Below, one piece after another: positions 1 to 64,000 of a stretch of 64,000 nucleotides of DNA. Position 1 is the first letter of the stretch, and every line of letters begins with the position of its first letter. The translations under genes and the position numbers were made by a program. Origin of the DNA: Chrysoperla carnea (lineage: Eukaryota; Arthropoda; Insecta; Neuroptera; Chrysopidae); contig NC_058342.1 of NCBI RefSeq assembly GCF_905475395.1, forward strand, positions 22,292,640 through 22,356,639. The letters are read 5' to 3'. The notes beneath the pieces are model-generated. The model was not told the DNA's origin, made no database searches, and worked only from the letters and a program-made list of their open reading frames with translations.

Positions 1-1
1 T

Positions 2-481
2 AATAGAACATTTAGTCGTGGTCCTCATTTAGTTCAACATAAACGTGTACACACTGGAGAAAAACCATTTTCATGTGATGTTTGTAATAAAAAATTTAGT
101 CAAAAAGGTTCTTTAGTTACACATAAACGGATCCATAGTGATGAAAAACCATTTTCATGTGATATTTGTAATAAAACGTTTAAATATAAGCAAGCTTTAG
201 TTACACACAAACTAATTCATAGAGGAGACAAAACATTTTCATGTAACATCTGTAATAAAACATTTAGTCTTCGTAATAATTTAATTAAACATAAACTAAT
301 TCATAGTGGAGAGAAACCATTTTCGTGTGATATTTGTAATAAAACATTTAATCAGAAAAGTAATTTAATTAAACATAAACGGATACATACTGGAGAAAAA
401 CCATTTTCATGTGATGTTTGTAATAAAAAATTTAATCAACAAAGTAATTTATTTCAACATAAATGGATTCATCGTCGATAA
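2..481 (+). CDS. C2H2 zinc-finger protein, 3' end only
   Basis: The frame opening at base 2 encodes 159 residues and stops at TAA (479-481); the start lies left of the window. It holds the second half of one finger and five complete C2H2 fingers of the form C-x2-C-x12-H-x3-H, each near-identical around FSCD(V/I)CNK. They are joined by Krueppel-type linkers (HTGEKP, HSDEKP, HRGDKT, HSGEKP). Fingers of this kind normally bind DNA; the target is unknown. After the last complete finger the linker reads HRR then stop, yet the next bases still read K-T-F-x3-DICNK in the same frame. The array therefore once continued, and the present end is a truncation or a recent stop. No orthologue can be named. 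It could be a live gene with a shortened C-terminus or a decaying duplicate. Confidence 0.8.
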   Translation, partial: NRTFSRGPHLVQHKRVHTGEKPFSCDVCNKKFSQKGSLVTHKRIHSDEKPFSCDICNKTFKYKQALVTHKLIHRGDKTFSCNICNKTFSLRNNLIKHKLIHSGEKPFSCDICNKTFNQKSNLIKHKRIHTGEKPFSCDVCNKKFNQQSNLFQHKWIHRR

Positions 482-558
482 AAAACATTTTTGTTTGATA
501 TTTGTAATAAAAGTATTTCTGTCAAAAAGAATTAATGTAATTTATTTTGATATGAAAA

Positions 559-1184
559 CTACGGAAGCCTGAATGACTCACAATCAATTTATGAGAAAGG
601 GGCGCTACACTAGTTTATTTTTTAAATGTGTACTACCCACAAGTATAAAACCAACTTTTAGAAAGCCACTAGTTCACTTTCAAAAAGTGCACTTGTGACT
701 TGTGGTATTATGGAAACGAACCTTGTTGAAGATGTTGGTATTTTTTCATGTGCAGATTTCTAATTAAACGTCATAATAAACACTTAATAATACTTTTAAA
801 GGTTAGAAATTAGAAATGTGCAGATGCAAAAGAAAAACATCAACAATTAAAGCTTTATATTTTTTTAAATAATACTAAGGAACATTTTAAACTAACTGCA
901 TAAGACAAATTATAAACATTATCATATTATTATTAAATCCGGGCAAATAATTATTAATAATTCCAGACAGTTTCGGTAGTATCTAATTAAAGGATAATCA
1001 TCACCTACTGACATCTTCAAAAAAGTTCGTTTCCATAATACCACAAGTCACAAGTGCATTTTTTGAAAGTGAACTAGTGGATTTAAAAAGTTGGTTTTAT
1101 ACTTGTGGGTAGTACACATTTAAAAATAAGCTAATGTAGCGCCACTTCTCATAAATTGATTGTGAGCCATTCAAGCTTCCGTAG
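559..1184. repeat. Foldback element with about 175-bp inverted arms
   Basis: The left arm (559 to about 735) is the reverse complement of the right arm (about 1008 to 1184), with few mismatches and outer ends CTACGGAAG and CTTCCGTAG. The spacer of about 270 bp is AT-rich and non-coding. It looks like a non-autonomous DNA element (MITE or foldback type). No target-site duplication is clear. Confidence 0.85.
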
Positions 1185-1214
1185 AAAGCATATTTGTATA
1201 AAAAATGAAAAAAA

Positions 1215-1338
1215 AAGCCTCCCTTCAGGGACACAACTTTTGGTTGCAAACCATGTTTTTTTATTTCATTATTCAATTTTCAAATTAAAATGAGATTTTT
1301 GCAAATAACCGCAAGTTGTATCCATGAGGGGAGACCTT
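1215..1338. repeat. Short imperfect inverted repeat
   Basis: Arms of roughly 35-40 bp (1215-1250 and 1297-1338) pair with several mismatches; the outer parts read GCCTCCCTTCAGGGA and TCCATGAGGGGAGACC. Probably a small MITE relic. Confidence 0.5.
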
Positions 1339-1499
1339 AAATCAACTTTGATAGCAATAGTAATACTGCAACAACATTATGGTGGCTAGTTTATAATTTA
1401 AAAGAATGTAACAAAATAAATAAATTTTAATTACGTAAAAGAAAAATTTCCATATTTTTGAATTCCTAAACGAATCTTTTCACTTAACAATAACTTTAC

Positions 1500-1617
1500 A
1501 TAGTTATTGAAATAAATACCATAATAAATAAAATTTCGAGTATCAGTTTTTATTTCGAGTATCGTGGTATTTATTTCAATAATTATGTTTTAACTCGAAG
1601 TCAACAAAAATTCTATA
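1500..1617. repeat. Small palindromic repeat, copy 1 of 2
   Basis: TTATTGAAATAAATACC on the left pairs with GGTATTTATTTCAATAA on the right, around a centre carrying CGAGTATC motifs. A second copy with the same layout lies at 6368-6466 inside SRP54, including the trailing TCAACAAAAATTC, so this is a dispersed element. Confidence 0.7.
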
Positions 1618-1983
1618 ATAATTCTACTCTTTTAAATAAAATCTAGGTTTAGACTCAGCTCTCTATGTGGAATAATTAATCGGTGGGTGCTCAGATAGTA
1701 ATGTTAATAATGTAGGGAGTGATAGGTTACACCGAGGTAAGGAATTTGGTATAAAGAACATAGGTTCGGCAATATTCGTCTTTGAAGATATTTTCGTAAA
1801 AAATTTTGCGGTATCTCACAAGATAGAGCAAAATTTTATATAAAAAAAAATTTTTCAAATCCATAACATGGCTAGCCCAACTTGAATTTGGTGAAAATTA
1901 GAAGCTTTTTAGGTGCGTAAACAATAAATTAGGTGCACAAACGATTTAAAAAAAAAAGGTTTGCCAGGAGTTAATAAGCTAGT

Positions 1984-2190
1984 TCACCCTGTTATTGTGT
2001 CCACCCTGTGATCCGACGTTGGAAGTGCTTTTAATGTGGTCGAATTAGTCTGCGGGACTTTTGTCTTTTGCGTTTGTCCTGTGATGGAGTCTACTCTGTT
2101 ATTCACGGCTTGGTCAAGTCTTTAATGGGGTCGAGTAGTTAGAAAGAGTTTCAGCGTTTTTTGGCCCTTGCGTTCACTCTGTGATGGCAT
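1984..2190. repeat. Degenerate tandem repeat, unit about 95 bp, 2.2 copies
   Basis: Units begin near 1984, 2075 and 2174, each with CCTGTGATGG/CTCTGTGATGG-like text followed by TCCACCCTG/TCTACTCTG and a TTTAATG(T/G)GGTCGA motif. The copies are diverged and the third is partial. No coding frame runs through it. Confidence 0.55.
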
Positions 2191-2199
2191 CCACTGATA

Positions 2200-11536
<9,337 letters not shown>

Positions 11537-11768
11537 TATTTATATAAATTATACATACTTTGTGTGTTTTAGTTTTTCTTAAAATTGTAAATTTTCCGTG
11601 AAATTGTATGTATTAGATGAGAATCACTCTATAAATTATTACGTGATTTTTTAAAACAAAATATTTTCATATTCCTGTTTTCTATTCGTTTCAAATTCAA
11701 GATAAATTTTTTTTTATAAATCAATTGTAATTTTCAAATTTTCATCATTTATTTAATATATTGTTAAA

Positions 11769-11774
11769 AATAAA
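11769..11774 (+). promoter_or_regulatory. Candidate SRP54 polyadenylation signal
   Basis: AATAAA 233 bp after the SRP54 stop codon, in AT-rich 3' DNA. It is the canonical signal, but such hexamers are common here. Confidence 0.4.
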
Positions 11775-12539
11775 TACAAAACTTTTTTTAAAATATCAAA
11801 TTTTGTATTTGAATTGATTAATTTTCAGGCATGAAAAAGATATGCAGTGCGATTTCGTATAGTACAGCGACCGAAACAGCGGTTCATGCCGTATTCATTA
11901 TTCAATGTTAGACAAACACTGACACACTAAAATGGCTGTAACATACGTTATTTTATACAAATCAAGAAATTGCGAAAAGCTTGGTGCTCCTTATTACAAA
12001 TTCTATCTACGCATGTTAAAAATTTTCCAAATAAGGATAACTAGCTCGACTCGAGAGAAATTCCGTAGTGCGGTACTCGTGGCTAAAATCAAGGTATAGA
12101 AATAATACATAAGTGATTCTTTTTATTTATATCTACCCTGTTTTTTCTTAGGCGGTACATTTTTAAACCGTGAGTTATTTTTTCGACATTAGCCAGCACG
12201 ATAAGGTTTAATATGAGGGGTAAATCATTGAATTTGATAAAGGAATAAGGAAGATTTCGCGAGGACAAGAAACAACAGGCTAGAAAAATAATATAGGATA
12301 TCAAAAGTTTCGTTTTGCAATAACTTTGAATTTAATAGAGATTTTTGGAAAATTCAAAATACGTTTGGTTCGTAATTAATGTATCTATCCATATTTTTTT
12401 TTGAACCTCTAAAATTATGATAACAAAAAATTGTTTAAAAAAAATTGATGCTACGACTTTTGAAAGTGTGGCATTCAAATTCGGAGTCAACGTGTCAAAA
12501 TACTAACAATAACGCTTGAACAATAAAAGGCACAACATC

Positions 12540-12845
12540 TCTTTTTTAAATAAAAAATTTTGTTCTATTTCTAACGGTTTACAAGAAGACCTATGTTGCT
12601 CATTTACGAACTCGGACCGAACTTTTTACGTCTTGAGCACGCTATAAAAATTTCAGTATGACATCTTTTTACGTTTTTGAGTTATCGTGGCGACAGACAG
12701 ACAGACAACCGGAAATGGAATCTTTAGATGATTTTATGAACACCTATACCAAAATTTTGTTCTTAGCATCAATATTTTTAAGCATTATAAACTTGGGACT
12801 AAACTTAGTATATCTTAATATATTTCATATATTCATGGTAAATCC
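12540..12845 (-). repeat. Family A arm, reverse orientation
   Basis: Contains the family modules on the minus strand: CTAACGGTTTACAAG, ATGTTGCTCATTTACGAAC, GACAGACAGACAGACAACC, GGGACTAAACTTAGTATA. The flanking stretches 11775-12539 and 12846-13842 hold no gene or repeat I can name. Confidence 0.8.
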
Positions 12846-13842
12846 GCCCGAAATGGAAGAGAAGTTGTTATGTACATGCGTTAGAAGTTATATTTCTTCG
12901 GTAATAACAAATATAATAATTTCTAAATAATCTAAACAAATAACTGTAGGAAACTGTAATTTCGATTATATAAGCTTAACTATTGTGCTCATAGATAAAA
13001 CCTAATCGGTTATCTACTATCCTTGTCCGTTTGTGAATGATATTACGTTGATCGACTAACTTCATGGTGTTAAAAAATTGAAACTAACTTCAACATATAG
13101 TTTGCACGTCACCCTGTGTGCGAGCATCACAAAAATTAATTCTCATCATTTTTTTATAACGCTCTAAAAGGAGTACCTATAATTTCAAAAAAATATAACA
13201 GCCATCAATAACACGGCTTATCCAGGGTAAAATAGACGTTATTACAATTATGCATTAATGAAAAAATTAAAGAGTTCAAGGGTTATCAACTTTTAAAAAA
13301 ATCAGTCGAATTTTTCATATAAATTTTCACCTGGACACCAATTCTAATTTAATTAATTACCCATCTAGGATATACTCAATTATTTGACAATATTTTTATG
13401 AAAATTGCTTACTTTAAAAATTAAAACATAAAAATTTCTATTTTTGAAAAATTGCGCCGAAAAAATAATTTTAATATTGAATCGAAGTAGGTGTTTAAAT
13501 TCTAGAAAATTAAAAACAAATGAAAAATGATAACTATTTATTTCCTAACAGTGATAAACGTTTAGTAGATTTTTACATTAAAAAATACTGAATTATATAC
13601 ATTTTAAAATATACATTTATTTTTTTTAATTGTTTTATACATTTTTCCAAGAATATTATAGAAAAGGTAATTAATTTATTTTTTTTTCATAAATTCATAT
13701 ACAGTTAGGGATGTTGTCGGAGAAATTATTAAACCTCGAACAAAAAGCTCTAAAACAGCAAATTTCGTAATTATTAATCGAACATTTTCCTAATAATTAA
13801 GTTTTATTAGTAACAAAAATGACAAATCTACAATTAAAGTTG

Positions 13843-13873
13843 CCACCTCTCCAGATTTGACCTGGAGAGGTGG
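13843..13873. repeat. Perfect 12-bp GC-rich hairpin
   Basis: CCACCTCTCCAG, a 7-nt loop, then CTGGAGAGGTGG. It stands out as a GC-rich stem in very AT-rich DNA. No T-run typical of an RNA polymerase III terminator follows. Confidence 0.6.
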
Positions 13874-14246
13874 ATTACCAAAATTTGATATCAACATAAA
13901 TCCTCCAAAGATTTTTTTTGGATTATTTATTTCATATTCAAGTAAATTGAATAGTTCTTTATTTTTAATTATTTGACGAATATTTATTTATATTTTTAAT
14001 GATATGTACAATAAAATTATTTCAAAAATCATGGTAATATGGAAAAAAGTGTTGCATCTTTGAAATTTGGTACAGTTGTTTTTTTTTTTGTTGTAACAAC
14101 TTCGTGCTGAAAAATCAACTACTCATAGAGGGGGGTGGGTGGCTTAAACTTTCTTTTTGGGGGGTTAAAAAAACAGGTTTTTACAAATTACAAAAAAACT
14201 ACGCAGCAAATTTAAAAAAAATTCAAATAGTTGTCAAATATGCCCT

Positions 14247-14882
14247 AGGGGCCGTTCATAAAATACGTTCGCACAAGGGGGGGGGGGGCAGGAGGTCTAA
14301 GACAATGTGACGTTCGCGGCTTATAAAAAAATTTTATTGGAGAATTTCTTTCAGCTATTTTTTTTTCTCATTTTTTGTCATGATAAAAAGCATTCATTTC
14401 GAATAAGTAATTTACTTATGTTTATTTTCCATTATAAGCGCTAGCTTTGCAGTGCGACTCTATTATACTGTATCGTTTTGACTTGTTTTTAATGGCGTTG
14501 CCAAAGAATACAGATACATAAATAGAATCCCAGTTCTATACACATTTTTCGAACTCGCCATTTGAGTTTGACGATGAAGTGGATGGTAGCTTCGAAGATA
14601 TAGAAGAAGATGTTACAATACCAATAATAGACATATCGGAATATTTACAGAATCATTGGACTTCTGATAAATAGAAAACACTATTTATTTTTATTATAAA
14701 AGAGTTTTGTTAATTTATTTAAATTTTATTTGAAAAAAAAAATTTTTTTTAATATAAAAATTTGTGTACTATTATTCAAAATTTGCTATTTTTAGGGGGA
14801 GGGGGGTACTTAGTTTTTGTGACGTAATATTTATAGGAGGGTCACAGAAAGTGTGACGTATTTTATGAACGGCCCCCTAGTA
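14247..14882. mobile_element. DNA transposon relic with about 21-bp terminal inverted repeats
   Basis: The ends GGGGCCGTTCATAAAATACG and CGTATTTTATGAACGGCCCC are perfect inverted repeats, flanked by CTA on both sides (candidate 3-bp target duplication). Inside, near 14550-14673, an open stretch reads FEFDDEVDGSFEDIEEDV and ends NHWTSDK-stop; this acidic tail may be the remnant of an encoded protein. Poly-G runs lie just inside both ends. I cannot place the superfamily. Confidence 0.75.
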
Positions 14883-14888
14883 AAAGTT

Positions 14889-15252
14889 GCCCCGTTTTGG
14901 CGCTATACGCTCTTGAAGTTGGAACTTTGAAATCGTATTTCTTCCATAACTATAGAACGGATAACGCAATTTTGAAAAAATTTGGAGTGTTGACACTGTT
15001 TTTCATACAAAACAACTTAAGTAATATCAATTCACAGGCGTAAAATGTGGGGTTTTTGGTACCTAAAACCTCTCAAATTTGTACCCCCATGGAGATAAAG
15101 GATTTTAAGTACGGAAAACCACACATTTTACGCCTATGAATTGATAGTACTTATAAGGTTGATGTAAGCTGTTTTGTATGAAAAACAGTGTCAACACACC
15201 AAATTTTATCAAAATTGATCCAACTTCAAGAGCGTATAGCGCCAAAATGTAG
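14889..15252. repeat. Foldback element with about 170-bp arms
   Basis: TTTTGGCGCTATACGCTCTT at the left is mirrored by AAGAGCGTATAGCGCCAAAA at the right. Inner parts (GACACTGTTTTTCATACAAAA and its complement, ATTCACAGGCGTAAAATGTG and its complement) also pair, leaving a spacer of a few tens of bases. It ends 234 bp before the dynein start codon, so it lies in or next to that gene's promoter region. Confidence 0.85.
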
Positions 15253-15485
15253 TAACTTACTACGTTTAGCTATATCGACTTATTTTGAGTTAAGCTGTGT
15301 GTGGTAAAGCGTTGTAAAGACCTTTTAGTGCACCCTGTATACACACTTAGGCATAATCGAAATCCAGACCATTAGCATTTATTTCTCCTTCATCTTCTGA
15401 TGTTCTTATATATTTTATTACTATTTCAAAATCATTGATTTTATTTAAGCAATGCGAATTTGAATTTGAATGACTCCTTTCAAAC

Positions 15486-18400
15486 ATGGACGGATCTTAT
15501 ACAACGAATAAACTCAGCCGTTCAGGAAGCGGAGAACCTTCTTCAAGTCTTGATGAATATTTTGAAGAAGAAAGCGAAAGTGAATTTTTTGAAGAACAAA
15601 GTTCCGAAAGTTTTGGCGAATATTTTCTTGAAGAAGAAGAACAAAGACCAGAGACTGAAGAATTTGAATATCATCCAAGTGAAAATAGTTCCAAAATTTT
15701 AGACGAATGTCCAAGTTTTCAAGGACAAATTACTGATTTACATGAAGTTGTCGCTGAATATGATCGAACACATCCTTATAAATTTGTGGTAATTAAACCT
15801 CCACCCCCAACTTCGTATTTGGTAGAATTAGCTAAGAAAAATAAAGCACGTATAGATAAATTACCTCCAGAAAAAGAGCGTGACGTTGTACCCCATATGA
15901 ATACATCACATAGAGATATACGTAGCTTTTCTCGCAAAGCACCGATCAGCCGTTTGCCACGAGAATGGCGTAAAACAATGACCCGACTTCTACCACAATC
16001 CTTAACACAAGCTTATCCACAAACCGCATATCTTCTCTATATGGAAATTGATAAACAATATTGGCAAGCAAATGCCCAAATTGCAATTGACCATAAAACT
16101 CTGGCATTACCGGGTGAAGTTGTTGCGAAAAAGACAAAAGATTATAGGTTTGAAGGACGTACGGAGAAATATCCTGAATTTGTAAAAATACGTGCCTATA
16201 TCGAAAGAGAATTGGTTATTTTACGTCCATTATTTCGTAAAGTATTTAAAATGATGTCCGAAAATGTACCAGAATCGCTGGTTGATTTCTCCGAATTTAA
16301 AACGAATACAAGATTTACCTTAGAGGATTTATCATTAAGAATTGCAACCACATTATGGATAGAAAAAAACCGTGTAATGAGACCTTATTTAATGGAGGTA
16401 AAAAAAGATATCTTACGAACAATTTACAAAGAATTTAAACCAATCACTGCCGAATATATCCGCTATATTCACGTTACCCGAAAATTTATCGAGTTACGTG
16501 CAATGGAATTACTGGAACGTACAAACCAAAATTGTCTTGCAGTTTTAAGCAATAAACATCTGATGCCCTATATTAGCTTTTCCTTGAAGTATGATGGAAA
16601 ATTACATTTGAATCCAAGTCTTTCAGAGGTCACACATTTTTTTCGAAAAATTCTAAAAACAACAGAATCAATATCAATTAGATATCTACCAGAAAATCTC
16701 TCAACAAGTTCGAAAAAATTACCAAAACAAACGATACCATCAAGATTTGAGTTAAATTTACCACAATTTATGATTGATTCCGCAAAAGAAAAAGTTGATC
16801 AGAATGTTCGAAATATGTTCGAGCCGGTTGTCCAACACATGCAACAGATCGAAACAAACTTTAAAGTATTATTCGATGAAGAAATGGCAAATGAAATGGA
16901 AGAATTTCTTAATGAAGATCATACGTTCGAGGAAATTAATGGGAAGATCGAATTTTTTCAAGAATATAAATCGAAAATTAATGAAATGGATTATAATGTA
17001 TTTTTCGATCTTGGAATTGTCTATCAATATGGTACTATCCAAACATTGCATAAAGCTGTTGATGGTTATTTAAAGAACCTGGTGAAAGTTTTGATTGAGA
17101 AAAACGCCGAAATGAATCGACAAATTTATAATGAATATGAGAGTATAAACAAACGTGCGTTAAAAGTTCCGGAAAGTACCGCAGAATTAGTTGAGCTTGG
17201 CAAATATATGACCTGGGTCAAACAAGTCTATTTAGCTGAGCTACAAACTCAGATCAAGGACTCTCTACAGCGTATGATCAGGTTAGCTGATCTCACAGAA
17301 ATCACTCGGGATGAAATTGAATCGTGTTCCGAAACGCTAACTTGGATACGAAAAATTAAACCAATATTAGAGGCACACAATTCGATGTTCGAACAACGAA
17401 AAGCTGAACTAGAAGATATATTACATGATACAATCGCTCAATTAGAAAAAAATTTATTTGGATTGACACCATATTTGAAGTTACTTGATGATATGTCGGA
17501 TGGGAAACGTGCACGACAATATTGTGATACGTTACGTCAGATAACGGTTAAAATACAAGATTATGAGAGGACGGTGAAATGGATCAATCAGGAGGAGGAT
17601 TTGTTTAACGTGGCACAATCTACTTTCCCTGATTTGGAGGCATTTAAAAATATTATTTATCCATTTTATGATCTGGTATTTTTGATTGCGAAATGGTATC
17701 GTAATACTTCGGTATGGTTGGACGGGCCATGGGATAATCTTGTGATTGAGGATGTTGACGAGAAAGTGGAGGATGCATACAAAGGTAAGCTCCAAAAATA
17801 ATTAAAATCAGAGAAAAGAATTGTTCGATTTTCAGGTCATTAATTTTGAAATAGGATGGGGGGGGGGTATGATTATAAAGTTAAAAAATATTTAACGCGC
17901 GTAATATTTGACGCATGTGCAAAACGCGTGAGCAAATCTCTCATTTCGTGACTATAGTTTACGGAACGGTTGCGCGAGCGCTGGCGGGTTAAACGACGAG
18001 AACAGAAGTCCGAAAATCTCAGATTTGTTAACATTAAGATAGGTTTTTTTTAAATTTTAGATTTATTTTCACAATATCGTCTGTTGTTTTAAATGGAAGC
18101 TACAGACCTTTTGTATTCACAGGGCTCTGGGCTGCAGCCCAAGAAGCCCTTGAGTAGATCCGCACCTGAGGATATGGTTAGTTAAGGTCGTAAAATACAA
18201 GTTTTAGACTTCTGTAAATCTCATAAAAATCGAAACTCTTATAGGACACTCCTTGGTCCTGTCTATAGGCTTGTCATAGCTAATTTTCTCTGAATATATT
18301 GAACGAACAAAAAAAAGTAAAGTTTGGTACACATACAGCGTGTCACAGTCTCTCTTGGGAAACCGGGAAAACCTGGAATTATTATATCTCGATCAATAAT

Positions 18401-21400
18401 TATTTTGGAAATATAAGGGAAATTGAAGAAGTATGAAGACATATCAGGTAAGGGGCTGTACTTAAATTACTCCCCTAGGCAACAGATTGTAACAAAATAT
18501 TGAACCACCCTCCCCCTGTTTTGTTACGTAACTTTGTTCTTCTTTGAATTTAAGAGTATTATGGTTAAAAATCTTTAACCATTTAACCAATTTGTGTGTG
18601 CTGAGTAATCTTTTAATACTAAAAACGGTCGCAACGCGCTACTTTCAAAATATTAAAAGTTAGCTACTGTCAAGCTAAGCGCGCGAAGTTTAATTGAAAA
18701 ATTTTTTTTAAAAGCATTTATGAGAAAATTCATCGTAAAATTGTAAAAATAGTTCGAAATTCATCCCTGTTGGGTAAAATTTTCTAATGAGCCATCCAGA
18801 AAAACGAATTTTGAATTTTTTAAATTTCTATAGGTTTTCAAAATTTTCAAAAAACATTTCGAACGAAAATTCGCCAACAAATTGTTGAAAAGAATCCACG
18901 ACGTTTCAAAGGATCTTTGGAAGATAAAGATATTAATAAACAACCGGCCCCATTAAAATTAACACAAACAATGCTGCAAGAATATAAGAATTTTCGCTCA
19001 ATACAAAATATTATAACAATTATGCGTAATCCAGCATTGTTGCAACGTCATTGGGACCAAATGAGTGAATTGGCTGGACAAGATATGACACCAAACGCTG
19101 GTACCACGCTACGGAAAATTGTGGATATGCACCTTGATGAGTTTATGGAAAACTTTGAGATAATCAGTATAGCAGCCACAAAAGAATTAGCTTTGGTTAG
19201 GCTATTGGCGAAAATGAAAGCTGAATGGGTTGATGTGTGTTTTAAGACAAATTATTATAAAGACAGTGGTGTTAAAATTTTGACACAATTGGACGATGTA
19301 CAAGCAATTCTTGATGATCATATCCAAAAAACGTTATCAATGCGTGGTTCCGCATTTGTTAAGCCAATTGAACAAGAGGTTAAAGATTGGTATACAAAAA
19401 TCGATCGTACGAATAAGGCATTAGATGTTTGGGGTAAAACTCAAATACAATGGTTAGTATTTTTAAGCTATATTTTTTATGGTAAAAGAATTTTGATAAA
19501 TCTTTTGTTTCGTTTCTTACATCATATAAATAGGGCTGTCTCACTCGTGTAGGTATATGTTAAGAACCGGGGGGAGGGGGTGCAGAAAAATATAGGTACC
19601 AATATTGCTTTGGTAACTTTGCCTTTATTTTAATGCCTTAAATTTAATGTCTGCGTTTCCTAATGTTCAAATTAGTAAGTTCTTATGTTCAGTCGTTTCC
19701 TTTTGAAGTAGCAGAAGGCGAAAGGTTTTTTTCAAAATTGACCCAAGGCAGATTAAGATGTTTTTGATCATATTAAGCATCTAATTGAAACTAGATTTCA
19801 AAACAATTGATTGAGTTAATTGTTGAAATACCCTGTATAGAAAGTGAAAAAATTTTTTTTCATCTTTCCATTTAAACGAAAAATAACCTTTAAAAATTTT
19901 AGGATTATCGAGTTGTGCAATACTTGGACCTGTATATGATTTTAGAAAGGCAACAATATTAAAATTTATCCAAATTCATTTACTATAGCCAGGTTTCGAG
20001 TTTTTTTCATTTTTATGTATAAATAATCTTTCAACTAGGTGTTATTTGTTACCAATTTTCTCGTCCAAGGATATTGTCAGCCAAATGCCTGAAGAAGGTG
20101 CATTATTCAAGGAAGTCGATAGAACATATAAACGATACATGCAAGCGGTTGAACGAGATCCACATGTTTTGGAAATTGCAAGTAGTCCTGGATTATTAGA
20201 AGCATTTACCGAATGTCTAAAAATGTTGGATAAAATTAATGAAGGTGTTACTGTTTACTTGGAAAAGAAACGATTATATTTTCCACGATTTTTCTTTTTA
20301 TCTAATGATGAAATGTTGGAAATATTATCGGAAACAAAAGATCCTACGCGTGTTCAACCACATTTACGTAAATGTTTTGAAGGTAAATAATTTTGTTTTT
20401 AAACATTAACGAATTCCAGTATCCTTCTCTGGAGTCCAACTTTTTTGAGGTACACACTTGGCGACCATGGGATGGGTTATTAATGTTATCTAAAACAAAA
20501 ATCTAAAAAAGTTGCATACAAGTTTGCCCTAAAACAATCTTTTTTGCGGCTTTTTTGAAAAATTTCGAATAAAGGCTGTTTTTTGGAAAAACTATTGATT
20601 TCCGCTGACAACTTTAATTAAATGAGAAAGTTAAAGATAATTCAAAAATACGTATTTTGAGCTAAGACTCGACCCTGGATCTTTATCCGTTCTCTAGTTA
20701 TAAGCAATTGAAGTTTTGAAAGGGGGGGGGGTGATGATAATAATAGTATGAGAAGGTATCACTTTTTATGTGTTATTTATGATTTTATTTACTCAAATTT
20801 GTTTTAATTATAGAAACGGGTCTATACCTGTTTATTTTTTAAAATTGATGGACCGCCGCTGACAATTGAGGGCGACCAAAATGAGCCACCTTAGATCAAA
20901 GTATGGCTAAATACCTACAGATAAAGATGCAGGGACGAGTCTTAGCTCAAAATACGTATTTTTTAATTATTTTCAAAAACCGATTTTTTTTTTAATTTTC
21001 CAAAAACCAGCCAAAAATAATCGTTCCAGGATAAACTTTTGTGCAACTTTTTTAGATTTTTGTTTTTAATAACATTACGGATCCATTATCCATGGTCGAA
21101 AAGTGTTTACGTCAAAAAAGCTAATCTCGTTTTTTGGCTGATAGAGAAAAAAGCGATACACAATCATTTCGAGCTATTCATAATTTTTTTCAAGTAGCCT
21201 CAGACATTATAGAAAAAAAACATGAAAAATGTATTTTTCATGAAAAATTAGACAAATTTTCAAAATTTCTTTCCAACAACATGGTAATTGTTTGTAAAAT
21301 TAAGAAAAAAATATAAATAAATTCATTTCTCGTGATAAAACGACTACACACATACCACACACGATAGTCATATACTATAACTATAATAGGTATATGTGTT

Positions 21401-24400
21401 ACTTTGATGGCCCGTAGCTTGAAAACTACTCGTTAAAAAAATTTGTGGCCGAGAGAGTTTTTGATCAGAACGATCCGAAGAACATTGTAGGCGCGGTTTT
21501 AAAAAGTTTCACAGAAAGCCATTTTCTTCTATAATCGTGCGGGGTCCTATCCGGTCTCTTGACTTGAACTCTTGCCTATTTAGATTCGATCGCATACTTT
21601 TATTTCTATTTATTTTGTAAAAGCAATTTTGTGTTTTAAAGGTATTTATCGATTATTTTTCGATGAAAATCGTGTCATCCATTCAATGTTCAGTCAAGAA
21701 GGTGAAAATGTTAAACTTTTGGATCAAATCGATACAGATGCCACAAATGGGGCTGTGGAAAAATGGTTAATCCAAGTTGAATCACAAATGTTACGAAGTA
21801 TACGAGAGGAAATCCACCGATCCAAAGTTGATTACGAAACAAAATCACGTCCAAAATGGGTAACTAGTTGGGAAGGGCAAGTTGTTTTATGTGTATCACA
21901 AATATTTTGGGCCAAAGAAACTGAATATTATTTACGTGCACAAAGTGTTTCCGATTTAGCAGAATATTACGAGGATTTAGTCAAAGCTTTGAACGATATT
22001 GTTCGTTTGGTTCGATCACCAGAAATGTCGAATTTAGCTCGAATCACAGTCAAAGCGTTAATTGTTATAGATGTCCATGCGAAAGATGTTATTTATAATA
22101 TGGTCCAAATGGAAATTGATAATATTATGGATTTCCAATGGTTATCCCAGTTGCGTTACTACTGGGAGAATGATCAAGCTATCGTGAAAGTTGTTAACGC
22201 ATCTGTTCCATACGCATACGAATATCTAGGTAACAGTGACCGTTTGGTGATAACTCCGTTAACAGATCGTTGCTATCGAACATTAGTATGCGCTTATCAA
22301 TTACATTTAAATGGAGCACCCGAAGGACCTGCAGGAACTGGTAAAACTGAAACCACAAAAGATTTAGCGAAAGCCCTAGCCGTACAATGTGTGGTGTTTA
22401 ATTGTTCCGATGGCTTAGATTATAAAGCTATGGGAAAATTCTTTAAAGGTTTAGCATCCTGTGGAGCTTGGGCCTGCTTTGATGAATTTAATCGAATTGA
22501 GTTAGAAGTACTCAGTGTTGTTGCTCAACAGATTTTATGTATTATTGTAGCCGTTCGTGCAAATGTGGAAACATTTTTATTCGAAGGTACCGTACTAAAA
22601 TTAGTGCCCTCGTGCTACGTATGCATTACAATGAACCCAGGTTATGCTGGAAGATCTGAGTTGCCAGATAACTTGAAAGTATTGTTTCGAACAGTCGCTA
22701 TGATGGTACCAGATTATGCGTTAATTGGGGAAATCTCGTTGTATTCATATGGTTTTGTGGATGCTCGGAAATTATCTGTAAAAATTGTACAAACTTATCG
22801 ATTATGTTCAGAGCAGTTATCCTCGCAAAATCATTACGATTATGGTATGCGAGCTGTAAAGACAGTTTTATCAGCTGCTGGTAATAACAAATTAGCTTCT
22901 CCGGATGAAAATGAAGATATAATTTTACTACGATCAATTACGGATGTCAACCTTCCAAAATTTCTCTCATTCGATGTACCGTTATTCGAAGGTATTATCT
23001 CTGACTTGTTCCCTGGTATTGTGCTACCAAAACCTGATTACTCGAAACTAATGACTGCATTCCTAGAAATTTGTGCAAAGAAACATATTCAACCTGTACC
23101 AGCATTTTTGGAAAAAATTATCCAAACGTACGAAATGATGATTGTTCGACACGGATTTATGTTAGTTGGGGAACCATTCGGGGGTAAAACAACCTGTTTG
23201 CAAGTTTTAGCGGAATCGTTGTCGTGGATGTTTGAAACCGGTTTGGGGGAAAGCATTGTTGAGTACCAAATCATTAACCCCAAATCAATAACCATGGGTC
23301 AATTGTATGGACAATTTGATGCGGTCTCATATGAATGGTCTGATGGCGTTGTTGCAACTTGTTATCGAAATTTTGCAATGGATCCAAGTCCCAATCGTAA
23401 ATGGGTAATTTTTGATGGCCCAGTAGATGCTGTTTGGATCGAAAATATGAATACGGTTTTGGATGATAATAAAAAACTGTGTTTAATGTCAGGTGAAGTA
23501 ATTGCCATGACAAATGTTATGTCAATGATTTTCGAAGTTATGGACTTAGCACAAGCATCACCGGCCACTGTTTCTCGTTGTGGAATGATTTATTCAGAAG
23601 CAGTTAACGTTGGCTGGGAAGCTATCGCACAATCATGGACCGAAACGACCAACCCAATTTGGATCAAAAGTCGTGAAGAATATATAATGACCTGGTTAAG
23701 ATTTTGGATCCCACCAACGCTTTACTTTGTTCAGAAATATTGTGTAATGTTATCTTTCGCTGGTGAAATAAATTTAGTAAGATCCACGTTGAATTTAATA
23801 GAAATGTTGATGAATACAGCAGTTGAACAATTTCCAGAGGGGAATAAGCATTTCAATGGTTGGATTCAGGCGAGCTTAATTACATCGATTTCATGGGGAA
23901 TTGCTGGAACACTTGATGGACAATCTCGAATTAAATTTGATGAATTTTTTCGAAGTATTTGGACGGGACAACATGAAACACTCAAATTACCGCTTGATGT
24001 AAGCATTTCACTTCCTGGAGATGGGTATTATTTAGATTACTTTTACGTGTATCGCATGAAAGGATCTTGGAAGTATTGGCCAGAGGAAGTTAAATCAATG
24101 CCAGTCCAAGAATCCAAAAGTTTACAGCAAACTTTAGTTCCAACCCTTGATGTTGCTCGATATTTATTCTTATTGAAATTGCATGTTAAATGGAAAAAGA
24201 GACTGTTATTAATCGGTCCAACTGGTACTGGGAAAACATTCTACGTACAAAATTTCATGATGAAAAAACTCAAAATGGATTTATATGAACCTTCCTTTAT
24301 AACTTTTACCGTACAAATAAGTGCGAATCAAGCTCAAGCACTAGTTATTAGCAAATTAAATAAGTGGAAACGAGGAATATATGGACCGGATAAGGAGAAA

Positions 24401-27400
24401 GAAGCAGTCATTTTTGTGGATGATATCAACTTGCCGATTAAGGAAATTTATGGGGCACAACCTCCTATCGAATTATTACGTCAATACTTCGATCACGAAC
24501 ACTGGTACGATTTAAAGGATACAACAAAAATATTTTTGCACCAGTTATTGTTTTTGGCTGCAATGGGTCCTGTTGGGGGGAGTCGACAAGATATTTACCA
24601 TCGATTTTTACGACATTTTAATATTTATTCCATAAATGAGTTCTCGGATGAGAGTTTGTTTAAAATATTTACAAATACACTAATGCAAGGTTTGCGAAAG
24701 AACGGATTTGCAACAGATGTCATGATGAGTGTCATGTATATCGTTAACTCTACCGTGGATATCTATAAACAATCGATAGCAACGCTTCGACCTACGCCAG
24801 CGAAATCGCATTATATTTTTAATTTAAGAGATTTTGCGCGTGTTATTCAAGGCTGTGCAATGATGCGTAAAGAAACTGCTGGTGATGAGAAATCAGTCTT
24901 TGTACGATTATGGGTCCATGAAGTATTACGGGTGTTCTACGATTGTTTGGTGGAAGAAGAGGATCGTAAATGGTTTTTCGAGAGGATTAAGTATAATGTG
25001 CGGGAAAATTTTAAAGCAAGCTTCGATGCTATTTTTGAAGCACACGTACCGAAATTCGATAATCAAGTTACGGAGGAGAGCTTAAAAGATTTAATATTTG
25101 GTAGGTTGAGTAAACAGAGATTTTGGTCGAGTGCAAATTAAGACATAGCTTAGTGACGTGACGTGTAGCAGTTTTTGTAGATGGCGAACAGCAGGTAACG
25201 CAAGTTTATGTGACGCAGATGACGCAGTTTGTACATCATGCCTTTTTATGCAGTAACGACCACGGTGTACACACTTTATCAAATCAGGTATTTTTGTTTT
25301 TTTGATATGTTTACAATGTAAAGGCATTGTTAAATCCAAGTTTTCGACCTCATTTCGATCGATGTAATATTGATTTATAAAGAAGATTAAATTTTCAACA
25401 ATTTGAAGTAAAATCGGTTTTTATAGAACCAATAGTTTTCGCAAATTTCATTTTGTAAACCGTTAGAGGTGAAACAAGTTTAAATATAAAAAATGTTACT
25501 TATAAAAAAATAAACAACTTTTTTTTGAAAGATTTTTTCGTAAACATCACTGTTTACCAGCGAAGGCGTCAAAAATTTTCTAGAATTTTTGTTCGTTTTT
25601 CCAGAATGTTTCACAGCACCACTAGTTGAAGCTACCTTCAAATTTTCAACACTTATCTTTTATAGTTTTATAGTAAATGGACAGCAAAATTTTATCTAAT
25701 TTGCGCCTTCACGAGTAAACGAAAAAATGTTTCAAACAAAAGTTGTTTATTTTTTTATAAGGAACTTTTTTTATATTTAAATTTTTGTTCTATCTCTAAT
25801 AGTTTACAAGATGAACTTTGGCGTAAAATCGTGTAAAATGAAAAAATAGACAATCTTTGAAAAGCTGTATCTCCGAAACTATTGGTTGGTCCTATAAAAA
25901 CCGGATTTATCTCAAATTGTTGAAAAATTTCCACAATTTATGAGAAAAAAACTGAAATAACCTCGGAGCTTTTCTTATTTTTCGGCATGATCCGATCGTT
26001 TGCCGAGGTCGAAAATTTGGATTTAACGTTGCTTTTACATTGCAAACAACATGTTAAAAAGATAAAAATACCTGATTTCATGCAAAGCTCAATGTTTAAT
26101 TTAATTGACCTACTATCACTATACAGAAAAATATACACAGGCACCATTAATATACTCGGATTACACAGTGGCCGCCATCTACGTAAAACTGCGTTACGTC
26201 ACTTCACCAAGCTGCCTCTCAATCTGCTGAGCTCGGCCTTAAAATTTCATTTATTTAGGGCGAAATCATTTTTAGGTTATTAGGTTAGGTTAGGTTAGGT
26301 TATATTGGCTGTCCACGAAGGACACACTTAGGCTATAGAGCCCTAGGTTATTAGTTGAGGAAATAAAGCATTTGGGATGGGAACATAATAATAAAATTCA
26401 TATTTTTACGGGACCGGGCGCGTCTTATTTCCTCAATTAAATTAAGTATAAACATGTTTCCATAAAACGAACCCAAACGTACTCGAAAAATGTTTTCGCT
26501 CCAAATAATTGTAATTTACTTCATCGTATTACAACTAGAATTACTGAATTAGGTGTATTCTTGGATTTGGATTCACCGCCAGAAGAACGGCGTTACGAGG
26601 AAATGCCAGATGTTAAAACATTCTTAAACGTTGCCGAAAACTGTTTAGACGATTATAATAGTTCGCATAAAACGAAAATGATTGTGGTAATATTTCGATA
26701 TGTGTTGGAACATTTATCGAAAGTATGTCGAATTTTATCATTACCATCTGGAAGCGGATTACTTGTTGGAGTTGGTGGTTCTGGTCGGCAATCAATTACA
26801 CGTTTGGCAGCGACGATTTGTGGTTTTGGTATATTCCAACCAGAAATTACAAAAAATTATAACTTAAATGAATGGCGTGAGGATATTAAACGAATTTTAA
26901 AAACAAGTGGAGGTAATTATTAGAATTTTGTTTAAATCATAAATAGAGGACACTTGGTTAAAAACGAAAAAATGATTTTCACCCAAGGAACGGATGATAT
27001 AATATAATCCAAGAGCTGGTAACACATTTAGAGCATGGATTTGATCCATCTAGTTATTAAGCTTAAAAGTATCGTCTATGATAGTGAAATAATTAGTCTC
27101 ACTAGCATCGACAGGTGGCATCAAATTCGTGCTCTAAATATGTCACCAGCTCTTGGAATAGTAATGTAGATAGTACGTTAAAATGGATCTTATTTATTCG
27201 AACTAGCTGTGAACTACCCACTTCGCTGGGTAACTTTAATTTTAAATCAGAGATTATTGAGTTATAACGTTCACTTCATATGCCGTAACGTATCCTCCTT
27301 TTGTTCACAATTTCGTCCATTTTATTATTTTGAATCGGAACCCTAAGTTTGGGGCAAAAGCCCTAGCTGTATTCTGCCACGCTTCGATGAGGTACAATAT

Positions 27401-30400
27401 GGTTTATATTTTATAAAATTTGATAAACCCCCGATAAAAGATCACTGCCGTGCCTTCGCCCTTTGGCCTGATCTTAGACTTTCGGCCTTTTGTCTGACCT
27501 TCGGCCTTTGGGTTTCCATAGTAACGACCCACTACTATATATTAATATAATTATTATATTGTACTAGTTTGATACCGCTAAAAAAAACCGCTTTATAGCC
27601 TCTACATCTCTTGATCTCAGTTATCCCCCTTCCATAATACTTGAAGGGATTGTTTTAGGCAGCTAAAATATATGCATAGTTTTCAATTTTTTTAATTGTA
27701 AATATGTTGTCATAACTCATTGAGTATATTAGAAAAGGTGCCTCTGAATTGTTTGAAATTTATTATTTTAAATTTTTACAGAAATCTTTAATTTATGGTT
27801 CAAAATTATGATCATAGAGCTGCTCCATCTATAATCACCATTTTGAACCATAAATTAAAGATTTCTGTAAAAATTTAAAATAGTAAATGCCAGATTAAAT
27901 TTAACAAACATCCTTACTTTCATTCCCTTTTTCAACCCCTTACAGCCGTTTTTGTTAGTATTAAAAGTGGCCAGCGTCCTTCTTCAGACTCTAGACTATA
28001 TCTGCACCAAGTTTCATTTAAATCGGTTAAGTAGTTTAGGCGTGATTCCGTAACAGACAGACAATGTTATTTTCACATTTATAATATTAGTAAGGATTAT
28101 TGGGTCAAAAATTATATTAAAACACAAAATATTAGTTAAATGTTTTGTTAAAAAATTTATTTTGTTAGGTTTGGGTAAAGATTTAGTCTTTTTGTTCAAT
28201 GAAGGCCAAATAAAGGAAGAAGCCTTCTTACAAGATATTGACGGCTTATTGAATTCTGGTGAAGTGCCCAATATATATGCCATCGATGAAAAACAGGAAA
28301 TATTAGAATTAACACGACTTGCAGCTCAAGGTGGTAACCGATCTTTAGATATTAGTGCCCTAGAAGTCTTCTCATTCTTTGCGAACCGTTGCAAAGAAAA
28401 ATTACATATCATATTATGCTTCAGTCCAATTGGTTCAGCGTTACGAACGCGTCTTCGGTTGTATCCAGCCTTGGTGAATTGTTGCACAATTGATTGGTTC
28501 GAAGGATGGCCAGAAGATGCCTTAGAAATGGTTGCAGAACGATATATGACTGGTGTCAATTTACCAGACGATGTTAAACATAATGCCGTTATTATATGCA
28601 AAATGTTTCATGTGGATGCTAGAGATTATTCGGATGAATTTTATTTGAATTTTGGACGTAAAACTTATATAACATCGGCATCGTATTTGGATTTAATAAA
28701 ATCATTTACGACTTTATGTAATTTAAAACAGGAGGAACTTTTATCAAATCGAAATCGTTACATAATTGGTTTAGAACAACTAGCGTTTGCCGCTGAACAG
28801 GTAATAATTATAGTACAATAAACGAACCTAGAATTTGTTGATTCTTACGAAAATATTGTTTGCTGGGTGTATTGATTTTTTGCATTGACTTCAGAAAACT
28901 ATCCTAAAAAAAATCTAACGGAAAGCGGAACATAAGTGGAAGTTTTTAGATTTAATCGCTGCACCATTGGGGGTGCGACGGTTTTAAAAGTTATCTGATT
29001 TACTTTACGATATAAACCACTTTCACCCCAATGGCGCGGGGGTTAAAACTAAAAACTTCCGCTTTAAACCAAATAGACCTTTTTTAGGATAATTTTCTGA
29101 AGCTAATGCAAAAAAACCGCAAATCAAAACAGCCAGCAAACATTTTCGTCGAAGGTAAAAGTTTCGCGTATTAGGTTAGGTTATATTGGCTGTACACGAA
29201 GGACAAACTTAGGCTAAAGAGCCCATTGTGATACCATATATGTATTTTACCAAGTTTCCACTGATAATTTCATTTATCAGCTTCAGAGGCTGAGTGCACC
29301 TCCTTCGTGCATCTACCATGCGCTACACCAGCCCATCACAACTATTCCGCTACCCTAAGCATACCGCGGACGGATAATATTTCAATTTATATAAAATTTC
29401 AAAATTGCTCCATTGTCTAGATCACATAAATTTGCCCCGGAACGATCTTTTTTGGTGGGTTTTTATGAAAAAAGACGTTTTTTTGGGAAAACTATTGATT
29501 TTTTTTTATAACATTAAATGGGAAAGTTGAAGATACGTATTTTGAGCTAAGACTCGACCCATTATCTTTATCAGTTCTCTAGTCATAAGCAATCGATTTT
29601 TTGCAATTGACAAGATTTTTTCTCGGAAACGGCAGGGGTGGGGGGATGTATAATAATAGTGTGAGAAGGTAACACCTTTCATGTAGGTACTATTTATGAT
29701 ATTTTTTTCGAATTTGAAAATTGATGGACCACCGCTGAAAATTGAGGGAGTTAGGGACCAAAATGAACCTCCTCAGGCCGAAGTATGACTAAATATCTAT
29801 AAAATATCAAAAAATCAAATTTTTTATTATCTTGCCTGGCAGTAATTGCAGAATTAACATTTGGGACATTTTTCAAAAATTAATTACAAAAATTAATTGA
29901 AATTTCATTTTTAGTTAATAATTCATTTTTTATAAATGCCCAAATTTTGAAAAATGCCCAAATGTTAATTCTGCAATTACTGTCAGGCAAGTAAATAACA
30001 AAATTTGAATTTTTGATATTTTGTAAACATTTTGTCTTACTTTGATCTGAGAGGGCTCACTTTTGTCGCAACTTCAAAGTGGCTTAAAATTTCGAAATAA
30101 TTTTTAGAAATCTTATTCCTTCGATTAATACTTGGGGGAAATATCTGAGAAGATTGTGAAAATATTCGAAACCGATCAGTCAAGCCGTTTCAGAGAAATC
30201 TTTCTCACCGACTTTGAAAATGCTGTTTCGAGAAAAACGCGTTTAAAGTTCCAAAGGACGTTTACACTTAGTTAATTTTTGATTTTCGTGCGTTTCTCTT
30301 CGTTAATATTTATCGGATCAACTTGAAATTTTCAGAGAATATACTTAAATTTATGTACATTCCAAAAATTGATTCTTTGAAAATCCTAACTGGATATAGC

Positions 30401-33400
30401 CCCTTACGAAAATCGAATAGCTTTTGCAAGGTATTTAAACAACGAAGTTATTGTTAATACCAAAATTAATCTAGCCATTGGGACGGTTTTAAAATTTGAT
30501 TTCAGATAACTAGAGTCTAGAGTTCTCATAAAGTATTTTTGATAATTTAATAGGTATTAATCATGCAAAAAGATTTGGAGGAATTCAGGCCAAAATTAGT
30601 AGAAATGGCTGCCAATTGTACCGAAATGATGAAAATAATTGAAACTGAAACAGCTCAGGTTGAACAAGCAGGTGCTTTAGTTAAAAAAGATGAAGCGATT
30701 GCAAATATTCAAGCGGCAGAAGCTACAGAGCTAAAAAATGAATGTCAAGCTGATTTAGATACAGCTATGCCAATTATGCAGGAGGCTACCGCAGCCTTGG
30801 ATGTGTTGAATCCGAGTGACATAACAATGTTAAAATCTATGAAAAATCCACCTGAAGTAATAAAAGTCGTTATGGCTGCTATATGCGTGTTAAAAGGTAT
30901 TCCGCCAGAGAAAATTCCTGATCGATCAACGGGACGAAGAATCTTAGATTATTGGGGTCCAAGTAAACGAATGCTCGGTGATATTCGATTTTTAAATTCA
31001 ATTAAATATGAATTCGATAAAGATAATATACCTCCAGCAATTATGCAAAAAATTCGAAGTGAATACTTAACGCATCCTCTGCTTACCGAAAAAAATGTGG
31101 AAAAAGCTTCACTGGCTGCTGCCACTCTATTTAAATGGATGCTTGCCATTAATCAATATGATATAGTAGCAAAAATAGTTGCTCCAAAAAAGGAGAAATT
31201 ACAAGAGGCCGAAGAACAATTAAACGCAACAATGGAAATTTTAGTCCAAAAACAAACAATGCTTAAGAATTTAGAGGAGAGATTAGCCGATTTAAATGAT
31301 CAATTAACAAAAGGTACAGCGGAAATGAAACGGCTAACTGAGGAAGTTCAACATTGTACAAAGAAATTATTTCGAGCTGAGAAACTAATCGGTGGATTAG
31401 GTGGAGAAAAAACACGATGGGAACAGGCAGCTGAACAATTATTACAAACTTATAATTCATTGGCAGGTGATATTTTGGTATCATGTGGTATAATCGCATA
31501 TCTTGCACCATTCACTCTCAATATTCGACAAAAGGCAATCGAAACTTGGTTCGGTTACGTTAAGCAATACAAGCTACCATGCTCTAACAAATTTAGTATA
31601 CGGGAAGCTTTAGGATCGGATATTAAAATCCAATCGTGGTATATACACGGACTACCAAACGATAGTTTCTCAACAGACAACGCGATTATTATGGATTCCT
31701 CGAAACGATGTTCTTTACTAATCGATCCACAACGTCAAGCAAATCGTTGGATCCGTACAATGGAGAAGAAAAATCGGTTATTATGTGTTAAATTCACCGA
31801 TGGTAATTATATGAAAATAATTGAGCACTGTATCGAATTTGGATTACCGGTTCTAATCGAAAATATTTTAGAGACGTTAGACGCCCCAATTGAACCGATT
31901 ATAGAACGTAAAACATACTTTCAACATGGTAGCGAATTTATTGCATTGGGAGAACAAGTTTTAAAAGTGCATAAAATGTTTAAATTATATTTAACAACAA
32001 CATTACGTAATCCTCATTATTTACCCGAAGTTTTTAACATGGTAACGATTATTAATTTTGCGTTAACAATTGAAGGTCTTGAAGATCAATTGTTAGGTAT
32101 TGTTGTTGCAAAAGAACGTCCTGACTTACAAGAATTACGAGAAAAATTGATTATCGAGAGTGCGGAAAATAAGTCGAAATTAAAAGAGGTTGAAACAAAA
32201 ATCTTACGTACAATGAGTGAAACCGAAGGGAATATTCTAGACGATCAAACAGCGATTGATATCTTGGATTCATCGAAAAAATTATCTGAGGATATTATTA
32301 AAAAACAAATATCCGCTAAAGATACAGAAGAGAAAATCGAATTATCTCGAGCAAATTATAAACCTATGGCGAAACATTCAGCTGTCTTGTATTATACAAT
32401 CTCTGAACTCCCAAACGTTGATCCCATGTACCAATATTCTTTGGCTTGGTTCATTAATTTATACATGATGTCGATCGCGAATGCTAGCAGATCGAATGAT
32501 CTAGATAAAAGATTAAAGTTCTTGATAAATACATTTAACTATGATCTCTACCAAAATGTCTGTCGATCGCTATTCGAGAAAGATAAATTATTATATTCAT
32601 TTATTCTGTACAGTAAAATTATGATCTCGAAAAATAAGATCGATGCAAGATTGTACATGTGGTTCCTTACAGGTGGTTCGAGTTTAAAGGTTGATTACGA
32701 GAATCCAGCATCCGAGTGGTTAAATGATACGTCGTGGACTCAATTATGTCAAATAGATGAATTCAGTAGTAGTTTTACAGGATTACGGGAATCATTTCTT
32801 CAAAATATTTCAGCATGGCATGACTATTATGATCTAACAAATCCGCAAGATGTGAAATTCCCAGCACCATGGAATGAAAAATTAAATTCATTTGAAAAAT
32901 TAATATTAATTCGTATTATTCGACCGGATAAAACAATGGTCAGTGTATCGAAATTAGTTGCAATGGAAATGGGAGAAAAATTTGTTACTCCACCTCCGTT
33001 CGATATCGCTAAATCGTATGGTGATTCAAGTTCTCAATACCCGTTAATATTTATTTTATCTCCAGGAGTTGATCCAATGTCTTCGTTACAAAATTTCGCG
33101 GAAAAAATGGGTTTTGAAAACAAGTTTAAATCAATATCCTTGGGACAAGGACAAGGACCAATTGCTACACAAATGATTGCCGAGGCTCAACGTGAAGAAC
33201 ATTGGGTGTGTTTACAAAATTGTCATTTAGCAGTGTCATGGATGCCAAAGTTAGAAAAAATCGTTGAGAATTTCGATGATTTGAATACACGGGCAGGATT
33301 CCGGTTATGGTTAACCAGTTATCCATCGGATAAATTCCCGATTCCTGTTTTACAGTCTGGAGTGAAAATGACAAATGAACCACCACAAGGCTTAACGCAA

Positions 33401-34834
33401 AATATTCTTAAATCGTTTACAACGGAACCGTTAAAAGAGGAAGAATTTTATGATGGTTGTCCAGAAAACAGTAGAACCTTTCATAAATTACTTTATGGTC
33501 TCGCATTTTTTCACGCAATTGTACAAGAAAGACGAACTTATGGATCGATTGGATGGAATATTGCTTATGGATTTAATGAATCTGATTTCCAAATATCTGT
33601 CTTACAATTACAGATTTTTATTAATGAGTACCCGGAAGTGCCATATGTGGCGATATCGTATTTGGTTGGGGAATGTAATTATGGTGGACGAGTCACAGAT
33701 GATTGGGACCGACGATGTTTAAATACAATATTAATTGATTTCCTAAATCCAAAGATTGTTGATGATCCACGATATATGTTTGTAAATGATTTTGGACCGG
33801 CATATGGTGTCCCAAAACACACAGAATATTCCAAGATCATTGAGTTTATCGAACAGCTTCCATCTGTACATCCTCCAGAAGTGTTAGGTTTACACATGAA
33901 TGCTGGTATTCGACGTGATTATAAGGATTCAATGATGTTAATTGATTCGGCAGTTATGGTCCAAGGAAAAGGTGGATCTGAAGGTGGGGGTGGAGAATTT
34001 GATATATTAGGGACGATCGTCTTGGATATTTTAAATAAAATACCAAAACCTTTTGATATGGAAATAGCTTATCAGAAATATCCTACACTTTATACGCAAT
34101 CTATGAACACAGTTCTTTGCCAGGAACTGTTGCGATTTAACAAGTTATTAAATGTAATGCACAAGTCTTTGGTCAATATAAACAAGGCAAATCAAGGTCT
34201 AATGGTAATGTCACCTGATTTGGAAGTACTAGCGCATACGCTAGTTTTAGGAAAAATTCCAGCAGCATGGGCTAAAGTATCGTATCCAAGTTTAAAATCA
34301 TTATCCGGCTATGTAACGGATTTTTGTGAACGTATACAATTCTTACAAAAATGGATTGATAATGGTAAACCAGATAGTTTCTGGTTATCTGGTTTTTATT
34401 TTACCCAAGCGTTTTTAACGAGCTCAAAACAGAATTATGCACGAAAGTATAAGATTGCAATAGATCAATTAGTTTACGATTTTGAGGTGTTGGATTCGGA
34501 TGTTGGTGGAAATCCACCGCCAGATGATGGTGTTCATTGCTATGGATTATTTTTGGAAGGTGCTCGATGGAATACAAATCGTTATTTGGATGAACAAAAA
34601 CCAAAAGTTTTATATGAGCCGTTACCAGCAGTGTGGCTGTTTCCGATTATGTTAAAAGATTATGATGAGAAGGGCAGATATGTTGCGCCATTGTACAAGA
34701 CATCTGAACGAAAAGGTGTTTTATCTACGACAGGTCATTCTACCAATTATGTGTTACCATTTTTGTTGGAAACGAAAAAACCAACCACACATTGGGTTAA
34801 GCGAAGTGTTGCCTTATTATGCCAATTGGATTAA
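15486..34834 (+). CDS. Axonemal inner-arm dynein heavy chain (DNAH3/7/12-like), seven coding exons
   Basis: Exons: 15486-17784, 18834-19452, 20039-20382, 21642-25100, 26553-26912, 28169-28800, 30554-34834; all GT-AG with matching phases, 3997 aa, typical for this clade. Dynein heavy chains are the microtubule motors of cilia and sperm flagella. After an acidic N-terminal run (residues about 20-60) comes the tail, with the linker-start motif RHWDQMSE. The AAA+ ring has P-loops GPAGTGKT (AAA1, about 1316) with Walker [15 protein letters not shown] (AAA2, about 1597), GPTGTGKT (AAA3, about 1946) and GVGGSGRQS (AAA4, about 2313). The stalk and microtubule-binding region lie in about 2575-2880 ([12 protein letters not shown] near 2702). 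AAA5, AAA6 and the C-terminal domain follow, ending [13 protein letters not shown]. The start is fixed by an in-frame TGA at 15471-15473. Clade placement rests on length and remembered similarity; which of DNAH3, 7 or 12 is unresolved. Confidence 0.95.
20432..21128. repeat. Foldback family F, complete copy (dynein intron 3)
   Basis: The left arm (about 20432-20690) and right arm (about 20920-21128) are reverse complements with mismatches. Shared blocks are CGACCATGG, AAAATCTAAAAAAGTTGCA and ATACGTATTTTGAGCTAAGA. A run of ten or more G lies in the middle. A diverged partial copy is at 29400-29750. Confidence 0.8.
21392..21535 (+). repeat. Single unit of the palindromic-array repeat (family H)
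   Basis: Contains GCCCGTAGCTTGAAAACTAC, GAGAGTTTTTGATCAGAACG and GTTTCACAGAAAGCCATTTTC, the same unit that is arrayed head to head at 58915-59665. Lies in dynein intron 3. Confidence 0.75.
25450..25820. repeat. Family A internal part as an inverted pair (dynein intron 4)
   Basis: Left: ACCGTTAGAGGTGAAACAAG then GTAAACATCACTGTTTACC. Right: the reverse complements TTGCGCCTTCACGAGTAAAC, AAACAAAAGTTGTTTA and TTTTGTTCTATCTCTAATAG. Between them is the family's TGTTTCACAGCACCACTAGTT segment. Confidence 0.75.
26281..26347 (-). mobile_element. SINE 3' tail fragment
   Basis: Four TAGGT-type tail repeats followed by TATTGGCTGTCCACGAAGGA and AGGCTATAGAGCCC, identical in kind to the 3' end of the SINE at 48781-49071, in reverse orientation. 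The tRNA-like head is missing. Confidence 0.75.
26995..27165. repeat. Inverted repeat with about 50-bp arms (dynein intron 5)
   Basis: CCAAGAGCTGGTAACACATT on the left pairs with AATATGTCACCAGCTCTTGG on the right; GCATGGATTTGAT pairs with ATCAAATTCGTGC. Small MITE-like element. Confidence 0.75.
27205..27545 (+). mobile_element. Probable non-LTR (RTE-like) 3' tail
   Basis: Starts AGCTGTGAACTACCCACTTC and GCTGGGTAAC, a text I associate with insect RTE-type 3' UTRs (inference). It contains the repeated phrases TTCGGCCTTTTGTCTGACC and TTCGGCCTTTGGG. No coding frame. Confidence 0.4.
27560..28105 (+). mobile_element. Family E element with conserved hairpin, copy 1 of 3 (dynein intron 5)
   Basis: Begins ACTAGTTTGATACCGC and ends with TTTCACATTTATAATATTAG and TAAGGATT, a tail common in RTE-type retrotransposons (inference). 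At 27757-27889 it holds a near-perfect hairpin of about 50-bp arms around TTTATGGTTCAAAAT/ATTTTGAACCATAAA. Other copies: 39451-39966 and 62864-63384. Confidence 0.7.
28846..29151. repeat. Foldback element with about 100-bp arms (dynein intron 6)
   Basis: The outer left CGAAAATATTGTTTGCTGG pairs with the right CCAGCAAACATTTTCG. Inner blocks TTCAGAAAACTATCCTAAAA and GGAAGTTTTTAG pair with their complements in the right arm. No coding frame. Confidence 0.8.
29171..29375 (-). mobile_element. SINE, head-truncated copy
   Basis: Reverse orientation; carries the tail (TTAGGTTAGGTTATATTGGC), the body (TGATAATTTCATTTATCAGC) and part of the tRNA-like head (CTACCCTAAGCATACCGCGG). It has lost the A-box end and an internal segment present in the 47412-47697 copy. 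Confidence 0.8.
29400..29750 (+). repeat. Foldback family F, diverged partial copy
   Basis: Shares GGAAAACTATTGATTT, TACGTATTTTGAGCTAAGAC, TCGACCCATTATCTTTATC and a G-rich run with the copy at 20432-21128. Only one arm is intact. Confidence 0.65.
29755..30068. repeat. Foldback element with about 130-bp arms (dynein intron 6)
   Basis: The left GACCAAAATGAACCTCCTCA...GCAATTAC-type arm pairs with the right arm. GTAATTGCAGAATTAACATT is mirrored by AATGTTAATTCTGCAATTAC, and AAATATCAAAAAATCAAA by TTTGAATTTTTGATATTT. The remainder, 30069-30553, shows nothing recognisable. Confidence 0.8.
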
Positions 34835-35009
34835 TGTGTAAAGCAAATTTTCGACTTTATTTTTTTGTAATTAATTTATAATTTTGGCTAATGTTTTTTT
34901 GACATGCAAAATTCAATTTAGTCTTTAAATATGTAAAACTGTTTTTGAAATATAATTTTTTTATAAGCAATTTTTTTTCTTTATTCTTGTCAAAATATCT
35001 TTAGCACAA

Positions 35010-35190
35010 TGAAACTAAATATCTCACGGGAAAAAATTCATGCATCTTTGAAATTTTCCACAGTCGTGTATTAGGATTGTAAAAACTTCGTAAAAAAAAT
35101 TCGACCTCTCAAGGGAGCGTCTAACCTGTTTGGGCGGGGGGGGGGTGTAGTTGCGGGGGGGGTTAATCATTTTCTTACAAATAAATTTCG
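35010..35190. repeat. Diverged repeat with poly-G runs
   Basis: Starts CATGCATCTTTGAAATTTTC and has two G-runs. A related stretch at about 14030-14200 (GTTGCATCTTTGAAATTTGG, CAACTTCGTGCTGAAAAAT, G-runs) suggests a dispersed element. The rest of 34835-35300 is AT-rich 3' flank of the dynein gene. Confidence 0.4.
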
Positions 35191-35301
35191 ATCTCCAATT
35201 TCCTAGATCAATTTTTTGTATTTTATAAATACGTATTTCGACTACCAAGTAGTCATCATCAGTATGAATTAGATAATCGTAATTACTCTCTTATTGTGTA
35301 T

Positions 35302-35383
35302 ATTACTCGTTGCTAATTTGGTGGCGGGCTGTACTTCTGCTAATTTGGTGGTGCTGTCCGCCACCAAATTAGCAACGAGTAAC
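35302..35383. repeat. 26-bp near-perfect inverted repeat
   Basis: TTACTCGTTGCTAATTTGGT on the left and ACCAAATTAGCAACGAGTAA on the right pair over about 26 bp. The 30-nt loop contains a third, direct copy of TGCTAATTTGGTGG (35339-35352). Confidence 0.8.
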
Positions 35384-35494
35384 ATACACTTGGGGATTTT
35401 AATCAGTTTTTTTTACTTTAATATTCGGCATTCACGCAATGCGGTATATTTCCGCTATCATTTGGTTATATTATAGTTGTGTTGGCCAGTTTTT

Positions 35495-36355
35495 ATACCA
35501 TGGTATATAAAATATTTTAGGTAGGTATACTAAGTTTAGTCCCAAGTATGTAACGCTTAAAAATTTTGATGCTTTGAACAAAATTTTGGTATAGGTGTTC
35601 GTAAAATCACCTAATTAGTCCATTTTCGGTTGTCTGTCTGTCTGTCTGTCGTCTGTCATCACGATAATTCAAAAACGAATAGAGATATCAATTAGTTAAT
35701 TTTTATATCGAGCTCTGGACGTAAAAAGTGTGGTCGAGTTCGTAAATGAGCAACATAGGTGAACTGGGACTGGTATCCGTAGGACCCATTTTGTTAACCA
35801 TAACCAATTGTTTGTTTTTACTTCTTTTTATTTGAATTTGAATTAGAATCCATCTTATAAGCCGTTAGAGATAGAACAAAAGTTTAAATGTAAAAAATGT
35901 TCCTTATACAAAAATAAATAACTTTTGTTTGAAACATTTTTTCGTAAACATCACTGTTTACCCGTGAGATCACAAATTTTTGTCTGTGTAATTTAAGTAA
36001 ACAACACTCTATTTATGGTATTTCAACAATTAACTCTGTAAATAGTTTATAAAGAATACTTCTTAGATTTAAACTTTTGTTCTATCTCTAACGGTTTACA
36101 AGATGTGTCCTACGGACCCAAGACCCAATGTTGCTCATTTACGAACACAACCTCTCCTTTTACGGCCTGAGCCCGCAGTAAAAGTTTAAACTTAATATAC
36201 ATACGGCAGACAGACCGAAAATGGACTAATTAGGTGATTTTATGAACACCTATACCAAAATTTTGTTCGTAGCATCAATATTTTTAAGCATTACAAACTT
36301 GGGACTAAACTTAGTATACCTTCATATATTTTATATACATAGTATAAAAACGCAA
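35495..36355. mobile_element. Family A, most complete copy with both inverted arms
   Basis: The left arm (about 35495-35960) and right arm (about 36040-36355) are reverse complements. Shared modules are TACTAAGTTTAGTCCCAAG, GAACAAAATTTTGGTATAGG, CCTAATTAGTCCATTTTCGG, CTGTCTGTC, ATGTTGCTCATTTACGAAC and CTAACGGTTTACAAGATG. The hairpin GTAAACATCACTGTTTACC lies near 35944. There is no transposase frame, so it is presumably moved in trans. Confidence 0.8.
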
Positions 36356-36522
36356 AATATATATATATATATACGATTTAAAGATGATCCTTAAAAATCC
36401 TGATTTTTCGGGAACGTCCTTAAACATACTAACATAAGTTAATTAGACAAGAAAATGTGGGTTTGTTCGAAAGGAATTTGATATGGTTCAAATTTACAAA
36501 AAATTTTCAGGAAAATTTAATT

Positions 36523-36528
36523 TTTATT
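36523..36528 (-). promoter_or_regulatory. Candidate AKH polyadenylation signal
   Basis: AATAAA on the minus strand about 120 bp after the AKH stop codon. Confidence 0.45.
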
Positions 36529-36645
36529 CATATTTCTTAATTTTGTAAATATACATTTTTGAAATTATAAGTTAAGTAATATACATGACTAGATTATAAT
36601 TGTGTAATTTTTAATAAACAAATTTCATTTTTATAATTCCATAAA

Positions 36646-38486
36646 TTATTTAGCTTCACAGTTGAGTAATTTTTGCGCTTCCATCTGTAATCAAAAATAA
36701 ATTTATTAAAATATTAATTGAATTTATATTAGGTTTTTGGTAGTACATACTTATTACAATACATAATTAAAATAATAAAAAATAATTTTATTATTGGTGT
36801 ATGGCTACAAGTTTTTTTATTTGATCTCAAAATTTGTCGAAAATTTTAAATAGGAGTTCGTAACACATCCTTTTTATCGTTACACGTTGTTTTTGAATTT
36901 TTCCAAATTTCTAACCCTTCTAAAACGTTCATAAGCTTCCCTTTCTTACATGTGTGTAAAATTTCATCTTCAAATTTATGGTCATTTAGAATGCAATGGT
37001 CTGAAAAAGCTGTTGCATCAATGTTTTTTAGTCGAATAGATGCACTATGTTCCTCTATTCTTTCTTTGAATGCGCGGCCCGATTGCCCCACATCATAACG
37101 GGACATTCTGCACTATTAATTTCGTAAATATCTGATTTTTCTTTATCTAAAGTTTTTTGTTTATTATTTACTAATAATTTTGGTAACGTTGTAATAATTT
37201 TGCTAGCTTGTTTTTTAAAGTTCCGTATTGATGAAAAAATGGATCCGTTAAAGAATTAATTTAGTGTTTGTCTGATTTTCAATATGCCTATCAAAAGTTG
37301 AAATTTGAGACAAATTATATAGTACTTATAGTGTAAATAAACGAATTATGATTAGAGGGAAGGGGGATTGGTACTGTAAATTAGAAATCAATAAAAAACT
37401 TTTTTCAATTTACATTAAGGGACATATTAAACGAAAAACTTCGTTATGAGCAATACTAAATAGATTACATCCCTCCTAAATTATTTTTTAAAATTGGGGA
37501 AAAATCTAAAGTATATGACCTAGAGCACAGTTTATAGGAAAAATCTAAGCAAAAACTTTAGTTTGTTTTTAACAAATTGTCGTAGCTTCAGACGTCTGTA
37601 CAATCGAAAGTATTGTTCCTCTGTTAAACTTTTTGAAAATGTAACTTAAAAGTAACTTATTATTTTTATGATCTTAAAAAAGAGCAACAAACGTTAACAC
37701 CGAGTGTAAGCGTTAGTTTCCATGAAAACCGTCATTACCATTAGTAAATTTTTTTATTTTCTCTAGAAAAAGTGCTATTTAGCGTTTTGAGCGAATTAAT
37801 AACTGTCAAAGAGAAATTTACACTGACTACAAATTACTGTATCTGCTAATATAATGATCGCGCAGAAGTCTAGCGAGCATTATTCGAAAGCTGAAAAAGT
37901 ATTCTGTAACGTTCTTATTCCCTCTCTTAGAAAAATGATGGTAGATTTTCTTCAAAAAACAGTAGAGGAGTATGAAGTAATTGGGCACGCATGTAATGGA
38001 AGCGTTCACAAAATGAACTTCTTTAATGCTCGTCGTACGAGCTATTTTGAGCGAGTTAATAACTATGTCAAAGAGAACATATACATTTTCACTTAACTAC
38101 AAATTACTGCATCTGCTGATATAAAGATCGCACAGAGTTCTAACGAGCATCATTCGAAACTAAACGACTAAAACAGTCTTCTCTAATACAAAGGGTACAG
38201 ATATCTGAAATTACGACAATTTTTTTCTTAAAATTCTATTTTAAAAGTCTGTACCCGATAATTAAAAAATGTTTAAACTTACTTGAATCAACTTGTATAT
38301 TTGCATTAAGGAATCAACCGAAACTTTACATTTGGCACCATCGTTTACATCGACGTCTAGGCTTAAACCAGAGTTTCGACTTCGTTTACCCCATCCTGTT
38401 GAGAAATTTAATTGAGCTTCTGATTCAATGATTAATGTTACCAATATTGTGCAGATGACTACGAATACAATTGTTGAACGAACCAT
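36646..38486 (-). CDS. Akh: Adipokinetic hormone precursor, two coding exons
   Basis: Coding exons on the minus strand: 38486-38283 (68 codons) and 36684-36646 (12 codons plus TAA), joined in phase 0 across GTAAGT...TTACAG. The 80-aa product has a signal peptide (1-24, hydrophobic core IVFVVICTILVTLII), then QLNFSTGW (25-32) followed by G-K-R. This predicts the amidated octapeptide pGlu-LNFSTGW-NH2, which I recall as locust AKH-II. The associated peptide (36-80) has the family's two cysteines, Cys53 and Cys77; Cys77 comes only from the last exon (MEAQKLLNCEAK). AKH is released from the corpora cardiaca and mobilises fat-body lipid and sugar. An acceptor TTACAG lies 5 nt before the ATG, so a 5' UTR intron is likely. 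The 1.6 kb coding intron holds a Penelope relic and a direct duplication. Hormone identity is very secure; the terminal exon is strongly supported. Confidence 0.93.
36846..37215 (-). pseudogene. Penelope-like element fragment, GIY-YIG endonuclease
   Basis: Inside the AKH coding intron, same strand as AKH. The frame reads LPKLLVNNKQKTLDKEKSDIY, EINSAECP, then after a one-base frameshift RYDVGQSGRAFKERIEEHSA and FSDHCILNDHKF. This matches the GIY-YIG nuclease end of Penelope-like retroelements (usual form IYxI...CP.xYIGQTGR.F..R..EH). It is broken by the frameshift, and no reverse transcriptase part is seen. Confidence 0.8.
37772..38160. repeat. Direct duplication of about 120 bp in the AKH intron
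   Basis: Units 37772-37890 and 38040-38160 share GCTATTT, TTTTGAGCGA, TTAATAACT, GTCAAAGAGAA, ACTACAAATTACTG, ATCTGCT and CGAGCAT, then ATTCGAAA, in the same order. About 150 bp separates them. Confidence 0.75.
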
Positions 38487-38724
38487 TGTTGCTGTAACAA
38501 TTAAAAAAGATTCATCAAATTACTCCCTAGAAAAATAAAACCGAGAATCAAAAAAAAATAAACATAGAATTCACAAGTAAAAACAAACACTTGACTGAGT
38601 TAATTGATGAAATACCATGTATAGATAGTGTTGATTACGGAATCGTTTGTTTTTTTTACGTTGTTTGGGTGGAAATATAGCCACTCTTAGATAGTCACAG
38701 TTGTGTATACAGTTTGACAACCAT

Positions 38725-38902
38725 CTCGTTAGCCATTTAAAATAAATGAAGTAAGAAGAGTTTTTATGGACGTTCCTATGTATAGAATAAAGAGGAAATG
38801 TACTGTGTGTGATGCGCATTGTACCGATGTGTACAACTTCAAGTGATAAATAACGTCTATAAAAACTCTTCTTACCTCTTATATTTTAAATGGCTAACGA
38901 GG
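38725..38902. repeat. MITE family B, copy 1 of 2
   Basis: CTCGTTAGCCATTTAAAATA pairs with TATTTTAAATGGCTAACGAG; AAGTAAGAAGAGTTTTTAT pairs with ATAAAAACTCTTCTTAC. Arms are about 60 bp. The second copy is at 51456-51693. It lies upstream of the AKH start, in the proposed 5' UTR intron. Confidence 0.8.
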
Positions 38903-39450
38903 ATTAATACTCTAACATTTTTCATTACCGTGAATCGAAAAAAAATAACTTTTTTTAACATGAAGAATCTGACACTAAAAATTTGGATTTCCATTTAAGA
39001 GATTAAAGCTGACCTCTGTCAACATCCAGGGGATTAAGGGAGGGGAGTCGATTTTCACTGTAATAGGTAGATTTTTTTTAATCAGGTAAGTAACTCTCGA
39101 ATTTTTCGGCTGTTTCCATACTCTTTGATTCTGATATATATGTCGCCGTAATATTGTAAACTAACTAATAAAATTCTAAGTTTGACTTCAAAAAAAAGGG
39201 GCTAAATCCACCCCAACCCGTGGTAACACGACCCAGGCCAACTAATCATAAAGCAATGAGTTGATTTTCGTTAATAGATGTTGAGTTAACAGTAGTTGGA
39301 GTGATTTTTACTCCCTTTATTTTAACTCGTGATCTCTGCTTGTTTGCCGAAAAAACTTTATGGTAACGATCAAGGAAGAAAAAAAAAGTATTAACTAATT
39401 AATTAATAATAATAATAAACTTGAAAAATTAATGATGCTATATTTAAATT

Positions 39451-39966
39451 ACTAGCTTGATACCCGCCCGCTTAACTGGGCTCTTGATTTCAGTTATCCT
39501 CCTTCCATAACACTTGAAGGAATTGTTTTACGCAGATAAAAGATATGCACAGTTTTCAATTTTTTAAATTGTTAAATAGTCATAATTCATTGAGTACATC
39601 AGAAAAGGTGGCCATGAATCCCTTGGAATTTACTGTTTAAGGTTTTTACAGAAATCTTTAATTTATGGTTCAAAATGATGATCATTCTGCTCCATTTGTG
39701 ATAATTATTTTGTACCATAAATTACACATTTTTGTAAAAATTTAAAATAGTAAATGTCAGATTAAATTTAATTTTTAAAATTTTTTTTATTAAATATCTA
39801 TGTCTTTGCAATTTATAGTTCATGTGTTATTCTGTTGTATGAGCTAACTATATTGCTGTACATTTTCATTAAAAACCATTCGCTAGTTTTGGTGTGAAAG
39901 CGTAACAATCAAACGAACAAACAAACAAACAAACATCCTTATTTTTACATTTATTATATAAGGGAT
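39451..39966 (+). mobile_element. Family E element with conserved hairpin, copy 2
   Basis: Starts ACTAGCTTGATACCCGCCCG and ends after ACAAACAAACAAACATCC and TTTATTATATAAGGGATTT. Hairpin arms lie at 39627-39680 and 39706-39756, more diverged than in the other copies. An isolated end of the same type (ACTTTCACATTTATAATATT) is at about 40655-40735. Confidence 0.7.
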
Positions 39967-40929
39967 TTAGAAAATAGATGGAATTTCTTTAAACATGCAA
40001 AATATTTTTTAACGAAATATGATAAGTAACTCATTGTGCCAAATAATATATTTTTACAATTGTAGTTTATAGCCTAGGAGCCCAGTCATCTTGAGTAGCC
40101 TATTTATGTATTTTTATTATCTAAATTCAGTTTTTGAATGGTAGGTAGTGATTTTTTCGTAAGCACCTTTTCCAAGTTATAGGTAGATACTGTTTAGTTT
40201 GTAAAAAATCAAGAATGGTCAATTTTAAGGCTGAAAAAAAAAGCTAAATAATGGAATTTTTTAGCTTACCTCTAAAATAAATAAATTTAAACTCTTTTTG
40301 CTAGGAGTTTTATTCCCTATATACAGGGTGTCCCCCCCGTCAGTCAATGGGCATAGCTTAAGGTAAGGAAATTTTTTTACAAAAATATGTTAAAAGTAGA
40401 CTAAAAATATTAAAAGTTTTCAACTTTTTAGAAATCTATATAAGCTACAATAAGGGCTTAAAAGCCTTACTAGCATTTTGTGGTTAAAATAATATCCATG
40501 TCCTTTTCTGATATATAAGCTAAAATATTGTTAATAATCAAACCCTAACTTGAGAAATAATTCTTTCCTTACTCAAACTTTTATCACCTATTTCACACCC
40601 TTCAAGTTTTATTTTCTCTACAAAAAACCAAAATAAGTCGAAAATCATCAAAATTACTATAGTGGTTTAGGTGTGAAAACGTAACAAATAGACAAAGCTA
40701 CTTTCACATTTATAATATTAGTTCGGCTTCGGATAATTGTTAACAATCGTACCTTATATTTCAAAATACAGTATATTTGAAAATATATTAAACAAGTGAA
40801 AAGAAACAATTGGCTGAGTTAATTGTTGAAATACCATGCATAGTCAGTGTTGATTTCTTTATCACATGACACATACAAACATGTGACACATACATAACTG
40901 ATAATCAAGTATAGTATATATTATAAAAT

Positions 40930-41345
40930 TTCCGCCTAATTGGCGCCCTCACGGGTAAACAGTGATGTTTACGAAAAAATGTTTCAAACAAAAGTTGTTT
41001 AATTTTTGATAAGGAACATTTTTTATATTTAAACTTTTGTTCTATCTCTAACGGTTTACAAGATGGGTCCTACGGACCCAAGACCCAACTAACCTATGAT
41101 GCTCATTTACGAACTTGACCTCACTTTTAACGTCCTGAGTACGCTGTAAAAATTTCAGCTCGATATCTTTTTTCGTTTTTGAGTTATCGTGTCCACAGAC
41201 GGACGGACGGACAACCGGAAATGGACTAATTAGGTGATTTTATGAACACCTATGACAAAAATTTTTTCCTAGCATCATTATTTTTAAGCGTTACAAACTT
41301 GGGACTAAACTTAATATACTATGTATATTTCATATATGCATGGTA
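40930..41345 (-). repeat. Family A arm, reverse orientation, with the TTAATTGTTGAAATACC module
   Basis: GTAAACAGTGATGTTTACG, CTAACGGTTTACAAGATGG, TGCTCATTTACGAACTTGAC and GGGACTAAACTTAATATAC are in family order on the minus strand. The conserved module GAGTTAATTGTTGAAATACC lies just left, at about 40811-40853. Confidence 0.8.
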
Positions 41346-41835
41346 TAAAAATATACAGGGTTTTTCAGCATAGCTAATCTAAGGCGTTTTTTTAAGGAGG
41401 AGTGTGTTACATTGGAATGTGTAAAAAACTAATTTCATGTTTATACAAGCTCATAATTTTGTTGTCAATGAAATTATTGTATAATTAATGAAATTATTTG
41501 TATCTTATTTTCAACTAAGATGATGAAATTATTATAACTTCCTATGCCTATAGGCAGGCTTTTACTCAAAGAATATGTGGAATGCAAATTTTGTAAATTT
41601 TTAAGAAAAATATCATTGAAAATCGATATAAAATACATTGCTCCTATGGAGAAATCTCAAAAAACGACATATTTTGAAAGTTTTTGATAAATTTCACTTG
41701 GAACGAATTAAACAAATTTAAAAAAAAAAAAAAAACTTTTTACTAGAAAGTAAACATATCAGCAATGGCATAGAAAAGAAAAGTCTCCATCCATATAAGG
41801 GATGTACGAGTAGGGTAAATTATTTTTATCTTATT

Positions 41836-42060
41836 TTCAATTTTGATGATGAATTTTAGTATATCTTTATGAATATAGGCGAAAAATAAGAATAAAATTT
41901 TTCGATGTCTGTCGGTTTACCAAATATCGAAAGCTGAATAACTAAACAAAATTTTCAATTTTCGATATTTTGATAAATACGCCGGATATCGAAAAATTGT
42001 ATTCTTACTTTTCGTCTTATATCGTCAAGTTATAACATAATTCACAATCAAAATTGAAAA
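41836..42060. repeat. Foldback repeat family C, copy 2 of 2
   Basis: TTCAATTTTGATGATGAATT at the left pairs with AATTCACAATCAAAATTGAA at the right; AAATATCGAAAGCTGAATAA and AATTTTCAATTTTCGATATTT lie at the centre. Same element as 10963-11181. Confidence 0.75.
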
Positions 42061-42153
42061 TCCTTGAACATCCCTAAAGCTCAATATAAAATTAATTTTT
42101 TTTTAAATTTCAAAAAAATTAATAAATTAATAATAAAAAAAAAACTGACTTAC

Positions 42154-42265
42154 CAATTGATCAAAGAATTTGATTGTTATAACGAATAATAATTAAAATC
42201 ACTGAAGACCAACAATAGACTGATGCACTGAAGTACAATTGAGATGATATTTGTAATTAATGAGT
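42154..42265 (-). other. Candidate AKH 5' UTR exon
   Basis: On the minus strand a strong donor (GTAAGTCAG) starts at 42153, and a TATA box lies upstream at 42288-42293. About 110 bp of non-coding exon would lie between, spliced over 3.6 kb to the acceptor 5 nt before the AKH ATG. No other nearby open frame explains this donor. Inference only; no transcript seen. Confidence 0.4.
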
Positions 42266-42287
42266 GATGAGTTCGAAATACATTGTC

Positions 42288-42293
42288 TTTATA
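42288..42293 (-). promoter_or_regulatory. Candidate AKH TATA box
   Basis: TATAAA on the minus strand (TTTATAAAGACAATG). Initiator-like TCACTC and TCATTA motifs fall 25-33 bp downstream (about 42260-42268). Confidence 0.35.
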
Positions 42294-42659
42294 AATTGTA
42301 ATATTTAAGGGAGGGTGGGTATCAGATGATATGTTTGTACGCCAATCAAAACCCTTTAGGAGAAATCCCATCTTATCATTCTCTTCACAATTAAATCAAA
42401 TATGATTGAAAAAGGAATAGCCGTTGGTCAATAATACATGAGGTTTCTTTTCTAATTCTTATTCTTAAGTGGGTGTGCGGCGAATGTCTTATTTTCAACA
42501 TCCGGAATCAACTCGCAGGTCTTCTTTTAAAAATGACGTAAATCGAAGAAATCATACCATCAATTTTTTTTTTTTGTTTACTTATTTCGAAAACATAAAA
42601 AAATTATTAATTTAATAAAAATAAAAAATTGTTTTACAAAAAAATTTCTATAAACCAAA

Positions 42660-42870
42660 TGAAAACACACAATTGATTGAGCTAATTGTTGAAATACCCT
42701 GTATAGAAAGTGTTGAATGTCAGTGCTTCCATTTTTTTAATAAATTAGTATAGATGAAAAAACCAACAGTTTTTCAAAAATGTTTCACAAGACCAATAGT
42801 TGAAACCATTTGCAATTTTTCAACTGCCTATCTATTATAAGTTTGGAAAAATGGACTGCAAAGTTTTATC
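42660..42870. repeat. Family A end module and internal segment
   Basis: GAGCTAATTGTTGAAATACC then CTGTATAGAAAGTG, followed by TGTTTCACAAGACCAATAGTT and TTTGGAAAAATGGACTGCAAA. These are the same modules, in the same relation, as in the copy at 56132-56700 read in reverse. Confidence 0.65.
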
Positions 42871-43082
42871 ATAATTTTAGGTACTCACGATTTTGTTTTA
42901 ACACAGGAGGGGTTGAAGAGAAATGTTTGCCTTCCATTCTTATGATAGGCTAATTTTTTTGTCGCGTATTTCTTTAAAATTGTTGGGAAGGTCTATAAAA
43001 GTGCACCTGTTATAATCCTATAGTGATAATAAGAGCAATAGGGCTAAATACTTACATAAAATACGTAATTTTATTCTATATA

Positions 43083-43850
43083 TATAGGGTAGCGTGGGGT
43101 ATTTGGCACCATCTAAGAAATATTGTAAAAAAAACTCATAATTTCTATAAATTTAATTTGTATTTAGCATGAACGTAAGTTGTACTTATCTAGTTACCAG
43201 AAAATCATAGAAAAATCTTAAGACTAAGTAACATTTGTCGAAAATTAAAAAAATTCTGGATTGTGTCTTCAATTACCCGAACGTTTTGGAAATAGGAGCC
43301 AATAAATGTTCCATAAGTCGAATAGGAGCCATTAACATTTTAATCAGTCTAGTCTCATCTTTGATTTCAGGCAGTGTCAAATAAATATAATCTTATATAT
43401 AAAAGAATTAAATAACAAAAGGAACATTTGGTGACAAAATGGTCTCGGTTGTCCAAGCATTATGTTAGGAGGTGTAGATAGCTCCCGGTGGTCCATCTTT
43501 TTCAAGCTGAGGCGAATGGCGTTGGCTTGGAAAAATAAAAGAAAGTGGGATGAATATTCCTGGAGCACTCATGGCCTATATTTCCGTCATATTTTTTCCT
43601 ATTTCCCACGAAACTTCCAATTATTATAGGTACGAGGAATAAAAAATCCTGTGATGGGGTAATGAGAGCCATACAGCTCTCATTACACCGAACGTGTGCA
43701 ACTAAGTCCTAAGTGCTTTAGGCTAGCTCTATCAAACATAAACAAAGACACTCGAACTTCATGTACGTAATTACTGGCATTAGGGAAGTCCATTTTGGCC
43801 TTGTTCCCATTACCCGCGAGCTCTCATTGCCCCATGTTCCCCTACTTTTT
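43083..43850 (-). mobile_element. pogo-like DNA transposon relic with DDE transposase fragment
   Basis: On the minus strand (about 43590-43440) a frame reads FIPLSFIFPSQRHSPQLEKD then GPPGAIYTS-stop-HNAWTTET. This matches the catalytic region of pogo-type transposases (GxxIPPMxIFPRK...LxxGPPGA...GWTxxE, as I know it). A stop interrupts it. The margins carry related motifs, GTGGGGTATTTGGCACC at the left and CATTGCCCCATGTTCCCC at the right, and a GTAATGAGAGCC/CTCTCATTAC hairpin sits near 43658-43687. Confidence 0.7.
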
Positions 43851-44529
43851 TTTCAAATAAAAGTATAAAAAATTCCATATTAATACTACACTACGTCCAT
43901 GTAAAAATAACAATTAAATATCTCCCCGTTTAATTAGAGTAGTATTTCTCAAATTAACCACCTTAAAAGCGCATAAGACTTTGAAGAGCGTGGTGAAAAA
44001 CTCTTGAAATAAGTTAATTCAACTTATAGAGCCTCCTTGCGGACGCTAGAAACGTTTAAAAAGATAATAAATCCTTGTGGGTGCTGGAGATTTTGAAGGG
44101 GAGCAGTTAAAAAAAGAAGCCTTTATTTAAATTTTATTTCAACTTCAAAAAAATTATTTTAATATGTACTTAAATCGGTTGGCCTAAAATGGTTGTAGCC
44201 TTAACGTCCCTGTGTCACTGGGTGGTTGCGTATAATTGTTTGTAGGGGTGTAAAATACGAGGGTTGAAAATGTATTTTCGATAATATGTTGCTATTAATT
44301 ATTCATCTACATTATTCTTGACTGATCTAGAACGTTCTCAATTAGTCTAGACATTTCTAGAAAAATCTGAAATATTCCGGATTGATCTAAAAACTTCGAG
44401 AAAAATTTGGAAAGCTCCAAAATTTATTACATTGTTTTGATTTAATCTAGAATGATAGACGATTTTAGAAATTTTGATATGGCATAGAACGTTCCGAATT
44501 GTCTCAAAATTTTTTAATAACTTTGTAAA

Positions 44530-44915
44530 ATCTGCTTTTATTTGTATACCATGCATATATGAAATCCTAGTCCCAAGTTTATAAATTTTGGTATACGTGT
44601 TCATAAAATTACCTAAATGGCCCATTTTCGGTTGTCCGCCTGTCTGTCGCAACGATAACTTAAAACCGGAAAAGAGATATCAAGCTGAAATTTTTATAGC
44701 GTGCATAGGACGTAAAAAGTGAGGTGGAGTTTGTAAATGAGCAACAAAAATTGATTGGGTCTTGGGTCCGAAGGACCTATCTTGTAAATCGTTAGAGATA
44801 GAACAAAAGTTCAAATGTAAAAAATGATCCTTATCAAAAAAACACACAACTTTGGAGCCAAACATTTTTTGGTGAACATCACTGTTTACCCGTGAGGGCC
44901 CAAATTGGATTAGAA
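44530..44915 (+). repeat. Family A arm
   Basis: TACCATGCATATATGAAATC, AAATTTTGGTATACGTG, CCCATTTTCGGTTGTC, GAGATATCAAGCTGAAATTT, CGTTAGAGATAGAACAAAAG, CATCACTGTTTACCCGTGAG. The stretch to its left (44300-44510) has several TCTAGA(A/C) and GAACGTTC motifs but no clear unit. Confidence 0.8.
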
Positions 44916-45104
44916 CATTTAGTATACATACAGGTATTGTATATATTTTAAATTTATACGTTACATATGTTATATTTGTGTTTGTTTGTTTTAAGCATAT
45001 GGTATATCCACTGAAAAAGTGAGAGGAAAGATATTCTTATTACTTTGTATGTAAGAGTGCCTATCTTTCTTTAACATGACATGACAACAATTAACTTGTC
45101 AATT

Positions 45105-45520
45105 GTTTGTTTTTACTTCTTTTTATTTAAATTTGAATTAGAATCCATCTTATAAACCGTTAGAGATAGAACAAAAGTTTAAATGAAAAAATCTTCCTTA
45201 TCAAAAAATAAACAACTTTTGTTTGAAACATTTTTTCGTAAACATCACTGTTTACCCGTGAGGACGCAAGTTAGGACAAAACTTTATTTTCTCCATTTTC
45301 TCCAAGACTATAAAAAATAGAGAATTGAAAACTTGCGGGTCCCGTCAACTAGTGGTTTTGTGAAACATGCTCGAAAAACGAAACAATATTCTAGAAAATA
45401 CTTTCGAAATCTTCGAATTGTATTTTTAAACTCTTCTAATTTATAAAAAATAATGCAAGCTTATTACTACACAGGATATTTCAACAATTTCCTCAGTCAA
45501 TTCTTTGTTTTCACTTGTTC
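45105..45520 (+). repeat. Family A internal and end modules
   Basis: ACCGTTAGAGATAGAACAAA, GTAAACATCACTGTTTACCC, then TTTTCTCCAAGACTATAAAA, CAACTAGTGGTTTTGTGAAA, and at the end ACAGGATATTTCAACAATTT with CAGTCAATTC, in family order. Confidence 0.75.
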
Positions 45521-45884
45521 TTTAAATAATATTCGCGTAAAATTTAAAAATGCAGTAGAAAACAGTAAATTTTTTAGTCAAACGAAAATAATTGATAATG
45601 AATTTAGAATTTAACATTAATTGATAATGTAAAATCAATAATTGTATAATTAGAAGAAAAAAAAAAGTAAAAAATACCCAAGTACTTGTGGTAAAAAGTA
45701 AGTACTTGTCGTATCTCAACCAATTTTGATGCGAGAAAGTCGAATAAAAAACAAAAATGTGCAAAATGTCTGTCAGCTTCAACTTTTGTATAAAACTTTA
45801 TTAGACATTTTATCAACTACTTATATTCTATTGTCTGTACTATTTTTACTTGATTATATTATAAATATAATAAAGTATTGCGAT

Positions 45885-46446
45885 CGAAAAGGCCCACATC
45901 CTAGGGAAAACGTTTCCAAATACAGGAAAATGGGATTTTCTAGGGAGAGGCTGAGGGGACAGCAGTGAAACTTCGTATCAGGGTTTATATCAACAAGTTT
46001 ATATCAAGTCCTGGGTTTGATATAACTCCCCTCTGGAACCATTCCCCCGGGAGCCGTGGAGCTGGAGGGGATGAAATCGTCAAAAGTGGTCAAATCAACC
46101 CTACCCAAAATTGATCAAATATTATTTAAAATGTCTCTTTAAGTAACTTTTGTAACTTGGTAATCTTTGCTTAACCTCACCCTTACCAAACTACATCCTT
46201 CTAAATATTATATTAAATCCAATAAATACCTAAGCCTGTTCCTCATTACCGTGTGATTCCAAATACCGCTATGCTTGTATCTATAACTGATGAAAAAATC
46301 GAGAAGGGCCACACCCAAGGAAAAACCTTTCCAAATACAGGAAAATGGAATATTCTAGGGAGAGTCTTAAAGAACAACAATGAAACTTCGCATTAAGGTA
46401 TATATCAACAAGGTCCTTGGTTTGATATAACTTCCCTCTGGAATCC
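45885..46446. repeat. Direct repeat pair of about 150 bp
   Basis: Units 45885-46040 and 46301-46446 share AAGG(C/G)CCACA, TTTCCAAATACAGGAAAATG, TCTAGGGAGAG, TGAAACTTCGXAT and TTTGATATAACT(C/T)CCCTCTGG in the same order. The intervening 260 bp is unrelated. A short open frame over unit 1 is not kept in unit 2. Confidence 0.75.
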
Positions 46447-47239
46447 CTCACTCTATTACTAAGACCGTAAGAAACTGAAGCTTTTCCTTGTTTTTAAATA
46501 ATTCTTATAATTGGCTGCTTTCAATAAAAATATTACAAGAATAATATATCAATTTTATAATATAATAAAGTCTTGTCCGATGTTTCGGACCGTTTATTCA
46601 TACTTTGTTCCTAGTGCCTCGGTGGGTTAAAAAAATTAAATGCACTAAACGCTACAATGGTTAAATGTTACTTTGTAATCTGTATTACCTGCTGTACATA
46701 GAGGTAAATAAGGGTAAATTAAAGGATATGTTTATATAAATATCCGCTAGTTGGCAGCTCTGTTCTGTTGTTGTATACTTGTCGTGTATTACAATACCTG
46801 TAGGCAGTTCAAGAATCACGTATACGTATTGTTTATTTTTAATATTTACAAATAATACTAAATAAATAATAAAGAATATATATTTTTCTCTTCCATAAAA
46901 ATTGATTTTATAAAACTATGAATATACATTGTGATTATTATTTAACCAAAGGAATAATAATACTTATGATATAATATTACATATTGTAATCGCCCCCTTC
47001 TTTTTAGAAAATCAATGTTTTCAAATCCACATTTTTATTCTATAAAAAATTTCTGTAAAAAATACATTTCAAAGTAGAAACGTTTTATTGTACTAGAAAG
47101 AAAAAACTAAAGTTTTCATCTGAGTAACCTCATCGACAAGTGTGAATTCACCAAATTTTTTTGGTGGGAGCATATTAATTTTTCATAAGCATTTTTTGAG
47201 TTAGTTATATATTACTGTTTTTCATTGCCACTGAAACTG

Positions 47240-47835
47240 GCCCATTAGTTGACTTGAGAAAAACACGAAAATTGAATTAAAACACGAAAATTGAATTCAC
47301 CGTCAAATGAACCCGATTTTTGGGTCAAACACAGAGTGAAAAAGTAGGTAAAAACTCAAAATAATTTTTGTTTCGGAATTTGGTAAAAGTTGGTATATAG
47401 AAGGTAATTTTAGGTTAGGTTAGGTTATATTGGCTGTCCACGAAGGACTACAGAGCCCATTGTGATACCATATACGTATTTTACCACTTTTCCGCTGATA
47501 ATTTCATTTATCAGCTCCTCAATTTCAGAGGCTGCGTGCACCTCCTTCATGCATATACTATCCACTACACCAGGCCATCACAACTATTAATTAAATTATT
47601 TTTGTTGCGCGGACGGCGGGAATCGAACCCGCTACCCTAAACATACCGCGGACGGAATTGGTTACGCCTTAACCAACTGAGCTAATAGGGCGACATAGTA
47701 ATTTTGAACCAAAAAATACGAAAATTGGGTTCATTTAACAGTGAAATGAGTAGATTTTGAAATATCGCCCTAAATCTTGTACGAAAAATTGTTTTCGAAG
47801 AATAAATACCGTCAAGTGATTCAAATATTAAGGTT
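47240..47835. repeat. Foldback family M, interrupted by a SINE
   Basis: TCAAATGAACCCGATTTTTG on the left pairs with CGAAAATTGGGTTCATTTAA on the right of the SINE at 47412-47697. The same element, uninterrupted, is at 63385-63713. From 46447 to 47239 nothing else is recognised. Confidence 0.65.
47412..47697 (-). mobile_element. tRNA-derived SINE, full-length, with 8-bp target duplication
   Basis: Reverse orientation. The head has a B box (complement GGAATCGAACC) and an A box (complement CCAACTGAGCTA). The body carries TGATAATTTCATTTATCAGC, and the tail is TTAGGTTAGGTTAGG. The flanks are GTAATTTT at 47404-47411 and again at 47698-47705, a target-site duplication. SINEs are copied by a partner LINE and transcribed by RNA polymerase III from these boxes. 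Confidence 0.88.
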
Positions 47836-48239
47836 TATGTTTATCCCAATTACTCTAATCAAAATTATCAAAAGTTTCTATCAAATTAATTCATTTTCCT
47901 GGTTTTTTACCATCTAAATTTTATTACCTGCAAAATCTACCAATCCTGATCGAGTAGGTAAGACCCATATGAAAATTTTACAACAGCGAATCAATTAAAG
48001 GCAAGGAATAAAGTTCTGAAATTCAATTTTAAGTTTTCTATAACTTTTGAAAAGATCCTCTTGACTCTGTGCACATTCATGGTAGGCAAAATCAGATCAA
48101 CACCCGCGCTACCAGTGGATAATTTTGGCGTTAAGCGAGGCAGTTAAGACTAATTTTCAATTGTTTACCTATATTTAGTTATATATATGTATTCTTTGAT
48201 TTAGTATAGTAAACGTAAAATTAAAATTATTGAAAATAA

Positions 48240-48290
48240 GTGACAATTGACTTAGTTAATTGTTGAAATACCAAGTATAGACAGTGATGA
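48240..48290 (+). repeat. Isolated TTAATTGTTGAAATACC module
   Basis: ACAATTGACTTAGTTAATTG then TTGAAATACCAAGTATAGACAGTG, one of at least eight copies in the window (others near 19817, 36010, 38590, 40811, 42668, 45475, 56650). The neighbouring DNA shows no family A arm. Confidence 0.7.
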
Positions 48291-48780
48291 TTAAGGAATC
48301 GTTTGTTTTTTCACGGCATATAAGTAAAGAGAGGCAGCTACTTAGATAGCCACTCTTTCAACTTTCCATCTTTTAAAGTTGCAAAGGAAAAGCTCTGAAA
48401 ACTCTTTTGCGTTAAGCGTGCAGAAAATTTCTTTACGCTTTTGAAATCTATGTACTCTGAAACGTAAGGTCTCAAAATTTAAGGAAATTTTTTCTTGGCT
48501 CGATTATATAACCTATTTTTTTTTTTTTTTTTTTCAAAAATAGTAATAGAAGTTAGAAACGGCTATAATGATATTACAAGATTTTTCTCGGTATTTTTAC
48601 ATCCAATAATTAAATTTATGAGCGAATCTATGCGCGAGTCATCTCTAGCTATATAATCTATACATATAACATAGTAAAAACATATACAAATAACATAGTA
48701 AAAAACTCGTGAGTAGCAAAGCTTCATCACTAAAGTCATATTTCCCCCTCATTTAATGTTTTTTTTTATTAGATGATTTG

Positions 48781-49071
48781 TCGCCCTATTAGCTCAGTTG
48801 GTTAAGACGTAACCAATTCCGTCCGCGGTATGTTTAGGGTAGCGGGTTCGATTCCCGCCGTCGCAACAAGATTAATTTAATTAATAGTCGTGATGGCCTG
48901 GTGTGGTGCATGGTATATGCTTGATGGAGCTGGACTCAGTCTCTGAAATTGAGGAGCTGATAAATGAAATTATCAGCGGAAAGGTGGTAAAACACATGTA
49001 TGGTATCACAATGGGCTCTATAGCCTAAGTGTCCTTCGTGGACAGCCAATAGAACCTAACCTACTAGAAGC
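48781..49071 (+). mobile_element. tRNA-derived SINE, full-length copy
   Basis: Starts TCGCCCTATTAGCTCAGTTG. The A box TAGCTCAGTTGG is at 48790-48801 and the B box GGTTCGATTCC at 48845-48855, a tRNA-like head. The body follows (TGATAAATGAAATTATCAGC), and the end is GTCCTTCGTGGACAGCC then AACCTAACC. It is in opposite orientation to the copy 1.1 kb to its left. A clean target duplication is not seen. Confidence 0.88.
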
Positions 49072-52000
49072 TTTTGATTGAAATTTTATTTTAGTTTTTA
49101 CATGTTTTTTTAACAAAAAGAGTTCCGTTAAGGATGTTAGTTTTGGAAATTCCGTCATTTAGGTATTTTTTACTAGAATCAAACATTCCGGTTAAGGTAT
49201 GTTGCGAACTATAGTCTCAACATCTGTAATTTATACGAAGATATCATTAATCTTAGTCGGTAAATTAAGTAAAAAAGAAATTTTTTATGTATAGATAGAC
49301 AAATTTACCGAATGAATGTTACAACTTGTCTGGCTAACAATTTTTTAAAAATTTATCCGGCTTAATTTTGAATGCACAGAAAGGATTGAGGTAATTCGAG
49401 TGTTTAAGCAAGTACGGTGAATGATAGTCCAAAGTCCCTTGATCACACAGTTTTGGGGCCTCTTGAGGCTCTTGCGGGGCAAATTTTTGAATTATTTCAT
49501 TTTAAACTTGTGATTTTTAACACAGTACCTTATAGAAGAACTCTAGAAGTTAATTAATAATTAATAGAAGTTAATTGTAAGAACTGGATGTTAATTGTAC
49601 AAAAATTAATCGATGATTGAGCTTCAAAAAAGTTTTCGTCATGAAGAATATTTCACAGATTCTGTTTATGCTAAAAAAAACGTTACCTTATACGGCGCTT
49701 TCCAAAAAGAAAACATAAAAAAACTTTGGTTTTTGACGCTTTTACGATATTTTTAGAATATTTTATTACATTTACGTCATACAAATTGCCTAGTAATTTT
49801 TTTCTAGAATTAAAAAACTTCCGAACGAATTATTCGAACTTATTATCTCGAGTTAGAGACGGTCAAGCGACTTCAAATTTTTATGGTAATTGTATTATTA
49901 TATTCTTAATAAGTAGTATTTCAAATTTTCTGTGACTATGACCATAGCGAGACAATAATTATACAGCCTTAAGATAGAAACATCAAAAGTCTAAAAATTC
50001 AGTGAAAATCAATATATCAACTTTTAATTAATTGAGAAACTGCTAGTTTCAGAAAATCGACTAATAATAATCAACTAATTTGCTCGGTCTAGGTTTTAAA
50101 CCGGATTTATAAGAAATCCCCACGCTTTCCCGTTAACCTTCGATACAGTACATAACTCTATATTTTCGTGGTAAATATGACTAAAAATATTGTATAATAA
50201 AAATAAACTTTAGTCACATTTAGTCATAATTTAGATGTTGTAGTGTCAAATGATATAATCCATAAGCTGTCCGCTCCGTTTGTTGCTTGCTGCTTCGTGC
50301 CTTCGTTGAATTCTGTTTTGTTCAGTTTAGAATGAAATGTCCTTCAATGTATAAAAAAAAGTAGATTGTAACATATAAAATATACACTCTCTCGAGTTGG
50401 CGTCCAGTATAAAAATTTCAAGAGATAAATTCTAGCACGTATATTTATTTTACATATTCATGCTTGTTGAAAAAAAATTTTTCCCTCTGACATGTAAAAA
50501 AAAGTACACATTCGTTTTGTCATATTTTTTTCTGAAAATATAAACTTATTGCACAGTATCGAAAGGCAACGGGAAAAGTTGTCGTGTGTTATAAATCTGT
50601 TTTATGACCTCTAGAACACATTTTATGTAGTTTTTTTTTAACTAAAGCAGGACGTGCTCAATTACGCTGAAATTCAGTAAATCGTTTTAAAAGCGAGGTC
50701 TGTTTTCCAAATTCGAAATCGCCTTTTTCGACGTTTTTATGGCTTAAATCTTCAATGCAGCCTTCCCAAATTGCGCTAATGGATTGAAAACTAGTATTTT
50801 GTTTGGATTAGTGGCAAGATGCTTCTTATAAGGGTTAATGTCAATCCCAGACCTAATTTACTCTTTTTTATATTGAAATATTATGTTTTTCAGGCATTTC
50901 TTTTCTTCAATTTTAACAATTTTTAAATGAATCGAGCCTCGATAAACCGATTCAAGATCGATCCAAGAATCGATTTTTTTGAATGAGTCACCCATCCTTA
51001 TTTGTATATGTCAACTTTCTAGACCCCCTACCGGTATTTTATGTAGATATTGCATATTTTCAAAAATTGGGATTCACATAAATCTCATTTCAATAAAATG
51101 AATCTTTTAATAAAAAATATAAAATGAGGGGGCAATATGACTTCAGTGATGGAGATCTGTCCGAGTTTTTTTTTCTTTATTCTATGATGATGTTTATATT
51201 AAAAACAGTTAAAAATCGATATAACCAGTGACGGATTTATAATATGCTTTTGGATATTTTGAAACTATATGAACCATATTGTCCTTCTCCTCTTTCTATA
51301 AACTATGACGTTTCGAATTTAATTTTGAAATTCGAATTGAAATCTAGAGAATTTTATTATTTTTATAATCCATGACGTGTTTATATTTTTAAACAATTGA
51401 AAATCGATATGAACAGTGTCGGATTTCTCATAGTTTTGAACCCTCTGTTTTCAAGCCATATCGTTAGCCATTTATAATATATGAAGTAAGAAGAGTTTCT
51501 ATGGACGTTCTTATGTATACAACAAAGAAGGAATATGTACTGTGTGACAAAGAGGGAATGTGTACAATTTCCAAATATAAGTCTGACCGGCTGTGTTCAT
51601 GTATACACACATACAACCCCTCTTTGTTTTATACATAAGAACGTCCATAGAAACTCTTCTTACTGCATATAATATAAATGGCTTACAATATGGTTCCAAA
51701 CAATTAAAGCAATACTGGCTTCCATGCATTGCGTAGATATAGAATTTATCTAGCGTTGGCAGTCGGCTACCTGCCACCAAAAATTTCCATGCCATAGAAA
51801 ATTAAATTTTTTGATATTTTGATCGTATTGTTTTCTTGATATTTTAAACTCAAAATGACTTAACACATATAATTACTGAAATATTGAATCTATAAGTAGA
51901 AACGCGTATTTCCGAAAATAAAATTGAATATCTAAAAAATTGAATTTTCAAAATAACCATAATTTGTTTTGAAGTAAAATTTCAAAACTATTAGATTGAT

Positions 52001-53896
52001 TTTTCAACTTTTCATAGAAAATGAATGAAAGAAAAAAACGAACTGTAGCTTTTCTGAAGCTCAATATTTTATCTTCTGAGAAATAAAATTTTTCTATTAT
52101 TCGAATATTTATAAGTAATTAAATCAAGAGCTTCCTACTGTTTTTACTGATATCTTAAACTATGTATCCGGTTGGGTAACTTAACTATTTCATTATATAT
52201 TCATTTAATAAAATGACATTTGCTTGTATTTATATAACTTTATTAAATTCCTTCTTAAGATTTTTCTAGAGTGGGTACAGCCCACCCTAACTACACCATA
52301 GCCTTCATGAAGTTTCATATGGGTATAGTTATACAAAGTAAGAAATTTTTGGCGTCTCAGTCTCAGCAGGATTTTATTCCCGAAAATGGAAGCCTTCACT
52401 ACGATATATTATTTTTCGTTTAGGATTTCCAGCAATATACCAGAAATTACTCGTCATATGATTCGAATTTTTGTTCAAATTTACTTCTTATTAATTTTAT
52501 AAAAATTTTTCGAACGATTCAATTCTTTCTTTACTAAACATCGAGAATTATTGGAGGGACTATATCCTCCCTCTATGACAATTTATGGTAAAAAAATACA
52601 AACATCTTATCCAGTTGACAACTGACCCGAATCCACTCCCCTCTCTCTCTCTCTCTCAAATTCAAACTTTGTGTACCACTGTAGAATGGAATAAACAGCT
52701 TCAAAAAAAAAATCTGTTTAGATTACATAAACAAAAAATGTAAATATAAATAATTTTAAAATGTATACAATTTAGCAAATTTTCAACAGTATATTGGCAT
52801 ACGGGGTCAATTTAACATTAATATTTGAATAAATACGCCCCTGTCTATTGGAAAATCTGCCATCGTCGATATGAGAAAAATAAAATAATTAAAATCACTT
52901 TTTTTTTCTACGATAATTTCCTTTTGAATAAATAAACAATCTTATTATCAATTATTAAAATAATTCAATATTGAATCAATTGGGATTTACATAAATGATA
53001 ATTTTTTATTTAGGTTACACATTATGAATAATTTCAAATTTCGTGCATTTATAAAAAAAAAATGATCTCTATAGTATATAGAGTTCATTTGTTTTGTATA
53101 TGTTATCTATGGTTAGTGAGTGGTAAGACAGTTTTGCCAACACTGCATAAGATTGACTGATATTATGATATTTATATATGTATATATATATGTTTTATGG
53201 CGTTCGTTTTCTACAAAAGAATATCCAAAACTTACGATTCAAACCAAACAATATTAATTAATAAAAAATGTTTCTTCATCATAATTGATGAGCTTAAAAC
53301 AAAACAATTGTATATAACTGAAGTGTTTGAAACAAAATGTATATTATATTGATCTCATGACAGATTGTTAGCACAAAAAATCAGTGATTGAAAACAACTA
53401 TTTTTCAAGAAGTTAGGAAAATGGCACCCGGCATTTTGTATGTTTTTCGATAATTATTAAATGTGATCTATATAAAATAACAATTGTATAATAATAATCG
53501 TAATATTAAATTGTTTATCGATATTGTGCATTTTAAATAAAAGTGTTTTTTTGTGAGATTCAAGAGATGTGATTTCGAAATAACAAGTGATGTAAATTAA
53601 AGTGCGCTATTTATCTATAGCCAGCCATATAATTATTAATCTTCACTCATAACCTGTTCTAAATATTATTTTGAGTCGATTTTCCACATAATTTCGGTTG
53701 TTTTTAGAGTTTTTATTTAATTTTTTTTTGTGTTTTGAGTGAAATTTTTTTTAAATGACTTGATATTGAATTTGTATATATAAAAAAAAAAATTTTTCCA
53801 AATGACTTGGTTAGTAGTGAGCAATTTAAAGACAACGAATAAATTTAAACAATTTTATAAAGAATTCAATGTACAGAAAAAACAAGCAGTGCCACA
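49072..53896. other. Intergenic DNA upstream of osa; one MITE and one microsatellite
   Basis: Apart from the family B element (51456-51693) and a CT-dinucleotide run at about 52638-52657, I recognise nothing. Small open frames here do not resemble known proteins. The osa promoter and 5' UTR should lie in the right part: an in-frame stop at 53858-53860 marks leader sequence before the ATG at 53897. Confidence 0.5.
51456..51693. repeat. MITE family B, copy 2 of 2
   Basis: CCATATCGTTAGCCATTTA pairs with TAAATGGCTTACAATATGG; AAGTAAGAAGAGTTTCTATGG and GACGTTCTTATGTATA pair with complements at 51620-51662. A minus-strand open frame across it is fortuitous. Confidence 0.8.
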
Positions 53897-56800
53897 ATGG
53901 CCACAGCTGTATCTGAACAAAATAATGTTCAACAAACGTCCGGTGATGCAAAAATCACACCATCACAAGTAATGCATAACGGTACTGATTTAAAACAAGG
54001 TAGTAATGTGAAAATTGAATCAAATACTGGCTCCACACAGCGTTTATTTGGTATGAGTCATCATCAATATATACCGACATCATCGTCAGAAGTTACTACA
54101 ACACCAGGTCAATTACCGAGTGATCCAGGTAGTGGTGTACATACATCTAGTCCAAAACAATCACCGGGTAATGAAAATAGTGGACCTAATAAACAGAGTT
54201 CGTCGCCGTCATCAAATACAGAATTTATGCATGGTAATGATGAATCAGGAGGGCCACGACCTAACAATCCGCCTGGGGGTTATCCACCAATGAATGCATC
54301 TAAAATGCAGTTACCATTAAATGTAAGACCTGGTGGACCTGGACCTGGAATGGTCATGTATACATCACCTCAAGGGCCATCACAACAATATTTATCTGGA
54401 CATCGAATATCTCAACAAAGTGGCCCGACTCCAACATTAAATCATTTGTTACAGACGTCAAATACAATGCAGCGTATGCAAAATTGTTACGGACCACCTC
54501 AAGGTCCACCAACATCGAATGTGGGTAGTGGGGGTAATAGTGGACCAAATGATTCAATGCCATATTCACCTCAAAGTTGGCAACATCCTCAAGGACCCCC
54601 TCAACAATCACAGAATACGTTGTATCCACCACATCAAGGAAATATGCCACCAATACCACCTAGCCCGAATGCCTCAATGCCTCCCACATCAACGCCCCAA
54701 ATTTATGGAAATCCATCATCTGTAAGTGTTGCGGTTTATGATTTGATTATTATAACAAGGTGTTCGGAAAAGTGTATGCAAAATAAAACCCTGCACACTC
54801 GATTAAATCAAAGAAATTTGTTCCATTCTCAAGGTTACTACGTTGTAGAAGATTAAAATTTCTTGGACGACAAATTTCGATAATGGATTTTAGTTTATGT
54901 AAAAAAAAGTCGAAAAGTTTATGTATAATTGAATTTTGTATTGTATTTTTTCAAGGGAAGTAGAAAATGAAAATTTGGTTATTAAATATTATAAAACTTG
55001 GCATGGGCGGATATAAGTTTCATCCGGATGCAATCTTGAGCTATTCAAAACGTTGTAGTCCAGCATTTGGTTTTCAACTTGGACTTACTTATTAAAGAGG
55101 AACTGTTAAGCTTTTTTAGATCATTGCTACCATTACTTCTTAAAAATTATCGAGAAATTTGTTCGTGATCTACGTTTCCCTCTCAAAGATTCGTCTCGTT
55201 TCTCAAGAAACTCCCCTTGTTTGGATTGAGTTCGGGATGTCGTAATAAATAATTTCTAAATTTTGATAAAAATTATCAAAAAAATGTCGTCTAATTTTAC
55301 CCAGTGCTGTTAACATTAGTAACAGGTGTCATTAGTAACAATTATCGCTTATTCCCTACAAAATGGAAATGTTTCTTTCGGGAAGAATACTAAGGGCGCT
55401 TTAATACCAGATAATACTAATTACGTTATAACTCGGGACATACTAACTTCTGGACTTTTTATTAGCGAGCCTAAATATTTTTAGGTTAACGACGTAATTA
55501 TAATCGGAAAAAATATTAAATTTGTGATAGGTTCTGGCCCAGAAAGTTTCGATTCCTTTGTGGTCTATAAATAATTAATTTTTTACTGTATTACAATCCT
55601 GATCATAGTAATTTTGGGGCGCTTATACGTCGATTTTTTATGCTTGTAAGCTAAATCAAATTGAGCTAGGTTTTAGTCAAATGAGCTTAATTTTTTTCGT
55701 GGACAAAAATATCAAGGAACAATATATTCAAAGCAATTCGAACTCAATTGTACTATTTTGAAGACCGAATATAAATTCAGCTTATTCGACTGAAACTCCG
55801 ATCGTGTAAGCTAAATAATTTTTTGCTCATACATTTGGAACATAAAATCAGTATGTTCCAAGTTTTGGCATAATTAACTAACTTTAAGTTTAGGTGATTT
55901 GATCAAAATTTCGATCAATTCAGCTAAATTTATGGTTTTTTTCTAGTTTATCAAATCCAGAACTCAATAATGTCGATGAATGGTTCACATCGAGTGGAAT
56001 CACGAAATACTGATTTCTGAGCTTTTTGGAGCAACAAAGACATTGGATCACTTAGATAAAATTTAGAATTAACCATAAGTTTATTTAATTTGATCAAAGC
56101 TCACTTCAAATTAGTTGCTTTTAATACCCTGTATATATGTAATATATAACTACGTGTACTAAGTTTAGTCCCAAGTTTGTAACGCAAATATTGATGCTAT
56201 GAACAAAATATAAAATCACCTAATTAGTCCATTTCCGTCCGCCTCTCCGTCTGTTGACACGATAACTCAAAAATGAAAAGAGATATCAAGCTTAAGTTTT
56301 TATAGCGTGCTCAGGACGTAAAAAGTGAGGCTAAGATCGTAAATGAGCAACATTGGTAAATTGGGTTTTAGGTCCGTTAGAGATAGAACTAAATATCTTA
56401 AACCGTTAAACCAAAAAATAGACAACTTTTGTGTGAAACATTTTTCCGTAAACGTCACTGTAGGGTGCAAATTAGGGCAAAACTTTGGTGTCCATTTTCT
56501 CCAAAACTATAAAAGATAGAGATTCGAAAATTTGCTGGTAGCTTCAACTAGCGGCCTTGTGAAATATTCTAGAAAGTACTTTCGAAAATCAAATAAATGG
56601 CGGCCGAAAGGTCGCTTTTACAGGGTCCACACAGGGAACACTTTCTATACAGAGTATTTATTTCAACAATTAACTCAGTCAATTGTTTGTTTTTATATGT
56701 TATGAACCTTGTCTCCTAATAATCCTCCATTAATCTCTAATCGCAGAAATAAGTAGTTTCGGGATGCTAGATATTATGAACTGTATTTCTGAGTATGGAA

Positions 56801-57257
56801 GCTGAGGGACTTTTTCATACGTGCCACAATATTTAAGACATGGAGACATGAAGCCTTAAAAAAGTAATAAAATTTAAATGATATAAACAATTTATTTGAT
56901 CATGAACCAGGTCTTTACTTCCGAGATAGATTACGATAGACTTTCGAAATAGTTAATTAACTTCGATAAACCTTTTTTAAACATAAAGCTATCTTGTTCA
57001 TGTATCTCCTATTTCGCGAATGCAGCATTTCCAAATCTTTATCCACACAAGTATGAAAATAACCATTATTATCACTTTTCCAAGTTCAACATTTCTTGAG
57101 AAACTGCGCAATGAATATTATTTTTTTCCGAACACCACTTTTTATTTATAAATTTTTTATATTCTAAAAATCAATGACCTATTTTTTAATGTTACAGCCT
57201 TTTGTACATCGACCGCCTCAATCGTCAACGCCTAATACAAATTTGCCAGATTCAGTG
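53897..57257 (+). CDS. osa: osa/ARID1-type SWI/SNF (BAF) subunit, first two coding exons
   Basis: Exon 1 is 53897-54721 (275 codons) and exon 2 is 57198-57257 (20 codons, PFVHRPPQSSTPNTNLPDSV), joined in phase 0 over a GT-AG intron. A donor GTAAGT follows exon 2, so the gene runs past the window. The ATG is preceded in frame by TAA at 53858-53860. The protein is rich in Pro, Gln, Ser, Gly and Asn, like the disordered N-terminus of Osa/ARID1, the DNA-binding subunit of Brahma/SWI-SNF remodelling complexes. The best marker is SGPTPTLNHLLQ (175-186), close to the SGPTPTLNQLL motif of ARID1 proteins and containing an LxxLL motif. The ARID domain itself lies downstream, outside the window, so the name rests on this motif and overall composition. 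Confidence 0.72.
56132..56700 (+). repeat. Family A, copy showing the full module order (osa intron 1)
   Basis: In order: ACCCTGTATATATG, TACTAAGTTTAGTCCCAAG, GAGATATCAAGCTTAAG, ATGAGCAACATTGG, CCGTTAGAGATAGAAC, TCCAAAACTATAAAAGATAG, CTTCAACTAGCGGCCTTGTG, then CACTTTCTATACAGAGTATT and TTCAACAATTAACTCAGTC. This copy defines how the scattered fragments elsewhere fit together. Confidence 0.8.
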
Positions 57258-57539
57258 GTAAGTTTTTGAGCGTCTTTGTTTTTTAACGCGTCTTTTGATT
57301 CAGATATAAAATTAAGATGCATATAAAGATTGATCAGTCCAGATTTTGGATTCGAGAGATTACATTTTGAGGTTTAATAAGAGAAAATATGAATGTTACT
57401 TTGAATTAAGCAATATAAGGGATCGAATTTTTGGCTAGTGGGAAAAGTGATTCTAAAACTAAGATATGGGGACATATCTATTCCAAAGCCTCCGAAAAAG
57501 CTTTATACTGTAAGAATTAAAGCCAGAAAAAGTCATAAG

Positions 57540-58757
57540 ATTGCAATTCTATGGAACAATATGACTTTTTTCGGGACCCATCTTAAAATGTTCGTATAAG
57601 TGTATAGAACAAAGTCATATTGATTATAAAGTGTGCTGTTACTATATGCTCACGCGCGCTCGCTTACAAGTTCTTCCAAGCTAATTCTGCTGAAAAATCA
57701 TGTAATTTGAGAAATAAACCTTATATTTTGGGATAGTAAGGATTTTTCCTAAAACTGACTGTTCTTGAGATACCAATGATTGAAAAAAAACAAATTTTAA
57801 TTTTGATGAAATTAACAATTATTGTGTGGTTTCGGTCAAATATTTGACTTGAAACTTGTTGTATTTCATATTTTGAATGATTTTAAACAATTTCTGTTTC
57901 TTGACTCTTTCCACCTCCCCTCACCGTTTTTAAATATAAGCGTTATAAAAAAAAATTCGCATTTTTAAGCTATAATTTTCTTATAAGCAAACTTGACGAT
58001 TGTCGTATGATTGTGATGAAATATTTGATTTAAAAACGATTGAAATTATATTTTGGACTTTTTGTGTCCTGTCATTTTTCACCTTACCTCACCACTTTCA
58101 AGATATAAACGTTAAAAAAAGCCGTAAAATGTTTAAAACTAGAAAAAAGCGCGGAAACGGTTAGGTAAGTTGAAAAATTGAAAAAATTATAAGGTACAAA
58201 AAGTTCTTAGAATAGTCCAAAATTTACATTTCAATCGTTTTTGAATCAAATGTTTCAATCATACGATAATGGTCACTTTTGTTGATGGCAAAATTTTAAC
58301 TTAAAAATGCGAATTTTTTTTGTAACGTTTTATATTTTAAAAGTGGTTAGAAGAGGTAAAAAGAGCCAAGAGTCAAAAATTGATTAAAATCATTCAAAAT
58401 ATGAGACGCAACAAGTTTTAAGTTAAATATTTGATCGAAACCACAGAATAATTTCGACAATAAAAAATTTTCATCAAAATTAAGTTTGTTTTTCTTTCAA
58501 TCACTTGTATCTCAAAAACGGTGAGTTTTAGGATAACATGTCAGACAAAAAATGCTAAGAATAGTCCAAAATATAAATTCCAATGACTCTTCTCAAATTT
58601 CATGATTTTTCAGCAGAATTAGCTTGGATGAACTTATAAGCACGCGAGCGCCTAGTAAAAGCATACTTTCTAACCAATATGACTTTGTTCTACACACTCA
58701 TACGAACATTTTGTGCCGGGTCTCATAAAAAGTCATATTGTTCCATAGAATTGCAAC
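57540..58757. repeat. Giant foldback, arms of about 530-570 bp (osa intron)
   Basis: The left arm (57540 to about 58070) is the reverse complement of the right arm (about 58190-58757), with moderate divergence. Paired blocks include TTGCAATTCTATGGAACAAT, AGAACAAAGTCATATTG, AAGCTAATTCTGCTGAAAAA and TTAAAAATGCGAATTTTTTT. Within each arm a segment around TAGTCCAAAAT recurs, so the arms are themselves made of sub-repeats. No protein frame. Confidence 0.88.
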
Positions 58758-58914
58758 CTTAAATGCTTCATGTCCTAAAGTATGTGTGTCTATGACAACA
58801 TTGTCCTAAAACAATGACTTTGAGCTGATGCGTAAAACATTTAATCTATCCGAAGGATTTTTTGTTAGCCATTCCAAGAATCCCTCAATATTCTCTGAAA
58901 CTTTTTCTTACACA

Positions 58915-59665
58915 CCCTAAAATGTTATTTGGATCATTTGTATCAAAAGCTCTCATGGCTACAAAACTTTAACGATTAGTTTTCGAAATAGGGGCGATCG
59001 AAGCTGCGAATATATTATAGTTCTAGTATATGACTAGGGAAATGTTTTTATGTGAAAATTTTCAAACTGCCCCAAAATGTTTTTCCAATCGTTTTGAACA
59101 AAAATTCTCACGGCCACAAAACTTTTTAACGAATAGTTTTCTAGTTGCGGGGGATCAAAGCTATACGTATATTTATATTTATAGTATCTATATGAATAGC
59201 AAAATGACTTTCTGTGAAATTTTTTCATACCGCCTTCAAAATGTACTTCGGGTTGTTCTGATCAAAAGCTCTCACAGCCACAAAATTTTTCAACGGCTAG
59301 TTTTCGAGTTACGGGCAATCAAACCTACATATACATTATAGTTATATAGCCCGTAGCTCGAAAATTACTCGTTAAAAGATTTTGTTGTTGTGAGAGCTTT
59401 TGATCAGAACGACCCAAAGAACATTTTGACGGCTTTTTGAAAAAGTTTCACAGAAAGTCATTTTCCTAATCACATAGGTAATATAAAAATATAAGTGTAG
59501 CTTTAATCGATCGTAGCTCGAAAACTACTCGTTAAAAAGTTTTGTGTCCGTGAGAGTTTTTGAACAGAACAATTTGAAGAGAACATTTTGGGGGCGGTTT
59601 GAAAAAGCTTCATAGAAAGCCATTTTCTAGGCATATACTAATACTGTAATATATTCGTAGCTTTG
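58915..59665. repeat. Palindromic tandem array (family H)
   Basis: Three plus-oriented units (marker TCAAAAGCTCTCA near 58948, 59099 and 59264) are followed by two units in reverse (marker TGAGAGCTTTTGA near 59392 and 59551). Period is about 150-165 bp and the axis is near 59340. Each unit includes a block like CTAGTTTTCGAGTTACGGGC. A lone unit is at 21392-21535. Confidence 0.85.
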
Positions 59666-60099
59666 ACCGTCATTAGAATATTCGAATGATTCTACCCTCT
59701 GTTTCTACAAAATCTTAAGTTCAACTACCGTTTTCGTAATAGGTTATTGAGAATGTGGATTTTAAAGCAGTTACTAGACTGCTATCAAAAATAACTAGAC
59801 TTTCTGGATAAAGCAGTTTTATCAAACTATATAAGGTAACATGGGTACTTTTAATTTATTTTAAGTTGTTTTCCATTGTTTTAACCGTTAAAGACAATGG
59901 CTGCATCTGATTAGCTAAGTTATCATACTGATGTGAGACTGCGGCTTTCAAAAGCATCTAATTTTCTCGATAAATCAAGCTACCTACCTAAAAAGGAAAG
60001 ATAAAATTAAGCTCTAGATCTCAGTAATTAAAAGTCTTCTGATCGCAATAGTTAGAAGTTTTTACAATTTACTATAAAATAGCAAAACCGTAATATACC

Positions 60100-60590
60100 T
60101 AATAAAGGAATGGCTGCGACAAGCCTTTATTGGTTACTGGGATTTTGCGCTATTCATCCGATCGGATAGCTAAGCTGGACCTCATAAGAACACAGATGAG
60201 AAAGGTGGTGGGATTCTTGACAGGGCACTGATAGAATTACCACCTTCATATGAGAATTTCTCATAATCCCAATTGTAGGGTCGATAGAGGACGATGAACC
60301 CGATGATAGAGTCGATAGAAGACGATGAATCCATGCATGCTATTTGCACCTGCAGGGTGTCAAGTATAGAATGTACGGGTTCAAAACCTTGGATCCATCA
60401 ATCCTTGGAGCAATCTCAGCCGAAAAGCTGTGGACTTTCTGTGTGGCGTCTGGCCTTATCAGAATTCTATTGCTTCATCTACTTGAAATAGTACCTATTA
60501 ACCGAAGACGTCTTCCGGATGTTGTTCTCAAAAAGAATAGAGGGGACTCCTTGGTCTTAGTCTTCTTCTTCTTCTGGTCTTGGTGCTAAA
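60100..60590 (+). pseudogene. LINE ORF2 C-terminal fragment (osa intron)
   Basis: Broken frames read IRTQMRKVVGFLTGH, then HLHM..., then EDDESMHAICTCRV and GSKPWIHQSL. This is the segment after RNase H in insect I/R1-type LINEs (usual form LRRVVGFLTGHC..L..HL, Cys-rich knuckle). It resembles the copy at 61625-62310. Confidence 0.7.
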
Positions 60591-61624
60591 AATTTATTTA
60601 AAATAGAAAAAACTTTGGGATTCAGTTGTTTCGATTGTTCTTTTGGAAGGAATCTAATTAGGAACTAATTATTGATAAAATACGAACCAGAGATGCCATA
60701 AAAATTGGAATGGATCGTGGCTACTTTCTATTTGTGATCTTTAAATGTGATATATTAAATTCTTTACGTAGAATTATTACCAAAATTAATTAGTTATGCC
60801 CGGTCGTGTGTGCGAAGCTTCAGGGGGGTGGCGAACCTTATGTATGAACGTGTCATTTTTCTTAAGAAATGTTTAATGACTTCGTAATTATTGTGATTCA
60901 CAATTAATTCTTTCTTAATGACGTTTCCTATGCAATATCGATTGCAGATTTAGTGACGTCATTGCTTTGATCTATTACATTTCCGACCAGTTTTAAAATA
61001 TTCTCTTTTATGTATTATGTTTCTAGATAGAGGAGTATCTTTGATGCGTTCAATTATATTTTATTTCTTATGGAAATCATCAAAAAGTTAGTAGTCTAGT
61101 CAACAAGTTCAAATTGACGACGTATAGAAATACTGGCCGTAGAAATACGAGTGATAGATCGTTGAATTCGGAATGATGTCTAAAAAAAAGTTCCAGGAGC
61201 GTATTTCAGCTCAAAAGTTATAAACAATTAAAAATGAAGAAAGGAAGAAAGAAAAGGTATATTAATAATGGACCAAGACTTTCGAGAGTGGGAGTTTTTT
61301 ATTGAAAATTTCCTCCTCTTTAAGAATCTTTTTTTCTTAAATTTCATAAATATTTTATGAAACATTGGCGAAAAACGAAATACCTTTGTTTTTCGTCTTT
61401 AATAGTTTATAATTTTTGCAATTTTCTATGTGCTGAAAAACGCTTCTAGTACATTTTTCTAGACATCATTTCGAATCCAACGAGCTACCACACGTATTTT
61501 TACTATCACTATTTCTATATTTCTGGCTGCCCGCCTGGCCGTCTATGGTCAATTGTTAGTTTTCATTTGTTATTAGTATATTCATAAAATCTTCGCGCTG
61601 CTGAGAGGTGCTCAGATCTGTAAC

Positions 61625-62310
61625 TCGAAAGGTTACAGTGGGGCAAATATCAGCATCTTCTCAGATAATCGTCCGCTCTTCGGACTCTTGATGCGTCGAG
61701 ATTCCAATCAAGAATAGTCTATGAATGATTCGAGGAGCTGGATGATTTGGCACTGAATAATACAGTCAGGCTGATCTGGGTTTCGGGTCACTCTGGAATG
61801 AAGCAGCAGACTCATTGGCACGAGAGGGGTTGTCTCAAATGCCCATTTCACTTGAATCTGTCATTCTCATAGCAAGATGCTCTGTAATTTACCGAATCAA
61901 TGAATGGTTACGATAATCCCATCTTGATTAATGGTACTTTACGCAGGGCCTTCGATATGCCAACCTGTGTATAACCATAGCTAGGCCATTCGACTGTGAA
62001 CTAAGCCTGAAACTTATTAGAGCATAGTTAAGAAGGGTGGTGGGTTTCTTAGGAGGATGACGAAACCTCCATACATGTTATTTGCACCTGCAGAAATCTG
62101 CAGGGCGTTAGATTCAGAATGTTCGAGTCTGAAACCTTGAATCCATCAATCCTGGGAGAGATCTCGATGAAGAAGCTTTTGCGTGGCGCCTGGCCTCGAT
62201 AAAATCCTTTAGCTTCATCCGATTTTAATAGCGCCTCCTATCCGAAGACGTCTCATCTTCGGGTAACAGATCGTTCTCAAGGAAAGCACAAAGGACTCTT
62301 GGTCTAGGTG
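61625..62310 (+). pseudogene. LINE RNase H and C-terminal fragment (osa intron)
   Basis: Broken frames read ISIFSDNRPLFGLL (RNase H Asp motif), NNTVRLIWVSGHSGMK (RNase H core), then LRRVVGFL, the Cys-rich part, and NPSILGEISMKK-like text shared with 60100-60590. Several stops and frameshifts show it is dead. Confidence 0.8.
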
Positions 62311-62863
62311 CTAGGTACTCACTTATTATTAGTACATTCATAGCTCAAGTTTAGTCGAAACCGCTTAATGGTACCTGTCTTTAGGATAATAAAAACGATG
62401 CCTTTTTTACTTGTTTTGTATCTCCAAAAATTTTCTTCTTTAATTCCAATAAAACTTAAAACTTCTATCCCTTCTCAATGTAACTCTTGACCAATGCTAA
62501 GTGATCGTACTACCTTAATTGAAGAATTATGTTTGGTTTTACAAGAATATAATTTTTGTTGTGTTAATTAAAACGAATATTTTTAATATCGTTGCACATT
62601 CTTTTGTTTAAATAATTAATAAAACTTATTAGAAAATGTTTACAAAAACATTTCATTTTAAAATGAATATGTTTGAGTTTTAAAATATAATTTGTGGAAA
62701 TCGTTAATTATATTTTATTTTAAATTATGCATAACAATAACAATATTTATTAATGGAATTTCGCAAATTCACTTATAGTTCAGGCAAGTTAGGAATTTGG
62801 TTCGTTAAATTTTGAAGCAAGTATTTTCTCAACGTAAAATGTAGACTTTTAATTTATTTAAGA

Positions 62864-63384
62864 ACTAGCTTGATACCCGTCTGCTTCATTGGGCTTAAAA
62901 GTAAAAACCACCGCTTTATAGCCTCCACCTCTTTTGATCTGACTTAATAACGTTCCAACACTTGAAGGGATTATTTTACGCAGCTAAAAGATATGCATAG
63001 TTTTCAATTTTTAAAATTGTAAAATAGTCATAATTCATTGTGTATATTAGAAAAGGTGGCTCTGAATTGTTTGACATTTACTATTTTAAATTTTTACAGA
63101 AACCTTTAATTTATGGTTCAAAATGATGGTCATAGATCTGCTCCAATTTATAATCATCATTTTTAACCATAAATTGAAGATTTCTGTAAAAATTTAAAAT
63201 AGTAAATGTTAGATTAAATTTAATTTTGTTTTCTTTTTTTATATATCTTTATAAATTATAGTTCATGTGTTATTCTGATATATCAGCTATATTGCTGTAC
63301 AGTTTCATTTAAAACCGTTCACTAGTTTTTGCGTGAACAAACAAACAAACATCCTTGCTTTCATATTTATAATATATAGGGATT
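62864..63384 (+). mobile_element. Family E element with conserved hairpin, copy 3 (osa intron)
   Basis: Starts ACTAGCTTGATACCCGTCTG and ends ACAAACAAACATCC and TTTATAATATATAGGGATTT. Hairpin arms lie at 63075-63129 and 63153-63208. Full-length by comparison with 39451-39966. Confidence 0.75.
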
Positions 63385-63713
63385 TTCGACCAGTCATCAA
63401 ATGCACCCGATTATTGTACTTTTTGGGTTAAAATTACTCTTAACACTGAGTTTTATCGAAATTGGAGATAAAAAAATTCTCGATTTTTTGCAATTTTTTT
63501 AAGGGGTACGTACCCCTTTAAAAAATCGAGAAAAACGCAAAAAAAAATTTAGTTTTGGAATTTGATGAAACTCGGTGGATGGAGTAATTTTGATCCAAAA
63601 AGTATAAAAATCAGGTTAATTTAATAATTGGATGCAAAATTTCTGAAATATCGTAATATTTGGATCGATTTTAGTCCGTATCTCAAAAACTATTCGACCA
63701 GTCATCAAATGCA
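63385..63713. repeat. Foldback family M between 21-bp direct repeats
   Basis: Arms converge on a perfect 18-bp palindrome, AAGGGGTACGTACCCCTT (63501-63518). Outer TACTTTTTGGGTTAAAATTAC pairs with GTAATTTTGATCCAAAAAGTA. Identical 21-bp direct repeats (TTCGACCAGTCATC...) flank it at 63385-63405 and 63693-63713. The last 290 bp of the window show nothing more. Confidence 0.75.
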
Positions 63714-64000
63714 TTTGCCCGATTGCGAGGTTTGATAGAATCAATTTTCCCTCTGCGAGGTGTCTAAAATACTTTTACCACCTTTTTCAATTTTCTTTAG
63801 TCTTTAATTTCTGAGATCTGATACAATTGCGATTCTTTTTGAAAACCCTGTATATTCTTTAATCAACATTTTTTGGCCAGTTCACTATTTTATTATTGAG
63901 CTTCACTTAAAACAGACATAAAAAAAGCCATTTTAACAAAATTAACTTTTATGGTAGCTATTAACAAATTGGATATTTTGTTTTCCCAAAAAGTATCCAA

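Follow-up and report, generated by a model that had tools for sequence, protein, structure and literature searches.

The minus strand of the window (the whole 64,000-nucleotide stretch of DNA that was analyzed) almost certainly carries an ordinary arthropod, most likely insect, gene for adipokinetic hormone (AKH), which mobilizes fuel reserves; it has two coding exons, a phase-0 intron, and an 80-residue preprohormone. Coding exon 1 (38283..38486, minus strand) has a length of 204 bp (68 codons). Its translation reads MVRSTIVFVVICTILVTLIIESEA-QLNFSTGW-G-KR-...CKVSVDSLMQIYKLIQ and, together with Pfam and hydropathy, indicates a signal peptide, the octapeptide QLNFSTGW, a G-KR site, a linker, Cys53, and the ending IYKLIQ. 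The terminal coding exon (36646..36684, minus strand; 39 bp) continues the frame of exon 1 in phase 0 as MEAQKLLNCEAK, followed by TAA, and carries Cys77, as seen in translation and by Pfam. The exon coordinates and the 38283/36684 junction proposed in a sequence-only reading of this locus all hold in the sequence. That reading also stated correctly that exon 1 reaches an in-frame stop only inside the intron: the unspliced frame runs through six intronic codons (VSLNIF) to a stop ending at 38262. The gene layout and the AKH family membership are supported by these sequence features, and splicing, processing, disulfide formation, and release from the corpora cardiaca may be expected by analogy with the family.

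Spliced translation gives a precursor of 80 residues. Residues 1–24, directly before QLNFSTGW, are predicted to be a signal peptide on the basis of hydropathy and position only. The N-terminus is hydrophobic (nine-residue hydropathy means reach 3.41) and ends SEA/Q, with cleavage presumably after SEA. The octapeptide occupies residues 25–32, and is followed by G33 as the amidation donor and then by the KR cleavage site. The QxxxxxxW motif and GKR have been described as AKH features (PMC12028090), and both are present here as QLNFSTGW-G-KR; the G-KR directly after the octapeptide agrees with the amidated QLNFSTGW that had been predicted. The cysteines of the spliced precursor are at positions 12 (within the signal peptide), 53, and 77. 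Cys53 and Cys77 are encoded by different exons and separated by 23 residues, and the second conserved cysteine is thus supplied by the terminal exon, as had been claimed. Beetle AKH precursors have a C-terminal Cys-peptide with two cysteines (PMC6585902), and Cys53 and Cys77 provide the same arrangement in this sequence. The same source describes the Cys-peptide as being of unknown function and proposes that it takes part in transport to secretory granules (PMC6585902).

In six frames of the whole window, the AKH-like octapeptide motif occurs once, at AKH exon 1. A further AKH-like gene anywhere in the window was rejected on the basis of this single match, in a scan that would miss any motif interrupted by an intron. 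A loose motif for the C-terminus, composed after the terminal exon had been seen, has three occurrences: the terminal exon itself, one on the opposite strand, and one on the same strand upstream of exon 1.

The spliced protein scores 54 bits against Pfam PF06377 (Adipokin_hormo; gathering score 22.9), which bears out the earlier assignment of the gene to AKH. This is the sole Pfam-A family for the joined protein, with residues 25–78 aligned to profile positions 1–50 of 51. In comparison, exon 1 alone scores 36.5 bits and the unspliced open reading frame (ORF) 37 bits, and both alignments end at profile position 40. The 12 residues of the terminal exon therefore raise the score by 17.5 bits (from 36.5 to 54). 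Read as a rough log-odds value, this gain corresponds to a chance of about 5e-6 per trial, which across the 181 AGs within 4 kb becomes about 0.001. Searches of the AKH precursor against NCBIfam (E up to 1) and against solved structures (E up to 10) gave no match. For genomic copies in relatives, 81 pattern matches in genome contigs and 10 in viral contigs were obtained, of which 0 were confirmed by tblastn.

As a control, all AGs in the 4 kb past the donor were considered (181, including the proposed acceptor). Filtering for an in-frame tail of 4–60 residues with a Cys among tail residues 5–17 kept 23 AGs, including that of the proposed exon. The 22 other filtered acceptors and two that lack that Cys were scored, for a total of 24 of the 180 others. 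All 24 were rejected, with scores of 36.2 to 41.4 bits vs. 54 bits for the proposed exon. The 39-bp, 12-codon terminal exon put forward earlier is therefore upheld, both by the 17.5-bit gain and by the lower scores of all 24 scored alternatives.

The intron (36685..38282, minus strand; 1598 bp) is a phase-0 GT-AG intron, with the donor CAA/GTAAGT and the acceptor GATTACAG/A. The donor matches eight of nine positions of a generic donor consensus, and is the best among the 21 GTs listed in 38486–38200. The acceptor, in the context TTTTTGATTACAG/ATG, is 65 nt past the preceding AG, which is the longest such gap among the 21 CAG sites listed in 38282–36400; among all 51 CAG/TAG sites of this interval, two TAG sites, both located downstream of the exon, show gaps of 65 and 107 nt. 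The pyrimidine tract of the acceptor is middling (10/16), with 11 pyrimidines in four other sites and 10 in eight others.

Three other explanations of the locus may be weighed against this model. If the intron were retained, a 74-residue precursor ending ...KLIQVSLNIF would be produced, with the same hormone and a precursor-related peptide with one cysteine. The ORF does stay open for six codons beyond the donor, to the stop ending at 38262, and the octapeptide and KR are wholly inside exon 1. However, the retained form scores only 37 bits vs. 54 bits when spliced, the donor is strong, and a family-like Cys tail is found in phase after an acceptor, such that retention appears highly unlikely. 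The same low probability applies to regulated intron retention, which would yield one precursor with a single cysteine and another with two, the hormone being unchanged; in that case the precursor-related peptide could exist as a cross-linked dimer or with an internal loop.

Slightly less probable still is the joining of exon 1 to another acceptor, or its alternative splicing to an additional 3′ exon. In favor of this, 4 kb of sequence contains 181 AGs, and the pyrimidine tract is slightly richer at four CAG/TAG sites, but the scored alternatives (24/24) gain at most 4.9 bits and a poly(A) signal string is present downstream of the proposed stop. Finally, the intron and flanks contain repeats and a retroelement-like fragment, which may raise the suspicion of an AKH pseudogene or decaying copy. 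We consider this the least probable explanation, given that the start, signal peptide, hormone, GKR, both cysteines, splice sites, and stop are all intact, and that the Pfam score is well over the cut-off of 22.9.

For the transcript ends of the two-exon gene, a candidate AATAAA poly(A) signal (36523..36528, minus strand), identified by string match only, is located about 120 bp beyond the stop. Just before the AKH start codon, a TTACAG (38492..38497, minus strand) followed by CAACAATGG is a possible acceptor, and its sequence suggests a 5′ UTR intron. A tentative noncoding first exon may be placed at 42154..42265 (minus strand), with the donor CAATTG/GTAAGTC and an intron from 42153. Near this candidate there are a TATAAA at 42293 and an initiator-like TCACTC near 42265, and this combination of TATA, initiator, and GTAAGT near 42.3–42.15 kb could possibly represent the first exon. 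The candidate is weak because chance would give a similar number of such strings: over 7.5 kb, GTRAGT occurs three times (3.4 expected), and TATAAA-like strings occur seven times.

Several repeats are present around the AKH exons. Within the AKH intron, 36846–37106 (minus strand) contains a fragment reading RYDVGQSGRAFKERIEEHSASIR..., the upstream portion of which lies in a different frame. This fragment, which has no match in Pfam or NCBIfam, looks like the end of a retroelement that carries the GIY-YIG nuclease. The intron also holds a direct repeat (37785–37889 and 38045–38159; about 115 bp, 82% identity). Just upstream of AKH exon 1, a self-inverted repeat at 38725–38901, with related pieces near 51456–51695, is probably a small transposon. 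Short runs of TTAGG, a common arthropod telomere unit, are found at 47410–47424, 26280–26299, and 29171–29180. The run at 47410 ends a stretch that, as read by eye, starts tRNA-like near 47690 (minus strand), and this stretch is perhaps a SINE. ARAGORN found no tRNA in the whole window, and Rfam at gathering scores gave no match there.

The window as a whole is AT-rich (27–38% GC in 2-kb steps) and eukaryotic. A multi-exon axonemal dynein heavy chain gene extends over about 18–35 kb on the plus strand, with Pfam matches to five dynein families at 30554–34834 (plus strand) and axonemal heavy chain 12 (DNAH12) as the closest PDB match for 21584–25141 (plus strand). The open frame at 15474–17801 has no Pfam match at 0.01, and is grouped with the dynein gene by position only. 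In addition, an exon near 5.5 kb is SRP54-like, and positions 1–512 (plus strand) hold a tandem array with an 84-bp unit, the consensus of which resembles C2H2 zinc-finger repeats by eye.

By analogy with the AKH family, the signal peptide would be removed from the 80-residue preprohormone, and cleavage at KR would free the hormone from the precursor. G33 would provide the C-terminal amide and the N-terminal Gln would cyclize to pyroglutamate, such that the predicted mature product is pGlu-LNFSTGW-amide, i.e., the known Schgr-AKH-II. The remainder, SRNSG...CEAK, would be the AKH precursor-related peptide, probably with a Cys53–Cys77 disulfide. The locus provides a complete coding gene model for the AKH precursor of one species, and illustrates that family profiles are the best way to find tiny terminal coding exons. 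It leaves the understanding of AKH genes or peptides unchanged, and both the layout and the hormone have precedents in other insects.

In the literature searched, three exact precursor fragments had no occurrence, and a search for AKH with a phase 0 intron and a small exon found no paper. Close counterparts have been published. In Tribolium castaneum, the two AKH2 exons measure 162 and 45 bp and amount to 68 codons plus the stop, of which the terminal exon supplies 14 codons and the stop; because 162 is divisible by three, its intron is in phase 0 (PMC12028090). The two genes are alike in having two coding exons, a long first and a very short last one, and a phase-0 intron, and differ in exon sizes (204 and 39 bp here) and precursor length (80 vs. 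68 residues). Tribolium AKH2 is therefore a direct precedent for a tiny phase-0 terminal exon, and the view of the "hidden" exon as unusual was overstated. AKH genes vary in structure: Tribolium AKH1 is described with exons of 69 and 171 bp and without a tiny last exon (PMC12028090), and Drosophila AKH with an exon 1 that reaches only as far as the first hormone residue and with no tiny last exon (PMC8733639); the present gene is unlike both. More generally, one or two introns interrupt the coding region of insect AKH genes, one of them often in the same place and in phase 0; this shared intron is also found in oyster AKH, and corazonin genes are similar (PMC5024129). The present gene resembles insect AKH genes (e.g., Bombyx AKH-1 and -2) and oyster AKH in its preprohormone layout and phase-0 coding intron, and its intron is likely the one that most insect AKH genes share. 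The predicted mature octapeptide is identical to Schgr-AKH-II (pELNFSTGWamide), which is tabulated with a mass value of 934.44 and is known from Schistocerca, many Orthoptera, several bugs (among them Coreidae), and Hymenoptera (PMC10926376). Given its presence in Orthoptera, some Heteroptera, and Hymenoptera, the peptide is not diagnostic of one species. Lists of AKH peptides also give this octapeptide for Nasonia vitripennis and Argochrysis armilla (PMC5831470).
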